Shown piece after piece: positions 1-64,000 of a stretch of DNA of 64,000 bases. The notes under the pieces are model-generated. The model did no database searches. It was given only the letters and a program-made list of their open reading frames with translations, and was not told the DNA's origin. The stretch is taken from positions 1 through 64,000 of the forward strand of contig NZ_JADEXG010000022.1 of the NCBI RefSeq assembly GCF_015207255.1, given 5' to 3'. The stretch's first letter is position 1; the number at the start of each line of letters is the position of its first letter. The DNA is from Vasconcelosia minhoensis LEGE 07310. GTDB taxonomy: Bacteria > Cyanobacteriota > Cyanobacteriia > Phormidesmidales > Phormidesmidaceae. Made by a program: the position numbers and the translations under genes.

Positions 1-144
1 GTGCTGGTGCTGCTAGAGCTGAGCAGTGGATACAGCTTTATCGAGACCGAATGCGAGAATCGCACCTATGCCACCTGGATGGAACAGGTAAAGCAGTGGT
101 GGCAGGGCAGCGTCTGGCAGTGCCATTTATTAGACGACAATTAA
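1..144 (+). pseudogene. transposase fragment (DUF6399-like), truncated at both ends
   Basis: The reading frame is open from base 1 to a TAA at 142-144 and encodes about 47 residues. It includes LELSSGY, ENRTYATW and WQCHLL, which resemble the start of the catalytic region of a cyanobacterial transposase-like family (DUF6399), where similar phrases precede a conserved SDRAKALIKLA-type segment. That continuation is missing: the frame stops exactly where the IS630 remnant on the other strand begins. I read it as the stub of an older element cut by a second insertion. The family call is from memory and is moderate; the coding-like frame and the abrupt junction are seen. Confidence 0.4.
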
Positions 145-623
145 CTTGGCGATGGGCTCGCATCACCGGGTCTTGGCGGCGACGGTGGCTGTGACGCGTG
201 CGCTTCCACCGGTAGCTTTTTTTTTAGCATCCGCCGCAGCTGACCTCGACTGAGGCTAACGTCGTGCACTTTGGCTAGATGCTCAACCAGCTGTCGGCTG
301 TTGACGGTGCGCTCCTCAACTGACAGATGCTGCTCTAGTGCCGATAGAATCTCCGCTGAGCATTGGGGCGGACGCCCTGGGCGGGACAGATCCCATAAGC
401 CATAAAGCCCTCCTTGCTGCCAGCGGTGAATCGCCTTGCGGGCAGTGGCTACCTGCCAGCCCAGGTATTCTGCAATTTGCTCAGGCGTCCAGCCCCGATG
501 GCTCAGTCGTAGCGCCTCGGCCCGGTCTTTAGTACGTTGCGGTATCCCAGCTGCGGCTCGCAGGTCTTGCAAGGTGCGGTCTTCGTCTAGACTCAGCTCG
601 ACTCGCAATGGCGGTGTTGGCAT
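141..623 (-). pseudogene. IS630-family transposase, 5' part only, frameshifted
   Basis: This 160-residue frame is the N-terminal DNA-binding part of an IS630/Tc1-mariner transposase: a helix-turn-helix with GWTPEQIAEYLGW and ARKAIHRW, then a second winged-helix segment (QLVEHLAKVHDVSLSRGQL). After LKKK the displayed frame runs into a proline-rich nonsense tail. One of the other frames after the A9 run at 217-225 reads YRWKRTRHSHRRRQDP, the expected family continuation, so the two halves are joined by frameshifting or an indel. The catalytic DDE domain is absent, because similarity ends near 145 where another transposase fragment starts. The element cannot encode an active enzyme. Confidence 0.7.
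217..225 (-). other. A9 slippery run in the IS630 transposase remnant
   Basis: Nine consecutive T on the given strand are A9 in the transposase mRNA. The conserved IS630 protein sequence changes frame here. Many IS630 elements make their transposase by programmed frameshifting on A-runs, so the run is probably functional in the ancestor rather than a later mutation. Confidence 0.5.
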
Positions 624-740
624 GCCCCAAACATCCTACTCAATTTGGATGCTTCTCAGCTTACCCTATCGCTACGTTTAATTCCGTTCCTCTACTTATT
701 ATCTCAACCGTATCGATTCATTCTTGCTCATCACAACTGC

Positions 741-893
741 CTATCGAACGATTTGTGCAACAAAGCCCTTCAGCAGCTTAATGATAAAGCTGGGTGCGAC
801 CCGGAACCGCTTTGCCAGCTGACGTTGAGAAATCGGCTCGTTTTCGTAGGTATCGATGATTTTTTCTCATAGGTCTAGGGAATATGCTTTCAT
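741..893 (-). pseudogene. second IS630-type transposase N-terminus, with internal stop and truncated
   Basis: From ATG at 893 the minus strand reads MKAYSLDL, then a TGA stop, then EKIIDTYENEPISQRQLAKR and FRVAPSFIIKLLK, then a stop at 741-743. This is the typical start of an IS630 transposase (the usual text is YSLDLREKI), so the TGA replaces an arginine codon (CGA to TGA). After about 50 residues the similarity ends at a sequence that looks like the terminus of a different IS. Only the HTH part survives. It is unrelated in sequence to the remnant at 141-623. Confidence 0.6.
751..767. repeat. possible IS terminal inverted-repeat remnant
   Basis: ATTTGTGCAACAAAGCC (complement GGCTTTGTTGCACAAAT) resembles the outer ends of several IS5-type and related elements, which often begin GGCTTTGTTG. 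It sits exactly where the IS630-like frame on the minus strand loses similarity, as expected if another IS inserted there and was later lost. No partner repeat was found in the window. Confidence 0.3.
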
Positions 894-913
894 TTGGGGA
901 TAGCCTATTGTCT

Positions 914-1125
914 TTATAGTTGACGTGCCTTACAGGAATTTTTTTCTATATCTTGAATAACGACATGGCGATTTGGAACCCTACTCAAGACATTGGCAAC
1001 AAGCAGCTGCCGATAGTAAGGGATTGAAAAAATGTTTGATAGGGATAGTCAGGACAGTTTCCTAAAATACCTTCGATACTTGTAACGACGATATGAGCGG
1101 TTAGATTGATAATTTTAGAAGCCAT
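914..1125 (-). pseudogene. ComFB-like gene, decayed tandem copy
   Basis: The minus strand from ATG 1125 reads MASKIINLTAHIVVTSIEGI, close to the neighbour's MPSKIVNLTAYIVVESIKNI. After the segment TFFQS the frame must shift by one to recover YYRQLLVANVLSRVPNRHVV and IQDIE; the unshifted frame hits a stop. The C-terminal part found in the neighbour is missing. It is thus a diverged, frameshifted and truncated duplicate of the gene at 1178-1600, lying just downstream of it in the same direction. Confidence 0.6.
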
Positions 1126-1177
1126 AGTTCTAGAACGAAGGATTAAACTTCCATTTTTATTTTTTGAGTAATTCAGT

Positions 1178-1600
1178 CTATTTACTTAGCTGCCCTTCCG
1201 ATAAGCAGGGCAAGTGGTCAATCATCATAAATTGCTCAGCCAGCCTGTAAGCATTTTCCTTCCAATCAGTCTCAGTCTGTGCATTTTGAAGGATATAAGT
1301 TTCCTCCCAGTCCGGTTCGTCTTCGAGAATGATTAGCATATTCCGAATAATTACCATACCTATTTGCATACGCTACAGGAACATATGCAGTCGTACTACA
1401 TCCAGTTCATCCAGCTCTTCAGTATCTTGAATTACGACATAGCTGTTTTTGATACTACTCAGGGTTTGGGCGATCAGACGCTGCCGATAATAGGACACTG
1501 AAAACATCATTTGATAGGGATACTCAAGGCAGTCCTCTAAAATATTTTTGATACTTTCAACTACGATATAGGCAGTTAGATTAACAATTTTGGAAGGCAT
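1178..1600 (-). pseudogene. ComFB-like small protein interrupted by an in-frame stop
   Basis: Two open frames (75 and 63 residues) lie in the same frame and are separated only by TAG at 1373-1375 plus one arginine codon. Joined, they give about 140 residues: MPSKIVNLTAYIVVESI, YYRQRLIAQTLSSIKNSYVV and then IIRNMLIILEDEPDWEE. This length and order match a cyanobacterial family I recall as ComFB/late-competence-like, some members of which are reported to bind cyclic dinucleotides. A CAG to TAG change would explain the break. Whether the stop is real decay, read-through or a sequencing error cannot be told here. The ComFB assignment is tentative; the single broken gene is well supported. Confidence 0.5.
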
Positions 1601-1821
1601 ATAGCGGATATCGTTGGGTTGAGTAGAATTGAGAAAGGACAGGATACCTATCCGCCAAAAAATTGGCAGAGCACTTGCTAGATATCCTCTGCTATATTCA
1701 GAATCAGTAAGCTAAAAATTGACTTAGTTTTTTGTCCTTACAAATGAATCCTGGCACGGTGCATCGATGTCGACCCGTACAATTTCGCACATACTTAATA
1801 TTTATTTACATTCCAGCCGCC

Positions 1822-2412
1822 CTATTTTCCAGCTGCCCTGGAGCCGAGTAAGCGACTATATTCCATCTGAACCAGGCGATAGCATTCGCAAGAGGCGGCT
1901 TCCAGCCCAGCTCGGTCTAAGATCGCCATTCGTCCCCGCGAATAGCGAATCATCCCAGCCTGCTGTAAAACGCCTACCGCTACGGTGACGCCCGAGCGCC
2001 GAATTCCGAGCATCTTCGCAATGAAATCGTGAGTTAGGGTCAGCGAGTCTCGTTGAACGCTGTCCTGTACCGATAGCAGCCAGCGGGCCAGGCGCTCTTC
2101 AATCGTATGCTGGCGATTGTAGGCGGCATTCTGGGCGACCTGCGTATACAGAGCCTGCATGTATAGCATCAGCAGCTGAGTCAACCTGCTGCCCCGGTTA
2201 AATTCTTGTATCAGCTGGCCAGCTTCCATCACCAGCACTTCACCTTCAAACTGTACGGTCACGCTTTGGGGCGTAGACTGTCCGCCCCAGATCACTGGCA
2301 GCCCCACCATGCCCTCATTGCCGACCAGGGCAATTTCGGTCAGGGTGCCGTCTTCTAGCAAAGAAAGAAGAGAAAGCAGCGCCTGCTCAGGGAAATAGAC
2401 TTCCGTCATCAC
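1822..2412 (-). CDS. Crp/Fnr-family transcriptional regulator, doubtful 5' end
   Basis: The encoded protein has a cNMP-binding-like beta domain with the motif GNEGMVGLP, and a C-terminal winged helix (DFIAKMLGIRRSGVTVAVGV). Such proteins are cytoplasmic DNA-binding regulators; the ligand is unknown. The only usual start in frame is GTG at 2412, which leaves out conserved sequence: upstream to 2553 the same frame reads NQLLAALPADELERIAP and LGHVLYDPGE, matching the start of the paralog at 3475. No ATG, GTG or TTG lies there, while ATG codons just upstream are out of frame. A one-base indel near the true start, or a rare start codon, is likely. The neighbouring paralog is also damaged. Confidence 0.75.
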   Translation of the reverse strand: MMTEVYFPEQALLSLLSLLEDGTLTEIALVGNEGMVGLPVIWGGQSTPQSVTVQFEGEVLVMEAGQLIQEFNRGSRLTQLLMLYMQALYTQVAQNAAYNRQHTIEERLARWLLSVQDSVQRDSLTLTHDFIAKMLGIRRSGVTVAVGVLQQAGMIRYSRGRMAILDRAGLEAASCECYRLVQMEYSRLLGSRAAGK

Positions 2413-2753
2413 TTCGCCAGGATCATAGAGGACATGCCCAAGCGGATACGAGCGGAGACTCAGGAAAGGGGCAATGCGCTCCAGCTCATCGGCTGGCAGC
2501 GCCGCTAGCAGCTGGTTCCTGGGGCTAGCGCTGAGAGGCTGAAAATTCTTTCATTTAAAGCTCGTCATGGCCGTTGGAGTACTGCGGAATCAAGAAAAAT
2601 GAACGTTGAACAACGTTGAACGCCACCTTTCGGTCATCCGTCAGTCATCCATACGAAGCTGATTATTTTTCAACCATACAAATTACTGTATAGCAAGTCA
2701 GTACGCTATCGTACCAACCCACTGCGGAGGATTTCTACTATCTCAGGTGATGC

Positions 2754-3475
2754 CTACCTGAGACAGCTCACTCGCTCAAAGGTTTGTTTTGTCTGGCGGT
2801 AGCAGGCACAGGCTTGAGCTTCCAGGGCGGCGCGATCGCGCACGGTAATCGTTCCCCGCTCATAGCTGATAATGCCCGCCTCTCGCAGAGCCTGGGCGGC
2901 TTGGGTAACGCTTGCCCGTCGGATACCGAGCGATGCACCTATAAACTGATGGTGAGCAGCAGCTGATTTTGCTGCACCGTATCCTGCACTGACAGCAGCC
3001 AGCGAGCCAGCCGCTGCTCGATACAGTGACGGGCACGGCAGGCCGCCAGCTGAGAAGTCTGATTGAGTCTCGCCTGGGTATATTGCAGCAGGGCAGTTTG
3101 GAGCTCACCGCCCTGACCGACAACCTGCCTTAAAGCCTGGGCGGGCAGCTTCATCGCACCGCCGGCAATCGGAATCGTGATCTGAGTAAAGGAAATGCCG
3201 TTGCTCAACATCAGCGGCAGCCCGACCATGCCTTCTGCCCCTACTAGCCCCGATTCAATGATGATGTTCCCTTCCAGCTGACAGCCCAGCGAAATCATAC
3301 TAAAGTCAGGGAAATAGGCGGCGCTAATCTGCTCTCCAGGCTCACAGAGTACCTGCCCAAACGTCAGCGAAACCGGCTCTAGCTGCTCTGCAATTTGCTC
3401 ATAAGCCAGCGTCGATAGCGCTGCCAGCAGATGATTGACGGGCCGAGATAGCGTTCTGGTCATAGGAGAACCCAA
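2754..3475 (-). pseudogene. Crp/Fnr-family regulator, frameshifted before the DNA-binding helix
   Basis: The frame from ATG 3475 encodes 178 residues of the same family as the gene at 1822 (GAEGMVGLPLMLSNG; EQRLARWLLSVQDTV) and ends early after QLLLT. If one C is added there, the frame continues HQFIGASLGIRRASVTQAAQ, ALREAGIISYERG and on to a stop at 2754-2756, restoring the winged helix. So a single-base deletion separates the sensor domain from the DNA-binding domain. A second ATG 12 bases downstream (MTRTLS) may be the real start. It is a paralog of the adjacent regulator, probably by tandem duplication. A sequencing error is possible. Confidence 0.7.
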
Positions 3476-3606
3476 ATAGACCCAGCCAGGTTTTATTCAG
3501 CGTGAATCGAGTACTGAGTAAGGGCACTTTACACCATCGCAAATTAAAAGAAACGCGATCGCAGCAGTTCTTATTACTTCGCATCCCGCCAATCCAGAGG
3601 TTGGGG

Positions 3607-4497
3607 CTAGGTGATAGGGCAGCGTCCCTCCAATAAATCTTGCTTTCGGCGAAAGACGTTACCCATAAATTCCATAAACACCTGAATTCGCTTGGCCGAT
3701 CGCAAATCTTTGTGGGTCAGTATCCAGACATCGTGACAGAGTTCTGCTTTGCCTGGCGGAACCCGACGCAGGTCAGGTTCCACATCGCCCATAAAGCAGG
3801 GAATGCGCGACATCCCCAAGCCTGCTTTGACAGCAGCTAACTGCACCGTTGCGTTGTTCATACGCCCTCTTGTTGGCACAGTAGGAAACTCGCTTTTTTT
3901 GACCCAGTCAGGATAGGAAACACAGTCTCCCCAGCCAATCCAGCGAGTCTCTTTTGGTTGATGTTGAGGATCGTGATTTTCTAAATAGTCTAGCGAAGCA
4001 TAGTTGGCGCAGGCATAGCGGGCAGCTTTGTAACCTACCAGATGGTCTGGCGGATTTTTAGTCACGCGAATGGCCACATCGGCTTCCCGCCGCGTCAGGT
4101 CAAACAGTTCATAGGACACGATTAGCGCCGCTTCAATGCCGGGATACTGTTCCATGAACGCTACAATGTCCGGCATCAGCAGGTTGTTGGCAAAGGCGTC
4201 CGGCAGCGTCACCCGAATTTCCCCTGTTAGCCTGGAATCTTTTCCCAATAGCTGTCGTTCAATGCCATTGACCTCGTCCTCAATCTGAACAGCGCTTGCC
4301 ATTAGCTCAGTCCCCACAGCTGTAATGGCATAGCCGCTGGGCAATCGATCGAACAATTTCACCCCATATTCTATTTCTAGCGCCTCAATCCGGCGAGAAA
4401 TAGTAGAGTGATGAACGCTTAGCTTTTCTGCTGCTGCTCGGGCAGATCCTTCTCGGGCCAAAGCTAGGAAGATTTTGAAATCGTGCCAGTTGCCCAT
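3607..4497 (-). CDS. LysR-family transcriptional regulator
   Basis: The 296-residue product is of normal LysR length. Residues 1-60 form the winged helix-turn-helix (KIFLALAREGSARAAAEKL, SVHHSTISRRIEALE), and residues 90-290 the periplasmic-binding-protein-like effector domain (LPDAFANNLLMPDIVAFMEQ). It probably acts as a tetramer in the cytoplasm and responds to a small molecule I cannot name. It is divergent from the MAPEG gene at 4642 across 144 bases, the classic arrangement in which a LysR protein controls its neighbour and itself. The target is inferred only from that arrangement. Confidence 0.9.
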   Translation of the reverse strand: MGNWHDFKIFLALAREGSARAAAEKLSVHHSTISRRIEALEIEYGVKLFDRLPSGYAITAVGTELMASAVQIEDEVNGIERQLLGKDSRLTGEIRVTLPDAFANNLLMPDIVAFMEQYPGIEAALIVSYELFDLTRREADVAIRVTKNPPDHLVGYKAARYACANYASLDYLENHDPQHQPKETRWIGWGDCVSYPDWVKKSEFPTVPTRGRMNNATVQLAAVKAGLGMSRIPCFMGDVEPDLRRVPPGKAELCHDVWILTHKDLRSAKRIQVFMEFMGNVFRRKQDLLEGRCPIT

Positions 4498-4641
4498 GTC
4501 AAAACGGCTTCGCTAAAGAAAGATATCTCAACAGTGTACACGGCTGGATGATAAATGCAACGACTTGTCGCGCTCGTAACCATTCCCGTCGCGAAAAAGC
4601 ACCGCTAAGATGGGTTCATTGCGTAAGGAGCCCATCAACCT

Positions 4642-5067
4642 ATGACTGTTCCTGTTGTATCAGCTACTGTTGCAGCAGTCCTAATCATTCTGCAGCAGTC
4701 CCTGATGATTGCTGCTGGTATGCACCGTACCAAAGTGGGCATTAGTGCGGGTGTAGGCAACGACGCGAACTTAGAGCGTAAGGTCCGGCGACATGGCAAC
4801 CTGGCAGAAAATGCAGCCCTATTTGTAGCTACGCTTGCCTTAGCCGAATTATGCGATATTCCCAAACCAGTTGTCGCTGGATTTGGATCTATTTTCATTC
4901 TGTCGCGAATGCTGCATGTCTTTGGGTTCTCCTCTCTGGCTGGTTCCCATCTTGCAGAAGGGAGCAAGGCGTTTCTAGTCATGCGTGCTATCGGTGCGGG
5001 TGGCACATTTCTAACGGGTATTGTGCTTGGTGTCTTTTTGGTGTTCTCCCTGGCTAGAGCACTGTAG
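4642..5067 (+). CDS. MAPEG-family membrane protein
   Basis: The 141-residue protein has four predicted hydrophobic helices and the family core ERKVRRHGNLAENAALFVAT, typical of MAPEG proteins (membrane proteins of eicosanoid and glutathione metabolism). Bacterial members are integral membrane proteins, some with glutathione transferase or peroxidase activity; the substrate here is unknown. It lies divergent from the LysR gene and is followed by the halogenase-like gene 53 bases later, so it may be induced with it. Start ATG 4642 is preceded by AAGGAG at 4625-4630, a good Shine-Dalgarno match about 11 bases upstream. Confidence 0.85.
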   Translation: MTVPVVSATVAAVLIILQQSLMIAAGMHRTKVGISAGVGNDANLERKVRRHGNLAENAALFVATLALAELCDIPKPVVAGFGSIFILSRMLHVFGFSSLAGSHLAEGSKAFLVMRAIGAGGTFLTGIVLGVFLVFSLARAL

Positions 5068-5120
5068 CCCTAAGTCTCAAGATAAAGCCCTGAACAATGC
5101 CAAATTAAAGAAATACCGCT

Positions 5121-7004
5121 ATGCCAATCTCACATAAAAACTTCGATGTTGCAATTATCGGTTCTGGTATCGCCGGGTCAATGCTAGCCGCTATTCTCTC
5201 TCGAATTGGGCTAAATGTTGTTGTGTTTGAAGCTAACAGCCATCCTAGATTTTCGATTGGGGAATCGATGATTTTGGAAACCTCCGAAGTCATGCGAGCA
5301 ATGGCAGAAACCTATGATGTTCCTGAGCTGGCTTACTTCAGTTCTGAAAACTATTTTGACCAAATTGGCACGTCCCACGGCATCAAGCGCCACTTTAGCT
5401 TTATGCACCACGCAGAGGGACAGCCTTTCAATTCCCAGCACATCCTCCAGGCGGTCATTCCCAAACAGCCCCACGGCCACGAGCTGCATCTGTATCGACA
5501 GGATACGGACTACTTCTTAGCGATGATAGCCATTCGTTACGGGGCGACCGTTCTCCAGAAAACTGCTGTGCAATCGGTCAACATTGATGCTGAAGGGGCG
5601 CGGCTCTTGACTAAAAATCAGACCTTCTGGGCTGACTATGTCGTTGATGCAGGTGGATTTCGTTCTGTACTAGCAGAGCAATTTAACCTTCGCCACCATG
5701 ATTTACAAACCCACTCGCGGGCAATTTTTACCCACATGGTGGATGTACCTTGCTACCATCAGCTCGGCTCCTCGAAGCAGGTCTATGGACTGCCGTTTCG
5801 ACTGTCTGAAGGCACACTACACCATGTGTTTGAAGGCGGCTGGCTATGGGTGATCCCTTTCAATAATCACTCGCGATCGACTAATCCTCTCTGTAGCGTA
5901 GGGCTGATGCTCGACCCGCGTATTCATCCGGCCTGTCCTAAGCTGAGTCCGGAGGCGGAATTCTATCAGTTCATTCAGCAGTTCCCCGGCATCGCGGCAC
6001 AGTTTCAGTCAGGCAAAGCGGTTCGACCTTGGACGCGTACGGGGCGATTGCAGTATGGGGTGAAACGAGTCGTGGGCGATCGCTACTGCCTGCTCGGCCA
6101 GGCGGCTGGATTTATTGACCCGCTATTTTCTAAGGGGCTCTATACCGCATTGGCCTGTACATCCGTGTTGGCAGAGCGCCTGCTGGCCGCGAAAGCCAGC
6201 AATGACTATTCAACAGCTCAGTTTCAACCGGTTGAAGATATCACCCTGGCGTTCATTCATGAAAATGACCGCTTAGTGGCCAATGCCTATCGCTCATTCG
6301 CGCACTATGACCTCTGGGCAACCTATACAGTGCTATGGCTGCTGGGTGCCTATCTGGAACTAGTCAAGCTGATCAGCAATCGGGTTTTAGCGACCGATTC
6401 CTCAGACTACTACCGCCGCTTGCAGGATCTTAGACTGGCGGGAGGAGCCTTTCCGCCGTTTCGCACTCTGGTGCAGCCTTTATATACGCTGATTGAAAGT
6501 TCAGACTTAACCGACGCCAAAGTCGCTAATGCCGTGAGTCAGCAGGTGAAGCAGCAGCTTGCCCAGGTTCCCTGGATGCCTGAGGCTTTTCAGCAGGTCT
6601 TACAAGGTAAAAATCATCTTCCGGCTAACAAACTCAGTCTGAAATTGCTAAACCGCAAGCATGGTTTTCTGGGTCAGGGCAGCTATCGAGCCCACTTTTT
6701 TGATAGTCTGCCGCTGCAAAATCTGGCCTGGACTTTTTTGCAGGAACAGGTTAGGTACTCTCGCCCTGCTCTGCGCCTGCAGCGGGCGGCTCAGCTTCAG
6801 TCTAAAAAGACTGTCAATCCCAGCCCTCACCACCCATTCGCTTCCTACCGATGGGCAACTGCCGCAGCGGCTGCCCTATTGCTCGCGGCGGTGGTCTATA
6901 CACCCCGCTGGTCAAAACCTATTACCGTTGGCCTGGCTAACTTTCTGGCAAATCCTACCACATCCCAAATGGTCTGTAGCAGCCACGCTAACATAAGCCA
7001 TTGA
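5121..7004 (+). CDS. FAD-dependent oxidoreductase of the tryptophan-halogenase type
   Basis: The 627-residue protein opens with a Rossmann FAD-binding motif (IIGSGIAGS, residues 13-20), then GESMILETSEVM. Near residue 241 it has WLWVIP, which fits the WxWxIP signature of flavin-dependent halogenases, and near residue 325 GQAAGFIDPLFSKGL, the second FAD-contacting region. The C-terminal 50 residues contain a hydrophobic stretch (ATAAAAALLLAAVVY) that may anchor the enzyme in a membrane. Real halogenases also need a catalytic lysine; I could not place it with certainty (a candidate lies in HGIKRHFSF). It may instead be a related monooxygenase. A lysophospholipid-type acyltransferase follows 29 bases downstream, suggesting a lipid-like substrate (inference). 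Confidence 0.75.
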   Translation: MPISHKNFDVAIIGSGIAGSMLAAILSRIGLNVVVFEANSHPRFSIGESMILETSEVMRAMAETYDVPELAYFSSENYFDQIGTSHGIKRHFSFMHHAEGQPFNSQHILQAVIPKQPHGHELHLYRQDTDYFLAMIAIRYGATVLQKTAVQSVNIDAEGARLLTKNQTFWADYVVDAGGFRSVLAEQFNLRHHDLQTHSRAIFTHMVDVPCYHQLGSSKQVYGLPFRLSEGTLHHVFEGGWLWVIPFNNHSRSTNPLCSVGLMLDPRIHPACPKLSPEAEFYQFIQQFPGIAAQFQSGKAVRPWTRTGRLQYGVKRVVGDRYCLLGQAAGFIDPLFSKGLYTALACTSVLAERLLAAKASNDYSTAQFQPVEDITLAFIHENDRLVANAYRSFAHYDLWATYTVLWLLGAYLELVKLISNRVLATDSSDYYRRLQDLRLAGGAFPPFRTLVQPLYTLIESSDLTDAKVANAVSQQVKQQLAQVPWMPEAFQQVLQGKNHLPANKLSLKLLNRKHGFLGQGSYRAHFFDSLPLQNLAWTFLQEQVRYSRPALRLQRAAQLQSKKTVNPSPHHPFASYRWATAAAAALLLAAVVYTPRWSKPITVGLANFLANPTTSQMVCSSHANISH

Positions 7005-7033
7005 CGAACCGATAAATCGCAGTTTTTTTAGCC

Positions 7034-7951
7034 ATGGGTTCAGATGAGAGTCGCCTGCCGCCTTTAGCCTCTGACCTGCGACTGGCTCAACGCCGCGCTC
7101 CTTTAAAACACCAGCTGCCCTATGCCAAGTCTCAACCCTGGCAAGGGTGGACGCTTCGCGATCGCGATCCGGCCGTCATCCAATCATTCATGCCCTTCTA
7201 CCGATGGGCCTATCAGCATTATTTCCGGGTCCAAACCGATGGGTGGGAAAATATTCCAGCAGCGGCGCCCTGCCTATTTGTGGGGTCTCACAATGGGGGC
7301 TTAGCGGCTCCCGATATGCACATGTTTATCTACGACTGGGTGCAGCGATTCGGAGCGGAGCGCCCGGTCTATGGGCTGATGCATCCGCAGGTGTGGTCTG
7401 TGTTTCCTCGTTTAGGTCAGGTTGCGACCCAGTTTGGCGCGGTGCGGTCACATCCTAAGATGGCGATCGCCGCCCTCGCCGCCGGAGCCAGTGTTCTGGT
7501 CTATCCCGGCGGCGCGCAGGATGCCTTTCGCCCCCATGCCCAGCGGTCTCGAATTTGTTTTGCCGACCGTCGGGGCTTTATCAAACTAGCCCTGCGGCAG
7601 GGCGTGCCAATTGTTCCGACTATTTCCTGGGGAGCCCACGATACGCTGATTGTCCTGGAAGATTGCTACGCCCAGGCTTGCCAACTGCACGAGTTGGGTC
7701 TGCCGTGGCTTTTTAATCGGGATCCCGAAGTCTTTCCGATCTATCTGGGCCTACCTTGGGGATTGGCGATCGGCCCCTTGCCCAATCTGCCGCTGCCTAG
7801 CAAAATCTATACTCGCGTCGGCAGGCCGATTTACTTTGAGCGCACCGGACGATCGGTTTTGAAAGATAGCGACTACGTTGAGGCCTGCTACTACCACGTC
7901 CGCGATCAGATGCAGTCGGAGCTAGACCAGCTGATTGCCGATACCGCTTAA
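7034..7951 (+). CDS. lysophospholipid acyltransferase-family protein
   Basis: The 305-residue protein belongs to the PlsC/diacylglycerol-acyltransferase-like group. It has an acceptor motif like HX4D in SHNGGLAAPD, a central AALAAGASVLVYPGGAQDAF block that corresponds to the glycerol-phosphate-binding region, and IKLALRQGVPIVPTISWGAH. Such enzymes transfer an acyl group to a hydroxyl on a lipid or related acceptor at the membrane. It starts 29 bases after the halogenase-like gene on the same strand, so the two are probably one transcript. The precise substrate is unknown; no other lipid biosynthesis gene is adjacent. Confidence 0.85.
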   Translation: MGSDESRLPPLASDLRLAQRRAPLKHQLPYAKSQPWQGWTLRDRDPAVIQSFMPFYRWAYQHYFRVQTDGWENIPAAAPCLFVGSHNGGLAAPDMHMFIYDWVQRFGAERPVYGLMHPQVWSVFPRLGQVATQFGAVRSHPKMAIAALAAGASVLVYPGGAQDAFRPHAQRSRICFADRRGFIKLALRQGVPIVPTISWGAHDTLIVLEDCYAQACQLHELGLPWLFNRDPEVFPIYLGLPWGLAIGPLPNLPLPSKIYTRVGRPIYFERTGRSVLKDSDYVEACYYHVRDQMQSELDQLIADTA

Positions 7952-8445
7952 TCTGCGATCGCGCCTGCAAATCTTTCTCTAAGGAGAATTTTTGCCGCAA
8001 GGATATTGAGAAAACTTCACAAATCTCACCGCTACTAGACATCAAGACGGGTTGATGAGGATATAAAGTTTTCTTGACGCGCCCGATTCAGCGCAATTTA
8101 GAGCGTATATCAAACTACAATTCTTCAATCAAGACCTCTGATCGAGCCTCGCGATCGCTATTGAATCGACGACTCTGAATTGACGCCTCCACCACCTATC
8201 TCTGGCTGCATAATAAAGAGTGCTCCAACATAGTTAATCTTGAAGCGCTTTTTCCCTCACTGCGGGGCTTCTGGCTAGAGCTAGCCTATCCCATATCGAA
8301 AATATGATGGCCTGATCACGTCCCCTTCTGTCCCACCCATCATGGTGGAGCAGGGTCAGGGAGTCGTCAGCCGTATTCGTTAGCACCTGGCCTGTAGATC
8401 AGGCTGTGGGACGAAGTTGTCAATGAGCATACAGCCAAGTCAGCT
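7952..8445. other. 494-base intergenic region
   Basis: I see no credible gene here. It contains one HIP1 palindrome at 8151-8158 and a small hairpin in GCCTGTAGATCAGGC just upstream of the next gene, and is otherwise A+T-rich. The promoter of the pentapeptide-repeat gene is presumably within it, but no clear -35/-10 pair stands out. Confidence 0.5.
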
Positions 8446-9483
8446 ATGAATTATCAACGCTTAATTGAATCCGGTGTCACCCAGTGGAACCAATGGCGTC
8501 TCAAATATCCGGAGCGGCTGCCGGACCTGAGCGGGGCTGACCTAAGTCGAGCTTATTTATTTGAGGCCAATCTGAGCGGGGCGAACCTAAGCGGTGCCAA
8601 TCTGAGCCGTGCCTGCCTGATTGGGGCGAACCTGAACGGGGCTGATTTGAGCGGGGCGAACCTAAGCGGGGCCTATCTGAGCGAGGCCAGCTTGAACGAG
8701 GCCAATCTCAGCCAGGCAGATCTGTCTGGTGCCGAGGTCGCCTCTGCCGATCTGACAGGCGCTAACCTAGCTGGAACTTGTCTGGCGTCAGATACGCAAA
8801 ATCCGGATCAGCCTCTGAATCAGTCCCTAAGCATGACTGCTGAGCAGGTCCATCGCCTAGAAGCGGTTTATCATCAACCGAGCGGGCAGCGACATTACGA
8901 GTCCCAGTCTACCGTTTCTCCTGCTGAGCTGCATCAGCCCACGGTGCGAGTCGAAGCACCTCAGTTCAGCCAGCCGTCTCCGGCTAAAGTATCCCTGGAC
9001 GAAGCGAATCCTAACCCTCTAGCTTGGCCTCAGGCCCTGATCGAGCAGTGCCAGCAGAAACTGGCTGACTATTATATTGGCCCAATCGCAGCGCTCATCA
9101 TGGAGGATATTGTTGCTATTCATTGCCCCCAAACGTTGGAGCAGTTTGTCGATTTGGTCACTGCCCATATCCCCGAGCCACAGGCTGCATTCTGCTTTCG
9201 CAATCGTGTTTTGTCTAGCCCACCTCAGGCCCCTAATAGCCCGAAGACTGCTAGAGCCTCAAGCACAGTAGATTCAACAAGCCCAGCGACGCTGACCGAT
9301 GCCTTTATTGACCACTGTCGGCAATGTCTCACTGAGTACTACATCCTGCCGATCGCTGAAATGATTGTGGAGGAGGTGCTCACCCTTGATCAGCCCACGA
9401 CTCCACACCAGCTGATCACTCTGATTGCTGACAAACTGCCCCAGGCGGAGGCAGAGAGCTTCATTCGTCAGGCCTATTTTTAG
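8446..9483 (+). CDS. pentapeptide-repeat protein with a duplicated C-terminal helical domain
   Basis: The 345-residue product has three parts. Residues 26 to about 115 are pentapeptide repeats of the form A(D/N)LSG, which fold as a right-handed square beta-helix. A Pro/Gln/Ser-rich linker follows. The C-terminal half has two copies of a domain of about 60 residues: the first begins [20 protein letters not shown], the second [20 protein letters not shown]. Each copy then continues through an acidic helix (MEDIV, VEEVL) to a second helical pair. Similar domains end many cyanobacterial signalling proteins, from memory. No signal peptide is seen. The function is unknown; a binding or scaffold role is a guess. 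It ends immediately before the convergent queF gene. Confidence 0.85.
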
Positions 9484-10032
9484 CTAGAGCACTTTTGCAG
9501 TGTAGGGCTCAAATCGCGAACGGTCTCCTTTGCAGACGGTAATCACGGTTTTGACGCCGCCACGGCGGGTAAAGTCGCCAATCACTCGAATGCCCGCCGG
9601 GGCTAGCTCGCTCCAGAGCCGGTCCGCGATCGCGTTCACCACCTGCTCGTGGCTGATCGACTCGTTCCGAAAGGCGTTGATATAGAGCTTGAATGCCTTC
9701 AGCTCAACCACCCAATCCCGGGGCTGATAGTCCACTACGATGGTGCCAAAGTCGGGATAGCCAGAGCGCGGACAAAGAGCCGTAAATTCAGGATGCTCCA
9801 GATGGATAACATAGGCATTGTCAGTCTGGTTCGGCCATTTTTCGAGCGGCTCAGCTGCGGCTCGCTGAATCGCTAAATCGCCATATTTCAGGTCAGGAGC
9901 AGCCGCTGCCTGGGAGGTGCCGTTACTGAGTTCTGGAAAGGATGGCATGGATTTGAGGTTGCGAGTATGCGGTAAGGTTGGCGCTATCGATGTGACAGCA
10001 ACGCTGCCGGGAATCGACTGAGGTACGTTCAC
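9484..10032 (-). CDS. queF: NADPH-dependent 7-cyano-7-deazaguanine reductase (preQ0 reductase)
   Basis: QueF reduces the nitrile of preQ0 to the amine preQ1 in queuosine biosynthesis. The protein shows the family signature VVELKAFKLYINAFRNESIS, the segment FTALCPRSGYPDFG with the catalytic region, and the ending GDFTRRGGVKTVITV. It is the short single-domain type. The frame opens at GTG 10032, giving 182 residues with a poorly conserved N-terminus. An internal ATG at 9951 (MPSFPELS) would give a length closer to usual, so the true start is uncertain. It meets the pentapeptide gene tail to tail without a gap. Confidence 0.92.
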   Translation of the reverse strand: MNVPQSIPGSVAVTSIAPTLPHTRNLKSMPSFPELSNGTSQAAAAPDLKYGDLAIQRAAAEPLEKWPNQTDNAYVIHLEHPEFTALCPRSGYPDFGTIVVDYQPRDWVVELKAFKLYINAFRNESISHEQVVNAIADRLWSELAPAGIRVIGDFTRRGGVKTVITVCKGDRSRFEPYTAKVL

Positions 10033-10056
10033 TGTAGCAGGCCCCAGCGTGAAACT

Positions 10057-10755
10057 TTAGGCCCAAAAGCGGGCTTCCATGCGATCGCAGTAGTTCTCCA
10101 AATTCTCAAACTGGCGGGCAAAGTCCGAGAGCACAGAGGGCAGCGTCAGCCGGAACAGGTTGGCCAGAAATCCGTAGCCGGTAGCGTCCAGGCTAGTGGG
10201 CTGCTCGCCCATCAAAAAGGGCTTGTCGGCGAGGAAATCGCTAATTGCCTTAATGTCGTTCTGGCCCATCTCATAGATTTCCGCTCGGCTATGGCGACCC
10301 ATTCCATGACCGTAGAGATTGCGCAGGACATCCCGACGGACCATTGCAGGCACAATCTTGCGCAGAATAGGCGGCAGCTCTGAGAAATAAACCTGGCGAA
10401 TCACTGCCCAGTTGTCGGCTTCGGCCCAGCGGCTGTATAGAGTCGCCCAGTAAAGGTGCTCTTCCATCAGTCGGCAAAAGGCAAGCGAGACGGATTGCTC
10501 CTGCGGACTCAGGTGCTGATCGAGCCGATCGCCGTAGGTTCGCTTGAGGTAGTCAAGGATAAAGCCAGAGTCGGCAACGGTGCGATCGCCATCATGAATA
10601 TAGGGCAGCTTTTTCTTAGGCGCTTTGCGAACGTCAGCCTCTTCTGCAACCTCATAAGGGAGCTCGGCCATGCGCAAATAGGTTTCCAGCTTGAGGCAGA
10701 AAGGACTTGGATTACGAACGCCTAAGGCAGGTTCAAACTGATAGAGGGTAATCAT
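10057..10755 (-). CDS. glutathione S-transferase-like protein (metaxin/Fax type)
   Basis: From ATG 10755 the product is 232 residues. The N-terminal thioredoxin-like domain begins MITLYQFEPALGVRNPSPFC and includes KKKLPYIHDGDRTVADSGFI, which fits the metaxin/failed-axon-connections branch of the GST superfamily. The C-terminal half is an all-helical GST domain (GEQPTSLDATGYGFLANLFR). Glutathione use is not assured in this branch. A longer frame opens at 10815, but ATG 10755 overlaps the stop of the upstream acetyltransferase in an ATGA arrangement, indicating translational coupling, and the protein homology begins there. Confidence 0.88.
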   Translation of the reverse strand: MITLYQFEPALGVRNPSPFCLKLETYLRMAELPYEVAEEADVRKAPKKKLPYIHDGDRTVADSGFILDYLKRTYGDRLDQHLSPQEQSVSLAFCRLMEEHLYWATLYSRWAEADNWAVIRQVYFSELPPILRKIVPAMVRRDVLRNLYGHGMGRHSRAEIYEMGQNDIKAISDFLADKPFLMGEQPTSLDATGYGFLANLFRLTLPSVLSDFARQFENLENYCDRMEARFWA

Positions 10756-11156
10756 CGGTCGTCGCCAGCATATATCCACATTGGCTCTGTTTGGCCAGCT
10801 CGGGCGAATCCGCATTTTTCGTAGAATGCGATCGCGTCACCCTCCGCTACCAGCATCTGCATATGCAACCCCTCATAGCGCTGTTTCAAAATCTCCATAA
10901 TCCGTTTACCAATCCCCTGTCCCTGAAAGTCTGGATGCACCAGCAGATGCGGATAGTAAACCACCAAAAATCCATCAGAGATGGCATTGCCAATCCCAAT
11001 CAGCCGTTCGCCCTCCCAAGCCGAAACCAGCGCATGGGAGTTGAGCAGCGCCTGATGTAGTGCCTCAGGCTTTCGAGCCGAAGACCAGCCGTTGGCCTGA
11101 TATAGGGGCAGGATTTGCGCGATCGCGATCTTCCGCTCCTCAGAAAAAATAATCAT
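10752..11156 (-). CDS. GNAT-family N-acetyltransferase
   Basis: The product from ATG 11156 (MIIFSEERKIAIAQ) is 134 residues, the usual size for a compact GNAT enzyme. The acetyl-CoA-binding motif A is HPDFQGQGIGKRIM, followed by a typical final strand (AIAFYEKCGF). The frame is open to 11294, but the extra 46 residues are not GNAT-like, so I prefer the internal start. The substrate is not predictable. Its stop overlaps the GST start by four bases, so the two are likely co-transcribed. Confidence 0.88.
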   Translation of the reverse strand: MIIFSEERKIAIAQILPLYQANGWSSARKPEALHQALLNSHALVSAWEGERLIGIGNAISDGFLVVYYPHLLVHPDFQGQGIGKRIMEILKQRYEGLHMQMLVAEGDAIAFYEKCGFARAGQTEPMWIYAGDDR

Positions 11157-11187
11157 CTTTTGCGATTCGGACCACTGACACAAAAAC

Positions 11188-11502
11188 CTAGATTGAACGC
11201 AAATAGGGATCACCTGATGGAGGATGTAGCCCAGTCTGAATCCAAAACCGTCTTGTTTCTCGAATGGAATCGTTTTCTGGATAACGGGTATCATTCAAAT
11301 CAAGACGAGCGCAGGTTGCCCGACCCGTCGAGGTGACACCTTCAATGACAACACCCTGATTCCAAACAAAATGCTCTCCCCAAATCTGCCGGCGAGGATT
11401 AAAAAGGGGAACAATTTCTTGAGATTCTGGATCAACACCCGAAACGAAATTGTAACGTCTTTCATTACAGCGACCTGTCTGCTTGACTTCATCACCGATT
11501 AG
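11188..11502 (-). pseudogene. HNH endonuclease remnant lacking its catalytic core
   Basis: The frame encodes SGVDPESQEIVPLFNPRRQI, GVTSTGRATCARLDLNDTRY and GLHPP, which align along their whole length with the C-terminal half of the intact HNH protein at 56027-56494 (TGVDP, ATVPLFNPRHDQW, LTSTGRATIAALDLNRDR, GRHPP). The part that should carry the CxxC, DH and N residues is missing: only the last CN (RCNERR against HCNRRK) remains, right after a short start. Roughly 60 residues were lost. It overlaps the small gene upstream by 11 bases, keeping the two-gene order of the intact module. Confidence 0.7.
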
Positions 11503-11758
11503 CATTTTGAGAAACCAGCATCGCATTGACATGGGTAAAGATCCGGTCTAATTCCCCAATTGCCTCTAGCTCAGCTATTTCGTCCGGCGTCAGCTGATCG
11601 GCTTTTTTCTTTTCCAGAAGATTTTCCATCTGAAGCTGAAGGGCTTCGCTGAACTTAAACAAGCTGAAATTGAATGATTGTTCAAGTCTGATTTCGTGAA
11701 TCAGCGCAGATGGTCGGCTAAGAGCTACAGTCATTGATACCTCATTGCTATCGGGCAA
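11492..11758 (-). CDS. small conserved protein of the HNH module (paralog of 55746-56024)
   Basis: The 88-residue product resembles the protein encoded at 55746: both share a pattern around FKFSEALQLQMENLLEKKK, then LTPDEIAELEAIGELD and a V-N near the end, against FRASSTVQTRIEELLFKQK and LAEAQELDCYEEID. In both places it directly precedes an HNH endonuclease gene or its remnant. Small, charged, helical proteins in that position could be regulators or antitoxin-like partners, but I do not recognise a named family. Because its partner here has lost the HNH core, this copy may be non-functional. The start may be the internal ATG at 11734. Confidence 0.6.
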   Translation of the reverse strand: MPDSNEVSMTVALSRPSALIHEIRLEQSFNFSLFKFSEALQLQMENLLEKKKADQLTPDEIAELEAIGELDRIFTHVNAMLVSQNANR

Positions 11759-11993
11759 TATTTAATCTCTATCAGTAAAAGAATTATAGCTTCATACAGC
11801 AGTACAAAATATTGTGTTAGCAGGTTAGCCTTTTTGAAGTTCGTAGGCTTACTAGTTAGTAAATCCATATTGACTACATCCAGACTGGCCAGCAGCGCTT
11901 CTTGTGTAATATCTGCAGTTGCCAGTTCTCACCATCGCCTCACTATGCATTGACTACCTAGCTCAATCATCAAGTGGCAACTCGTCTAGTCAG

Positions 11994-12269
11994 TCAGCGC
12001 TCGAAAGATTGATGGCTCTCACCGCTTTTCCTTCCGGCTATCAGCCCCTCAACCCCAATATGCTCATCCAAATCAGTCCATTCAATGGCGTAACCTTCCC
12101 CAAGGAGTTGCCAGTTCTGTAGTTCTTCTTGAGAAGCATGTAGCAAACGGGGATACCAGGATAAAGGAATAGTTAAGCTGCGTCCGTCCGTCAGGTCTAC
12201 AATTAGCTTTGCGTCGGTCACGCTGACCTGTATTTCAAGGGGTTCTGTCTCAAGTATTAAAGTAGTCAC
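11994..12269 (-). CDS. DUF2442-domain protein
   Basis: The 91-residue product contains the DUF2442 pattern: VTDAKLIVDLTDGRSLTIPL, WYPRLLHAS, and an ending with EWTDLDEHIGVEGLIAG. Such proteins often occur beside DUF4160 in apparent toxin-antitoxin or stress pairs; no DUF4160 gene is adjacent here. The C-terminus stops at FER, where relatives usually continue RWL; the next codon is TGA in place of a possible TGG, so the last few residues may be lost. Its function is unknown. Confidence 0.75.
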   Translation of the reverse strand: MTTLILETEPLEIQVSVTDAKLIVDLTDGRSLTIPLSWYPRLLHASQEELQNWQLLGEGYAIEWTDLDEHIGVEGLIAGRKSGESHQSFER

Positions 12270-12407
12270 GCCAAGCCTCCAACGTCAATAGCCAACGCTT
12301 ATTCTTGATGGATAGCCTCAGAATCAATAGCTCTTAGGGATTAATTTAAATTTTATATGTGCACTAGTTATTCGCTTGGGTTTACGTACGACGATGACGT
12401 TTGAATT

Positions 12408-12833
12408 TTATATCTCAGCCCAGTTTTCTATTTTCAGTCCTGCTATCTGACTAAAATCAGATAGGTTACGAGTAAGTAGCGTAGCGTTATTGACAACAGC
12501 GATCGCGGCAATTTTCAGATCCATATTTCCCAAGCGTGGATAGGCTTTCCTTAATCGTTGGTGTTCCAAACCAGCAGCAAGGTTAAACGGAACAATCATA
12601 ATCGAACGATAATCATTCGAAAGCTTTTGTAGACCCCGATAAGCTGAAATCTGCTCGTCCAAGTTTCTTGCTCTCGACAGTACGCTGAGCCGACCTCTAA
12701 CTTGTTCTTCATAGGTAATCACAGTAACCGCGACTTCTACTGCTGCAACGATTGCCAATCTTGCCAGAATGCGCTTGCCCTCTCGTCCATTACGCTGAAT
12801 GAGACTGAGATGATCAGTGTCAAGAACATACAT
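12408..12833 (-). CDS. vapC: VapC-type PIN-domain ribonuclease toxin
   Basis: The 141-residue product has the PIN-domain acidic residues in order: MYVLDTDHLS (first Asp), TYEEQVRGR (Glu), GNMDLKIAAIA (Asp) and LLTRNLSDFSQIAGL (last Asp region). VapC proteins are Mg-dependent RNases, often cutting tRNA, held inactive by an upstream antitoxin. The gene begins 17 bases after the end of the membrane-DUF433 fusion gene, whose C-terminal 30 residues look like the antitoxin that normally precedes such toxins. All catalytic residues appear intact. Confidence 0.9.
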   Translation of the reverse strand: MYVLDTDHLSLIQRNGREGKRILARLAIVAAVEVAVTVITYEEQVRGRLSVLSRARNLDEQISAYRGLQKLSNDYRSIMIVPFNLAAGLEHQRLRKAYPRLGNMDLKIAAIAVVNNATLLTRNLSDFSQIAGLKIENWAEI

Positions 12834-12850
12834 TATGAAGTGCTAGGACG

Positions 12851-13903
12851 CTACTCAGCAGACCTACGCCACTCCTCACCAAGACGGACTGCTTCATCGA
12901 AAGTCGAATCATTTTCAAAGCTGCCTGCCACCTTTATCCACCAGGGAGTTTCCTCTGTAGGATAATCCAGCTTACGAGAGGCATATGTCAGGGATGCCTT
13001 TAAATCATCCATCTCCAAATCTGGCAGTTCTTCCAAGACTTGCTCAGCGCTCAGACCTGCTGCGAATAGATCTAAAACGTCTACCACCCGAACCCTCATA
13101 CTGCGAATGCAGGGACGACCTCCACACTGCTTTGGACTTATTGTAATGCGATTAAGCAATGCTAATCTACTTACATCTTTCCCAAAATTATCTTCATTCT
13201 TAGCGGACTCTGTCAAATAATTATGACTATTTTCATTTATCCCATCGCCTGACGAATATTTAAGGAGCTCATCTTGATTTCTTAAAATCTCTTCATTAAC
13301 TTTTTTGATAATTTTGAACGAAGGTTTTATTGATCCATAATAGAATCCTGCTCCTAAAAAATACAACGAAAATAGAAGCATAATGAGCCGAATAGATAGC
13401 TTACCTGTTTGTAAAAAGACATAGAGGCCAAGCGATAATATACCTGCTAGAACAATAAGTACATAAATCAGGTCAGCTGAAAATAGCGCTATTTTATCTG
13501 ATCTTGTAAATCTACCTAATGTTGTAAACCTGCGTACTTCTACAATTCCAGTACTTCCAACTTCTAAAAAAGGAAGGGTTTTTCGCAGATCAGGGTACGT
13601 AAGTCTACCATTTGCAAATTTATGTAGGTCAATCACCTTTTCTTGTAAGCATTTATCAGCTTTTATACCAGTTGCATGGCTAATAGATATGCAGTTTATT
13701 TGTTCCTGCACGATTTTTTTTGCCTTACCTGTTGCACCATTTTCTTTAAGCAAATATTTCAGTACCAAAAGCTTGCGCTTTGAAATAATATCCCAAAACC
13801 CATAAACTTCTTTCAAGCTAAATACTAAAGCAAGAAAGAGGATGCCAATGATGATTCGAGCATCTCTGGTATCTTCTATGAGTTTTACTACGCTTTCAAG
13901 CAT
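12851..13903 (-). CDS. fusion of a three-helix membrane domain, DUF433 and a VapB-like tail
   Basis: One 350-residue frame joins three units. Residues 1-210 are a membrane module with hydrophobic segments at about 15-37, 139-164 and 170-192 and a basic cytosolic loop. Residues 210-248 are a polar linker. Residues 250-314 are a DUF433 domain (NRITISPKQCGGRPCIRSMR, then VLDLFAAGLSAEQVLEELP). Residues 320-350 (WWIKVAGSFENDSTFDEAVR) match short antitoxins usually found before PIN toxins. VapC follows after 17 bases. The 5' two thirds are clearly A+T-richer than the C-terminal part and the neighbours, suggesting a recent join or transfer. A TTG near residue 249 could start a separate DUF433-antitoxin protein. 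The membrane domain is not one I recognise. Confidence 0.75.
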   Translation of the reverse strand: MLESVVKLIEDTRDARIIIGILFLALVFSLKEVYGFWDIISKRKLLVLKYLLKENGATGKAKKIVQEQINCISISHATGIKADKCLQEKVIDLHKFANGRLTYPDLRKTLPFLEVGSTGIVEVRRFTTLGRFTRSDKIALFSADLIYVLIVLAGILSLGLYVFLQTGKLSIRLIMLLFSLYFLGAGFYYGSIKPSFKIIKKVNEEILRNQDELLKYSSGDGINENSHNYLTESAKNEDNFGKDVSRLALLNRITISPKQCGGRPCIRSMRVRVVDVLDLFAAGLSAEQVLEELPDLEMDDLKASLTYASRKLDYPTEETPWWIKVAGSFENDSTFDEAVRLGEEWRRSAE

Positions 13904-13971
13904 TCGTTTATTAATAAACTCGTAAAGTATGAAATTGGCACTTCATGGATAGAGTTTTATGAGGCAGATGA

Positions 13972-14270
13972 TTAGAATCCAGTTGGCTGCATCAGCGTTT
14001 GATGATGAAAGGACAACCTCCATTGTCCCTTGCGAAGGGGAGCGCGTCATCAGAAAGCGAAAGTTCTTGGAGTCCTGCAATATCAAATGACTCCCAAGGT
14101 TGTGAATTAATCGATTCAAGTATCTGGTTCTTGCCAACCAGCATCATGCCGCCTGGAAACGCCATTATGGCATCGTCGATCAGCAGAGACTCATAAAACT
14201 CGGTTGCGGCTTCTTTACTGGTGGATAGAGCTTTCCAGCCCTGCTTCTCAAGTTCGACTATATCGTGCAT
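13972..14270 (-). pseudogene. NTF2/SnoaL-like protein with internal deletion
   Basis: The frame from 14270 begins MHDIVELEKQGWKALSTSKE and continues AIMAFPGGMMLVGKNQILES, the start of a cyanobacterial NTF2-like (SnoaL-type) family. It stays homologous to SLSDDA, then gives nonsense. A different frame just after reads GQWRLSFHHQT and stops at 13972-13974; this is the usual C-terminus of the same family. So roughly 25 central residues are deleted and the frame is shifted. The remaining 92-residue frame lacks the strands that close the cone fold and is unlikely to work. Confidence 0.6.
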
Positions 14271-14332
14271 AGTATGAGACCCTCTGGTAGGTCTGCTATC
14301 GTAAGTAGATCATCCTAATCATTTGTAGGACT

Positions 14333-14438
14333 ATGTCATGCTGAGCATTGCGCTAGCGCAGCCATGCCCCTTGGGCTATAGCATCTCACGGGAGCCTTTA
14401 CATATCAGGAGATTCCTCGGCTTCGCTCGGAATGACAT
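14333..14438. repeat. 106-base element with inverted ends (MITE-like or REP-like)
   Basis: The left end ATGTCATGCTGAGC and the right end GCTCGGAATGACAT are inverted repeats matching at 12 of 14 positions. The right part, ATTCCTCGGCTTCGCTCGGA, resembles a palindromic intergenic repeat seen in many bacterial genomes. A second small palindrome (TGCGCTAGCGCA) lies inside. There is no coding potential. It sits between the decayed NTF2-like gene and the small membrane protein gene. Confidence 0.5.
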
Positions 14439-14468
14439 CCTTGGGCTTAATTGTGCCGACCTACTTAC

Positions 14469-14648
14469 CTACCTTTGCTCAATCTGGGGTTGATTATCGG
14501 TCAGGCCAAACCGCTGCATGACCTTAACCACGCCGAAAGCCAGAAAACCTCCCGCTATGAGGCCGATCAGGATCAGGCCGAGAAAGATTCGCTTGAGCTT
14601 CTGAGTCCGTTCCTGGGCTCGCTTTGGGTCGGGGGGTGGAGATGACAT
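14469..14648 (-). CDS. 59-residue single-span membrane protein
   Basis: The minus strand from ATG 14648 encodes 59 residues: MSSPPPDPKRAQERTQKLKR, then a hydrophobic helix (IFLGLILIGLIAGGFLAFGV), then VVKVMQRFGLTDNQPQ and a stop at 14469. A basic N-terminus, one transmembrane segment and a short polar tail suggest a small inner- or thylakoid-membrane protein with its N-terminus in the cytosol. The composition is coding-like, and the gene ends cleanly and lies just downstream of nudC on the same strand, with 64 bases between. I recall similar small proteins in cyanobacteria but no function. Confidence 0.65.
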   Translation of the reverse strand: MSSPPPDPKRAQERTQKLKRIFLGLILIGLIAGGFLAFGVVKVMQRFGLTDNQPQIEQR

Positions 14649-14712
14649 GGTGGCCTAGCTGAGTTCACCTTTTGAGCTTATCGCAATGCCTGATGTTGGA
14701 ATTGCAAAAGCG

Positions 14713-15591
14713 CTATGCATCCGAGCGGCTGGCAGCCGCCACAAATGCGTCAATTAGCTTGCGGGCGATGCTGAGCTTACCGGGAATAGGGGGCAAATCA
14801 TGGGGCTTAAACCAGGCTGCGGCTTCGATTTCGGCCGGCTCGCAGACTAAGTCGCCGCCGGCGTAGGCTGCCGTAAAGCCAATCATCAGCGAGTCGGGAA
14901 AGGGCCAGGGCTGCGAGCCGAAATAGCGAATGTCTTTCACTGCCACGCCGACTTCTTCTCGGACCTCTCTGGCCACCGTATCTTCCAAAGATTCACCCGG
15001 CTCGACAAAGCCCGCCAAGACGCTGTACATACCGGGGCGAAACCGGGGCGATCGCGCCAACAAAACCTCCTCGCCTCGGTAAACCAGCACAATAATCGCC
15101 GGAGAGAGCCGAGGATACTGTCTCAGACCGCAGGACGGGCAGCGCTTAGCCCGCTCGTGGACCAGCTGGATCATCGGCGTGGCACAGTGACCGCAGTACT
15201 GATGGCTGCGATCCCAGGCGACAATCTGAACGGCCCGGGCCGCTAGGGCAAAAAACGGTTCGGTCAGGGCTTCGTGCAGTTCGCGCAGGGAAGAAAAGGC
15301 CATACCGGCGGGCGCGATCGCGGTTTCCGACAGCTCTGCCGAATAGCAGGGCTGGCCGTCAAGCCATCCTAAAAACTGTATCCTCACCGGTTCTAGCCCA
15401 ATCTCGCTCAGGCTTTTCAACTGAGGGATTTGAACCGAGTCAGGCGTTTGCTCAACCAGCAGCCGCTGACCGACAAAGGCAAACCAATGCGCGATCGCGT
15501 CTGCCGGGGGTTCAATCCCAGGGATAAACGTATGGGGGACTTGAAAGGGATGCATATCGGGCTCGCAGCTGACATCATTCACTCCTAACAT
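14713..15591 (-). CDS. nudC: NAD+ diphosphatase, Nudix family
   Basis: NudC hydrolyses NADH to NMNH and AMP, and in some bacteria removes NAD caps from RNA. The 292-residue protein has the three expected parts: a variable N-terminal domain, a zinc ribbon (CGHCATP followed by CPSCGLRQYPRLSP), and the Nudix box (GFVEPGESLEDTVAREVREE), followed by the NudC-specific SQPWPFPDSLMIGF. All key residues are present. It is divergent from the GTPase gene at 15627, with 35 bases between starts. Confidence 0.95.
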   Translation of the reverse strand: MLGVNDVSCEPDMHPFQVPHTFIPGIEPPADAIAHWFAFVGQRLLVEQTPDSVQIPQLKSLSEIGLEPVRIQFLGWLDGQPCYSAELSETAIAPAGMAFSSLRELHEALTEPFFALAARAVQIVAWDRSHQYCGHCATPMIQLVHERAKRCPSCGLRQYPRLSPAIIVLVYRGEEVLLARSPRFRPGMYSVLAGFVEPGESLEDTVAREVREEVGVAVKDIRYFGSQPWPFPDSLMIGFTAAYAGGDLVCEPAEIEAAAWFKPHDLPPIPGKLSIARKLIDAFVAAASRSDA

Positions 15592-15626
15592 CTTCGCCTA
15601 GACTGAAAAAAGCATCGGTAAACCCT

Positions 15627-17567
15627 ATGATTCGTCTTAAACCCTGGCAGGTAGCCCTGCTGATTGCGCCGATTGCCGCGATCGCGATTTTTATCGTCGT
15701 GGTGGCGGGCATCCAGATTCGGGCCTGGGGGATTAACTGGATTTGGGCCATTGTGGTTTTGCTGATTGTCGGCTGGCAGCGGCTGCTGGCCCGCTGGACG
15801 ACGCCTGCCCTGAACCAGTTTGAAGCCCTGGCCACCGAGGTCAGCGAAGAGCTCGAAGCCGCGACTGACGCCGACGTAGCTGAATCTGCCGACCCCGCTG
15901 CTGCCGCCCAGGCCGAAGCTGCCCTGGAGAAAATTTTGCAGACTGCCCAGGCCGACCCGCCGCTGTGGGAAGACGCGGCCACCTTCTGGCAGCGCTGTCA
16001 GGAGCTGATTGTCGCTATTGCCCAGGTTTACAATCCTGAAGTCAAACGACCCCTGCTGAATATCTACGTGCCCCAGGCCTATGACCTGCTGCGCGGCACC
16101 GTAGACGATATGGATCAGTGGATGGCCAAGCTTGGTCCAGCTCTGAACCAGGTGTCGGTCGGTCAGGTTTATGAAGGCTACGAGGTCTACCGCAAGCTGG
16201 AGCCATCGGCTAAAAAGCTGCTCAAGGTTTGGCAGTGGAGTCAGTGGGTGCTCAACCCGGCGGCGGCGGTAGCCCGGCAGGCCAGTTTGCGCTACAGCAA
16301 CCAGGCCGGTCAGCAGCTTTTATTTAATTTGGGCCAGCTGCTGCGCGAGGCGGCGCTGAGAAATCTGGGACGGCAGGCGATCACGCTCTATGGCGGCACG
16401 GCAGCGCCAACCGTAACTGAGCTCAGCCCCGCCCCAACCGCCCTGCCCAAGGCCAAAACCCAAACCCTGCGAGAAATTCTAGACCAAGCCAAACCCGCTG
16501 AGACCGTAGCCCAGCAGCCGGTGAATATTCTGCTGGTGGGCCGCACCGGGGCCGGTAAGAGCAGCCTGATTAATACTCTCTTCCAGGCCGAAAAGGCGGC
16601 GGTCGATGTGCTGCCCAGCACCGACCAGGTGCAGAACTATCATTGGCAAACCCCCAGCGGCGAGGCCCTAACGCTGTGGGATACGCCGGGCTACGAGCAG
16701 GTTAACCGCGAAGACCTGCGCGAAGCGGTGCTCGACTTTGCTAGCCGGGCCGACCTGCTGCTGCTGGTGACGCCAGCCCTCGACCCGGCTTTGCAGATGG
16801 ACGTAGATTTTCTTCAGGCTCTGCAAACGGCGGGGAATGACCTCAGCGCGATCGCGATTGTCACCCAGGTCGATCGGCTGCGACCGATTCGCGAATGGTC
16901 GCCTCCCTACGACTGGCAGTCGGGCGATCGGCCCAAGGAGAAGGCGATTCGCGAGGCCACCGCCTACCGGGCAGAGCAGCTAGGAGAGCCGTGCGATCAG
17001 GTGCTGCCGCTGGTCACCCGCGATCGCGACCGACCCGACTGGGGCACAGAAATGCTCTCGCTCAGCCTGATCGAAGCTATCTCACCGGCCAAGCAGCTGC
17101 GGCTGGCCCGCTTTCTGCGCAACCGCGAAGCCCGCACCGTCGCCGCTGCCAGAATTATTGACCGCTATACCTTTCAAATGGCGACTACTCAGGGCCTGAC
17201 CAGTCTGCTGAAGAGCCCCGTACTCCAGTTCATCTCAACCCTGACGACAGGGACGCCGACGCTGGCCTATCTGCTGGCCGAAAAGATTCCAGTCGAAGAG
17301 CTGCCGGTGGTCATCGGCAAGCTTCAGATGGCCTATGACCTGTATAATTTGCTGAATGAGGAGTCTGAGCGATCGCGCAGCTTTGACCTGCTCACCCTCT
17401 GGCCGCTGCTGCTAGAAAATCCCACTGCCCCCGACCGCAACGCCTGGGCCTTTGGCCATGCCCTAGTTGAATACTGGTCGCAGGGTCTGTCTATAGATCA
17501 GCTGCGGCAGCGGTTTGAGGCTTACCTGGGTCAAACCCCTCAACTCAATCCGGCAGCTAGCCTATGA
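15627..17567 (+). CDS. membrane-associated GTPase
   Basis: The 646-residue protein begins with two hydrophobic segments (residues 8-27 and 33-48), so it is probably anchored in a membrane. After a long helical region, a P-loop GTPase domain starts near residue 300: G1 GRTGAGKSSLIN, G3 WDTPGYE and G4 TQVDRLRP. The C-terminus is helical and less conserved. It belongs to the broad Era/HSR1-related or dynamin-like GTPases common in cyanobacteria; no precise role is known. Its stop overlaps the start of the O-methyltransferase gene by four bases, so the two are co-translated. Confidence 0.88.
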   Translation: MIRLKPWQVALLIAPIAAIAIFIVVVAGIQIRAWGINWIWAIVVLLIVGWQRLLARWTTPALNQFEALATEVSEELEAATDADVAESADPAAAAQAEAALEKILQTAQADPPLWEDAATFWQRCQELIVAIAQVYNPEVKRPLLNIYVPQAYDLLRGTVDDMDQWMAKLGPALNQVSVGQVYEGYEVYRKLEPSAKKLLKVWQWSQWVLNPAAAVARQASLRYSNQAGQQLLFNLGQLLREAALRNLGRQAITLYGGTAAPTVTELSPAPTALPKAKTQTLREILDQAKPAETVAQQPVNILLVGRTGAGKSSLINTLFQAEKAAVDVLPSTDQVQNYHWQTPSGEALTLWDTPGYEQVNREDLREAVLDFASRADLLLLVTPALDPALQMDVDFLQALQTAGNDLSAIAIVTQVDRLRPIREWSPPYDWQSGDRPKEKAIREATAYRAEQLGEPCDQVLPLVTRDRDRPDWGTEMLSLSLIEAISPAKQLRLARFLRNREARTVAAARIIDRYTFQMATTQGLTSLLKSPVLQFISTLTTGTPTLAYLLAEKIPVEELPVVIGKLQMAYDLYNLLNEESERSRSFDLLTLWPLLLENPTAPDRNAWAFGHALVEYWSQGLSIDQLRQRFEAYLGQTPQLNPAASL

Positions 17568-18226
17568 CTAACCAAACCCAGGGCCTCGACGAAGCCCTTT
17601 ATCAATATCTGCTATCCACGACGCTGCGCGAAACGCCGCTGCTGGCCGAGCTGCGGCAGGAAACCGCTAACCATCCCCGATCAATGATGCAGATTGCGCC
17701 AGAGCAGGGACAGTTTATGGCCCTGCTGATGGAGCTGATCGGCGCGCAGAGAACCCTGGAGGTGGGCGTATTCACCGGCTATAGCGCCCTGGTTGTCGCT
17801 CAGGCGCTCCCCCCCCAGGGCAAAGTCGTGGCCTGCGATGTCAGTGAGAAATATACCGCGATCGCGCAGCGCTACTGGCAGCGCGCCGGGGTGGCTGACA
17901 AAATTGACCTGCGCATCGGCAACGCGGTCGAAACCTTAGACAAGCTAATACAAAGCGGCCAGCAAGATTTTGACTTTGCCTTTATCGACGCTGACAAGAG
18001 CAGCTACGATCGCTACTACGAGCAGGCCCTCCAGCTGGTTCGACCAGGCGGGCTGATCGCCATTGACAATGCCCTCTGGTACGGTCGAGTCGCCGACCCC
18101 ACCGTGCAGGACAACCGCACCCAGCAAATCCGCGCTCTCAATATTAAGGTGACTGAGGATAATCGGGTCAGCACCAGCCTAGTCCCCATCGGCGATGGCC
18201 TACTGCTCGCCCGCAAGCGAGCCTAA
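17564..18226 (+). CDS. class I SAM-dependent O-methyltransferase
   Basis: The 220-residue product is of the caffeoyl-CoA O-methyltransferase type: SAM-binding motif EVGVFTGYSALVVAQALP, then ACDVSEKYTAIAQ, and the metal-binding segment FDFAFIDADKSSYDRYYEQA followed by GLIAIDNALWYGRV. These enzymes methylate catechol-like hydroxyls with a divalent metal. Cyanobacterial members act on small phenolics, but the in vivo substrate is unknown. It overlaps the GTPase gene by four bases (ATGA). Confidence 0.93.
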   Translation: MTNQTQGLDEALYQYLLSTTLRETPLLAELRQETANHPRSMMQIAPEQGQFMALLMELIGAQRTLEVGVFTGYSALVVAQALPPQGKVVACDVSEKYTAIAQRYWQRAGVADKIDLRIGNAVETLDKLIQSGQQDFDFAFIDADKSSYDRYYEQALQLVRPGGLIAIDNALWYGRVADPTVQDNRTQQIRALNIKVTEDNRVSTSLVPIGDGLLLARKRA

Positions 18227-18316
18227 GGAAGCTGCGCGTAAATAACATACCAGAGGGCCATTGGTACTTGATTTGTTTGCCAATTCCTAACTGTACCCGA
18301 TCACCCCCTTACTCCC

Positions 18317-21300
18317 TCAAGAACCCACACCAGCCATCTCCGCCGTCTCCACCGTTTCTGCCTCAGGACTATCCGCCTCAGACGGAGGAACCACCTGCCA
18401 GAACTTAGGCAGATACTCAGCCCAGCGGTCTAAAATCTCAGCCGCTTTCTGACTGCCGGTGCGCTCTGCGTGGGCAGAAATCAGCCGCTTCAGCTGCTGT
18501 TCGCCCGCCTCACTGGTCACCCGCTGTACCTTGACGATTTCTGGATTCACCCGAGTCGGGAAATCACCCGCTTCGTCCAGGAAGTAAGCCAGGCCGCCAG
18601 TCATGCCCGCGCCCACATTGCGACCCACGCCGCCTAAGACCGCGACTACGCCGCCGGTCATGTACTCGCAGCAGTGGTCGCCCGCGCCCTCAATCACGGC
18701 CTGGCCCTTCGAGTTACGGACGGCAAAGCGCTCGCCTGCGATTCCCAACGCGTAAAGCGTGCCGCCGGTAGCGCCGTAGAGGCAGGTATTGCCCAGGATG
18801 ACGTTTTCTGACGGATTGTAGGTCACCTCGGCTGGCGGCTTGATGATAATCTCGCCGCCGTGCATCCCCTTGCCCACATAGTCATTGGCTTCGCCTACCA
18901 GGGTCAGGGTCATCCCCGGCAGGTTAAAGGCGCCAAAGCTCTGGCCCGCAGCGCCGGTAAAGGTCAGGTCGAGCTGACCTTCAAAGCCGCCGTTGCCGTA
19001 CTTTTTCGCGATCGCGCCCGCTACCCGAGCCCCCACCGTCCGGTCGGTGTTGACCACCGGATAGGTCTGAGCGACACTGCCCTGCTGCGCGATCGCCTGG
19101 GCGACTTCGGCATTTGCCAGAATCTCGTCGTCGAGTACCGGACCGTTGTTATGGACGGTTTCATGCTCCAGCCAGGCGCGATCGTCCTGGGAATTCGGCA
19201 GGTCAATTAGGCAAGAGAGATTCAGCGACTGGGTTTTAGTCAGGTTCAGGTCGGTTCGCGGCTTCAGCAGGTCGGCCCGGCCAATGATTTCGCTGAGCGA
19301 ACGGTAGCCCAGCTTGGCCAGCAGCGAACGGGTTTCTTGCGCCACAAAGGAAAAGAAATTCACCACATGCTCCGGTATCCCGGTAAAGCGCTGGCGCAGC
19401 TCTTCCTTCTGAGTCGCCACCCCCACCGGGCAGTTGTTGGTATGGCAAATGCGGGCCATGATGCAGCCTTCGGCGATCATTGAAATTGAGCCGAAGCCGT
19501 ATTCTTCGCCGCCCATGAGTGCGCCCATGATCACATCCCAGCCGGTCTTAAGGCCGCCATCGACCCGCAGCCGGACGCGATCGCGCAGCTGATTCTGCAT
19601 CAGCACTCGATGGACTTCGCTCAGCCCCAGCTCCCAGGGCACCCCGGCATGCTTGATCGAGCTCAGCGGCGAAGCGCCGGTGCCGCCGTCGTGACCCGCA
19701 ATCAGGATGACGTCAGCATTACTTTTAGCCACCCCAGCGGCCACCGTGCCAATCCCAATCTCAGCCACCAGCTTCACCGAAACGCCTGCGTTGGGGTTGA
19801 TCTGATGCAGGTCAAAAATCAGCTGGGCCAGGTCTTCGATCGAATAGATGTCGTGGTGGGGCGGTGGCGAAATTAACGTCACCCCAGCTTTTGACCGCCG
19901 CAGTCCAGCGATATATTCGCTCACCTTTTTACCCGGCAGCTGGCCACCCTCTCCGGGCTTAGCGCCCTGAGCCATTTTGATCTCAATCTGCTTGGCATTC
20001 ATCAGGTACTCGGGCGTGACGCCAAAGCGACCCGAAGCCACCTGCTTGATCGCCGAAGAGGCGGTGTCGCCGTTGCGCAGTCCCTTCAGGTGGGGCAGCG
20101 TCGGCGAATGGCCCTCGGCATCCACGTCGTCGAGCACCTTAAAGCGCACAGAATCTTCGCCGCCTTCGCCCGAATTGGACTTGCCGCCAATCCGGTTCAT
20201 CGCGATCGCGAGCGTCTCATGGGCTTCCCGTGACAGCGACCCCAGGGACATGCCGCCCGTGCAGAACCGCTCCATAATGGCCTCGACCGGCTCGACTTCG
20301 GCCAGGTCGATGGACTCGCGATCGCTGTCAAACTCCAGCAGATCCCTCAGCGCCGACAGGGGCCGATTGTGCAGCTGCTCCATGTAGACCGCATAGTGGT
20401 CGTACTGGCGCGTTTCGACTGCCTTGTGCAGCAGCTTGGTCATGGCCGGGTTATTCATGTGGTACTCACCCGACGGTCTGGACTGGACGAAGCCCATATT
20501 CTCTAACCGCTTGCGGGTGAGTTCGGGGAAGGCCTTCTGGTGGAAAGACATGGTTTCATGGGCAAGTTCTTCAATCCCCAGACCGCCCAGCCGGGAAACG
20601 GTACCCCGGAAGGCAAGTTCCAGCAAATCGAGGCCAATCCCGATCGCCTCAAAAATCTGCGCCCCCTGATAGCTCGACAGTAGCGAGATGCCCATCTTCG
20701 AGAGAATCTTCAACAGCCCCATCTCCACCGCTTTACGGTAGTTAGCCTGAGCCCCGTTCAGGGTCGAGACCGGCAGCTTGCCCATCTCCATTTGCTTTTG
20801 GGTCTTGCTATCAGCCCACCAATGTCGCACGCTCTCAAAGGCCAGGTAAGGACAGATGGCGCTAGCGCCATAGCCCAGCAGGCAGGCAAAGTGATGGGTG
20901 CTCCAGCACTGGGCCGTATCGACCACCAGGGAGGCTTTCATCCGCAGCTCCTGGCGGATCAGGTGATGGTGAACTGCGCCGACGGCTACCAGGGGCGGAA
21001 TATAGGTGTACTCTGCGGCAAGCAGAGCCGGATCGCCGTTATCGTCCAGCCGGTCACTGAGAATGAGAATTTCGCTACCGGCGGCGACGGCGGCGGCGGC
21101 GCGATCGCACAGGGCCTGAATCGCTTCGGTCAGACCCGCCGGTCCGCCCTGCACCTGATACAAAGTAGAGAGATTGCTAACCTCAAACGCCGATTCGCGA
21201 ATCATCGCCAGCTCTGGTTCATTGACCACCGGCGACTCTAGCTTCAGCAGCCGAGCCTGTTCGGGCGTTGCCTCTAGCAGATTACCTCGCGGGCCGAGCT

Positions 21301-22975
21301 GGGTGGTCAGCGACATCACCAGCCGCTCCCGCAGCGGATCAATCGGCGGGTTGGTAACCTGAGCAAACCGCTGTTTGAAATAGTCGTAGAGCTGGTGAGG
21401 CTTTTCCGAGAGAATCGCCAGCGGCGTATCGTTCCCCATACAGAAGGTGGGCTCTTTGGCCTGGGCCGCCATGTCCTGAATAATCATGTCCAGGTCTTCG
21501 GCAGTGTAGCCAAAGGCCGTTTGCTGGGTCATCAGCGCCTGAGATTCTAGATAGGCGTCCTCGCCGAATAGCTGCGGCGAAATCTCCTGTCGGTGCTGTA
21601 GCCATTCGCCGTAGGGCTCAGCGGCCGCGATGCGCTGCTTGATTTCCCAATTTTTGAGAATTTCCTGGGTCTTAAAATCAATGGCGATCATCTGACCGGG
21701 GCCAAGTCGGCCTTTCTCAATCACCTTCTCAACCGGCATATCGACCACGCCCGCTTCCGACGAGACAATCAGGTAGCCGTCTGAGGTGATGACATAGCGA
21801 GCCGGGCGCAGACCGTTGCGGTCTAACGTCGCCCCGACCTGCTTGCCGTCGCTAAACACAATCAGGGCTGGGCCATCCCAGGGCTCCTGAACGCCGCTGT
21901 AATATTCGTAAAAATCAGTAATCTCAGGATGGTCGGCCAGGTCGGGCTGGTTTTGATAGGCCTCTGGCACCATCATCATCAGCGACTCTAGCGGGCTGCG
22001 ACCAGAGCGCACCAGCAGCTCCATCGCCCCGTCTAAGTTAGCGGAGTCGCTATCCTCCGCATCGACCACCGGCTTCAGTAGGGAAAGCTGCTCGCCCCAA
22101 AGCGGATGGGCCAGATCGGCCTGCCGCGCCATCATCCAGTTGATATTGCCGATCAGCGTATTGATTTCGCCGTTGTGGCCCAGCAGTCGCATCGGATGGG
22201 CCAGCGGCCATTTAGGCATAGTGTTGGTGCTAAAGCGGCGATGGTAGACGGCAAAGGGGCTCTCATAGGCCGGATTTTGCAAATCTTGGTAAAACTGACC
22301 CAGGACCTCCGAGCGCACCATGCCTTTATAGACAATCGTTTGGCTAGAGAAAGAGCAGACGTAGAGCTCCTGTAGGGCACCAATCACCTCTGGAGAAAGG
22401 GCTTTGCTGCCGCTCAGCTTGCGAATTGCCTGCTCAAACTGTCGCCGAATCAGATAGAGCTGCCGTTCTAAATCGTCCCCACTCAGATTAGGGGATTGCA
22501 CCAGTACCTGTTCAATCTGGGGCTGAAACTGCCGAGCCTGGGGACCTAACGTCTCGGGCTTAACGGGCACGGCTCGCCAGCCTAGAAAGGTAAATCCCGC
22601 CACCTGTACCGCCTTTTCCATCTCCTGCCGGGCTACATTAGTTGCCGCTTCGGCCTGGGGTAGGAAGACCATTCCGACGCCGGTCTGCTCGGGCTCTAAA
22701 GGCTCTAAGCCAGCTTCGTCCGCCCAGTCTTGCATTAGCTGCCAGGGTATCGCCGTCATCACACCGGCCCCGTCGCCTGAATCCTGGTCGGCACAGCAGC
22801 CGCCCCGGTGCTCCATGCAGCCCAGTGCGGTCAGGGCATCCGCAACCAGATTATGGCTGACCCGGCCGCGCTGGTCGGCAATAAAGCCAACGCCGCAGGC
22901 GTCACGTTCTTCGACCAGCCATCGCGGGCCAGATAATAGGCTATGGTTGACCGGAGGAGTTTGGTTAAATGTCAT
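18317..22975 (-). CDS. gltS: ferredoxin-dependent glutamate synthase
   Basis: Fd-GOGAT makes two glutamates from glutamine and 2-oxoglutarate using reduced ferredoxin, the main entry of ammonia nitrogen in photosynthetic cells. The 1552-residue protein has a short propeptide and the nucleophile Cys27 (ERDACGVGF) of the class II glutaminase domain. A central domain follows, then the FMN-binding synthase domain ([20 protein letters not shown]) and the 3Fe-4S cysteines ([19 protein letters not shown]). The C-terminus is the beta-helical GXGXG domain ([29 protein letters not shown]). No small NADPH subunit (gltD) is adjacent, which supports the ferredoxin type (also called glsF). I looked for an NtcA box (GTA-N8-TAC) upstream and saw none. 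Confidence 0.96.
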
Positions 22976-23504
22976 GCGCGGTTACCCTGGAAGATGATTT
23001 GAAGATGTAAAACGACTCTGAAGTCAGCCCAGATAAACCTCATAGGCTCAGTCTTGAATAGGCAATTTTTTTGGAGAGCGGAAAACCTGAGCGGCTCGGC
23101 TGCAGCAGCTCAGAAACTTTACGGACGTCAAGCCCTTAATGGAATTTTAGAGACGATTGGCCTAAATAAGCAACCATGCGCCTTCAAGCCTCCCGACTGA
23201 ACTCGGGGTAGACCGGCGCTTCCGAAACGCTCAGGTCGCCCTGAAGATTCCAAAAGTGCCAATTTGCAAGCTATCCCAAGCTGTGCGATCGCGTTTCCGG
23301 TGGACTGATATCTTAAAATCTCGATTTCCCATCAGTCAAGCTGCAGCCCTAGACTGTCTAGTTTTCCTGACAACTGCGGTCTCCCTTTGACAGTCCTTGG
23401 CAGCTCCTGGCAAGGTGAACAATTTTGACAAGATCGCCCAAACTGGGGTGGCCTTGGGGCAATCTTAGAACGACGTCGCCTCTGTTGCGGTTTAACTCAA
23501 TTTT
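22976..23504. other. 529-base divergent promoter region of gltS and the glycosidase gene
   Basis: No gene is supported here. It separates two divergent genes and so must hold both promoters. One HIP1-like site (GTGCGATCGCG) lies near 23283. TTGACA at 23424-23429 could be a -35 box for the rightward gene, but no clear -10 follows at the right distance. Confidence 0.4.
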
Positions 23505-25418
23505 ATGAAAGCGTTTTCTCGCTCGGTAGGTTTCACGGATGGGCAGTCGCGATCGCGGGCCCCTCACCCGTCGCTTCAGCGAATTTTGCTGCGCTTCAGC
23601 CGCATTAGCCTGCTCGCTGCCGTGACCTGGGTGCTGCCCGGCGGGGCGCTATCGCCAGCTGAGCTGGTGGCATCTAAGTCGGGCTTGGTCGATCTGGAGT
23701 CGCTGACCCAGCAGCAGACGGCGGCTCAGGCCGACCAAACCCAGGCCCAGCTCAGCCCAGGCGTCCCCCAGGGGGCCAGTCAGGGCGGGACTCAAATCAG
23801 CTTCAACGGCCGTACTCTCTCGGGCAGATGGCAGCGGCAGGACGATCGGATTAGCCTCACCAGCGCTGCCGCCAGCCTGCTGGGGGCCGAACTCACCAGC
23901 AGCTCAGACCCGGCCCGCCAGCCGCTGGACTGGTTCCCCCGGCCCGAGACGGCGCGGCTGGCGCTGCCGGTGCGGTGGCAGGCTAACGAGCGCTACCTCG
24001 ACATCACCGACTGGGCTCAGAGCTACGGCTGGCAGCTTCAGACTCGCGGCAACCAGCTGCAAATCACCCAGCCGCCCGGTCAGGTCGGAGCCATTCGGCA
24101 GGGGCGGCAGCCCTGGGGCGATCGGATTGTGATCGACTTGAGCCAGCCAGCCGCCTGGCAGGTGGATGCGGTAGACGGCTACACCGTCACTCTCGATGCC
24201 CTCACTCCGGCCCAGACGATTGCTGCCTTTAAGCCCAGCCTCGGCAACCTGCTCACGGGTCTAAAAGTTTCCAGCCAGAATGGCCGGACGGTGATCAACC
24301 TAAAGACCAGCGACACCGCCCAGCCCCGAATCTGGACGCTGGGCAACCCCAACCGGCTGGTCATCGATATTCGTCAGGACGCGATGGTAGAGCGCGATAT
24401 TGCCTGGGCTCCCGGCGTTCGCTGGCGGCAGCAGTACGTCACGGTGGGCGGCAGCCGCTTTCCGGTCTATCTGCTGGTGGTCGATCCGCGCGAGTCGAGG
24501 CTAGACCTGCGCCCGATCTGGTCTAACCCCGGCACGGCGGTGGGGATCGCGCCAATTATCACGACGGCCCAGCGCTATCAGGCCGCCGCCGCCGTCAATG
24601 CCGGATTTTTTAACCGCAACAACCAGCTTCCCCTGGGGGCGCTGCGAGAGAACGGTCGCTGGATCTCTGGACCGATTTTAGGTCGGGGAGCTATGGCCTG
24701 GAATCCGGACGGCGACCTGGTGATGGATCGGCTCCGGCTTTCCGAGGTCGTCACCACCGAGTCCGGCCAGACTTTTCCAGTCCTGACGGTTAACAGCGGC
24801 TATGTGCAGGCGGGGATTGCCCGCTTCACGTCAGATTGGGGAGCTAGCTATACCCCGATAACCGACGGTGAGGTCGTCATAACCGTCCGTGACCAGCGAG
24901 TGGCCGATCAGCGGACATTGGGCTCAGCCGGGAGCGGCAGTATCCCGATCCCTCCGAATGGCTATCTGCTGGTGCTGCGCAATTTCTCTACGGCGGCGGC
25001 GAGTTTACGTCCAGGTTCAGGCGTCGCGATCGCGAGCCAAAGCCTGCCGACATCGTTCGACCAGTATGCCAACGTGGTCGGGGGTGGGCCGCTGCTGATC
25101 CGCGATCGCCGGGTCGTCCTCGATCCGCAGCTTGAGGGCTTTAGCAGTAACTTCATTCAGGGCATGGCTCCGCGCACTGCTATTGGTAAAACCGCTGACG
25201 GCACCTGGCTGATTGTCGCGATGCAGGGTCGGATTGGGGGGCGCGGCCCGACCCTGGCCGAGACGGCGCAGATCATGCAGCAGCTGGGCAGCGTCGATGC
25301 GCTTAATCTGGACGGCGGTAGTTCCTCCAGCCTCTATCTAGGTGGGCAGCTGCTGAACCGCTCTCCGCGGACGGCAGCGCGGGTACACAACGGGATTGGG
25401 CTATTTTTGACCGAGTAG
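23505..25418 (+). CDS. secreted phosphodiester glycosidase-family protein
   Basis: The 637-residue protein has a long basic N-terminus and a hydrophobic stretch (ISLLAAVTWVLPGGALS) that is probably a signal sequence. Residues 100-290 resemble a stress-protein-like domain followed by an AMIN-type beta domain (GDRIVIDLSQPAAWQVDAVD). The C-terminal 300 residues are the NAGPA/phosphodiester glycosidase domain (YQAAAAVNAGFFNRNNQLPL, RTAIGKTADGTWLIVAMQGR, ALNLDGGSSSSLY). It likely acts on cell-surface polysaccharide in the periplasm. The substrate is unknown. The gene stands alone. Confidence 0.88.
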   Translation: MKAFSRSVGFTDGQSRSRAPHPSLQRILLRFSRISLLAAVTWVLPGGALSPAELVASKSGLVDLESLTQQQTAAQADQTQAQLSPGVPQGASQGGTQISFNGRTLSGRWQRQDDRISLTSAAASLLGAELTSSSDPARQPLDWFPRPETARLALPVRWQANERYLDITDWAQSYGWQLQTRGNQLQITQPPGQVGAIRQGRQPWGDRIVIDLSQPAAWQVDAVDGYTVTLDALTPAQTIAAFKPSLGNLLTGLKVSSQNGRTVINLKTSDTAQPRIWTLGNPNRLVIDIRQDAMVERDIAWAPGVRWRQQYVTVGGSRFPVYLLVVDPRESRLDLRPIWSNPGTAVGIAPIITTAQRYQAAAAVNAGFFNRNNQLPLGALRENGRWISGPILGRGAMAWNPDGDLVMDRLRLSEVVTTESGQTFPVLTVNSGYVQAGIARFTSDWGASYTPITDGEVVITVRDQRVADQRTLGSAGSGSIPIPPNGYLLVLRNFSTAAASLRPGSGVAIASQSLPTSFDQYANVVGGGPLLIRDRRVVLDPQLEGFSSNFIQGMAPRTAIGKTADGTWLIVAMQGRIGGRGPTLAETAQIMQQLGSVDALNLDGGSSSSLYLGGQLLNRSPRTAARVHNGIGLFLTE

Positions 25419-25616
25419 GGCCGACAGCTTTACGCAGGGATCATGCGAATAAAGAAATCGTATAAATTACCGGTTTTTGTCGCCCTGGAACTGTTGAGGA
25501 CTAGAACGGTCTTGCTAATATGAACTGGCACATCGGGCCAACGCAAAGCCACTGGCATCTGTAACGCAGCAGATTCGAATAACCTAAATCGATCTGTAAG
25601 GAGTATTGAGGAATTT

Positions 25617-26048
25617 ATGGTTCAAGCTAAAGAACGCACCCAATCCGCGCCGCCGGACGTTTCTCAGGATGTCCCTAAGGAAAAAGGCTTTGAAGGCGTC
25701 GCCGCGACTGAGCTCAGACCCTGGGGCTCCTTTACCGTGCTCGAAGAGGGTAAAGGCTACAAAATTAAGCGCATCGAGGTGAAGCCAGGGCATCGGCTGA
25801 GCCTGCAGATGCACCACCACCGCAGCGAGCATTGGATTGTCGTCTCAGGAACGGCTAAGGTCTCCTGTGGCGAGCAGGAAATCATGCTCTGCTCCAATCA
25901 GTCCACCTATGTTCCAGCCTGCACCAGCCACCGCCTGGAAAATTCGGGCGTGATTCCGCTGGTGCTAATTGAGGTGCAGAATGGCGAATACCTGGGTGAA
26001 GATGACATCATCCGCTTTCAGGACGACTACGCTCGCCATCAGCACTAG
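25617..26048 (+). CDS. cupin-domain mannose-6-phosphate isomerase-like protein
   Basis: The 143-residue product is a stand-alone version of the C-terminal domain of type II phosphomannose isomerase/GDP-mannose pyrophosphorylase: PWGSFTVLEEGKGYKIKRIE, the metal-binding cupin motif LSLQMHHHRSEHWIVVSGTA, and VPACTSHRLENSG with NGEYLGEDDIIRFQDDY. It probably isomerises mannose-6-phosphate and fructose-6-phosphate for surface sugar synthesis. The first 30 residues are not conserved. GGAG lies a few bases before ATG 25617. A strong terminator follows. Confidence 0.9.
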   Translation: MVQAKERTQSAPPDVSQDVPKEKGFEGVAATELRPWGSFTVLEEGKGYKIKRIEVKPGHRLSLQMHHHRSEHWIVVSGTAKVSCGEQEIMLCSNQSTYVPACTSHRLENSGVIPLVLIEVQNGEYLGEDDIIRFQDDYARHQH

Positions 26049-26103
26049 CACCCGGCTCTGCCGAACTACCAAGTTCTAGCGTTCAGTCTATCAGCACAAT
26101 CCT

Positions 26104-26134
26104 GCGGGGGCATAGAGCCTATGCCCCCGCTTTT
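26104..26134 (+). terminator. Rho-independent terminator after the cupin gene
   Basis: An 11-base perfect stem (GCGGGGGCATA / TATGCCCCCGC) with a 5-base loop is followed by TTTT. It lies 55 bases after the cupin stop and before the IscA-like gene, separating their transcription. Confidence 0.85.
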
Positions 26135-26194
26135 GCTATCCTGAAAACCGGGCTCACGGCTCAGTCCCCCATTCTCTGCTCAATCGCAATCTGC

Positions 26195-26608
26195 ATGATT
26201 CAGCTCACAGCGGCCGCTATTCAGGAAATTAACCGGCTGCGCGATCGCCAGAACCTGACTGCCGCTAATTTTCGTCTGGACATTCGGCCCAGCGGCTGCG
26301 CCCAGTGGGCCTACCAGCTGTCTTTTGAGTCAGTAGATTTAAATGCGGGATCAGAGACCAATTCAACGACTGGGTCAGACGACATCTATGATTTTGGCAA
26401 CGTTCGGGTTGTGGTCAGCCAGACGAACCGGGCCTATTTAGAAAACTTAAAGATCGACTTTTCTGAAGACCTGATGGGCGGTGCCTTTCGCTTTGACAAT
26501 CCGCAGGCTACAGAGAGCTGTCGCTGCGGCTATGCGTTCGCGATCGCGCCTGCTGACCCCGCCGCCGAGCCGCCCTATCGGCAGTCCGAACCTGCCCCGC
26601 CAATCTAA
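26195..26608 (+). CDS. IscA/HesB-like iron-sulfur cluster assembly protein
   Basis: The 137-residue product has the A-type carrier fold: MIQLTAAAIQEINRLRDRQN, LRLDIRP-type strand with SGCAQW (first Cys), and the C-terminal CRCGYAF in place of the usual CGCGSSF. A-type proteins carry Fe-S clusters or iron. The middle has a long insert rich in Ser/Thr/Asp, and the last 18 residues are proline-rich. These differences place it in a divergent cyanobacterial subgroup, not canonical IscA or SufA. It precedes the str operon on the same strand. Confidence 0.85.
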   Translation: MIQLTAAAIQEINRLRDRQNLTAANFRLDIRPSGCAQWAYQLSFESVDLNAGSETNSTTGSDDIYDFGNVRVVVSQTNRAYLENLKIDFSEDLMGGAFRFDNPQATESCRCGYAFAIAPADPAAEPPYRQSEPAPPI

Positions 26609-26621
26609 AGCCAAGCTAAAA

Positions 26622-26651
26622 TTGACAAGCTAAAAATATAATTGCTAGTAT
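26622..26651 (+). promoter_or_regulatory. likely str operon promoter
   Basis: A perfect -35 box TTGACA (26622-26627) is followed, 18 bases later, by TAGTAT (26646-26651) as the -10 element. The region between is A+T-rich. The start of rpsL is 46 bases beyond, a normal leader length. Confidence 0.5.
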
Positions 26652-26696
26652 CAGAGCTTGTGACGATACCGTAATAACCAGCACCATCCACATTCT

Positions 26697-27080
26697 ATGC
26701 CCACGATTCAACAGCTAATCCGCGACGAGCGGTCAAAAGCGACTAAAAAAACCAAATCGCCAGCGCTCAAGAGCTGTCCGCAGCGGCGGGGGGTCTGTAC
26801 CCGGGTCTATACCACCACGCCTAAAAAGCCCAACTCGGCGCTGCGTAAGGTGGCGCGGGTCAGGCTGACCTCAGGCTTTGAAGTCACGGCCTACATCCCT
26901 GGAATTGGGCATAACCTGCAAGAGCATTCCGTCGTCATGATTCGCGGGGGACGGGTGAAGGACCTGCCGGGCGTTCGCTATCACATCATTCGCGGCACGC
27001 TCGATACCTCCGGCGTCAAAGACCGCCGTCAGGGCCGGTCCAAGTATGGGGCCAAGCGGCCTAAAGCCGCGGCGACCTAA
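26697..27080 (+). CDS. rpsL: 30S ribosomal protein S12
   Basis: S12 sits in the decoding centre of the small subunit and helps control accuracy. The 127-residue product begins [20 protein letters not shown] and has the conserved [20 protein letters not shown] and [13 protein letters not shown]. It is of normal length. It is the first gene of the str operon. Confidence 0.98.
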
Positions 27081-27191
27081 TTCAGCCCAAAGCGCTGCCA
27101 AATGATTGACGCTCGGCTTCTGGACAGCCGCGATCGCCCTTTTTCCTAATTCTTCAACCTATTCACAAACCCCAAGGTCTAAAAATAAGCT

Positions 27192-27662
27192 ATGTCTCGT
27201 CGTACTACGGCCCAAAAGCGCACGGTTCCGCCCGACCCGGTTTATAACAGCCGCCTAGTCAGCATGATGGCCCGGCGGATTATGCAAAGTGGGAAAAAAT
27301 CGTTGGCTCATCGTTTGATTTACGATGCGTTCAAGATTATTGAGCAAAGAGCGGGTAGCGATCCGCTAGAGGTCTTTGAGCAAGCAGTGCGCAATACCAC
27401 CCCGATGGTCGAAGTCAAGGCCAGGCGAGTTGGGGGAGCGACCTATCAGGTGCCAATGGAAGTCCGTACGGAGCGTGGAACGGCGCTGTCGCTACGGTGG
27501 ATATCACAGTTTTCACGTCAGCGGGCCGGGCGAACCATGGCGATGAAGCTTGCCAACGAACTGATGGATGCAGCGAACGAAACCGGAGGAGCCGTACGCC
27601 GACGCGAGGAAACTCACCGAATGGCTGAGGCGAATAAGGCATTTGCTCACTATCGTTACTAG
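27192..27662 (+). CDS. rpsG: 30S ribosomal protein S7
   Basis: S7 nucleates assembly of the 30S head and contacts the E-site tRNA. The 156-residue protein begins [20 protein letters not shown] and has [40 protein letters not shown] and the C-terminal [15 protein letters not shown]. It follows rpsL by 111 bases. Confidence 0.98.
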
Positions 27663-27816
27663 GCTGTTGATGCGCTGTGTCGGGAGGGATTACCACTGCC
27701 CTGCCAGTGGGATAGCTCAGTTGACTTCCTCGTCATTTGGTCCAGCCAGATAAGGCCCGATACAGACTTAACAGATTACAGAGCGGCGTGAGTCCAAGCA
27801 AACTTCCTGGTTCTGC

Positions 27817-27844
27817 TTGTTGGTCACGTCCCCGAAAGTATAGA
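27817..27844 (+). promoter_or_regulatory. possible internal promoter before fusA
   Basis: TTGTTG at 27817-27822 and TATAGA at 27839-27844 are 16 bases apart within the 240-base gap between rpsG and fusA. The gap is long for an operon, so a separate promoter is plausible, but the match is weak. Confidence 0.3.
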
Positions 27845-27890
27845 ATTCTTAACAGGACCATGGGTACAATAGTGACCTATGGCAGCAAAC

Positions 27891-27897
27891 AAGGAGG
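27891..27897 (+). promoter_or_regulatory. Shine-Dalgarno site that fixes the fusA start
   Basis: AAGGAGG lies five bases before GTG 27903. The frame is also open from an ATG at 27879, but the SD site would then be inside the gene. The EF-G family starts MARxxPLE, matching the GTG start ([12 protein letters not shown]). Confidence 0.75.
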
Positions 27898-27902
27898 CAG
27901 CT

Positions 27903-29978
27903 GTGGCACGGAAAACCCCGCTAGAAAAAGTTAGAAATATTGGAATTGCGGCGCATATTGACGCTGGCAAGACGACGACGACGGAGCGAATTTTATTTTA
28001 CTCTGGCGTTGTCCACAAGATCGGTGAAGTGCACGAAGGTAATGCGGTCACCGACTGGATGGATCAAGAGCGCGAGCGGGGAATTACCATCACGGCTGCG
28101 GCGATCAGTACCTCCTGGCTCGATCACCAGATCAACATCATCGACACCCCCGGTCACGTCGATTTCACCATCGAAGTAGAGCGTTCCATGCGGGTGCTCG
28201 ACGGTGTGATTGCGGTCTTCTGCTCGGTTGGCGGCGTCCAGCCCCAGTCTGAGACCGTCTGGCGGCAGGCCGATCGCTACAAGGTGCCGCGGCTGGCCTT
28301 TGTCAATAAGATGGACCGGACCGGTGCAAACTTCTTCAAGGTCTACAGTCAGCTGCGCGATCGCCTGCGTGCTAACGCCGTTCCAATCCAAATCCCGATT
28401 GGGGCAGAGGACAACTTTCGGGGGGTAGTAGATCTGGTCAATATGAAGGCCTTCATCTACACCAATGACCTCGGTACTGACATTCAGGAAACTGAGATCC
28501 CGGCCGATATTTTGGAACAGGCCAATGAGTATCGTACGGTTTTAGTCGAGGCCGTTGCCGAGCGCGACGATGCCCTGATGGAGAAATACCTGGAAGGCGA
28601 AGGGCTGACCAATGAAGAAATTATGGCCGGCGTTCGTAAGAGCACAATCGCAGGCAAAATGGTCCCCGTCCTGTGTGGCTCTGCCTTTAAGAACAAGGGT
28701 GTCCAGCGGCTGCTCGATGCCGTCGTAGACTATCTGCCCTCACCGCCTGAAGTTCCTGCGATTCAAGGAACGCTTCCCAACGGTGAGACCGATACCCGGC
28801 CCGCGAGCGACGAAGCCCCGCTGTCAGCGCTGGCCTTTAAGATTATGGCCGATCCTTACGGCCGCCTGACTTTCATTCGCGTCTATTCTGGCGTTCTGCA
28901 AAAAGGTAGCTATGTCTACAACGCGACAAAGGATAAGAAAGAGCGGATTTCTCGCCTGATTATTCTGAAGGCAGACGATCGGATTGAAGTGGATGAAATG
29001 CGGGCTGGCGATCTGGGCGCGGCGCTGGGACTAAAGGATACCTTTACGGGCGATACAATCTGCGATCCCGATGAGCCAATTGTGCTGGAATCTCTCTTTA
29101 TCCCTGAACCGGTGATTTCAGTGGCGGTCGAGCCCAAGACCAAGCAGGATATGGAGAAGCTGTCGAAAGCCCTCCAGTCTCTGTCTGAGGAAGACCCGAC
29201 CTTCCGCGTCATCTCTGACCCCGAGACAAATCAAACCGTGATCGCTGGGATGGGCGAACTGCACCTCGACATTCTGGTGGATCGGATGCTGCGCGAGTTC
29301 AAGGTTGAGGCCAACATCGGCGCGCCGCAGGTAGCCTATCGGGAAACGATTCGTAAGCCGTCCGATGCCGAAGGCAAGTTCATCCGTCAGAGTGGGGGTA
29401 AAGGTCAATACGGTCACGTGGTGATCCAGCTTGAGCCCGGTGAGCCCGGCACTGGTTTTGAGTTTGTCTCCAAAATTGTCGGTGGCTCGGTGCCCAAAGA
29501 GTTCATTTCGCCTGCTGAGCAGGGCATGAAAGAAGCTTGTGAATCTGGTATCCTAGCCGGATATCCCCTGATTGACGTCAAGGTCACCTTGGTAGACGGG
29601 TCCTACCACGACGTTGATTCTTCCGAAATGGCATTTAAGATCGCCGGTTCCATGGCCGTTCGCAATGCCGTCTTAAAGGCTTCTCCGGTTCTTCTAGAGC
29701 CGACGATGAAGGTCGAAGTAGAGGCTCCAGAAGAGTTTCTCGGAGACGTCATGGGGGACCTTAACTCTCGTCGTGGACAGATCGAGGGAATGGGCTCCGA
29801 AGAAGGTCTGGCTAAGGTCACTGCAAATGTGCCTTTGGCAGAGATGTTTGGTTACGCCACCGACATTCGCTCTAAAACTCAGGGAAGAGGCATCTTCTCT
29901 ATGGAGTTCAGCCAGTATGATGAGGTTCCTCGGAATGTGGCTGAAGCAGTCATTGCAAAAAATAAAGGGAACGCATAG
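27903..29978 (+). CDS. fusA: translation elongation factor G
   Basis: EF-G drives ribosomal translocation with GTP and helps recycle ribosomes. The protein has G1 [21 protein letters not shown]2 [10 protein letters not shown]3 DTPGHVDF and G4 NKMDRTGA, then domains II-V ([36 protein letters not shown]). I chose GTG 27903 (691 residues) over ATG 27879 for the reasons given at the SD entry. It is followed by tuf after 20 bases. Confidence 0.97.
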
Positions 29979-29998
29979 GTAGTTTAGGAACAAAATCC

Positions 29999-31228
29999 AT
30001 GGCACGCGCAAAGTTCGAAAGAAGCAAACCCCACGTCAACATCGGCACCATCGGTCACGTTGACCACGGTAAGACGACCCTGACGGCAGCGATTACCATG
30101 ACGCTAGCCGCTTCTGGGGGCGCCAAAGCCCGTAAGTACGACGAGATCGACGCGGCCCCTGAGGAAAAAGCTCGGGGCATCACGATCAATACGGCCCACG
30201 TGGAGTACGAGACGGAAAATCGTCACTATGCCCATGTGGACTGTCCCGGCCACGCTGACTACGTGAAAAACATGATCACGGGTGCAGCGCAGATGGACGG
30301 AGCCATTCTGGTTGTATCAGCCGCTGATGGCCCCATGCCTCAGACTCGGGAGCACATTCTGCTGGCGAAACAGGTCGGCGTTCCCAACATCGTGGTCTTT
30401 TTGAATAAGCAGGACCAAGTAGACGATGAAGAGCTGCTAGAGCTGGTCGAGCTAGAGGTTCGCGAGCTGCTGAGCTCCTACGACTTTCCAGGGGATGATA
30501 TCCCCATCGTGGCGGGTTCGGCCCTGAAGGCGGTAGAAGTGCTGCTGGCGAATCCGGCGACGGCGAAGGGTGACGATGAGTGGGTCGATAAGATCTACAC
30601 CCTGATGGACGAGGTTGACGCCTACATTCCGACCCCTGAGCGCGATATCGACAAGCCTTTCCTGATGGCGGTTGAGGACGTTTTCTCAATCACCGGTCGC
30701 GGCACTGTGGCCACCGGTCGGATTGAGCGGGGTAAGGTCAAGGTAGGTGAGACGGTTGAGCTGGTGGGGATCAAAGATACCCGCAGCACTACCGTCACCG
30801 GCGTAGAAATGTTCCAGAAGACGCTGGACGAAGGCATGGCCGGAGATAACGTTGGCGTGCTGCTGCGGGGTGTGCAAAAAGAAGATATTGAGCGTGGTAT
30901 GGTGCTGGCCAAGCCCGGCAGCATTACCCCCCACACCAAGTTCGAAGCTGAGGTCTACGTTCTGAATAAAGAAGAAGGCGGTCGTCATACGCCGTTCTTC
31001 CCGGGCTACAAGCCTCAGTTCTATGTCCGTACCACCGACGTCACCGGCAGCATTGAGAGCTTTACCGCTGACGACGGCAGCACCGCCGAGATGGTGATGC
31101 CCGGCGACCGGATTAAGATGAACGTGGCGCTGATCAACCCGATTGCGATTGAGCAGGGCATGCGCTTTGCCATTCGCGAAGGCGGCCGAACCGTGGGTGC
31201 GGGCGTCGTGGCTAAAATCACCAAGTAG
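29999..31228 (+). CDS. tuf: translation elongation factor Tu
   Basis: EF-Tu delivers aminoacyl-tRNA to the ribosome as a GTP complex. The 409-residue protein has G1 [16 protein letters not shown], the effector region [17 protein letters not shown]3 [18 protein letters not shown] and G4 [11 protein letters not shown], and the C-terminal [15 protein letters not shown]. The length with the ten-residue insert is typical of cyanobacteria and plastids. A hairpin terminator follows. Confidence 0.98.
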
Positions 31229-31247
31229 GTTTTGCCTACTGCTTAAC

Positions 31248-31282
31248 GGGGAAGCCAGACTTGCTGGCTTCCCCGATTTTTC
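31248..31282 (+). terminator. hairpin between tuf and rpsJ
   Basis: GGGGAAGCCAG and CTGGCTTCCCC form a perfect 11-base stem with a 5-base loop, followed by GATTTTTC. It looks like an intrinsic terminator or attenuator 20 bases after the tuf stop and 50 bases before rpsJ, so rpsJ may receive only part of the upstream transcription. Confidence 0.75.
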
Positions 31283-31331
31283 GCTTTGATTTTCACTCTG
31301 AACCTCGATAACTGAAGAAGGACTTTCTCCG

Positions 31332-31649
31332 ATGGCTACGATTCAACAGCAAAAAATTCGGATTCGGCTCAAGGCGTTTGACCGTCGCCTGCTTGATACC
31401 TCCTGCGAAAAGATTGTCGATACGGCCAATCGGACTAACGCCACCGCGATCGGCCCAATTCCACTGCCGACCAAGCGTAGGATCTACTGTGTACTGAGAT
31501 CGCCCCACGTCGATAAAGACTCCCGTGAGCATTTTGAAACCCGTACCCATCGCCGAATCATTGATATTTACCAGCCCTCATCGAAAACGATTGACGCGCT
31601 GATGAAGCTTGACCTGCCGGCCGGCGTTGACATCGAAGTGAAGCTATAG
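31332..31649 (+). CDS. rpsJ: 30S ribosomal protein S10
   Basis: S10 is part of the 30S head and also the NusE factor of transcription antitermination. The 105-residue product begins [20 protein letters not shown] and has [20 protein letters not shown] and [19 protein letters not shown]. Its place after tuf, not at the head of an S10 operon, is usual in cyanobacteria and plastids. Confidence 0.98.
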
Positions 31650-31783
31650 GCAATCGCGATTCTTAGGGACAGCGCGGCTGTACCAGTGTCTCTGGGCTAA
31701 AATGAGAGAAATCAACTGCCCTTTCCGGTTTTCAAACAGTCCGCTCTAAGCAGCCCTTCCTTGCTCATCCCAAAGCCGACATA

Positions 31784-32422
31784 ATGAATTCTTCCTCCGT
31801 CGCTGTTCGAGAACTTCCGCTTTTTCCACTGCCTGAACTCGTCCTTTTTCCTGGCAGGCCTCTACCGCTTCACGTTTTCGAATATCGATATCGGATCCTG
31901 GTGAATACGATCCTCCAAAGCGATCGCCGCTTTGGCGTACTCATGGTTGATCCTCAAACTAAAGAAATTGCGAAAGTCGGCTGCTGCGCCGAAATTGTTC
32001 ACTACCAGCGTTTGCCAGACGATCGACTAAAGGTGCTGACGATGGGCCAGCAGCGCTTTCGCGTTTTAGACTATGTGCGAGAAAAGCCCTACCGAGTCGG
32101 TCTGGTCGAGTGGATAGAGGACGGTACTGACAATCAGGATCTGGTTCCTCTAGCAACGGAGGTGAATCAGCTGCTGCGGGACGTCGTTCGCCTATCTGCC
32201 AAGCTGACTCAGCAGGAGATTGACTTTCCTGAAGATATTCCAGATCTACCGCTGGAACTGTCTTACTGGGTTGCCAGCACGCTCTACGGTGTCGCTGATG
32301 AGCAGCAGATGCTGCTTGAAATGCAAGATACGAACGGACGGCTGCAGCGTGAAGCCGAAATTTTGACCTCTACCCGTAATAATCTAGCCGCTCGCACTGC
32401 GCTCAAAGATATTTTGGAGTAG
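31784..32422 (+). CDS. Lon N-terminal (substrate-binding) domain protein
   Basis: The 212-residue protein consists of the Lon N-terminal domain only: RELPLFPLPELVLFPGRPLP, LHVFEYRYRILV, and GVLMVDPQTKEIAKVGCCAE. There is no AAA or protease domain. Such proteins are widespread in cyanobacteria and are thought to bind unfolded or regulated substrates, with no known partner. The 3' end overlaps the convergent pheA gene by 20 bases. Confidence 0.92.
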   Translation: MNSSSVAVRELPLFPLPELVLFPGRPLPLHVFEYRYRILVNTILQSDRRFGVLMVDPQTKEIAKVGCCAEIVHYQRLPDDRLKVLTMGQQRFRVLDYVREKPYRVGLVEWIEDGTDNQDLVPLATEVNQLLRDVVRLSAKLTQQEIDFPEDIPDLPLELSYWVASTLYGVADEQQMLLEMQDTNGRLQREAEILTSTRNNLAARTALKDILE

Positions 32423-33281
32423 AGGTCTGAGCCAGCACCTCTTCCATCGGCAGCAGCGTATAGCTGCCAAACAGCTTTAGCGTTTCTGTGCAGCCGCCCA
32501 TGGCGTCTAAAGCAGCCCTGGTGTGTGGGCTATCTAGGCCCGCTTCAATATCGATAAAAAATAAATAGTCCCCTAGCGATCGCTTAGTCGGTCGGGACTC
32601 GATTCGACTCATATTAATCTTTGCCAGAGCCAGATGCTGGAGCGGTTTCAGCAAGGCTCCGGCATCGTTTGTGGGCAGGCTAAAGGCCAGAGAAGTATAG
32701 TCTCCCGATTGGGAAGACTCTCGACTGAGCACCCAAAACCGGGTGCAGTTATCGCTGTGGTCATTGATCGGATGGGCCAGCACAGGTAGGCCATAGATCT
32801 GAGCAGCCCAGGCAGACGAAATTGCGCCCACCGTAGGGTCGGCATCGAGGTGTTGCAGCGCTTCAGTCGTAGAATTTGTCGCGATCAGGGTGACCTCGGG
32901 CAAATGGGTTTCCAGCCACTTCTGACATTGGGTCAAGGCCTGGGGATGAGAATAAACCGTAGATACCACCTGTAGTCGATCGGCCTGGGATAGAAAAGCA
33001 TGCTCAATTGGCAGCGTCAGGGCTCGCTGAATCTGAAGCATATCCAGTTCCCACAGCATATCCAAGGTCGTCGTAACGCCGCCGCCGATGGAATTTTCGA
33101 CTGGAACTACGCAGATATCGACCTCAGCCTGGGCGACTGCCCGCAGTACCTGGGCAATGCTAGGATAGGCTTGACGGGCGGTGTCGGTCTGATGGTGCTG
33201 TTGCAGCCAGCGAGCATAGGTCGAGGCGGCAAACTCTGAGTAAGTTCCCTGCGGTCCGAGATAGGCAATTGAAAGGTTCAT
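32403..33281 (-). CDS. pheA: prephenate dehydratase
   Basis: PheA converts prephenate to phenylpyruvate in phenylalanine synthesis. The 292-residue protein has the catalytic domain (IAYLGPQGTYSEFAA; CVVPVENSIGGGV; the catalytic Thr in NCTRFWVLSRE) and a C-terminal ACT domain with the phenylalanine-binding motif IESRPTKRSLGDYLFFIDIE. No chorismate mutase domain is fused. Feedback inhibition by phenylalanine is expected from the ACT domain. Confidence 0.96.
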   Translation of the reverse strand: MNLSIAYLGPQGTYSEFAASTYARWLQQHHQTDTARQAYPSIAQVLRAVAQAEVDICVVPVENSIGGGVTTTLDMLWELDMLQIQRALTLPIEHAFLSQADRLQVVSTVYSHPQALTQCQKWLETHLPEVTLIATNSTTEALQHLDADPTVGAISSAWAAQIYGLPVLAHPINDHSDNCTRFWVLSRESSQSGDYTSLAFSLPTNDAGALLKPLQHLALAKINMSRIESRPTKRSLGDYLFFIDIEAGLDSPHTRAALDAMGGCTETLKLFGSYTLLPMEEVLAQTSTPKYL

Positions 33282-33461
33282 GCCGTCATCTTCCCACTTT
33301 TGACTGAAAAATAGTTTAAAGCGCTACGTTGTTCTGCTGAGCAGACCGAGTTTACAAGCCTTCCCAACGATAGGGTCAGCTCTCAGCATAAAAATGATAT
33401 TATTAGGAATCAGTAATAAGACTGACTTATCAAAGTTTTTAGTTTCTAACCCGTACTTCCA

Positions 33462-34010
33462 ATGGTTTGCTTTCAAGCGTCCCAGTCTGTATCTATTGCA
33501 GTGCCGCCTCAGTCAGTACCGATTCAGCAATACCTGAAACAGTCGGACCGACTGATGCTGGCGCTGATCGATCCTGAGCAGCTTGAGACGCTAGAGCCGG
33601 GCCTGTTTCGGTTTAGAATGCAGCCGATAAAGTTTGTCACGCTGATGCTGCGTCCGGTTTCTGACATTGAGATCTGGTCTGAGCAGAATACGGTTTATGT
33701 GCACTCAACCGCCTGTCGGCTGGAAGGTCAGCCAGCCATTAGCGACAAGTTCTCGCTCAACCTCCAGGGCCATCTTTCGTCCCAGGACGGTCGCCGGGGC
33801 ACTCAGCTCTGTGGTCAGGCCAATCTGAAAGTAGACGTTGATCTGCCTACAGCTCTGCGGTTTATGCCAAAGTCTGTCCTTAAAGCGACCGGCAACGGCA
33901 TTCTCAACGGTATTCTAGCGACGATGAAGCAGCGCCTGATGCGGCGACTGGTTGCAGACTATCGAGACTGGGCGGCAAAACAGCCCGCCCTTTCAGCTAA
34001 AGTCTCATAG
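33462..34010 (+). CDS. DUF1997 protein
   Basis: The 182-residue product matches DUF1997, a family of cyanobacteria and plant plastids: QYLKQSDRLMLALIDPEQLE, FRFRMQPIKFVTLMLRPVSD and a C-terminus LRFMPKSVLKATGNGILNGI. The fold resembles polyketide-cyclase/START-type lipid-binding proteins, by memory. No signal peptide or transmembrane helix is seen. The function is unknown. It lies between divergent pheA and convergent rnhB. Confidence 0.88.
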   Translation: MVCFQASQSVSIAVPPQSVPIQQYLKQSDRLMLALIDPEQLETLEPGLFRFRMQPIKFVTLMLRPVSDIEIWSEQNTVYVHSTACRLEGQPAISDKFSLNLQGHLSSQDGRRGTQLCGQANLKVDVDLPTALRFMPKSVLKATGNGILNGILATMKQRLMRRLVADYRDWAAKQPALSAKVS

Positions 34011-34051
34011 CAATTCTTTCACTCCCTTCCTCTAGCTTAAACTCCGTCTGC

Positions 34052-34663
34052 CTATAGCGGCAGCTCCAGCTGACAGCTCCGAAACGATTTACGATGCTGC
34101 CGACTAGGACCCAGCCGGGCCAGGCCAGCTAGGTGCTTGGCGCTGCCATAACCCTTATTAGAAGCCAGATCATAGCCTGGATAGCGCTGCTCTAAACGTA
34201 CGATCAGGGTATCCCGCCAGACCTTGGCCAAGATGCTGGCAGCTGCGATCGCAAGGCTGCGGCTGTCCCCTTTAACCACCGTCTGCTGAGCCAGGCCCAG
34301 CTGGGGAATGGGCTGATTACCGTCGATTAGGCAGAGGTTAAGGGGAGGAGATAGTCGGCTGATAGCTCGTTTCATCGCCAGCAGCGAGGCCTGAAGAATA
34401 TTGATCCGATCAATGGCTGCGGCTGAAACGTAGCCAATCTGCCAGTCCAGAGCTACCGAGCGAATTTGAGTCGATAGCAGCTGACGCCGCTGAGGCGTGA
34501 GCTGCTTGCTGTCAGTCACACCAGCCTGGAACAGCGACTCAGCCGCGACGGGTGGCAGCAGCACCGCCGCTGCCACCACCGGACCAAAGAGGGCCCCCCG
34601 ACCGACTTCGTCCACACCAGCTACCTCAGCCGTGACTGGGTACTGACAAAATCGCGATCGCAC
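34052..34663 (-). CDS. rnhB: ribonuclease HII
   Basis: RNase HII removes ribonucleotides from DNA and RNA-DNA hybrids. The 203-residue protein has the catalytic motif AGVDEVGRGALFGPVVAAAV (Asp, Glu), CLIDGNQPIP (Asp) and KGDSRSLAIAAASILAKVWR (Asp). The start is GTG 34663, 12 bases after the stop of rne, so the two are one operon, an order I recall in other cyanobacteria. Confidence 0.96.
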   Translation of the reverse strand: MRSRFCQYPVTAEVAGVDEVGRGALFGPVVAAAVLLPPVAAESLFQAGVTDSKQLTPQRRQLLSTQIRSVALDWQIGYVSAAAIDRINILQASLLAMKRAISRLSPPLNLCLIDGNQPIPQLGLAQQTVVKGDSRSLAIAAASILAKVWRDTLIVRLEQRYPGYDLASNKGYGSAKHLAGLARLGPSRQHRKSFRSCQLELPL

Positions 34664-34674
34664 AGGCGGATCCG

Positions 34675-36681
34675 TTACTCCGATTCAGACGCCGTCGAGC
34701 GTCGCCGGCGCCGCCGCCTCACGGGAGCAGCGGACTCTTCCGCCTCAGCTTTAGCTTCACTCTCGGGCAAATCAGCCTGGGGGGCTACTTTATCGGTCGA
34801 AGCAGAAGTCTCACTACGAGAAACTGATGAGTCAGCGTCTGCCAAATCAGTACCCAATGACTCCGCTGCCGCAGCCTGACTCGTTGCGCTATCTAACTTA
34901 GCCACCTCACCCGGTAGGACTACAGACACCACAGCCTGCTTGGGATTTTTAACCGATTGCTCGCTGAGCACTAGGGGAGAAATACCCATAGCAGCATAGA
35001 TCCGCTGCTCTTCAGGGGACATCTCAACGGCAATCATTTCAGCTGGCTCTTCGGACTTGCGCCGGCCATTGCGAGAGCGCTTGCTACGAGAGGTCTGGCT
35101 ATCGGTCTCGGTCGCCTGCTGACCGTTACTGTCCGGGGCTGCGACTTCCTTTTTAGGGTCTTTGGGGTCCTGCTTGGGCGTAGGTTCCGGGACTGAACGC
35201 GTCGTGCGGCTCGGTAAACTGTCGGGCTCGCGCCGTCGCCGCCGCCGATTGCTGTTGCGACCGCCGCCGCTCTTCTCACGGTAGTCGGGATGATGGAGTA
35301 AATCGAGCTCCTGCAGGTCGGTTTGGGCCTCGATTGCCTCCACGGTCTCTTCCCGGGCTGGCCGGCTAGAGAAGCTGGCCGTCGGTGAAACGTAGCTCGG
35401 CATCCGCGATGCGACCGCAGAGCGCTCGGCGACCGCTGGCTCTTCACTGCCCGGCAAATGTACCAGGTGCCCCTGTCCGCCACAGGTCGGACAGGTACGG
35501 CCAAACAGCTCGTAGATATTTTGCCCCTGGCGCTTTCGGGTCAGCTCGACTAGGCCTAGCTCAGAGAGCTGAGAAATCTGGGGTCGGGACTTGTCCGCGC
35601 GAATCGCTTTGCTGAACTGCTCTAGTACCTGGAGCTGATCGCGGCGGGCGTCCATATCGATAAAGTCGATAATGATCACCCCGGCGATATTTCGCAGACG
35701 CAGCTGCCGCGCAATTTCGGTTGCGGCTTCGCAATTGGTCCAGAGGACGGTCTCCCGGGCTGTCGCCGAGCGAGTGAAAGAGCCTGAGTTGACGTCAACT
35801 ACGGTTAGCGCTTCGGTTTGCTCAATAATAATGTAGCCACCAGAAGGCAAATCAACCCGAGGCTTCAGCGCTTCACGGATCGCTGCATTGACCCGGAAGA
35901 ATTCTAGGATGTGCGTCTTTTCTCGGTGATAGTCAATCAGGATGCCGGAAGGAATTTTTCCCCCGCTCCAATTTGATAAATGCTGCTTGACCCGCTGGAG
36001 CCCTGACGGAGAATCCGTTACGATTCGGTTCACATCAGCATTGTAGACGTCTCGTAGAACCCGCTGGATAAAGTCGTCGTCGCGGTTGAGCAGGGCCGGC
36101 GGACGGGTGGACATCGCCTCCTGCTGCACCATCTCCCAGCGTCGCTGCAGCGCTTCCAGATCTTCGATGATGGCATCTTCGGGCACCTGCTCTGCCTCCG
36201 TGCGGACCAGCAGCCCCATCCCCGGCGGCTTGATCAGAATACCCAGGGCCCTGAGCCGATGGCGCTCGGCGTCACTCTGAATCCGGCGCGAGAGATTGAC
36301 GCCTCTGCCATAGGGCATTAACACCAGATATCGACCTGGCAAAGTGACCTTGCCGGTGAGCCGAGGACCCTTATTGCCGGTGGGTTCCTTCATCACCTGC
36401 ACCAGCACTTTCTGCTGTGGCGCGAGGAGCTCCGTAATCGGCGCAGTCATGCGCTTGAGCTTCAGCGGTCCGAGATCGGAAACATGGATAAAGCCGTTGC
36501 GCTCGCTATCGCCGAGATTGACAAAGGCAGCATCAATACCCGATAGAACGTTTTCGACAGTGCCAAGGTAGATATCGCCGACCTGGTGGCTACCGGTCGC
36601 AACGATGAGTTCCTGGATCTGATCTTCTGAAAAAACAGCAGCCAGGCGATGCTGTTCTGCGATGATGATTTGCTTGGGCAT
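34675..36681 (-). CDS. rne: ribonuclease E/G
   Basis: RNase E cuts A+U-rich single-stranded RNA and starts most mRNA turnover. The 668-residue protein has the S1 domain (VGDIYLGTVENVLSGIDAAF), the catalytic DNase I-like domain (EALTVVDVNSGSFT and IIDFIDMDAR with the Mg-binding Asp residues) and the zinc link RTCPTCGGQGH. The C-terminal 270 residues are a low-complexity tail ending in VRRRRRRRSTASESE. In cyanobacteria a similar terminal arginine motif is reported to recruit polynucleotide phosphorylase. It is upstream of rnhB. Confidence 0.96.
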   Translation of the reverse strand: MPKQIIIAEQHRLAAVFSEDQIQELIVATGSHQVGDIYLGTVENVLSGIDAAFVNLGDSERNGFIHVSDLGPLKLKRMTAPITELLAPQQKVLVQVMKEPTGNKGPRLTGKVTLPGRYLVLMPYGRGVNLSRRIQSDAERHRLRALGILIKPPGMGLLVRTEAEQVPEDAIIEDLEALQRRWEMVQQEAMSTRPPALLNRDDDFIQRVLRDVYNADVNRIVTDSPSGLQRVKQHLSNWSGGKIPSGILIDYHREKTHILEFFRVNAAIREALKPRVDLPSGGYIIIEQTEALTVVDVNSGSFTRSATARETVLWTNCEAATEIARQLRLRNIAGVIIIDFIDMDARRDQLQVLEQFSKAIRADKSRPQISQLSELGLVELTRKRQGQNIYELFGRTCPTCGGQGHLVHLPGSEEPAVAERSAVASRMPSYVSPTASFSSRPAREETVEAIEAQTDLQELDLLHHPDYREKSGGGRNSNRRRRRREPDSLPSRTTRSVPEPTPKQDPKDPKKEVAAPDSNGQQATETDSQTSRSKRSRNGRRKSEEPAEMIAVEMSPEEQRIYAAMGISPLVLSEQSVKNPKQAVVSVVLPGEVAKLDSATSQAAAAESLGTDLADADSSVSRSETSASTDKVAPQADLPESEAKAEAEESAAPVRRRRRRRSTASESE

Positions 36682-37131
36682 TCAATTTCCTCTGAAACCT
36701 TACCAGCCTGGAGCTTCACACTTGCCAATAGGGCAGCTCCGCTGGCGGATCATGGATTGGTAAAAGTCTGGGATAAGAAAAGTGAGATGGACGCCCAATG
36801 GCCATTGTCTGCAATAGACAAGTGACACATCGAAGGCAGTCTAAGTAAACTGACTCAGCGCTCCCGGGCAGTCGTCAACGGATTTTGTCAGAAAGCCAAG
36901 ATGACTCGAAAGTACCAAACCTCTCTGGGGCTACAGGAAAGCTCCCGCGCTTTGCCAAGACCTTGTATAGCACAAGAACTCTGACAGAAGCTGCTCCAGA
37001 ATTAGTACCTCGCCGCTGGACGGGCTCAAAACTGATGGCCCTGGACGTCCTCTTTGCGGCGGCTTCTGCTGAAACGCATTATAGCTCGGCCCGACGCACA
37101 TATTTACTTTCCTAATCAACTTTTAGCACAA
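36682..37131. other. rne leader region without a supported gene
   Basis: This 450-base gap lies upstream of rne. A rightward frame of 76 codons starting with TTG is not convincing: it has no family look and no ribosome site. The region probably holds the rne promoter and leader. In other cyanobacteria the rne leader is long and used for self-regulation; nothing here proves this. Confidence 0.4.
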
Positions 37132-37165
37132 AATTCCCCAGCGGGTGTCTACCCGCTGGGGAATT
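37132..37165 (-). terminator. strong terminator hairpin after rnj
   Basis: A perfect 15-base inverted repeat (AATTCCCCAGCGGGT / ACCCGCTGGGGAATT) with a 4-base loop lies about 40 bases past the rnj stop. On the minus strand the stem is followed by a short T-rich run (AATTTTG). It is symmetrical and could also act on the plus strand. Confidence 0.75.
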
Positions 37166-37203
37166 GATGGGGAATTTTACAGAAGACTCCCAGCGCTTTT
37201 TGA

Positions 37204-38979
37204 CTAAGAGGCCGAGACCGCCTGTCTAGCTCGCACCGGGCTGGACTTAGCGGTGCCCTCTACCGGAATGTGCTGAAGCAGGAAAACAACTAGAGGGTAG
37301 CTCTTGGGCAGTTCGCGCCGAACAAAGCGCCGCAGTTCTTCCTCCAGGCGAGATCGCAGCCCGTCCCACTTCACAATTGGGCCGCTGCCGTTGCCGTCTT
37401 CGGCCACTTCCGACCAGCGATCGCGCAGCCCTTTCTCGACCACCTGCTGCACGCTGCGCTCCCACTGCTCCTGGGCCTTGGTCGTCACCACACCGCGCAG
37501 GTTGACAATCGGCTCGCCCAGCAGCTTGCCCTGGTCGCTGACCGTCGCTGAGACCGTGAAGATGCCATCTTCGGCAATCTGCTGCCGCTCTCGCAGCACG
37601 TCGCGCTGCACCACGCCAGTCCGTGACGAATCGACCAGCTCCACGCCAGAAGGCACCTGACCGGCGATCCGAATCGCCGCCTCGTTGACTTCAATCACGT
37701 CGCCATTATTCACAATCACGATGTTTTCAGCCGGGATGCCCATACTCTGAGCCATTTGGGAATGCTTCACCAGCATCCGGTGCTCACCGTGCACCGGCAT
37801 GAAGAACTTGGGCCGGGTCAGGGCCAGCATCATCTTCTGGTCTTCCTGGGAGCCGTGACCCGAGACATGGAGTCCCTTATCTTTGCCGTAGACGACATGC
37901 GCCCCCTGCTGCATCAGCTTGTCAATGGTGTTGACTACGCCGATGGTATTGCCCGGAATCGGGTGGGCCGAGAAGATGACGGTATCGCCTTCATGAATCT
38001 TAATCTGGCGGTGGGAGCGATTGGAAATTCGCGTCAGGGCCGCCATCGGCTCGCCCTGGGAGCCCGTCGTCAGGATCATTGCCTGCTTGTCGGGGCACTG
38101 ATTGAGCTGATTGAGCGGCTTGAACAGGCTGTCGGGGCATTTGATGTAGCCCAGCTCGCGGGCATGGGCGATCACGTTGAGCATCGACCGGCCCACTACG
38201 AATACCGACCGGCCGTGCTTTTGGGCCAGCTCTAAGAGCATATTCACCCGATGCACTGAGGAGGCAAAGGTGGTCACAAACAGCCGACCGGCAGCCTGGC
38301 TAAAGGCCTGGTCCAGGTTAGGGAAGACCGTGCGCTCAGAGGGCGTGCTGCCCGGCACTTCGGCGTTGGTCGAGTCGCCAACCAGACAGAGCACGCCGTT
38401 CTCGCCATACTCAGCCAGGCGCTGGAAGTCAAAATATTCGCCATCGACCGGCGTATGGTCAATTTTGTAGTCACCGCTGTGGATGACGACACCCGCCGGG
38501 GTGCGAATCGCGACGGTAAAGCTGTCGGAAATCGAATGGGTATTGCGGATGTACTCCACTTCAAACGATTTGCCGAACTTGACTTTCTCCCGGGGGCCGA
38601 CGGTGCGCAGCTCGGTGCGCTTGGCCATACCGGCCTCTTCCAGCTTGCCCTGGAGCAGCGCCATTGCCAGCCGCGGCCCGTAGATCACTGGGATATTGAA
38701 CTGCCTGAGGTGAAAGGCAATACCGCCGATGTGGTCTTCGTGACCGTGGGTGACGATCATGCCCTTGATTTTGTGCTGATTTTCGCGCAGGTAGGTGACG
38801 TCGGGCAGCACGATGTTGACGCCGTGCATGCCGTCCGTGGGAAAGGCCAAACCCGCATCTAGCAGGACGATTTCGTCGTTGATTTCAAAGATGCAGGTAT
38901 TTTTGCCAATTTCATGCAGTCCGCCGAGCGGAATGATTTTTAGGGTTGCCGAATCGGAATTGCGTTTGTTTCGAGTCAT
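37204..38979 (-). CDS. rnj: ribonuclease J
   Basis: RNase J is a beta-lactamase-fold nuclease with endo- and 5'-3' exonuclease activity. The 591-residue protein has the zinc site THGHEDHIGGIAFHL, further ligands in VIHSGDYKIDHTPVDG and VSGHGSQEDQ, and the beta-CASP domain with GSQGEPMAALTRISN. It is the last gene of the asd-dapA-rnj cluster, with 118 bases after dapA, and is followed by a strong terminator. The window thus encodes both RNase E and RNase J, as is usual in cyanobacteria. Confidence 0.96.
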   Translation of the reverse strand: MTRNKRNSDSATLKIIPLGGLHEIGKNTCIFEINDEIVLLDAGLAFPTDGMHGVNIVLPDVTYLRENQHKIKGMIVTHGHEDHIGGIAFHLRQFNIPVIYGPRLAMALLQGKLEEAGMAKRTELRTVGPREKVKFGKSFEVEYIRNTHSISDSFTVAIRTPAGVVIHSGDYKIDHTPVDGEYFDFQRLAEYGENGVLCLVGDSTNAEVPGSTPSERTVFPNLDQAFSQAAGRLFVTTFASSVHRVNMLLELAQKHGRSVFVVGRSMLNVIAHARELGYIKCPDSLFKPLNQLNQCPDKQAMILTTGSQGEPMAALTRISNRSHRQIKIHEGDTVIFSAHPIPGNTIGVVNTIDKLMQQGAHVVYGKDKGLHVSGHGSQEDQKMMLALTRPKFFMPVHGEHRMLVKHSQMAQSMGIPAENIVIVNNGDVIEVNEAAIRIAGQVPSGVELVDSSRTGVVQRDVLRERQQIAEDGIFTVSATVSDQGKLLGEPIVNLRGVVTTKAQEQWERSVQQVVEKGLRDRWSEVAEDGNGSGPIVKWDGLRSRLEEELRRFVRRELPKSYPLVVFLLQHIPVEGTAKSSPVRARQAVSAS

Positions 38980-39097
38980 AGAAAATCCTTGAGTAAACAG
39001 TGAATGATGAGAATTGTGAACTGAAAATAGATGGGGAGGCAGGCGCGATCGCGCCGACCGGCCTCTGCGTAAGCTTGGGACGGGGCGGGCTGCCTGA

Positions 39098-40030
39098 TTA
39101 AGATTTCAGCAGCTCCAGGCTTTCAAGCACCGATTTGAGCTGTTGAAGCACCGCTGCCGAAGCGTCGCCCAGCGGCGAGCGGCAGGTGCCTACGGCCCAC
39201 CCCTCTAGCCTCAGTGCGGCCTTTAGCGGAATCGGACTGGTCGTCGCAAACAGCGCCTTGAACAGCGGGAAAAGCGCTAGATGCAGCGCCGTTGCCCGCC
39301 GCGTCTGGCCCTGCTCAAAGGCCTGAATCATCTGCTGTAGCTGTGGCCCCGCCAAATGGCTGGCAACGCTGACCACGCCAACGCCGCCTACGGCGAGCAG
39401 CGGCAGCGTCAGCGAATCATCACCCGAATAGAGGTCAAAGGTCGGCGGCGTCAGCTGCCGAATCTCACTGGCCAGATCAAGGTTCCCATCGGCTTGCTTG
39501 AGGGCCACAATATTGGGAATCTCTGCCAGCTTGGCCACCGTTGCTGGCGCGATTGCGCAGCTGGTACGACCAGGGACGTTATACAGCATGATCGGCAGGT
39601 CGGGGACGGCTTTTGCGATCGCGCTGAAGTGGTCATAGAGCCCCTCCTGGGGAGGCTTATTATAGTAGGGGACGACCTGCAAAGAGCCGTCTAGCCCCAG
39701 CTTTTGGGCTTTCTGGGTAGCGCTGATGGCCTCGCAGGTGCTGTTAGAACCGGTCCCGGCCATCACCCGAGCCCGCCCCGAGACGGCCCCCTGGACGACC
39801 TGAAACAGCTGATATTCTTCGTCCCAGGTGAGGGTCGGTGATTCGCCTGTCGTGCCGCAGACGACCAGGGTGTCTGTGCCCTGCTCAACTAGATGAGCCG
39901 CCAGCTTCTCAGCAATCGCGTAGTTCACCTCCCCAGTTTCAGAAAAGGGGGTGACCATCGCCGTCAGCACTCGTCCAAACCAGGGCACGTGATTGACTTC
40001 TGCGCTGTCTTTAAACGGGTCTTTGGGCAT
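39098..40030 (-). CDS. dapA: 4-hydroxy-tetrahydrodipicolinate synthase
   Basis: DapA condenses pyruvate with aspartate semialdehyde in lysine and diaminopimelate synthesis. The 310-residue protein has [17 protein letters not shown], the motif [15 protein letters not shown], the catalytic Tyr in [13 protein letters not shown] and the Schiff-base lysine in [11 protein letters not shown]. It starts four bases after asd ends, so the two consecutive pathway enzymes are made together. The first 18 residues are variable. Confidence 0.97.
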
Positions 40031-40034
40031 GGTT

Positions 40035-41090
40035 TCAGGCCGCTACAGCCGTCGCCAGCCAGCGCTTGGCGACCAGCAGCTCAGCAATCTGGACGGCGTT
40101 AAGCGCAGCCCCTTTGCGAATCTGATCGCCGCTCAGCCAGAGCTCTAGCCCACAGGGGTGAGACAGATCCTGACGGATTCGGCCAACCAGGACATCGTCT
40201 TGACCACTGGCCTCGAACGGCATGGGGAAATAGTTAGCCTGCCAATCTTCTAGCAGCTTTACGCCGGGAGCCTGCGCCAAGATTGACCTGGCTCGCTCTG
40301 GTTCGAATGGGGTGTCAAATTCCAGGTTAACCGCTTCAGAATGGGCCCGCAAGACGGGAACCCGTATACAGGTAGCCGTAACCCGCAAATCGGGCTGATT
40401 AAAGATTTTGCGAGTTTCGTTCACCATTTTCATCTCTTCCTGGCAATAGCCCTGCTCGGTCAGGGGTGAATTGTGAGGAAAGAGATTGAAGGCTAGGGGA
40501 TAGGGAAAAATTTCGGTCGGCGGCGGCTGATCGGCCAGCATTGCGGCAGCCTGCTCTTTAACTTCGGCCATCGCCCGAGCTCCGGCCCCGCTAGCGGACT
40601 GGTAGGTCGCCACCACGACTCGCCGAATCGGCTGCACCTGATGCAGCGGCCACAGCGCCAAACTCATCAAAATCGTCGTGCAGTTGGGGTTGGCGATTAG
40701 GCCGCGGTGATTCGCCGCCACCTCTGGGTTGACCTCGGGGACGATCAGCGGCACATCGCTATCCATCCGAAAGGCGCTGGAATTGTCGATGACGACCGCT
40801 CCAGCCGCGATCGCGACCTCGGCCCATTCTCGCGATACGCTAGCCCCGGCCGACGCCAAGACAATATCGACGTCTTCCAAGGCCGACTGGCTCAGCGCTT
40901 CGACGGTCACCGGCTGACCGCGAAAGCTCAGATGCTTGCCGGCCGACCGAGCCGACGCCAGCAGCTTGAGAGATTTAATTGGGAAACGGCGCTCCTGTAA
41001 GAGCTCTAGTAGCTCTGTCCCCACCGCTCCAGTCGCGCCTAAAATGGCAACGGTGTATGTTTCTTCGGGCAAGCAAATATCCTCCTGCAC
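40035..41090 (-). CDS. asd: aspartate-semialdehyde dehydrogenase
   Basis: Asd reduces aspartyl phosphate to aspartate semialdehyde, the substrate of the next gene's enzyme. The 351-residue protein has the NADP-binding start [20 protein letters not shown], the catalytic Cys in NPNCTTILM and the substrate segment [22 protein letters not shown] 41090 gives a ten-residue variable leader. It is the first gene of a cluster that diverges from tig across 396 bases. Confidence 0.97.
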
Positions 41091-41486
41091 ATGTTTCTTA
41101 ATCTATTCATTGATCTATTCAATTGTCTGGAAGCTTCTATATGAAACGGAATACCAGCAGGGGGCCTGATTTTAGCTTGCCCCTGCCTCCAAGGCCCGTT
41201 TTGGCGACCCGCTTTGGCAGTCTGTGTGGCGCTAGGCTACCGGCTCTACCCCGACTCGTCAAGCAGCCGTAGCGCTAACTTACTTCATTATATAGGCCCA
41301 GCGCCAGTGGCTGTCGCCCATGTTGCCCTTTCGTCGAATCTCAGCCTATCGGCACCCACTGCCGGGCTAGTGGCTAGGGAGGCGGGAAGCCAAATAATTA
41401 GGTATGATAGCTAACTGTTTCTGTCTCCGACAGCCAACGGCCGACCTGCTGAACCATCAAGAACATTAATAAAGAACATAGCTGCA
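41091..41486. other. divergent promoter region asd / tig
   Basis: This 396-base gap contains no gene. TATGAT at 41403-41408 could be a -10 box for tig, about 80 bases before its start, but no good -35 precedes it. Nothing else stands out. Confidence 0.4.
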
Positions 41487-42920
41487 ATGAAAGTTACCCA
41501 GGAAAAACTGCCCGACAGCCAGGTAGGACTCGAAATTGAAGTGCCCGCAGACCTGTCTAAGCAAGGATACGAGCAGGTTCTGCGGGACTATATGAAAAGC
41601 GCTAATATCCCTGGTTTCCGTAAGGGCAAGGTGCCGCGTCAGGTGCTGATTCAGCGCTTAGGACCGACTCGGCTGAAGGCAGCGGCGCTAGAAGACCTAG
41701 TGCAGAAGGCCATTGATCAAGCTATTGAGCAGGAAGAGCTAGAGGCGATCGGCAACTATCAGCTGCGCTCTTCCTTTGAAGATCTAATTGGTCAGTATGA
41801 GCCCGGCCAGCCTTTTATCATTTCGGCTTCGGTAGACGTTCCACCCCGGCTCAGCCTGAGCGAATATAAAGATCTGTCAGTTAAGGCTGAAAAAATTGAG
41901 CCCGATCCCAATCGGGTTGATGAAACCCTGAGCCGCTACCGCGAAAATCTGGCGACGCTGGTGCCAATCGAAGACCGAGCGGCTCAGGCGGGCGATGTGG
42001 CGATTATTGACTTTGTCGGCAAGCTGGTCAAACCCGACGGCGAGCCGGAAGTTTTTGAAGGCGGCAGCGCCGAGGACTTCCAGGTCGAAATTAAAGAAGG
42101 GCAATTTATTCCGGGCTTTGTCGAAGGCATTATTGGGATGGAGCTGGAAGAGACCAAAGATGTGGAGGTGACCTTTCCGGAAGCCTATTCCGACTCCAAC
42201 CTAGCTGGTCAGCCCGCCGTTTTTACCATTACGCTGAACGAGCTGAAGGAAAAGGAGCTGCCCGACCTAGACGACGACTTTGCCCAGGAGGTCAGCGATT
42301 TTGAAACCATTGCCGAGCTGCGCCAGTCCTTAGAAGAGCGCTATCAGGAAGAGACTGAGCAGGCTACCCAGGCCAATATTGAGGCGGCGCTGCTCGACGC
42401 GCTGGTTGAGCATTTAGAGGCCGAGATGCCCCATACTCTGGTGCAGCGCGAAGCCACTTTCCTAGTGCAGCAAACGGTGGTGCAGCTCAGCCGCCAGGGC
42501 ATCGACGTCAATAAGTTTCTGACTCAAGATCTGGTCGAAGGGATGCGGAAAAATGCCCGGCCCGAGGCGATTGAGCGGCTGCGGCGCACCCTGGCCTTGG
42601 GAGAAGTGGCTAAGCAAGAAGCGATCGCGGTCGAAGAAGCCGACATTCTGGCCCGCATGGACGAAATGCTGGCTGAAGTCGAGGATCCCGATGCCATCGA
42701 TCCCGACCGGCTGCGTGAGGTCGTCAACGAAGACCTGCTAAAAGAAAAAATTCTCGCCTGGCTGAAGGAGCAGGCGACGATTGAGCTGGTACCCGAGGGC
42801 GCTTTGGCTCCTGAGGAAGATGAGGCAGCCGAACCCGTAGAACCGGACTCAGAGGAAGCAGCATCCGCCGAGCCCGCCTCAGCTGCCGAAGCAGTGATTG
42901 ATGTCGAGGCTAGCGCCTAA
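41487..42920 (+). CDS. tig: trigger factor
   Basis: Trigger factor is the ribosome-bound chaperone that meets nascent chains. The 477-residue protein has the ribosome-binding signature PGFRKGKVPRQVLIQRLG, a central FKBP-type domain (GDVAIIDFVGKLVKPDGEPE; GQFIPGFVEGIIGMELEE) and a long helical C-terminal domain. The last 35 residues are very acidic and alanine-rich (EEDEAAEPVEPDSEEAASAE), as in some other cyanobacteria. It precedes clpP and clpX on the same strand. Confidence 0.97.
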   Translation: MKVTQEKLPDSQVGLEIEVPADLSKQGYEQVLRDYMKSANIPGFRKGKVPRQVLIQRLGPTRLKAAALEDLVQKAIDQAIEQEELEAIGNYQLRSSFEDLIGQYEPGQPFIISASVDVPPRLSLSEYKDLSVKAEKIEPDPNRVDETLSRYRENLATLVPIEDRAAQAGDVAIIDFVGKLVKPDGEPEVFEGGSAEDFQVEIKEGQFIPGFVEGIIGMELEETKDVEVTFPEAYSDSNLAGQPAVFTITLNELKEKELPDLDDDFAQEVSDFETIAELRQSLEERYQEETEQATQANIEAALLDALVEHLEAEMPHTLVQREATFLVQQTVVQLSRQGIDVNKFLTQDLVEGMRKNARPEAIERLRRTLALGEVAKQEAIAVEEADILARMDEMLAEVEDPDAIDPDRLREVVNEDLLKEKILAWLKEQATIELVPEGALAPEEDEAAEPVEPDSEEAASAEPASAAEAVIDVEASA

Positions 42921-42973
42921 CTTTAGGCAGACGCGCCAGACAGGCAATTTTGCCGTTAGCAGATGGCCGAGGC

Positions 42974-43004
42974 TTGACAATCTATAAATTCGTCCGGGTA
43001 TTGT
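42974..43004 (+). promoter_or_regulatory. possible clpP promoter
   Basis: TTGACA at 42974-42979 is a perfect -35 box; TATTGT at 42999-43004 is a weak -10 with a 19-base spacer. It lies in the 172-base gap between tig and clpP, about 90 bases before the start. Confidence 0.35.
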
Positions 43005-43092
43005 AGATTAATGTCGAAATGCATTGACTTCGCTAAAGTGAGGTTAGCGATTAGGCATTTAGCTTCTAACCTGCCTGGCCGCTCCATCCTCT

Positions 43093-43788
43093 GTGCGACC
43101 GTTTGAATTTATGGACATTCTCAATTCCCAGCTGCCCAACATAGTCAGTACGAACGCCGGCGCCTCGACTCCCCGCAGCGTTGTGCCGATGGTACTGGAG
43201 CAGTCGGGTCGAGGCGAGCGCGCCTTTGACATCTACTCGCGGCTGCTGCGGGAGCGGATTGTCTTTCTGGGCACCCCGGTAGACGATATGGTGGCCGACT
43301 CCATCGTGGCTCAGCTGCTTTACCTGGATGCCGAAGACCCTGAAAAGGACGTGCAGCTCTACATCAACTCGCCCGGTGGCTCCGTTACAGCGGGTATGGC
43401 AATCTACGACACGATGCAGCAGGTGCGGCCAGACGTGGTTACCATCTGCTTTGGGTTAGCGGCCAGCATGGGGGCCTTTTTGCTCGCGGGCGGTGCGGCC
43501 AATAAGCGAATGGCGCTGCCCAGCTCGCGGATTATGATTCACCAGCCGCTGGGCGGAGCCCAGGGGCAGGCTGTCGATATCGAAATTCAGGCGCGGGAAA
43601 TTCTGTACCTCAAGCGCCGCCTGAATGAGCTCTTAGCGGGTCATACCGGGCAAGCTCTAGAAAAGATTGAGGCTGACACCGAACGAGACTTCTTCATGTC
43701 AGCCGAAGAAGCCAGGGTCTACGGCCTGATCGATCAGGTGATCACCAAATCGACAATGGCGGATGCTAAGCTGACTGCGCTAGGGTAA
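43093..43788 (+). CDS. clpP: ATP-dependent Clp protease proteolytic subunit
   Basis: ClpP is the serine protease ring that degrades proteins fed by Clp ATPases. The 231-residue frame starts at GTG 43093; ATG 43111 ([10 protein letters not shown]) is an alternative start. The catalytic serine is in [11 protein letters not shown] and the histidine in [10 protein letters not shown], with the Asp further on. The N-terminal 30 residues are likely a leader. clpX follows nine bases later. Confidence 0.95.
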
Positions 43789-43797
43789 AGAGCCAAT

Positions 43798-45132
43798 ATG
43801 CCTAAATATGACTCCCATCTCAAATGTTCCTTCTGCGGCAAGTCTCAGGAGCAGGTGCGCAAGCTGATCGCTGGGCCAGGAGTCTACATCTGCGATGAGT
43901 GTGTCGATCTCTGTAATGAAATTTTAGACGAAGAGTTGTTTGACTCTAGCGCTGCGGTCGCGACCCCCGCCCCGCGCCGCGACCAGCCCCCCGAGCGCCG
44001 GCGCAAAGCGCCCGTTCCCATCGCCCTCAGCCAGATTCCCAAACCGCGAGAAATTAAGTCCTACCTAGACGAGCATGTGATTGGCCAGAACGAGGCCAAA
44101 AAGGTGCTCTCGGTAGCGGTTTACAATCACTACAAGCGGCTCAGCTACGCCCAGTCGGAAGAAGGCGAGGCCAGTGAAAATATCGAGCTGCAAAAGTCAA
44201 ATATTTTGCTCATCGGCCCAACTGGCTGTGGCAAAACTCTGCTTGCTCAGACCTTGGCCAGTATTCTAGACGTCCCCTTCGCTGTTGCCGACGCCACGAC
44301 CCTGACCGAAGCGGGCTACGTCGGCGAAGATGTCGAGAATATTTTGCTGCGGCTGCTGCAGGTGGCCGACCTGGACGTTGAAGAAGCCCAGCGCGGCATT
44401 ATCTACATCGATGAAATCGATAAGATTGCCCGCAAGAGTGAAAATCCGTCGATTACCCGCGATGTGTCCGGCGAGGGCGTCCAGCAGGCGCTGCTTAAGA
44501 TGCTGGAAGGCACCGTCGCCAACGTTCCGCCCCAGGGCGGGCGGAAGCATCCCTACCAGGACTGCATTCAAATCGACACCCGCAATATTTTATTCATCTG
44601 CGGCGGCGCGTTTGTTGGACTCGACAAAATTGTCGAGCAGCGGATTGGCAAAAAGTCGATGGGCTTCATCCAGCCAGGCGAAGGGGCCAGCCGCGATAAG
44701 CGGGCCGCCGATATTCTTAAGTATCTGGAACCTGATGATATCGTCAAATTTGGCATGATTCCCGAGTTTATTGGCCGGATTCCCGCTATCTCTGTGGTTG
44801 AGCCGCTGGACGAAGACACGCTGGTCTCTATCCTCACCGAGCCCCGAAATGCGCTAGTCAAACAGTTTAAGCAGCTGATGCGAATGGATAGCGTAGACCT
44901 GGAGTTTACGGCTGATGCGGTAAGAGCGATCGCGAAAGAAGCCTTCAAGCGCAAAACCGGCGCCCGAGCCCTGCGCAGCATCATCGAAGAAATCATGCTC
45001 GACGTGATGTACGAGCTGCCTTCCCGTAAAGATGTCAACCACTGCACCATCACTCCCGAAATGGTGGAAGAGCGCTCCACGGCTAACCTACTGCTGCACC
45101 CCTCTTCCCTGCCCAAACCCGAATCTGCTTAG
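43798..45132 (+). CDS. clpX: ATP-dependent Clp protease ATP-binding subunit ClpX
   Basis: ClpX unfolds tagged proteins and passes them to ClpP. The 444-residue protein has the N-terminal C4 zinc domain ([11 protein letters not shown] and CDECVDLC), Walker [16 protein letters not shown], Walker [12 protein letters not shown] and sensor region [17 protein letters not shown], and the C-terminal [13 protein letters not shown]-type block ([20 protein letters not shown]). It lies nine bases after clpP and two bases before the hydrolase gene. Confidence 0.97.
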
Positions 45133-45134
45133 CC

Positions 45135-45998
45135 ATGGCAACCGTCGTCGTCAACGGCGTTGAGCATTACTACGAGTGGATTGCTGAGGCCGATTCCCCC
45201 GGCGCATCCGGTCGGCCGGTGATGGTTTTCTTACATGGCTGGGCCGGGTCGGCCCGCTATTGGGAATCGACCGCCCAGGCCCTCAAGTCTGATTTTGACT
45301 GTCTGCTCTACGATATGCGGGGGTTTGGTCGAACTCAGGCCCCGGCAGCGGAGCAAATGGTAGCTGACCCTAGCCTCGGCAGCTTAGAAAGCTTTGCCGA
45401 AGACCTGCGGATTTTACTAGACCAGCTCGGCCTAAGCCAGCCCGTCTATCTAAACGCCCACTCGATGGGGGGCACGGTCGGACTTTACTTTCTCGATCGC
45501 TGTCCAGAACGGGTGCAAAAGGCCATTTTTACCTGCAATGGCAGCTTTGAGTATGACCAACGCGCCTTTGAAGCCTTCTACCGGTTTGGCGGCTACGTCG
45601 TCGCGGTGCGACCTAAATGGCTGAGCCGGGTGCCGCTAGCGCCGCAGATGTTTATGTCGCGCTTTTTACGGCGCTCCATTCCGCTGGCAGAGAAGCAGGC
45701 GTTTCTAAAAGATTTTCTGGTGGCGGATGGGGCCACCGCCGTTGGAACGCTACGGGCCGCGGTCAGCAAACATGCGACTGAAGTAATGCCTGCTGCCTTT
45801 TCTAGGGTGCAGCGGCCCGCCCTGATGATATCGGGTGAATATGACAAAATTACGCCAGCTGAGCTGGGGCGACAGGCGGCAGCCATGAGCGACCAGATCG
45901 AATATGTGCTGATGAAAGAGACGGCCCACTTTCCGATGCTGGAGGACCCGGCGACCTATCTAGAAGTTGTTTTAGATTTTGTCAGAGCAAAATCCTGA
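45135..45998 (+). CDS. alpha/beta-fold hydrolase
   Basis: The 287-residue protein has the oxyanion segment FLHGWAGSARYW, the nucleophile elbow NAHSMGGTVG (Ser), an acid in SGEYDKITP (Asp) and the histidine in ETAHFPMLEDP, so the catalytic triad looks complete. The substrate is unknown. The start is two bases after the clpX stop, so it is translated with the Clp genes, but a link with proteolysis is only suggested by position. Confidence 0.92.
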   Translation: MATVVVNGVEHYYEWIAEADSPGASGRPVMVFLHGWAGSARYWESTAQALKSDFDCLLYDMRGFGRTQAPAAEQMVADPSLGSLESFAEDLRILLDQLGLSQPVYLNAHSMGGTVGLYFLDRCPERVQKAIFTCNGSFEYDQRAFEAFYRFGGYVVAVRPKWLSRVPLAPQMFMSRFLRRSIPLAEKQAFLKDFLVADGATAVGTLRAAVSKHATEVMPAAFSRVQRPALMISGEYDKITPAELGRQAAAMSDQIEYVLMKETAHFPMLEDPATYLEVVLDFVRAKS

Positions 45999-46126
45999 GA
46001 CGGGTTTGGGTCAGCTTCTACTGAGTTAGTCGCTTGAGTCAGCGACCATAGATCTCTAGAATTAAGACTATTCACCTCTCTCTATTGAGAAGCTGCACCG
46101 AGTCCCCTTTATCCCCCGGAGGAACC

Positions 46127-47077
46127 ATGCCCGAACGTCCAATTATTCTTGGCATTGTGGGCGATAGCGCCGCTGGTAAAACGACCTTGACGCGGGGGAT
46201 TGCTCAGGTTGTCGGGAAGGACGACGTCACCATCATCTGCACCGACGACTACCACCGCTACGACCGCAAGCAGCGAGCTGAGATTGGCATTTCTGCCCTA
46301 GCTCCCGACTGCAACTACCTGGATATTATCGAGCAGCACCTGCAGCTGCTGCGGCAGGGGCAGCCCATCCTCAAGCCGATTTACAACCACTCAACGGGTA
46401 TGTTTGACCCGCCGGAGTACATTCAGCCGAAGAAATTTGTGATCGTCGAGGGGCTGCTGGGCTACAAGACCAAGCGGGCTCGTGATACCTACGATGTGAA
46501 GGTCTACCTGGCGCCGCCGGAAGACCTGCGTACCAAGTGGAAAGTCGGCCGCGATACCCGCAAGCGGGGCTATGAGCCCGAACAGGTGCTGGAGCAGCTG
46601 AGAAAACGCGAGCCTGACTCGGAAGCCTTTATCCGCCCGCAGCGGCAGTGGGCCGATGTGATCGTGACCTTCTACCCCCCCCAGGATGACTCGGAGCAGA
46701 GCGACCTGCTGCTGAACGTCAAACTGGTGCTGCGCCCGACCATTCCTCACCCAGATTTCACCCATATTCTCGATGACAATGGCAACGACTTAGGCGATGC
46801 CATTCGGCTGGGGCTAGACCGCGATATGAGTAAGCCGGTGGACGTGCTAGAAATTGACGGCCATGCCCATGAGTCTCAGGTGCAGCAGCTGGAGCGTATT
46901 CTCTGTAAGGAAGTGCCCCATCTCGGCCAGTTTTGCAGCATTGAAGGCAATACCAATATTGGCAAAATTACCGGCACCACCGGCGAAACGTTGCAGAGCT
47001 ATCCGCTGGCGCTGACCCAGCTTTTAATCACCTATCACATGCTTAAAGCAGCTCAGCGGACGGCCTTGCTTAAGTAG
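46127..47077 (+). CDS. phosphoribulokinase-family kinase (paralog)
   Basis: From ATG 46127 the product is 316 residues: MPERPIILGIVGDSAAGKTT, CTDDYHRYDRKQRAEIGISA, and KPIYNHSTGMFDPPEYIQPK, which fit the phosphoribulokinase/uridine kinase family. The Calvin-cycle enzyme of cyanobacteria has GDSGCGKS in the P-loop, whose Cys forms a regulatory disulfide; here it is GDSAAGKT, with only the second cysteine (Cys38) kept. The whole sequence is of the paralogous type also found in non-photosynthetic bacteria. So it is probably not the main Calvin-cycle enzyme, and its substrate is uncertain. GGAGGAA at 46118-46124 supports this start over 46085. The 3' end overlaps the next gene by 25 bases. Confidence 0.85.
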   Translation: MPERPIILGIVGDSAAGKTTLTRGIAQVVGKDDVTIICTDDYHRYDRKQRAEIGISALAPDCNYLDIIEQHLQLLRQGQPILKPIYNHSTGMFDPPEYIQPKKFVIVEGLLGYKTKRARDTYDVKVYLAPPEDLRTKWKVGRDTRKRGYEPEQVLEQLRKREPDSEAFIRPQRQWADVIVTFYPPQDDSEQSDLLLNVKLVLRPTIPHPDFTHILDDNGNDLGDAIRLGLDRDMSKPVDVLEIDGHAHESQVQQLERILCKEVPHLGQFCSIEGNTNIGKITGTTGETLQSYPLALTQLLITYHMLKAAQRTALLK

Positions 47078-48576
47078 TAGTCGAGCAGCGCCGCATTTTC
47101 CTTCAGACTAACCAGCTGGTTGGCGCAGAGGATGCCCGATGCGGCGACGGCAGGAACGCCGATGCCGGGCAGAGTGCTATCTCCCACTCGGTAAAGCCCC
47201 TGAATGGGGGTTTTACAGCTGGGGAAGGGGCCTTGGTCAGCCGTGATCGCGGGTCCATAAGTCCCCCGATACCGCCGCAAAAAGTGGCTATGGGTGAGCG
47301 GTGTACCAATCAGCTCGACCTCTATTCGCTGGCGAACGTCGGGAATAATTTTTTCTAGCGCCCGAAACAGCGGTTCCACCTTTTCCCGCTTTTTGGCCTC
47401 GTAGGATTCGTCTCGCTGCCAGCCTGCCCAGGTCTCCAGCGTATAGGCATGGATGGCGTGATGCCCCGGCGGGGACAGGTTCGGGTCGAGCACGGTAGGA
47501 ATCGACACCATGCAGGTGTTGCCGGGCGCGGCGATGTCTGCCTCAGTGCTGTGAACTACCACGTGATGAATTGTTAAGCCCTCCAACCCCTCAGCCCGAA
47601 TGCCCAGGTGCAGGTGCATAAAGCTATCGACAGCCGGCGTCGCCAGGGCGGATTTGCGCTTGGGCGTCGGCCGCTGGTCGGGGCCAAGTAGGTGACCATA
47701 GGTGTCCCAAATCGTCGCGTTGGAAATCACCGTAGCGGCTTCCAACCGTTCGCCGGACTGAAGCACCACGCCCCGCGCCCGGCCCTGCTCGGTCCAAATT
47801 TTCTCGACATGGGTGCCCAGCCGCAGCTCTCCGCCCCAGCGCTTGAGACCGCGCACCAGCGCTTCAATAATGGCCCCGCTGCCGCCAATCGGATAGTCGA
47901 TGACCGAGCGCGATCGCTCGCCAAACATAAAGGCCATTTCTGGCGCGACCGTTGCGTCGGCCTTCATCCCCGAGAGCAAAAAGCATTCCAGGTCGAGCAG
48001 CTGCCGTAGCCAGGGATCCTGCACCGTCTCTGCGACGATGTCGCCCATGGACCGGCCCAGATCGCGCAGGTGGGGCAAAAGTTTGACCAAAGCTCCGCCG
48101 TAGCGCCGCAGCAGCAGCGGCAGCAGTTTCCAATCGGCCCGCAGCGCCAGGCTGGGAACCGCCTGCAGTGGCGCATAGAGGTCGAGCAGCCGTTGCTCTA
48201 GTCGGTCAAAATCAGCCGCGGCCTGGGGGCTGACCTGAGCCAGGGCATGACGGTATTTGTCGCCGTCGCCGTAGACTGGGAAGGTCTGCTCGGGGAAATG
48301 ATAGTGGCCAAACGGGTCGTAGGCGATGCTGGGCAGCGGTTCTTCCAGGCTGTCGAGCACCTGGCGCAGCGGATTGGCCGAGGTCGCATCGCTCAGGCCG
48401 CAGTAAAAGGAAGGGCCAGAGTCGAAGGTATACCCCTGCCATTTAAACGCGTGAGCCGCCCCACCGGGCAGCGTATGGCTTTCACAGACGGTGACTCGGC
48501 GACCGTAGCGGGCCAGCAGGGCGGCGGCAACCAGGCCGCCAATGCCGCTGCCAATCACAATTACATCGGTCTGCAT
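47053..48576 (-). CDS. FAD-dependent oxidoreductase, carotenoid isomerase-like
   Basis: The 507-residue protein starts with an FAD/NAD Rossmann motif (DVIVIGSGIGGLVAAALLAR) and the family segment LPGGAAHAFKWQGYTFDSGP. It ends with YRVGDSTLPGIGVPAVAASG. This is the phytoene desaturase / carotenoid isomerase / retinol saturase group. It is close to CrtISO in layout but not clearly CrtISO itself; the substrate may be a carotenoid or related polyene. It is probably membrane-associated. The hypothetical gene at 48584 is just upstream on the same strand. Confidence 0.85.
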   Translation of the reverse strand: MQTDVIVIGSGIGGLVAAALLARYGRRVTVCESHTLPGGAAHAFKWQGYTFDSGPSFYCGLSDATSANPLRQVLDSLEEPLPSIAYDPFGHYHFPEQTFPVYGDGDKYRHALAQVSPQAAADFDRLEQRLLDLYAPLQAVPSLALRADWKLLPLLLRRYGGALVKLLPHLRDLGRSMGDIVAETVQDPWLRQLLDLECFLLSGMKADATVAPEMAFMFGERSRSVIDYPIGGSGAIIEALVRGLKRWGGELRLGTHVEKIWTEQGRARGVVLQSGERLEAATVISNATIWDTYGHLLGPDQRPTPKRKSALATPAVDSFMHLHLGIRAEGLEGLTIHHVVVHSTEADIAAPGNTCMVSIPTVLDPNLSPPGHHAIHAYTLETWAGWQRDESYEAKKREKVEPLFRALEKIIPDVRQRIEVELIGTPLTHSHFLRRYRGTYGPAITADQGPFPSCKTPIQGLYRVGDSTLPGIGVPAVAASGILCANQLVSLKENAALLDYYLSKAVR

Positions 48577-48583
48577 AAATGTC

Positions 48584-49018
48584 TTAAGCGCTCTGAAGCT
48601 GCATCAGGCTACGCTCAATGTCTACCAAAGACTGCTGCACGGCAGCTTCCTCTTGTGGGGTGATTTTCTGGAGCTGCTCAAGCCGCCAGCGGGTGGCCGA
48701 CTCCAGTTCCCGGATCTCTTGCTCAACGTGCTCGCGGGCCGGGTCCGGCAGCGTTTCTAGCACCTGCTGGAGTGCCGCCATCTCTCGCTCAAAGAAGGCT
48801 TGGGACGCCTCAATCTGAGCCTGAACGCCCCCGGCTTTGACGACAGAGTAAATTTCCATCAGCCGACGATAGGCCCGCAGATAGTTTGCGTCGGCGCTAA
48901 CGGTACCCGGCTGAACGCTATATCGGGCTGCGGCTAAGCGTTTCCGCTGCTGCCACCACCGCAGCAGTAGCGGAATCGAGGTTGGGCCAATGACCGGCGA
49001 ATTGGATAGGAGTTGCAT
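48584..49018 (-). CDS. helical hypothetical protein
   Basis: The 144-residue product has a proline-containing N-terminus (SNSPVIGPTSIPLLLRWWQQ), a basic segment and a long acidic coiled-coil-like C-terminal half (REHVEQEIRELESATRWRLE). No signal or membrane helix is clear. I do not recognise the family. It ends seven bases before the carotenoid-isomerase-like gene, so the two are probably co-transcribed, but no role follows. Confidence 0.7.
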   Translation of the reverse strand: MQLLSNSPVIGPTSIPLLLRWWQQRKRLAAARYSVQPGTVSADANYLRAYRRLMEIYSVVKAGGVQAQIEASQAFFEREMAALQQVLETLPDPAREHVEQEIRELESATRWRLEQLQKITPQEEAAVQQSLVDIERSLMQLQSA

Positions 49019-49202
49019 TTAAGCTTTCAGAGACTTTTAGGAATTGGGGCTAGGCTAACGTCGGCGATGAAAACCGTATGATTTATTACTTTAATAAATG
49101 GGCTGGAGACAATCGGAAAATTGATAAAACCTTACAAAATCAGGCAGCCAGCTCTTTTTAGTGCTTTAGCATAGCAAGTGACAGAGAGACAGTTTCGCAC
49201 TT

Positions 49203-49904
49203 ATGGCACTCAAGGCAGTCCTTTTTAATTTTAATGGCGTCATCATCAACGACGAAGCCGTTCACCAGCGGCTGGTCGATCAGCTGCTGCTCGAGCAGAA
49301 TCTGCGACCTGACCCCAAAGAGTATGCCCAGGTTTGCTTAGGTCGTAGCGATCGCGCCTGCCTCCGCGACCTGCTGGCCCAGCGCGATCGCGTTATCACC
49401 GATGCTGACCTGGAGCGGCTGCTGACTCAAAAAACGGCGGGCTATCAGGACTGGCTCAGCCAGGTCAGGGCAGTTCCTACTTATCCCGGCTTAGAAGACC
49501 TGATCTTTCGCGCCCGTGCTGCCCAGCTAAAAATGGCCGTCGTCACCGGGGCCCAGCGCATAGAGGTCGAGCAGGTTTTGGCCAGGACTGAGTTTGCACC
49601 CCACTTCTCAGTGATTGTGGCCGGGGATGAGCTGCCGGCCGAGGCCAGCAAGCCCGCTCCAGACGGCTATCTGCAAGCGATAGAGCGGCTGAATCAGCAG
49701 TATCCTGAGCTGGGCCTACGGCCTGACCAGTGCGTGGCGGTGGAAGATACCTTTGTCGGCATCGACGCGGCCAAAAATGCAGGAATCCCTGTGGTTGGCG
49801 TTGCTCACACGCTGCCGAACCATATGCTACAGCGGACGGCGACCTGGGTAGTGGACTATTTGTCGGAGGTGGAGCTGGAGTGGGTTGGGCGGAGGTATGA
49901 GTAG
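49203..49904 (+). CDS. HAD-superfamily protein with altered nucleophile (beta-phosphoglucomutase-like)
   Basis: The 233-residue protein has the cap and core of a beta-phosphoglucomutase-like HAD hydrolase: motif II VVTGAQ, motif III SKPAPDGYL and motif IV AVEDTFVGIDAAKNAG. Motif I, which should be DxD (FDFDG or FDLDG), is FNFNG, with Asn9 and Asn11 in place of both aspartates. Asp9 is the residue that becomes phosphorylated in the family, so catalysis is doubtful unless an Asn is deamidated. The other motifs are fully kept, which argues against decay. No partner gene is nearby on the strand. Confidence 0.88.
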   Translation: MALKAVLFNFNGVIINDEAVHQRLVDQLLLEQNLRPDPKEYAQVCLGRSDRACLRDLLAQRDRVITDADLERLLTQKTAGYQDWLSQVRAVPTYPGLEDLIFRARAAQLKMAVVTGAQRIEVEQVLARTEFAPHFSVIVAGDELPAEASKPAPDGYLQAIERLNQQYPELGLRPDQCVAVEDTFVGIDAAKNAGIPVVGVAHTLPNHMLQRTATWVVDYLSEVELEWVGRRYE

Positions 49905-49931
49905 GTAGAGGGTAGAGGGAGAGTGGGGGAG

Positions 49932-49958
49932 TGTTCGCGAAGCGTCGCCGTAGGCGTT
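49932..49958. repeat. short intergenic repeat-like sequence
   Basis: CGCGAAGCGTCGCCGTAGGC resembles the short hairpin-forming repeats with GCGAAGCG and CGTAGGCG cores that are scattered in cyanobacterial genomes. It stands in a 90-base gap before the tRNA gene. I saw no second copy in the window. Confidence 0.3.
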
Positions 49959-49996
49959 AGGGGTGGGGTGGTTTTTGGTAGAATGCGGACTGTGAC

Positions 49997-50069
49997 GGGG
50001 AATTAGCTCAGCTGGTAGAGCGCTGCGATCGCACCGCAGAGGTCAGGAGTTCGAATCTCCTATTCTCCA
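49997..50069 (+). tRNA. trnA: tRNA-Ala (anticodon CGC)
   Basis: The 73 bases fold as a full cloverleaf: acceptor GGGGAAT/ATTCTCC with the G3:U70 wobble pair that marks alanine tRNAs, D-stem GCTC/GAGC, anticodon stem CTGCG/CGCAG with loop ATCGCAC (anticodon CGC, reading GCG), a 5-base variable loop, and T-stem AGGAG/CTCCT with TTCGAAT. The discriminator base is A and CCA is not encoded. The anticodon arm contains a HIP1 palindrome (GCGATCGC). Confidence 0.93.
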
Positions 50070-50171
50070 TCTTGAACCCCTGGCTGATTTTCGGGCTGAT
50101 TTTGGGGCTGATTTGGGAAAATACATAGGTTCGGGCGGATGATGCGATGGGATAGAGGCCGACGCTAGTCA

Positions 50172-50759
50172 TCACAGATTGCCTTTCAAAATTTCTTCCA
50201 CAAAGGGCGTGAGTTCAGGAAACGTAGGCGATCGCACAGTGTCACTCCCGGCAAATTCAGAGGCGTCGTACCATCCCCCGGCAAGCGTAAGGAGGGTGAC
50301 TTTTTCTGAAAGTGGATCGACGATCCAATATTCAGGAATGTCAAGAACGCTGTACTCAGCTCGCTTAGCACGGTAGTCGATGCCTTTGGTAGACTCACTG
50401 ACCACCTCCACAACGAGCAGTGGAGGCGGCTCGTTAAGGCGAATCACCGCCTCACGGTTTTGTAGTTCCCGCCACTGCTCTAGGGGTAAGACAACAACGT
50501 CTGGAATACGGACAGTGTCCCATCGGTCACCTCGTGGCGATTGAATACCAATAACCATTTGCTTAGTGACCCAGTCTGGCGCTAGTCGCTTAATCTCGTC
50601 GCGAAAACAATTGTTAACGAAGTCAGCGATTTCACCATGCTGCCCCATCCCTAATGTCATCGAGACAAGCTCTCCATTAACGAGCTCGTAAGAGATATCG
50701 GTGCCGTCGTCATAGCTGAGGTAGTCGTCGAGGGTCAGTCGCTGAGTCGTAATTGCCAT
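50172..50759 (-). CDS. Uma2-family endonuclease-like protein
   Basis: The 195-residue protein is of the Uma2/DUF820 family, very numerous in cyanobacteria: [59 protein letters not shown] and the lysine [18 protein letters not shown]. The core resembles a PD-(D/E)XK nuclease with D, E and K residues in place. The function in cyanobacteria is not known. It lies about 100 bases from the tRNA and close to a paralog. Confidence 0.92.
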
Positions 50760-50911
50760 ATTCTGCCTAGCGCTTCAGATACCATCGATCTTAACGGAGC
50801 CCTAAGACGATGGCCCTAAGACGATGGGTAGAATAGACTCAGAGCGCAAAATGCTCCAGTCGGCAGATTCTGCTGACTTTTGAGCTGGGAAAAATACATG
50901 AGAGCAAGATG

Positions 50912-51490
50912 TTAGTCCCAAATTTTCTTCAAATTTAGGCAGAAACCCACAAGTACAGGTTCCGCAGATAGCTTCAGAGGCGCTTCGATCACTTCAGCAG
51001 GCTGCCCTAGTCGATACACGGTAACCTGACGCTGCTTGCGGTCAATGAGCCAGCCTAAATGGCAACCGTTATCCAAATATTCCTGCATTTTCTGCTGTAG
51101 CGGTGCAAGTGCATCAGAGGGCGATCTCAGTTCTACTACAAAATCGGGACAGAGGGGGATGAACCGCTCTCGCTGCTCTGGGGTGAGGGCCTGCCAGCGA
51201 GACTTTTCCACCCAGGCAGCATCGGGAGAGCGGTCACTGCCGCTAGGCAAGGTAAAACCGGTCGAGGAGTCGAAGGCTTCCCCCAGTTCTGTCGCTTCGT
51301 TCCAGTTCCAGAGCTGACTGCTAATCGACAGGTTGCGTTTGCCGGTTTCTCCGCCAGTCGGGGGCATGACAATCAGGTCTCCCTGGGCAGTGCGTTCAAG
51401 CTTGAGGTCGGGGTTTGTCTGGCAAAGTTGGTAAAACTGCTGCCGTGAGAGGTGAATGATAGGCTCCAAAGTTAGGGTAAGGGCAGTCAT
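50912..51490 (-). CDS. Uma2-family endonuclease-like protein
   Basis: The 192-residue protein is a second, diverged Uma2/DUF820 member: QFYQLCQTNPDLKLERTAQG, LIVMPPTGGETG, SPDAAWVEKSRW, CPDFVVELRSPSDALAPLQQ, KMQEYLDNGCHLGWLID. It keeps the D, E and K positions of the nuclease-like core. Its last 30 residues resemble a remnant at 54783. It is followed on the same strand by the other Uma2 gene, with 152 bases between, so they may be independent copies. Confidence 0.92.
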   Translation of the reverse strand: MTALTLTLEPIIHLSRQQFYQLCQTNPDLKLERTAQGDLIVMPPTGGETGKRNLSISSQLWNWNEATELGEAFDSSTGFTLPSGSDRSPDAAWVEKSRWQALTPEQRERFIPLCPDFVVELRSPSDALAPLQQKMQEYLDNGCHLGWLIDRKQRQVTVYRLGQPAEVIEAPLKLSAEPVLVGFCLNLKKIWD

Positions 51491-52068
51491 GGCCTGGATA
51501 CTCGCTGGATACTCGACAGCAGTTGCTTCTCAGTGTAAGCGATACTAGCTTAATCAAGTCTTGTCGGTGATAAGCCCCTTCTGCAGATAGCTAATGTTTT
51601 GCGTCATAAAAGATAAGTTACCCTATTCTGCTGTTGGCTTCGAGCAGCGTTAAGTCAAGGGGGTTGCGGGAAAGTGCTGGACTAGGGTCGTTGGCTCAAA
51701 AAATAATCGTGCTAGGTTGGCTAATTGGCGTAAAACCGAGGGAAAATCGGAATCTGGCTCTTTTAGCAAACTTAAATCCTTATTGCGGGAAGCGTAAACG
51801 CTTTACCTAAACAGCCCCTAATTCTGTAAATAATCGTGAGCTGCTCTACTTTACCTGCGCAGTTTCACTGGAATTGAAAAAATCAAGTAAACAGATGTAA
51901 CCGATATAGCCGACGACATCGGAGAGAAAATTTACCAATGCTTACAATCAGAAAATTCTGTAAATCCTGATCCGACCTAGATAGAATTATTAATAAAAAG
52001 GGAATTCTGCATTTATGGATTTTTATAGTTCTCTAAAAGTCCAACTTAAAACCGTAGAGGTTATCCAG
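51491..52068. other. 578-base gap before the ferredoxin gene
   Basis: Between the divergent Uma2 and ferredoxin genes I see no gene or RNA. The last 150 bases are A+T-rich (for example TAGATAGAATTATTAATAAA) and probably include the ferredoxin promoter, but no clear -35/-10 pair can be named. Confidence 0.4.
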
Positions 52069-52401
52069 ATGAGCACAGAAGAATCGACCGTCACCTATCA
52101 GGTCACTCTAATTAACGAGGCCCGAAATTTTAATGCGACGATTAACGTTCGCAGTGATGAGTACATTACCGAAGCAGCCGAGCAGCAGGGTATCCAGCTG
52201 CCGGTATCCTGCCGGGCAGGCGCTTGCATTAGCTGCAGTGGGCAGCTCGTCGAAGGCTCAGTGGGTCAAGGTCACTGCTTCTTAACGCCTAAAGAAGAAG
52301 CCGCTGGTTTTGTCCTGACCTGCAAGGCCTACCCTCGTTCAAACTGCACTATTCTAACCGATCGGGAAGATGCTTTGTTGGAATTTTCTGATCGTCTTTG
52401 A
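52069..52401 (+). CDS. plant-type [2Fe-2S] ferredoxin
   Basis: From ATG 52069 (MSTEESTVTYQVTL) the product is 110 residues. The cluster ligands are CRAGACISC and the later Cys in LTCKAYPRSN, the C-x4-C-x2-C...C pattern of photosynthetic-type ferredoxins. It carries electrons from photosystem I or to enzymes. A longer frame starts at 52015 with 18 residues of no homology, so I prefer the internal ATG. A CBS-histidine kinase gene follows after 176 bases, and a decayed copy of this ferredoxin lies just past the kinase. Confidence 0.92.
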   Translation: MSTEESTVTYQVTLINEARNFNATINVRSDEYITEAAEQQGIQLPVSCRAGACISCSGQLVEGSVGQGHCFLTPKEEAAGFVLTCKAYPRSNCTILTDREDALLEFSDRL

Positions 52402-52577
52402 ACGCCTGCCGCTTAAAATCATCGGTTTTTGAGGAAGGTTGAATCAAAAAAACGTCCCTCATATTTTCCCCATATTTCATCTCGACTCAGGTTGAGGAGC
52501 CAACGGCCACTCAAAACCTGTCTAGATATAAACCGCTTTTTGACCTTTCGTCTGAAACGCGCTGTTTCAGCTGCTGT

Positions 52578-54209
52578 TTGACTATGATATTACCTTCCTC
52601 CCTATCAGATAACGTTATTTCAAAAAAAATTGATGACTGTAGTTTTGTTGAGGTTGATGCGGAAACGCGTTTAATCGAGATTATTGGCAAAAGTGAGACT
52701 CGAGTGATCACAGCGCCTAAAACGGCTTCTATTACAGATATTTCTCTGCTGATGAAAGAGCACCAGGTAACCTATCTAGTCATTGTTGAAGCGGCTGAAT
52801 CTGGCCCCGGTGTCGTTTCTAGCTTGCCTCAACCCGTCGGGCTAGTCACTAATCAGACCCTGCTTCAATATCGGTCCGCCAGGCTAGGTTCCCAGGTCGC
52901 TCGGGCTGAAGCTCTGATGCAAGCCCCTCTATGTCAGCTTCATGCAGAAGCTTCGCTCTGGGAGGCTCACCAGCTAATGAGTCAGCAGCAGGCACAGTAC
53001 GGTGTTGTACTCAATGATGCGCTAGAGCTCCTGGGTTTGGTTTCTCAAACCGATCTGCTACGGCTGCTTGACCCGACTGTGCTGGTTGACCTAGTCGAAA
53101 GTTTGCAGCAGCAAACGACGGATTTGGCCAGTCAGTTGAGCTGTACCCAAACACAGCTGAACCATGAGCAGGCCGCCCATCATCAAACTCAGCTGACGCT
53201 AGAGCAGGCTCAGGCGCAGTTTAAGGCAAAAATCAAAGAGCGGACAGCTGAAATTTCTCAGATCAATGAGAGTCTGAAGAAAGACCTGCGCAAGCGCCAG
53301 CGGGTCGAAAAAGCTCTGCGTCAGACTTTAGAGACGCTACAGAACACCCAAGCACAGCTCATTCAGCAAGAGCGGATGGCGGGCCTGGGACAGCTCGTTG
53401 CGGGCATCGCTCATGAAATCAATAACCCGGTCAACTTCATTCACGGCAACCTCACCCCGGCCAGCCAGTATGTCCATGATCTGCTAGGTCTGATAGCTCA
53501 GTTTCAGCAGCAGTATCCCAACCCGACCCCAATCATTCAGGCTGAAATGGATGCCATTGAGCTGGACTTTCTGACCGAAGACTTTCCGAAGCTGCTGGAC
53601 TCGATGCAAGTTGGGACGGAGCGCATTCGTGAAATCGTGAAATCGCTGCGGAACTTCTCTCGCTTAGACGAGGCAGAATTCAAGCAGGTCGATGTCCATG
53701 AGGGCATTGACAGTACCCTGATGATTCTGCACAGTCGCCTAAAAGAAAGGGCAGGCCATCCTGGCATCCGGGTGGTCAAGGCCTATGGTGAGCTGCCTAA
53801 AGTTGATTGCTTTGCTAGCCAGCTCAATCAGGTGTTCCTCAATCTGCTAAGCAATGCCATTGACGCGGTGGAAAACCACGATCAGCAGCGATCGCTTGAA
53901 GCCATCCAGGCTGAACCCGGCACCATTCGAATCACCACTGAAGTGACAGATCAGAATTGGGTTTGCATTCGCATAGCGGATAACGGCCCTGGTATTCCCG
54001 AAAATATTCGGGCTCAGGTGTTTGATCCGTTCTTTACAACCAAGCCCGTTGGCCAAGGTACTGGACTGGGTCTCTCGATTAGCTATCAAATCGTCCAAGA
54101 CAAGCACAGCGGTAGTCTGAGCTGCCGTTCAGTCCCGGCCCAGGGGGCTGAGTTTACGATCGAGATTCCTGTTGAGCAAACTGCTCATCAACTCGCCTGT
54201 GGCGAATAG
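52578..54209 (+). CDS. sensor histidine kinase with N-terminal CBS pair
   Basis: The 543-residue protein has no transmembrane helix. Residues 30-165 form a CBS domain pair (ASITDISLLMKEHQVTYLVI; EALMQAPLCQLHAEASLWEA), a ligand-binding module for adenine nucleotides or related compounds. A long coiled coil follows (residues 175-270). The phosphoacceptor box is AGIAHEINNPVNFIHGNL (His near 279), and the ATPase domain has NLLSNAIDAVENH (N box), IADNGPGIP (G1) and GQGTGLGLSISYQIVQ (G2). No response regulator is adjacent. It is probably a cytosolic sensor of the cell's energy or redox state (inference). Confidence 0.93.
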   Translation: MTMILPSSLSDNVISKKIDDCSFVEVDAETRLIEIIGKSETRVITAPKTASITDISLLMKEHQVTYLVIVEAAESGPGVVSSLPQPVGLVTNQTLLQYRSARLGSQVARAEALMQAPLCQLHAEASLWEAHQLMSQQQAQYGVVLNDALELLGLVSQTDLLRLLDPTVLVDLVESLQQQTTDLASQLSCTQTQLNHEQAAHHQTQLTLEQAQAQFKAKIKERTAEISQINESLKKDLRKRQRVEKALRQTLETLQNTQAQLIQQERMAGLGQLVAGIAHEINNPVNFIHGNLTPASQYVHDLLGLIAQFQQQYPNPTPIIQAEMDAIELDFLTEDFPKLLDSMQVGTERIREIVKSLRNFSRLDEAEFKQVDVHEGIDSTLMILHSRLKERAGHPGIRVVKAYGELPKVDCFASQLNQVFLNLLSNAIDAVENHDQQRSLEAIQAEPGTIRITTEVTDQNWVCIRIADNGPGIPENIRAQVFDPFFTTKPVGQGTGLGLSISYQIVQDKHSGSLSCRSVPAQGAEFTIEIPVEQTAHQLACGE

Positions 54210-54214
54210 AGGCA

Positions 54215-54331
54215 TCGTCGAAGGAAGCAGCAGCCGGGTTTGTGCTTTTGTGTAAAGCTCGTCCCCGCAGCACCTGCATTATCATCACCGATCAGGATGA
54301 TGCTCTATTAGAGTTCTCAGACCGGCTTTGA
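54215..54331 (+). pseudogene. C-terminal remnant of a second [2Fe-2S] ferredoxin
   Basis: The frame reads KEAAAGFVLLCKARPRSTC, then IIITDQDDALLEFSDRL and a stop at 54329-54331, almost identical in pattern to the end of the ferredoxin at 52069 (KEEAAGFVLTCKAYPRSN, then ILTDREDALLEFSDRL). The three first cluster cysteines and the N-terminal two thirds are missing. It begins six bases after the kinase gene stop. This is the tail of a duplicated ferredoxin gene, which frames the kinase gene with a matching sequence on each side. Confidence 0.75.
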
Positions 54332-54553
54332 TCCGTGCTTCACACCGTTAGGATTCAAACCTAGCAAGCTGAGCTCTATAGATGGCGATCGCGCTTTCTG
54401 TCATTTTCCCGGCCGCTAGCCTGAGCAAAGCGTCTATGGCTGGACTCAAAAGCCTCCAGGCAGCAGATTTCATTAACTTTTGAGACAGACTAAAAATCTT
54501 GCTCAAAGAACTAGCTAAAATTTCTGTAACATACAATACAAAATGAGGGTTTT

Positions 54554-54772
54554 ATGGCCGTATCGATTGCCGTCTCTTCAAATGCAGCTGCCCCAATTGA
54601 AAGCTTTATTCCCAAAGCACATGAGTGGGTCAAACTGCGCAATCCGATTTCTGAATACAGTGCTGATGAGGCTCTGCTGCTCTGCGAAGCGTCCGAGGAT
54701 TGCTGGGTAGCCTGGGTGCCTGGGTATGGTGAAGCTCGCTTGAATCGTCAGCAGCTACTCCAGCCAGAATAG
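54554..54772 (+). CDS. small hypothetical protein
   Basis: The 72-residue product (MAVSIAVSSNAAAPIESFIP, then HEWVKLRNPISEYS and VAWVPGYGEARLNRQQLLQ) has a mixed, soluble composition and codon use like nearby genes. AATGAGGG before ATG 54554 may serve as the ribosome site. I do not recognise the family, though I recall similar short proteins in cyanobacteria. Its neighbours are remnants and a DUF4058 gene, so no function can be inferred. Confidence 0.6.
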   Translation: MAVSIAVSSNAAAPIESFIPKAHEWVKLRNPISEYSADEALLLCEASEDCWVAWVPGYGEARLNRQQLLQPE

Positions 54773-54782
54773 TCGAGCTTAT

Positions 54783-54880
54783 TCAGTCCCAATTTTTCTT
54801 TAGATCGAGGTAAAACCCCGGCAGTCGGGATTCTGCCGACCAGCTCGGAGGCGCTTCCAACAATTCAGCGGCTGCTCTTA
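54783..54880 (-). pseudogene. Uma2-family C-terminal remnant
   Basis: The minus strand reads AAELLEAPPSWSAESRLPGF, then YLDLKKNWD and a stop at 54783-54785. It matches the end of the Uma2 protein at 50912 (PAEVIEAPLKLSAEPVLVGF, then CLNLKKIWD). The rest of the gene is absent. It shows that Uma2 genes have been copied and lost in this stretch. Confidence 0.65.
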
Positions 54881-54966
54881 ACTTCGGCAGGGAGTTGCAT
54901 CAGGCCATCGCTGAACTGTGTGCTTTCTGAATACCTTAAAATGAGGGTGACTGTCTGGCATCCCCT

Positions 54967-55725
54967 GTGACCGATAAACCCCCTTTCCCAGGCATGAATC
55001 CTTACTCGGAGCATCCGGCCCTATGGCCAGAGATTCACCATGGGGCGATCAGCAGCCTGATGCGGGTGCTGAATCCTCAGATTACGCCAAAGTATCGGGC
55101 GGCATTAGATCAGCGGGTCTACATGGATACCCTGTTAGTCGGCATTCCAGAGAGTACGGTTACTCAACAATCCCTGTCTACTGAAGCGCTTATTCCTGCT
55201 TCAGCGCTGCGTTCAGCAGTGGTTAGCATACCTGAGCGAGTCACGGTGCCCATGCTAGAAGAAGTGACCGAGCGCTATCTAGAAATTAGAGAAATCAAAA
55301 CTCAAAGGGTGATTACCGTTGTCGAGCTGCTGTCGCCGAAAAACAAGCGATCGGGAGAAGGGCGAAAGCAGTATTTGCGCAAGCGACAGTCGCTGCTCAA
55401 TAGCCAAACTCATCTAGTCGAGATTGACCTGCTCAGAGCAGGCGTGCCAATGCCAGTTGAGGGAGGCAACAAATCCGATTATCAAATCCTGGTGAGCCGG
55501 GCGCAGGAGCGTCCGGGGGCAGAGCGCTATCCCTTTAATCTGCAAGATCCCATTCCCTGCTTTCTACTACCTTTGCAACCTGGCGATGAGGAACCTATCA
55601 TCGATTTAGCCCAATTGATTGTTCAGGCATCTGAGGAAGCGGCAATTGATCTTGCCATCGACTATACGCAACCGCCAACGCCCGCCCTGAGCGCAGAACA
55701 TGCTGCCTGGCTAAAAAACCTTTAA
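54967..55725 (+). CDS. DUF4058 protein
   Basis: The 252-residue product matches DUF4058, common in cyanobacteria: FPGMNPYSEHPALWPEIHHG, ITPKYRAALDQRVYMD, LEIREIKTQRVITVVELLSP, KNKRSGEGRKQYLRKRQSLL and HLVEIDLLRAG. The VVELLSPKNK and VEIDLLR segments resemble a PD-(D/E)XK nuclease-like core, so it may be distantly related to Uma2. The start is GTG 54967 or ATG 54994. The HNH module follows 20 bases later on the same strand. Confidence 0.88.
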   Translation: MTDKPPFPGMNPYSEHPALWPEIHHGAISSLMRVLNPQITPKYRAALDQRVYMDTLLVGIPESTVTQQSLSTEALIPASALRSAVVSIPERVTVPMLEEVTERYLEIREIKTQRVITVVELLSPKNKRSGEGRKQYLRKRQSLLNSQTHLVEIDLLRAGVPMPVEGGNKSDYQILVSRAQERPGAERYPFNLQDPIPCFLLPLQPGDEEPIIDLAQLIVQASEEAAIDLAIDYTQPPTPALSAEHAAWLKNL

Positions 55726-55745
55726 TCCACTTTACCCAACGACCC

Positions 55746-56024
55746 ATGTCAGTACCCCTGATTCCCAAACTCAGCAGACTGCCCCAGCATCTGCCAGCAG
55801 AAGCGGCAGTGAGTATTGAATTGGAAGAGGGAATCCCTATGTTTCGAGCTTCCAGCACCGTTCAAACTCGAATCGAAGAATTACTCTTTAAGCAAAAAGA
55901 AGCCGCACTCAGTTTAGCGGAAGCGCAGGAATTGGACTGCTATGAAGAGATTGACGACTACTTAAGCTTTGTGAATCGGACAGTCCGTAATCTTTTTCTA
56001 GCGCAAGCCCAGAAAGCTTTCTGA
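55746..56024 (+). CDS. small protein of the HNH two-gene module
   Basis: The 92-residue product is the intact counterpart of the one at 11492: a basic-acidic helical protein with FRASSTVQTRIEELLFKQK and LAEAQELDCYEEIDDYLSF. It ends two bases before the HNH endonuclease gene, so they are coupled in translation. The same order occurs at 11.2-11.8 kb, where the nuclease is decayed. A regulator or antitoxin-like partner is a reasonable guess, but the family is not one I can name. Confidence 0.75.
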   Translation: MSVPLIPKLSRLPQHLPAEAAVSIELEEGIPMFRASSTVQTRIEELLFKQKEAALSLAEAQELDCYEEIDDYLSFVNRTVRNLFLAQAQKAF

Positions 56025-56026
56025 GA

Positions 56027-56494
56027 ATGGCTCGTAGTAAGGTTTCTGAGGCAATTCAGGCTCAGGCGCGTCAGCGAGCTAGAAATCTATGCGAATATTG
56101 CCATGCCTCAGAGAAATGGCAGTACGTTCGCTTTACTGTAGATCACGTCATTCCGCTTGACCAGGATGGCGCTGATGATATTGATAATTTGGCAATTGCA
56201 TGTTTTCACTGCAATCGCCGAAAATCAAACCGCCTTACAGGCGTTGATCCTATAGATATTGTAGATATTGCAACAGTACCGCTGTTCAATCCACGGCACG
56301 ACCAGTGGATTGAACACTTTATCTGGTCGGCTGATACACTTTACATTTTGGCCCTGACATCGACTGGACGCGCGACCATTGCAGCTCTGGATCTAAATCG
56401 CGATCGCGTAATCAATATTCGCGCTGCTGACAGAGAAATCGGTCGGCATCCTCCATTGGAAGACCCCGTTCAAAAAGCCACTTTTTCTTCGTAA
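56027..56494 (+). CDS. HNH endonuclease
   Basis: The 155-residue protein has a complete HNH core: zinc Cys pair CEYC, the catalytic VDHVIPLDQDGADDIDNLAI segment with Asp-His and Asn, and the second Cys pair positions in CFHCNRRKSN. The C-terminal half (VPLFNPRHDQWIEHFIW; ALTSTGRATIAALDLNRDR) is the extension kept in the decayed copy at 11188. HNH proteins of this kind may take part in defence, recombination or DNA mobility; which one applies is unknown. It is transcribed with the small protein upstream. Confidence 0.92.
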   Translation: MARSKVSEAIQAQARQRARNLCEYCHASEKWQYVRFTVDHVIPLDQDGADDIDNLAIACFHCNRRKSNRLTGVDPIDIVDIATVPLFNPRHDQWIEHFIWSADTLYILALTSTGRATIAALDLNRDRVINIRAADREIGRHPPLEDPVQKATFSS

Positions 56495-56534
56495 GGCATA
56501 ATCACGGTAGAGTAGGCTACTGCTGTGCGATTCT

Positions 56535-58361
56535 CTATAGAGGCTTTGCCAATGCAGTTTCTCGCTCGGTTTGGCGCTGCTGAATCTCGTCGAGCTTGGG
56601 GTTGGGGATAGCCTGGATCAGCTGCTGCGTGTAGGGCTTTTGGGGATAGTTGTAAATTTCGTCGGCGGGGCCGATTTCTTCCAGGCGACCGGCGTTCATC
56701 ACCATAATGCGATCGCTGACAAACTTAACCACGCTGAGGTCGTGGGAAATAAAGATATAGGTGAGGCCAAAGTCGGCCTGGAGGTCTTTCAGCAGGTTCA
56801 GCACCTGGGCCTGAACCGAGACATCCAAGGCTGAAACCGACTCGTCACAGATGATGAAGCTAGGCTCGCAGGCCAGGGTGCGGGCGATGCAGATGCGCTG
56901 GCGCTGGCCGCCGGAAAATTCGTGGGGCATGCGCGGTAGGGCAGAGGCGTCGAGGCCAACCCGCTCTAGCAGATCGACGGCGCGATCTCGCCTTTCCGCC
57001 GCAGAGTCATACAGGTGATGAATCTGCATTGGCTCCATCACGGCTGAGCCAATGTTCTGCCGCCCGTTTAGCGAGCCGTAGGGATTTTGAAAGATAATCT
57101 GCATTTTACGACGCAGGTCGCGCAGCGGTTTGGCATCCAGCGTCAGGACCGGCTGGCCTTCGTAGGTGACCTCGCCCTCGGTCGGCTCGATCAGCCTGAG
57201 CAAACAGCGGCTCAGGGTTGATTTGCCGCAGCCCGACTCGCCCACCAGACCCAGCGTCTCGCCCGGGTAGACCTCAAAGCTGACCTGATCGACCGCCTTG
57301 AAAAACGTTTTCTTGGCCAAAAAACCGTGCCGCACCGGATAGGCTTTAGTCAGATTTCTGACGGTCAGCAGCGGTGGCTTTTGAGTCAGCGCCTCGTAGC
57401 GAGATCGGGTTTCGGCCGCGCTGATCTCGGCGGTTAGCTCCTCTGAGTCAGCGTCTGCCTTGGCGACAATCTCCAGCTCGCCCTCAGCATTGGTCGTGAC
57501 CGTCATAAAGTCCGAGACGGTGGGCAGGCGCTTGAGCCGCCGGTCGGGCTGGGGCCGGCAGTTGAGCAGGCCCTGGGTGTAGGGATGCTGGGGCCGGGCA
57601 AACAGGTCGTACACCTTAGCCGACTCCACCGGCTCGCCCCGATACATCACCACCACCCGATCGGCGACTTCGGCAATCACCCCCATGTCGTGAGTGATGA
57701 AGATAACCGCCATATCGCGCTTGGTTTGCAGGTTTCGTAGCAGCTGCAAAATGGTGTCTTGGATCGTCACGTCGAGCGCCGTCGTCGGCTCGTCAGCAAT
57801 CAGGATAGCTGGGTTGCCCGCCAGCGCCATGGCGATCATCACCCGCTGCTGCTGGCCGCCCGAAATCTGATGCGGGTAGCGCTCGATCATCTGCGCCGGC
57901 TCGGGCAGCTGCACTTCTTGGAAAAGCGCGATTGCCCTTTGCCTGGCCTCCGACTTGTCCACCTGCTGATGCAGCCGAATCGCCTCAACCACCTGATTGC
58001 CGCAGGTATAGACGGGATTAAGCGACGTCAGTGGCTCCTGAAACACCATGGAAATCAGGCCGCCCCGATATTTGCGCCGGGCTTCTGCGTTGAGGCTGAG
58101 CAAATTGACCGGCTCAGCGTCAGGATGACGCGGGTCGCGAAACCAGATTTCACCCTCGATCTCAGCCGTGGGGGGCAGCAGACCGATGATACCCAAAGAG
58201 GTGACCGATTTTCCAGAACCGGACTCGCCGACAATGCCCAGTGTTTCACCGGGAATCAGCTGATAGGACACGCCCTTGACTGCCCGCACGGTTTCATGCT
58301 TGCCGCGAAAGGTAACCGAAAAATTTCGAACGTTTAAAATCGGCGGGTCGGGCTGGTTCAC
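56535..58361 (-). CDS. dipeptide/oligopeptide ABC transporter, double ATPase (DppD-DppF fusion)
   Basis: The 608-residue protein has two ABC ATPases in tandem, as in GsiA. The first has Walker A GESGSGKS, signature [16 protein letters not shown] and Walker [14 protein letters not shown]. The second has [26 protein letters not shown] and [14 protein letters not shown] 60-residue acidic linker joins them. It powers import of peptides or similar solutes through the permease encoded at 60410, with the binding protein at 58659. It diverges from that pair across a region with an 18-base perfect palindrome. Confidence 0.95.
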
Positions 58362-58570
58362 TGGAGTTCACAGGTCTGGGGAAGTTTGCTTAGCCTATCA
58401 GATGCCACAGGGCTGTACCGTCAGCGATGGACAAATTTACGCTATAAGCCTTAGCCGCTCCGTCCAGTTCCGTTTTGAGCCGCTGGCGGAATCACAACTT
58501 TTCTTGCTACTCCGGTGTCGCAGGTCGCGGTTAAGCTTTTAATTGATCCTTGACAGATAACCTAATCTTA

Positions 58571-58611
58571 ATCTGAAGCCGCCCGCTCAATTTGAGCGGG
58601 CGGCTTCAGAT
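58571..58611. repeat. 18-base perfect inverted repeat upstream of the peptide-binding protein
   Basis: ATCTGAAGCCGCCCGCTC (58571-58588) and its exact complement (58594-58611) are separated by AATTT. It lies between the divergent ATPase and binding-protein genes, 48 bases before the latter. There is no T-run, so it is not a standard terminator. It could be a regulatory hairpin, operator or mobile repeat remnant. Confidence 0.8.
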
Positions 58612-58658
58612 AGGTTGATAAAATACCACAAGCTTGTTGTTTTGACTATTGTTTGACT

Positions 58659-60317
58659 ATGCAATTTTGGCGCAGGTTTCGATTTGTGATTCTGGCCCTG
58701 TTGGCCTGTACGCTGACCATCGTGCTGACCAACTGCGACAGCAGCGAGCCGCAGACCACGACTGAGGGCGCGGCCACCGAAGAGTCAGCAGCCCCGGCCA
58801 CCACGCTGGTCTATGGCTCCGGTGGTCAGCCGGTCAACCTAGCCCCTGGCGACATCACCGACGGCAACTCGATTGCCGTACAAAAGCAGATTTATAATCG
58901 CCTGCTGGGCACTGAGCCTGGCACGACAGAAATTGTTCCCGAGCTGGCAGAAGAATGGTCTGCTTCGGAGGACGGTCTGACCTGGACGTTCAATCTCAGA
59001 GAGGGCATCACCTTCCACGACGGCAGCGACTTCAACGCTGAAGCCGTCGTTTTCAACGTCAATCGCTGGTGGGATCCTGAGTTTGAGTTTGGCTATCGGG
59101 CCGAGGGCAAGCTGTATGAAATCTGGTCGGACCTATTCGGCGGCTATAAGGGCGATGAAGCATCAATTCTACAGGCCGTTACCGCTGTTGATGATATAAC
59201 GGTTGAGTTTCAGATGAGCCAGCCCTTTGCTGCCTTTCCAGCCGCGATCGCGTCGGGCTATTTCGGCATTGCCAGCCCCACCGCTATTCAAGAAGCCGGG
59301 GCCGACTACGGTTCGCCCAGCTCGCTGGCCGTGGGCACGGGACCCTACGTTTTTCAGGAATGGCGCTCGGGCGATCGCGTCACCCTCACCGCCTACCCCG
59401 ACTATTGGGAAGCAGACCTGCCCAAGTCAGAGCAGCTGGTGATCAGCTTTGTCGATGACCCGGCGGCGCGGCTGGCCCAGCTGCGGGCGGGGACGCTCGA
59501 CTTCACGGTGGATCTAACGCCGGACCAGCTGCCCGAAATTGAGAGCGACCCCAACCTGGAGGCTAAGCTGCGGCCTTCTTTGAACGTGGGCTATCTGGCC
59601 CTAAATCCTACCTATGAACCCCTGTCTAAACCCGAGGTACGTCAGGCCATCGCCGAAGCGATCAACAAGCCCGAAATTGTCCAGGCCTTTTGGGGCGACC
59701 TGGGCGAAACCGATCCCCACTTCACGCCGCCCTCTATGGAATCCGCCCAGGACAAGAGCTTGGATGACTATACTTATGATCCAGACGCGGCTCAGCAAGC
59801 CATAGCAGAAGCGGGCTATCCCGATGGCTTTGACCTCGACCTCTGGTATATGCCCGTGAGTCGGCCCTACTTCCCCAACCCCAAGCCGATTGCCGAAGCC
59901 TTTGCGGCTGAGCTCAGCGCCATTGGCATCAACGTCAATCTGCAAACGAAGGACTGGGCCGCTTACCTAGAGGACCGGAATAAAGCGCCCGGGTTTCAGT
60001 CGTTTATGCTGGGCTGGACGGGGGACTACGGCGACCCCGACAATTTTCTCTATGCCCACTTTGGCCCAGGCGCAACTCAGGACCTCGGCAACTGGAAGAA
60101 TGAACAGGTCTTTCAGCTGCTGAACGAGGCCCGGGCTTCAACCGATGAAAGCGAACGCAATGACCTCTACAGTCAGGTAGACGCCATCCTCTACGAAGAG
60201 GCCGTGCGGATTCCGATTGTCCATTCTCAGCCGCTCCTGGCGCAGCGCACCAGCATCAGCGGCTGGACGCCTAGCCCGCTGGGGTCGGAGTCATTTGCCA
60301 CGGTTGAGAAATCCTAG
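58659..60317 (+). CDS. ABC transporter substrate-binding protein, family 5 (peptide type)
   Basis: The product from ATG 58659 is 552 residues; an upstream TTG at 58653 is less likely. The N-terminus is a lipoprotein signal (RFVILALLACTLTIVLTNC) with the lipid cysteine in LTNCDSS, although the lipobox is not perfect. The family 5 signature is LAEEWSASEDGLTWTFNLRE with GITFHDGSDFNAEAVVFNVN. It binds peptides, nickel or similar solutes in the periplasm; the ligand cannot be told. The permease gene follows after 92 bases. Confidence 0.95.
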   Translation: MQFWRRFRFVILALLACTLTIVLTNCDSSEPQTTTEGAATEESAAPATTLVYGSGGQPVNLAPGDITDGNSIAVQKQIYNRLLGTEPGTTEIVPELAEEWSASEDGLTWTFNLREGITFHDGSDFNAEAVVFNVNRWWDPEFEFGYRAEGKLYEIWSDLFGGYKGDEASILQAVTAVDDITVEFQMSQPFAAFPAAIASGYFGIASPTAIQEAGADYGSPSSLAVGTGPYVFQEWRSGDRVTLTAYPDYWEADLPKSEQLVISFVDDPAARLAQLRAGTLDFTVDLTPDQLPEIESDPNLEAKLRPSLNVGYLALNPTYEPLSKPEVRQAIAEAINKPEIVQAFWGDLGETDPHFTPPSMESAQDKSLDDYTYDPDAAQQAIAEAGYPDGFDLDLWYMPVSRPYFPNPKPIAEAFAAELSAIGINVNLQTKDWAAYLEDRNKAPGFQSFMLGWTGDYGDPDNFLYAHFGPGATQDLGNWKNEQVFQLLNEARASTDESERNDLYSQVDAILYEEAVRIPIVHSQPLLAQRTSISGWTPSPLGSESFATVEKS

Positions 60318-60409
60318 GGTTTCTGACTGGACAATAGGTCATTTCGGGTCAAGCTATCCGCGCCAGCCCCTCGATTTTGGAGGGCGCTAAAATTTAATGG
60401 GGACATCCG

Positions 60410-61420
60410 ATGGGACGCTATATTCTGCGCCGTTTGCTGAATCTGATTCCGGTACTGCTGGGAATTACGCTGCTGGTGTTCCTGTTTCTACACCTGATTC
60501 CGGGAGATCCGGCGGTGACGCTACTGGGCGATCGCGCCACGCCCGAGCAGGTCGAGAATCTGCGCGAAAAGTTGGGGCTAAATGAGCCGCTGCCGCTGCA
60601 ATACCTGGCTTTTTTGAGGGATCTGCTGACCTTCGACCTGGGCCGCAGCATTTTTACCGGCGTACCGATCATCGAAGAAATCAAGATTCGCTGGCCTGCC
60701 ACCTTTGAGCTATCGGTCGCGGCGATGCTGATTGCTTTAGGGGTCGGTGTCCCGGCTGGGGTGATTGCCGCCGTGCGCAAAAACAGCCTAGTGGATAACG
60801 CCACCATGACGGGCTCGCTGATCGGGGTCTCGATGCCGGTCTACTGGCTGGGACTGCTGCTGATCTACCTATTTGCCGTCAATCTGCGCTGGCTGCCCCC
60901 CAGCGGTCGGCTGGGCATTGACGCCGGGTTTAGCTTTCAGCCAATTACCGGTTTCTATGTGCTCGATGCAATTTTAAAGGGCGATTTTCGCCTCTTAAAG
61001 GACGTTTTAGCTCACCTGATTCTGCCGGCAATCACGCTGAGCACTATCTCCCTCGCCATCCTAGCCAGAATCACCCGCAGCGCCATGCTAGAGGTGCTTT
61101 CCCAGGACTACATTCGCACCGCCCGGGCCAAAGGCGTGCTGGAATGGCGAGTCATCTTCAAGCACGCCCTGAAAAACGCTATGCTGCCCGTGATTACCAT
61201 TGTCGGCCTGGAGTTTGGTACGCTGCTCGGCGGCGCCATTCTCACCGAAACCATTTTCGCCTGGCCCGGCATCGGCGAATGGATCTACGGCGGCATCCTA
61301 CAGCGCGACTACCCCGTGGTTCAGGGGGGCATCATCTTCGTCGCTACGGCATTTGTGCTAATCAACCTGCTCGTCGATATCTCCTACGCCCTGCTCGACC
61401 CCAGAATTCAGTATAAGTAG
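60410..61420 (+). CDS. peptide ABC transporter permease (DppB type)
   Basis: The 336-residue membrane protein is DppB/OppB-like: MGRYILRRLLNLIPVLLGIT, LIPGDPAVTLLGDRATPEQV, and the EAA-type motif IRTARAKGVLEWRVIFKHAL. About six transmembrane helices are expected. It forms the channel with a second permease (DppC), which is not present here: the next gene is on the other strand. The DppC partner must lie elsewhere. The ATPase gene is divergent at 56535. Confidence 0.95.
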   Translation: MGRYILRRLLNLIPVLLGITLLVFLFLHLIPGDPAVTLLGDRATPEQVENLREKLGLNEPLPLQYLAFLRDLLTFDLGRSIFTGVPIIEEIKIRWPATFELSVAAMLIALGVGVPAGVIAAVRKNSLVDNATMTGSLIGVSMPVYWLGLLLIYLFAVNLRWLPPSGRLGIDAGFSFQPITGFYVLDAILKGDFRLLKDVLAHLILPAITLSTISLAILARITRSAMLEVLSQDYIRTARAKGVLEWRVIFKHALKNAMLPVITIVGLEFGTLLGGAILTETIFAWPGIGEWIYGGILQRDYPVVQGGIIFVATAFVLINLLVDISYALLDPRIQYK

Positions 61421-61530
61421 TCCTTTTTTACCAAGCGAAGATTCTACTGATGAGTCAATTAGGGCTTACTCAGAGGCAGATTTGAGAAATGAGCGATTAC
61501 ATAGACCTGAAATCTTCGCGCCAAAATTCA

Positions 61531-62316
61531 TTACGATCGCACCTGGTACAGCCGGCCATCGCGGAGCTGGACGACTGGGAAATTGGACGTTCTAACCAGG
61601 TGCTCGTCGTGGGTGGTGACGATCACGGTGATGCCGATAGAGTTGAGCTTTTTGAGAATTCTGATCACCTGGCGCGAGTTATCGGCATCCAGGTTGCCGG
61701 TGGGCTCATCCGCCAGCAGCAGCGGCGGCATCCCCACCACGGCTCGGGCAATGCTGACGCGCTGCTGTTCACCGCCCGAGAGCTGGCTGGGAAAGCAGTC
61801 GGCCTTGTGCTGTAGTCCCACCATTTTTAGCGTCGGCGGCAGACGGCGGCTGATCTCCTTGCGATTGTAGCCCTGGGCCCAGAGGACAAACGCGACGTTT
61901 TCTGCAACGGTGCGCCGGGGAATCAGCTTGTAGTCCTGAAAGATAATGCCGATACGTCGGCGCAGCAGGGCCAGCTGATTGCCGCGTAGATTGGCCAGAT
62001 TAAAACCGCCGACGGTGAGGCTGCCGCTGTCAAACTTCTCCTGACCGTAGAGCAGCTTTAGCAGAGTCGATTTGCCTGCCCCAGAAGGTCCCGTAATAAA
62101 CAGAAAGTCGCCCTTGCGCAGCTCCAGGCTGACGTCAATCAGCGCCTGCGACCCGTCGGGATAGGTCTTACCAACCTGCCGCAAGCTGACGCTAGGCGTC
62201 GTGGAGGCCGATTTTGTCGCCGGCTTCGAGGTTGCTTTAGCAGCGCGTTGCTGTGCCCTAATACCTGAAGGCAGATGGACGCTGCGGCGATCGGGCGGTG
62301 ACTTGACAGGAGCCAT
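61531..62316 (-). CDS. FtsE-like ABC transporter ATP-binding protein
   Basis: The 261-residue protein has a 30-residue basic leader, then an ATPase close to FtsE, the cell-division ATPase: [20 protein letters not shown], Walker [18 protein letters not shown]-loop [15 protein letters not shown], signature [17 protein letters not shown] and Walker [13 protein letters not shown]. FtsE works with the membrane protein FtsX in controlling cell-wall enzymes at the division site; no ftsX gene is in the window. A LolD-type role is an alternative. Confidence 0.88.
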
Positions 62317-62367
62317 GGGTAGAGCCAGAAGAATTGTGACGGCCTATTGTACTGACATTCCCACGGA

Positions 62368-63219
62368 TTACAATCCGCCAAACCACTGACCGACCAGCTG
62401 TGCTATTTTACCGTTGGCCTGTAGCTCCCTGAGGGCGGCGTTGATGTCGCGGGTTAGGGTAGACTTGGGCGGCAGCGCGATCGCGGCTCCCAGCGGCTGG
62501 TCGGCGGCCAGAAAAGCAGCCCGCAGCCCTACAGACTGCTCAACCGCGATCTGGGCCACGGTCGCATCGAGCAAAATCGCATCCAGACTGGCGGCCTGTA
62601 GCGCCTCAACCAAGGTCGCCGTATTGTCAAAGGTGACAACATTCAGTTCCGGCGTGATCTCAGCCTGCCGCTCAGCAAAGGCCGCCTGGGCCGATGGGGC
62701 AATTACCCCCACCCGCAGATAGCTGAGGTCAGTTGGGTCGCCCTGCGCCCAGTCCTGCGGCACCACCACCGCATGGCGCACGCTGTAGTAAATATGAGAA
62801 AAATCGACCAGCTGCTGACGGCGTTGGGTCGGTCGCAGCCCCGCCATGACAAAATCGATTGGGCTTTCTGGCAGGCTTTCGGCAGGCGGGGCTAGCTCAG
62901 AACTCGCCGCAGCTTGGGCCTGGAGCGTCGGCAGCAGGTCCTCAAACGCCAGCTCAACGATCTCCAGCGGATAGCCCAAGATATCCGCGATCGCGTGGCC
63001 CAAATCAATATCAAACCCAACCAGGCGAGTTTCGCTATCTATCGTCTGGGTAAATTCGTAGGGCGGATAGTTCGCCGCCGTAGCCATCACTAGCCGAGTC
63101 CGCACCGCCGGGGGCTCCGCCACTGTTTGGGATTGGGACTGGACGGACTGACAGGCCGCAGGTAGGTGACTCGAGATCGCGCCTGCCGCTAAATAGATTA
63201 GAAACCAACGTCGCTCCAT
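62368..63219 (-). CDS. family 3 extracellular solute-binding protein
   Basis: The 283-residue protein has an N-terminal signal (FLIYLAAGAISSHLPAAC) with a possible lipid-anchoring Cys, then a family 3 binding domain: AANYPPYEFTQTIDSETRLV, GFDIDLGHAIADILGYPLE, FVMAGLRPTQRRQQLVDFSH. Such proteins bind amino acids in the periplasm for an ABC transporter. No permease or ATPase gene of that type is adjacent. The WecG/TagA gene is four bases upstream on the same strand. Confidence 0.92.
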   Translation of the reverse strand: MERRWFLIYLAAGAISSHLPAACQSVQSQSQTVAEPPAVRTRLVMATAANYPPYEFTQTIDSETRLVGFDIDLGHAIADILGYPLEIVELAFEDLLPTLQAQAAASSELAPPAESLPESPIDFVMAGLRPTQRRQQLVDFSHIYYSVRHAVVVPQDWAQGDPTDLSYLRVGVIAPSAQAAFAERQAEITPELNVVTFDNTATLVEALQAASLDAILLDATVAQIAVEQSVGLRAAFLAADQPLGAAIALPPKSTLTRDINAALRELQANGKIAQLVGQWFGGL

Positions 63220-63222
63220 CGG

Positions 63223-63960
63223 CTAACGCTTTCGCCACTGATAGAGCACGGCGCTCCAGGCAAACTGTGGCAGGGCCAGCATCCGCCGCCAGCGCCAGGG
63301 TTCCTGATAGAGCCGGTAGAGCCATTCCAAGTGGCGATCGCACATCCAGCGGGGGGCTCGCGTCTTCACCCCGGCCCAGATATCAAAGCTGCCGCCGATG
63401 CCGACCCAGGTCGCCTGGGGGCAGAGCTGGCGATGGGCATCGATCCACCGCTCCTGCCGGGGGACGCCCAGCCCCACAAAGATCACGTCAGGCTGGAGGC
63501 GGCGCAGCTGCTCTAGAAAATGACTGAGGTCGGGACCAGCCGCATAGCCGTGCTGGACGGCGACCAGGTTTAGTGCCGGACGCTGCCGCTGCCAGAACTG
63601 AGCCGCTGTCTGCGACACCTCGGGCGTGCCACCGTAAAACACCACCTTGTGTCCCGGCTCCAACCGCTCCAGCAGCTCAGCTGCCAGCTCAATGCCGGGA
63701 CAGCGCTTGACCAGACGCCGCTGCAGGCCGCGAAAGTAGAGCTCAATTCCTGCCCCGTCAGGAATCACCAAGTCGGCGTTTTGGATCAGCCGATTTAGCT
63801 CGGCATTTTGTCTCGCCTGCATACACATTTCCGCATTTAGCGTCACCACGTGGGTACTCTGGCGATGGCGCAGCCGTCCCAGCAGCCAGCCTACATAGTC
63901 CTGACTTTGGTGTACGGGGAGCCCCATCACACTGAGCCGCTCTAGCCGGTCTGCTAACAT
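63223..63960 (-). CDS. WecG/TagA/CpsF-family glycosyltransferase
   Basis: The 245-residue protein has the family signatures VVTLNAEMCMQARQN, LVIPDGAGIELYFRGLQRRL, VVFYGGTPEVSQTAAQ, DVIFVGLGVPRQERWI and VGIGGSFDIWAGVKTRAPRW. These enzymes add N-acetylmannosamine or a similar sugar to a lipid-linked acceptor in surface polysaccharide synthesis. It ends four bases before the solute-binding protein gene. The upstream neighbour lies outside the window, so its gene cluster cannot be judged. Confidence 0.93.
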   Translation of the reverse strand: MLADRLERLSVMGLPVHQSQDYVGWLLGRLRHRQSTHVVTLNAEMCMQARQNAELNRLIQNADLVIPDGAGIELYFRGLQRRLVKRCPGIELAAELLERLEPGHKVVFYGGTPEVSQTAAQFWQRQRPALNLVAVQHGYAAGPDLSHFLEQLRRLQPDVIFVGLGVPRQERWIDAHRQLCPQATWVGIGGSFDIWAGVKTRAPRWMCDRHLEWLYRLYQEPWRWRRMLALPQFAWSAVLYQWRKR

Positions 63961-64000
63961 TGATTCTCCCTAGGGCCTCCATCGGGCCTTTTCAGGGCCT

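Follow-up and report, generated by a model that had tools for sequence, protein, structure and literature searches.

The locus lies on the minus strand of the window (the whole 64,000-nucleotide stretch that was analysed) and consists of a 350-codon open reading frame with no internal stops (13903-12851) and, after a spacing of 17 bases, vapC (12408..12833), which encodes a VapC toxin of 141 aa with a PIN RNase domain, assigned from PF01850, NF047863 and its acidic residues. Four parts were distinguished in the long frame, all on the same strand: a three-helix membrane domain (residues 1 to ~204, 13292..13903), recognised from hydropathy, charge, an AlphaFold model and homologs in genomes G191, G564, G607, G481, G702, G679 and G671; an A+T-rich hydrophilic linker that is coding in the same frame (residues 205-248, 13160..13291), judged from codon-position GC and the stops of the other frames; a DUF433 (COG2442) antitoxin domain (residues 253-308, 12980..13147; PF04255); and a VapB toxin-binding tail, ETPWWIKVAGSFENDSTFDEAVRLGEEWRRSAE (residues ~317-350, 12854..12955), identified by homology to VapB tails. 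The linker contains a promoter-like TTGACA-18-GATAAT (13187..13216, minus strand; 11/12 consensus positions), and directly after the linker stands TTG codon 249 (13157..13159, minus strand), a candidate internal start according to the in-frame start list and the alignment with free DUF433 proteins.

The sequence-only reading of this DNA had described one 350-residue frame with three membrane helices and a basic loop, DUF433 and a VapB-like tail, with vapC 17 bases further on, and all of this was confirmed. Its remark that the membrane part is A+T-richer than the DUF433 part also held: the fusion frame has a GC content of 31-36% as far as codon ~250 and of 49% beyond it, and GC3 rises from 0.18-0.36 to 0.42-0.44 across the same point. 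It had overlooked that DUF433 is a known antitoxin domain and that the linker holds a strong promoter-like site. GC at the three codon positions is 0.43/0.30/0.25 in linker codons 205-248, against 0.45/0.32/0.26 in the membrane part, and the two alternative frames of the linker are packed with stops; the retained coding pattern and the closure of the other frames show that the fusion frame did not arise merely because non-coding DNA happened to lack a stop. The possibility that two frames had been joined by a sequencing error was considered and ruled out by the linker codon pattern, the closed other frames and independent fusions elsewhere.

Immediately upstream of the fusion is a truncated DUF4440 gene (13992-14270, minus strand; the match covers only the first half of the profile and is below its cut-off), and this remnant may mark the arrival point of the A+T-rich piece. 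Downstream of vapC, the stretch 10752-12269 (minus strand) comprises a DUF2442 gene (11994-12269), a short antitoxin-like ORF (11492-11758) and a GNAT acetyltransferase gene (10752-11294), and may be a toxin-antitoxin cluster. The window as a whole contains 60 HIP1 octamers, and its homologs and relatives are from cyanobacteria, to which the source organism also appears to belong.

The DUF433 domain scored 70.7 bits against PF04255 (cut-off 23.6) and 74.4 bits in the genome search, and was 70-81% identical to free DUF433 proteins of ~74 aa, most of whose genes are followed by a DUF5615-like toxin gene with an overlapping start. The junction between DUF433 and VapB falls between '...RKLDYPTE' and 'ETPWW'. 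The window tail, aligned from residue 316, showed 73% identity to the tail of a 70-aa VapB in G005, the matching part being the second half of that protein (coiled-coil half plus tail), and the G005 VapB precedes a VapC 77% identical to the window VapC; plasmid VapBs of Pseudanabaena and Gloeothece were 73% and 77% identical to the window tail, respectively. As DUF433 is itself a known antitoxin domain, the antitoxin half is, judged from its sequence, already a chimera of DUF433 and VapB. A second DUF433 joined to a WW-type tail was found neither among 94 relatives nor among 72,556 plasmids. At L152:620-988 (G080:C24) a DUF433 runs into a different antitoxin-like tail (EIDADFGSPSGYDEDKVVDMTDWVKYG), so that DUF433 swaps do occur and are not unique to the window. 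Two further arrangements were observed: the window's own genome (L150:436-1143, G000:C102) carries a fusion of a MerR-like winged helix and DUF433 beside a toxin-like gene (cf. Rv2018/Rv2019), and at L048:561-1370 (G009:C86) a 269-aa protein combines a different N-terminus of ~220 aa, with a single hydrophobic stretch and free of Pfam matches, with the same WW-type VapB tail, with vapC next to it.

The window VapC matched PF01850 at 29.1 bits (cut-off 23.6) and NF047863 at 45.1 bits (E 1.1e-11, under the cut-off of 140), and its match to DUF5615 was sub-threshold only. The acidic residues D5, E42/E43, D105 and D126 are present in the alignment and the predicted active site is intact; the PIN proteins of G564 and G702 keep the corresponding acidic residues. 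Among 26 antitoxin candidates located beside relatives of this VapC, several transmembrane helices were clear in the window protein only; of the others, L047 had its start set too far upstream and L048 had one hydrophobic stretch, in a different large N-terminus.

Hydropathy analysis of the membrane domain placed hydrophobic segments near residues 17-35, 145-163 and 169-192, and an AlphaFold model of the domain (mean pLDDT 74.6, pTM 0.58) has helices at 15-53, 134-163 and 169-192. The first and second helices are separated by a basic loop of 105 residues (40-144) with 20 K/R against 10 D/E, and the charge pattern suggests that this loop and the C-terminus are cytoplasmic and the N-terminus outside; a C-terminus inside would place the tail in the cytoplasm together with VapC. 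Sequence searches of the membrane part in Pfam, NCBIfam, PADLOC, PHROGs and PDB gave nothing significant, a fold search of the model against PDB and viral structures gave no match below E 0.4, and neither the fusion protein nor VapC matched the PADLOC-DB 2.0 defence models to E 1. Identity as a SLATT effector was considered and rejected, with SLATT_5 at 10.3 bits against a cut-off of 29.5 and no SLATT match in the homologs.

No close relatives of the membrane domain turned up in 97 related genomes or, by two pattern scans, in GTDB contigs, and none in phage, plasmid or IMG/VR viral-contig collections; a phylum-wide search gave a single match, G191 (E 1.5e-26). Profiles built on the G191 match then recovered G564, G607 and two G481 copies, and later G702, G679 and G671, with roughly 700 different cyanobacterial genomes covered in all. 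These copies fall at six sites: the window; G564 and G481 copy 1, adjoining the same RND-pump gene; G702 and G191, adjoining nifJ; G679 and G671, among hydrogenase maturation genes; G481 copy 2; and G607. At 3/6 sites the domain is fused to an antitoxin tail before a PIN gene, each time with a different tail and toxin. When the same fusion beside vapC was sought in other genomes, as the sequence-only reading had proposed, the exact membrane-DUF433-VapB triple was found in one genome only, the window's own, and the domain was found fused to other tails in G564 and G702.

The G564 fusion (288 aa) has a membrane domain 29% identical to that of the window over 210 aa (BLASTP E 1e-18) and a tail, RPIGLAKGEFIVPDNFNDPLPDEILDLFEPK, that matches the NCBIfam VapB model NF050009 at 24.5 bits (E 3e-5, under the curated cut-off) and resembles the C-terminus of a Phd/YefM antitoxin preceding VapC on a Leptolyngbya plasmid; its frame overlaps the PIN gene (50.6 bits) by ATGA. 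Its ortholog, G481 copy 1, has kept the tail and has decayed, with stops in the membrane part and in the PIN gene. The G702 fusion (276 aa; membrane domain 33% identity, E 4e-27) ends '...RFESHFGEIESTDPTNINNETIDADLAQEYSSNNQED' and overlaps its PIN gene (29.5 bits). Tails of this type are present in 23/215 genomes of the order, elsewhere typically as the C-terminal half of RHH-like VapBs of ~95 aa before PIN genes beginning 'MLLDTSGLLC'. No DNA-binding family match was found in the G564 and G702 fusions. G191 is a decayed, toxin-less ortholog of the G702 fusion; it was considered as a free-standing form, and rejected as such on its site beside nifJ, as in G702, and its early TAG, a relic being the better description. 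Convergent beside this decayed gene (L089:3560-5744, G191:C20) is an apparent restriction-modification set, identified by eye as a methyltransferase, a small HTH regulator and a nuclease-like ORF, and this is the nearest hint of a defence setting.

Copies without a toxin are those of G679/G671, G481 copy 2 and the G607 relic, and the membrane domain is for this reason not to be regarded as bound to toxin-antitoxin pairs. The free copy in G679 and G671 (L117/L118) has a very basic C-terminus and is flanked by small hydrogenase maturation genes on one side and by hypD on the other; in G671 it is frameshifted. No genome carried the same parts as separate neighbouring genes, the arrangement that the sequence-only reading had set against a genuine fusion, though the domain stands alone in G679 and in G481 copy 2. 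With 11-25 PIN genes per genome, the chance of a PIN neighbour at 3/6 independent sites is about 2.5e-6, a figure that leaves the in-frame fusion uncounted. On at least three occasions the membrane family has become attached to a neutralising tail from a different antitoxin, always immediately ahead of the matching PIN gene and, by homology, with each predicted tail paired to its own toxin; across the three fusions the same membrane domain stands in place of coiled-coil, Phd and RHH-like N-termini.

These comparisons support the reading of the locus as, probably, a VapBC-like type II operon, the antitoxin of which has a three-helix membrane anchor replacing the usual N-terminal half. The most serious rival, which we regard as rather unlikely, is incidental read-through: a probably horizontally acquired A+T-rich membrane gene would have lost its stop and run into an ordinary DUF433-VapB gene, a product of ~102 aa starting at TTG249 and expressed from the linker promoter would do the work and the membrane part would be irrelevant to the toxin. 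Such an event would fit the sharp GC step at codon ~248, the occurrence of the membrane domain alone elsewhere, and the position of TTG249, which aligns with the start of free DUF433 proteins and lies 28 bases downstream of TTGACA-18-GATAAT (13216-13187), the best promoter-like site of the region. Among simulated 130-nt stretches of equal composition, about 0.2% contained a comparable site; the 11/12 site, a match in sequence only, could be a promoter of their own for antitoxin and toxin. Read-through does not, however, account for two more independent in-frame fusions to unrelated antitoxin tails before PIN genes, nor for the coding pattern that the linker retains. In G564, moreover, no in-frame ATG, GTG or TTG occurs beyond the one at codon 185, which lies within the third helix, so that a free tail is impossible from a common start.

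The membrane-tethered antitoxin proposed by the sequence-only reading is partly supported. It gains from the presence of the same domain on two other unrelated tails before PIN toxins, in G564 with no start for a free tail; in the window, on the other hand, TTG249 and the promoter-like site of the linker allow a short form, and the window copy may make both tethered and free antitoxin. In G702 an ATG at codon 203, just past the third helix, could give a free antitoxin. The window is the least certain of the three fusions with regard to tethering.

It is improbable that the membrane domain is itself the effector, for example a pore-former or depolariser, with the tail and PIN protein regulating it and VapC acting as a partner or a second arm instead of the only toxin. 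In RosmerTA and some PanT systems the toxin is a small multi-helix membrane domain (PMC10440598), and free copies of the domain occur without PIN genes; the domain has, however, no significant SLATT, PADLOC, PDB or viral-fold match, the PIN active sites are intact and the tails are of the standard VapC-binding type. Least probable of all is recombination debris, a functionless passing chimera of three gene fragments on its way to becoming a pseudogene: the DUF433 and VapB pieces derive from two toxin-antitoxin types, the DUF4440 gene immediately upstream is truncated and several homologous loci have decayed, but against this stand 350 stop-free codons in A+T-rich DNA, an intact VapC active site and the equally intact fusions of G564 and G702.

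If the locus is a VapBC-like operon with an anchored antitoxin, the C-terminal tail would bind VapC on the cytoplasmic side and block its RNase site, and the VapC-antitoxin complex would be located at the membrane, with the membrane domain as an exchangeable platform. The anchor would act as a sensor: membrane disturbance, or degradation of the anchored antitoxin, would free or activate VapC, and active VapC would cleave RNA and bring about growth arrest. The DUF433 of the window may retain DNA binding. A precedent for a tail on a foreign carrier is the neutralisation of a toxin by its Phd C-terminal tail in fusion with SUMO, and PanA is a case of a proposed sensor domain (Panacea) with exchangeable neutralising elements (PMC10440598). 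The wider proposal, that a constant membrane sensor takes any VapB tail, holds VapC at the membrane and releases it on membrane damage such as phage attack, forming a modular cyanobacterial family, is put forward tentatively, as a plausible extension in which we place less confidence than in the operon itself. Were it true, a platform with at least three unrelated tails would show how toxin-antitoxin pairs can be made to respond to an input new to them, namely membrane state, and would offer a compact model for studying how chromosomal VapBC systems are triggered, a question of long standing.

The general view is that type II antitoxins are soluble. A large survey of 2009 stated that a membrane component had so far been detected in none of the type II systems and excluded membrane-linked pairs on that ground (PMC2701414), and the open-access literature searched yielded no type II antitoxin anchored in the membrane. 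Among described systems, the SLATT 2TM effectors are alike in being small membrane-helix domains of conflict systems, with one weak sub-threshold match, but differ in that the score is far under the cut-off, the match is absent in the homologs and the context is another. PanA is alike by analogy, in that its accessory or sensor domain stays constant while the tails are exchanged to suit unrelated toxins; in the window, by contrast, the constant domain is membrane-embedded and the toxins are PIN proteins only, and the Pfam scan gave no match to Panacea (DUF4065) in the window proteins.

In other systems DUF433 is an antitoxin fold that binds DNA (PMC2701414, PMC3834315), DUF433-winged-helix fusions are known (PMC2701414), and a DUF433 antitoxin has been characterised in VapBC10 of Synechocystis (PMC3834315). 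With this PIN-COG2442/DUF433 class the window shares a DUF433 that is 70-81% identical to the free antitoxins of the class. It lacks the free ~75-aa DUF433 protein and DUF5615-like toxin by which the class is recognised: its DUF433 is internal to a 350-aa ORF, its toxin is a tRNA(fMet)-type VapC rather than a DUF5615-like partner, and its toxin-binding tail comes from another VapB type. The closest likeness is to type II VapBC, with which the window shares a PIN toxin directly downstream, the antitoxin gene first, short spacing or overlap and a C-terminal tail homologous to ordinary VapBs; a PIN protein with the conserved acidic residues and an upstream antitoxin with a predicted toxin-binding tail, two features expected of a VapBC pair, are both present. 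The difference is that a three-helix membrane domain makes up the N-terminal half of the window antitoxin. Toxin and tails are ordinary VapBC components, and the predicted membrane anchoring appears to be the new element, an architecture with good comparative support, and the whole suggests a membrane-held toxin-antitoxin pair of a little-known kind in cyanobacteria.

Follow-up and report, generated by a model that had tools for sequence, protein, structure and literature searches.

A cyanobacterial HAD family with a replaced motif I and a probable catalysis-independent role

The gene at positions 49203-49904 of the window (the whole stretch of 64,000 nucleotides of Vasconcelosia minhoensis LEGE 07310 DNA that was analysed) appears to belong to a family of HAD pseudo-phosphatases built like beta-phosphoglucomutase (beta-PGM); a role independent of catalysis is the best reading of the sequences, and we consider it likely. 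The gene and its relatives have probably been retained for a non-catalytic job, as a nucleophile lost again and again in genes that remain under selection points to a role that would not need catalysis. It seems that the general acid/base aspartate of motif I was replaced family-wide, usually by asparagine, and that the nucleophile was then lost repeatedly. What the computations show directly is the state of each residue, the recurrence of the losses, the purifying selection, the pairing of the genes and their correlated loss.

The gene is an uninterrupted open reading frame on the forward strand, starting from ATG and encoding 233 amino acids followed by a stop codon; the translation begins MALKAVLFNFNGVIINDE. 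Its features are as follows:

49203-49904, plus strand: HAD protein with a C1 cap, beta-phosphoglucomutase-like, a putative pseudo-phosphatase (open reading frame, Pfam/NCBIfam, phmmer)
49227-49238, plus strand: motif I, N9-F10-N11-G12, replacing D-x-D-G (translation and phmmer alignment)
49251-49253, plus strand: D17, a family-specific residue (254 of 255 orthologs), aligned with hinge residue T16 of beta-PGM
49545-49547, plus strand: motif II, T115, intact (translation)
49650-49652, plus strand: motif III, K150, intact (translation)
49743-49748, plus strand: motif IV, E181-D182, intact in the window protein (translation)
49815-49856, plus strand: C-terminal family signature P205...Q210-R211...W215...D218, kept in the absence of the nucleophile and mostly missing in DxD paralogs

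Membership of the HAD superfamily is indicated by profile scores above the curated cut-offs: Pfam HAD_2 gave 85.5 bits (cut-off 23.8), Hydrolase 78 (26.4) and NCBIfam TIGR01509 (HAD-IA) 42.6 (29.4). Agreement with NCBIfam stops at the subfamily level, as the models for beta-PGM itself stayed well below their cut-offs with the window protein (TIGR02009, 94.2 against 153.35; TIGR01990, 85.4 against 189.4). The best PDB sequence matches were beta-PGM of Lactococcus lactis and its relatives (5o6p, 5ok1 and 1lvh; E about 3e-15), with an alignment over residues 3-224 and the same C1-cap HAD layout. The phmmer alignment places N9 and N11 opposite D8 and residue 10 of the Lactococcus enzyme, so that its D8 is replaced by N9 and its D10 by N11; the two best-matching PDB chains, judged by their alignments, themselves carry an Asn there, at residue 10 opposite N11. 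Another difference is that Arg49 of beta-PGM aligns with D50 of the window protein. The nucleophile and the +2 Asp (the general acid/base) of a catalytic HAD phosphatase are thus missing (N9, codon AAT at 49227-49229; N11, AAT at 49233-49235), and the Ser/Thr of motif II, the Lys of motif III and the Glu-Asp of motif IV are present. The 233-residue translation and the phmmer alignment therefore confirm the preliminary description, which had reported NxN in place of DxD with motifs II-IV intact. Since the four other HAD matches within the window genome are all DxD, and since the orthologs change specifically at positions 9 and 11, NxN at motif I is neither chance nor a generic weakness of the motif. 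A structure model computed from two sequences, the window protein and one ortholog (L001), was of unusably low quality (mean pLDDT 53.6, pTM 0.37).

To define the family, 39 genomes were surveyed first, and close orthologs were present in most of them; a search of genome contigs with the window protein alone as the query gave just one relative. A profile (A1) built from 26 orthologs was used for a class-wide search and matched in 256 of 388 genomes of class Cyanobacteriia and in 57 of 63 genomes of the window genome's own taxonomic family. Of 146 genomes drawn from the whole phylum, 57 had matches at E <= 1e-25, all of them within class Cyanobacteriia, and 89 had none, at least 13 of these lying outside the class. 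This is one orthologous family, found only in class Cyanobacteriia within the sampled genomes. The sequence set comprised 260 loci in 259 genomes, from which five partial or split genes were removed to leave 255 full-length orthologs. In one genome (G310, L162/L283) the ortholog is split between two frames that overlap, perhaps through a frameshift or an error in the sequence. No paper naming the HAD family was found among the open-licence papers searched, and the peptides DFNGVI, DFNGIV, FDFNGV and FNFNGV were absent from them too.

Position 9 is Asp in 211 of the 255 full-length orthologs, and the nucleophile is replaced in the other 44, by Gly (17), Ser (12), Glu (9) or Asn (6). At position 11 we found Asn in 219, Ser in 22, His in 8 and Gln, Asp and Arg in 2 each. 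The +2 Asp is therefore absent in 253 of 255, and both exceptions (L094 and L096) are without the nucleophile and read G-F-D-G. DxN is the state of 203 orthologs, D-F-N-G being the commonest motif (171 of 200 loci outside family f1, 34 of 59 within it). Orthologs with DxD, named in the preliminary description as the sign of a strain-specific loss, were looked for, and there were 0 among the 255. The proposal of a conserved cyanobacterial subfamily held for the protein and failed for NxN, which occurs in only 5 of 255 orthologs scattered over four families (the window protein, two in f32, one in f15 and one in f43), the window protein's own clade having N, S or G at position 9. A conserved NxN subfamily was thus rejected; Asn11 is a hallmark of the family and Asn9 is not.

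All of 14 outgroup HADs are DxD, and the loss of the +2 Asp therefore looks like a feature common to the whole family, with the nucleophile losses coming later. In a tree that omitted positions 9, 11, 150 and 182, the orthologs without the nucleophile formed 14 separate clades, and the same count was obtained in three further trees or rootings. The clade of the window protein has 17 members with N, S or G at position 9 (support 0.91-0.92) and the nucleophile in 0 of 17, whereas outside it position 9 is mostly still D. Asn, Glu and most Gly codons are one step from GAT/GAC, and Ser is two steps away. Eight members of f32 (L154, L167, L170, L173, L175-L177 and L180) have a degenerate cap motif (about LGISxRAY in place of LGRSDRAC) and a changed motif II loop, often with a changed motif IV; they mostly keep the nucleophile, and by their sequences the group is another route of degeneration.

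We then compared selection between groups with and without the nucleophile. The within-group dN/dS values are rough, dS being often above 1 and near saturation. Among nucleophile-less groups they were 0.066 in g3 (24 pairs), 0.113 in g13 (8 pairs) and 0.177 in f5 (24 pairs), and, from few pairs, 0.057 in f37 (1 pair) and 0.240 in g7 (2 pairs); in groups with the nucleophile in all or nearly all members they were 0.084 (g12), 0.124 (f24) and 0.120 (f15, including one N member). Nucleophile-less groups are thus under purifying selection similar to that of nucleophile-containing groups, and, as in a pseudo-enzyme, missing catalytic residues are combined with purifying selection, at approximate dN/dS values. 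All five orthologs scanned with Pfam, four of them nucleophile-less, were above the cut-offs of HAD_2 and Hydrolase. The suggestion of a stable, non-decaying, pseudo-enzyme-like protein is supported by the purifying selection (dN/dS 0.06-0.24) and the lack of DxD among the orthologs. Ordinary decay of the gene in this strain would account for the two missing catalytic residues and for a methyltransferase gene (see below) that is not adjacent in the window genome, yet the gene has its full length, no stop and its other motifs intact, the family signature is kept, and whole clades share the loss at low dN/dS. We consider decay very improbable, and its strain-specific form was rejected on account of the clade-wide loss and the low dN/dS.

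Two sets of residues behave differently. Once the nucleophile is gone, the active-site set weakens jointly: similarity-weighted conservation falls from 0.95 to 0.36 for D182, from 0.93 to 0.37 for H21, from 0.96 to 0.41 for N11 and from 0.97 to 0.52 for E18, and by raw count D182 is lost in 30 of 44 nucleophile-less orthologs compared with 10 of 211 nucleophile-bearing ones. The family-specific set holds at 0.85-1.00 in nucleophile-less members, with values of 0.00-0.33 among DxD paralogs. D17, N33, D50, R63, P205, Q210, R211 and D218 are kept with and without the nucleophile and are largely missing from DxD paralogs; Y81, W215 and C177 are kept as well, but are partly shared with these paralogs. 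P205, R211 and D218 are found in 255 of 255 orthologs, and D17 and W215 in 254. These residues, although non-catalytic, are thus better conserved than the nucleophile.

The same counts bear on another explanation, in which the family is enzymatically active through an unusual chemistry: the nucleophile Asp would work together with H21 or some other residue in the role of the +2 Asp, and the window protein would be a late local loss. HAD dehalogenases (DxY) and phosphonatase (DxA) work without the +2 Asp. The nucleophile is retained by 211 of the 255 orthologs, 201 of which also retain the motif IV Asp, so a large part of the family may carry out catalysis, with a residue such as H21, strongly conserved in the D members, as an unusual general acid/base; 197 of the 211 keep the motif II Ser/Thr, the motif III Lys and the motif IV Asp together. 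A late local loss fits poorly with the 17-member clade that has no nucleophile in any member, and mere loss should lead to decay, whereas selection on the groups of this clade (g3 and g13) is as strong as elsewhere. On balance, we regard this alternative as possible but somewhat unlikely.

Engineered beta-PGM carries, in its D10N variant, the same Asp-to-Asn change as the 203 natural DxN orthologs, although it is a laboratory variant with a nucleophile and the window protein has none. The D10N protein is described as holding the bisphosphate in near-attack complexes with the ligand aligned with the nucleophile and as unable to protonate the leaving group, and Arg49 as binding the distal phosphate (PMC11283535). 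As D10N aligns its ligand without proton transfer, the D-x-N members are best taken to be binders with poor turnover or none, unless the acid is replaced by another residue such as H21. We infer that the family proteins most likely have no ordinary phosphatase turnover of a substrate; in D-x-N members, a phosphorylated ligand would be bound together with Mg2+, and any phospho-adduct would be at most slow to form or trapped. The N-x-N, S-x-N and G-x-H members, the window protein included, would be left with binding or scaffolding without catalysis, a role carried by D17, N33, D50, R63, Y81, P205, Q210-R211, W215 and D218. Since D50 stands opposite R49, the distal-phosphate residue, and D17 opposite hinge residue T16, the ligand, if there is one, should differ from that of beta-PGM.

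Elsewhere, HAD domains are known that lack phosphatase activity and act structurally: the fungal terpene cyclase AstC is described as having a HAD-like domain without phosphatase activity that shapes the product of its partner domain (PMC13244436). That domain is eukaryotic, fused to a cyclase and from another family, and is likened here by its description. Among cyanobacterial HAD proteins, Slr0458, Slr0586, Sll1349 and Slr1762 of Synechocystis are phosphoglycolate phosphatase candidates; the abstract of that study reports activity of purified Slr0458 only, and its Discussion low activity of purified Slr0458 and Sll1349 (PMC6278635). Their likeness to the present family is at the HAD level. 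Annotation of such cyanobacterial genes as phosphatases or phosphoglycolate phosphatases would be unsafe.

Asn-Gly is the classic deamidation-prone pair, so that the prone pair in motif I is Asn11-Gly12, and Asn9-Phe10 is slow; deamidation at Asn9, raised in the preliminary description, is thus unsupported. In principle, deamidation of Asn11-Gly12 could restore DxD in D-x-N members and switch the enzyme on, as in a zymogen or timer, and D-F-N-G is the commonest motif of the family. However, position 11 is occupied by S, H, Q, D or R in 36 of the 255 orthologs, and the window protein would need two deamidations, one of them at the slow pair. Such a switch is hardly credible to us.

The surroundings of the gene were also examined. 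In the window they comprise:

47053-48576, minus strand: carotenoid-isomerase-like oxidoreductase, upstream (341 bits against a cut-off of 586.9, TIGR02730)
48584-49018, minus strand: 144-residue protein, upstream (no Pfam/NCBIfam match)
49997-50069: tRNA-Ala, downstream, anticodon CGC

There is no close same-strand neighbour in the window that would make an operon with the HAD gene. In 20 loci of the window's taxonomic family, the 48584-49018 protein is encoded upstream of the HAD gene and opposite to it in strand, and a carotenoid-isomerase-like oxidoreductase is also seen near the HAD gene in other genomes of this family. The commonest neighbour is a SAM-dependent methyltransferase gene directly upstream, in at least 74 of 260 loci and at least 22 families, with 73 of 75 open reading frames on the same strand; these counts are lower bounds, since the flanks were about 1.5 to 2 kb and some ended at contig ends. 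Of the 74 paired loci, 70 have the nucleophile, two are NxN and two are gene fragments. This operon-like pairing also speaks for the unusual enzyme considered above, and draws attention to an uncharacterised pair of methyltransferase and HAD genes. The methyltransferase is UbiE-like (e.g. L005:480-1379), and no curated NCBIfam name scored above cut-off among the 25 matches listed. In the window genome it is present on another contig and is not adjacent to the HAD gene.

A methyltransferase profile (A2) matched in 154 of 388 class Cyanobacteriia genomes. Counting orthologs of known state (two lay in genomes outside the methyltransferase draw), the methyltransferase was present with 138 of 209 nucleophile-bearing and 5 of 44 nucleophile-less orthologs, and was absent with 71 and 39, respectively. 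Three of the five genomes with an NxN member, among them that of the window, still have it, which counts against the pseudo-phosphatase reading; it is also present in eight genomes without any HAD ortholog found. A parsimony test gave an excess that was not significant (5 of 7 losses fell on branches lacking the methyltransferase, p = 0.11) because early losses and regains were placed near the root, and a likelihood model with nucleophile loss set as irreversible was therefore adopted. Under this model, methyltransferase loss was estimated to be 8-10 times faster without the nucleophile (p 5.8e-5 to 1.2e-4 in four trees or rootings), and the reverse dependence, in which the methyltransferase would influence nucleophile loss, was weak (p 0.03-0.09). 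In a control over 60 alignment positions, the nucleophile and 59 of comparable variability, the nucleophile ranked first (statistic 14.6, next 8.9); most of the control positions lean the same way, and part of the methyltransferase signal is therefore general divergence.

Within the pseudo-phosphatase reading preferred here, the function of the D-containing members would be tied to the methyltransferase, and where the nucleophile is gone the methyltransferase would tend to be lost while the HAD protein stays. Tentatively, and with more doubt than confidence, we suggest two separable jobs, one nucleophile-dependent and methyltransferase-coupled and the other independent of catalysis, the protein having become a pseudo-enzyme some 14 times, with the methyltransferase then dispensable and the HAD protein kept. 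If so, the window genome would represent an intermediate state, with the nucleophile gone and the methyltransferase present but not adjacent. Many parallel nucleophile losses beside catalytic-looking sisters in one bacterial family would allow what a single protein does by catalysis to be told apart from what it does without, by comparison and by swaps of natural variants.

We also noticed that the anticodon arm of the downstream tRNA-Ala (49997-50069) includes GCGATCGC, the octamer named HIP1 in cyanobacteria.
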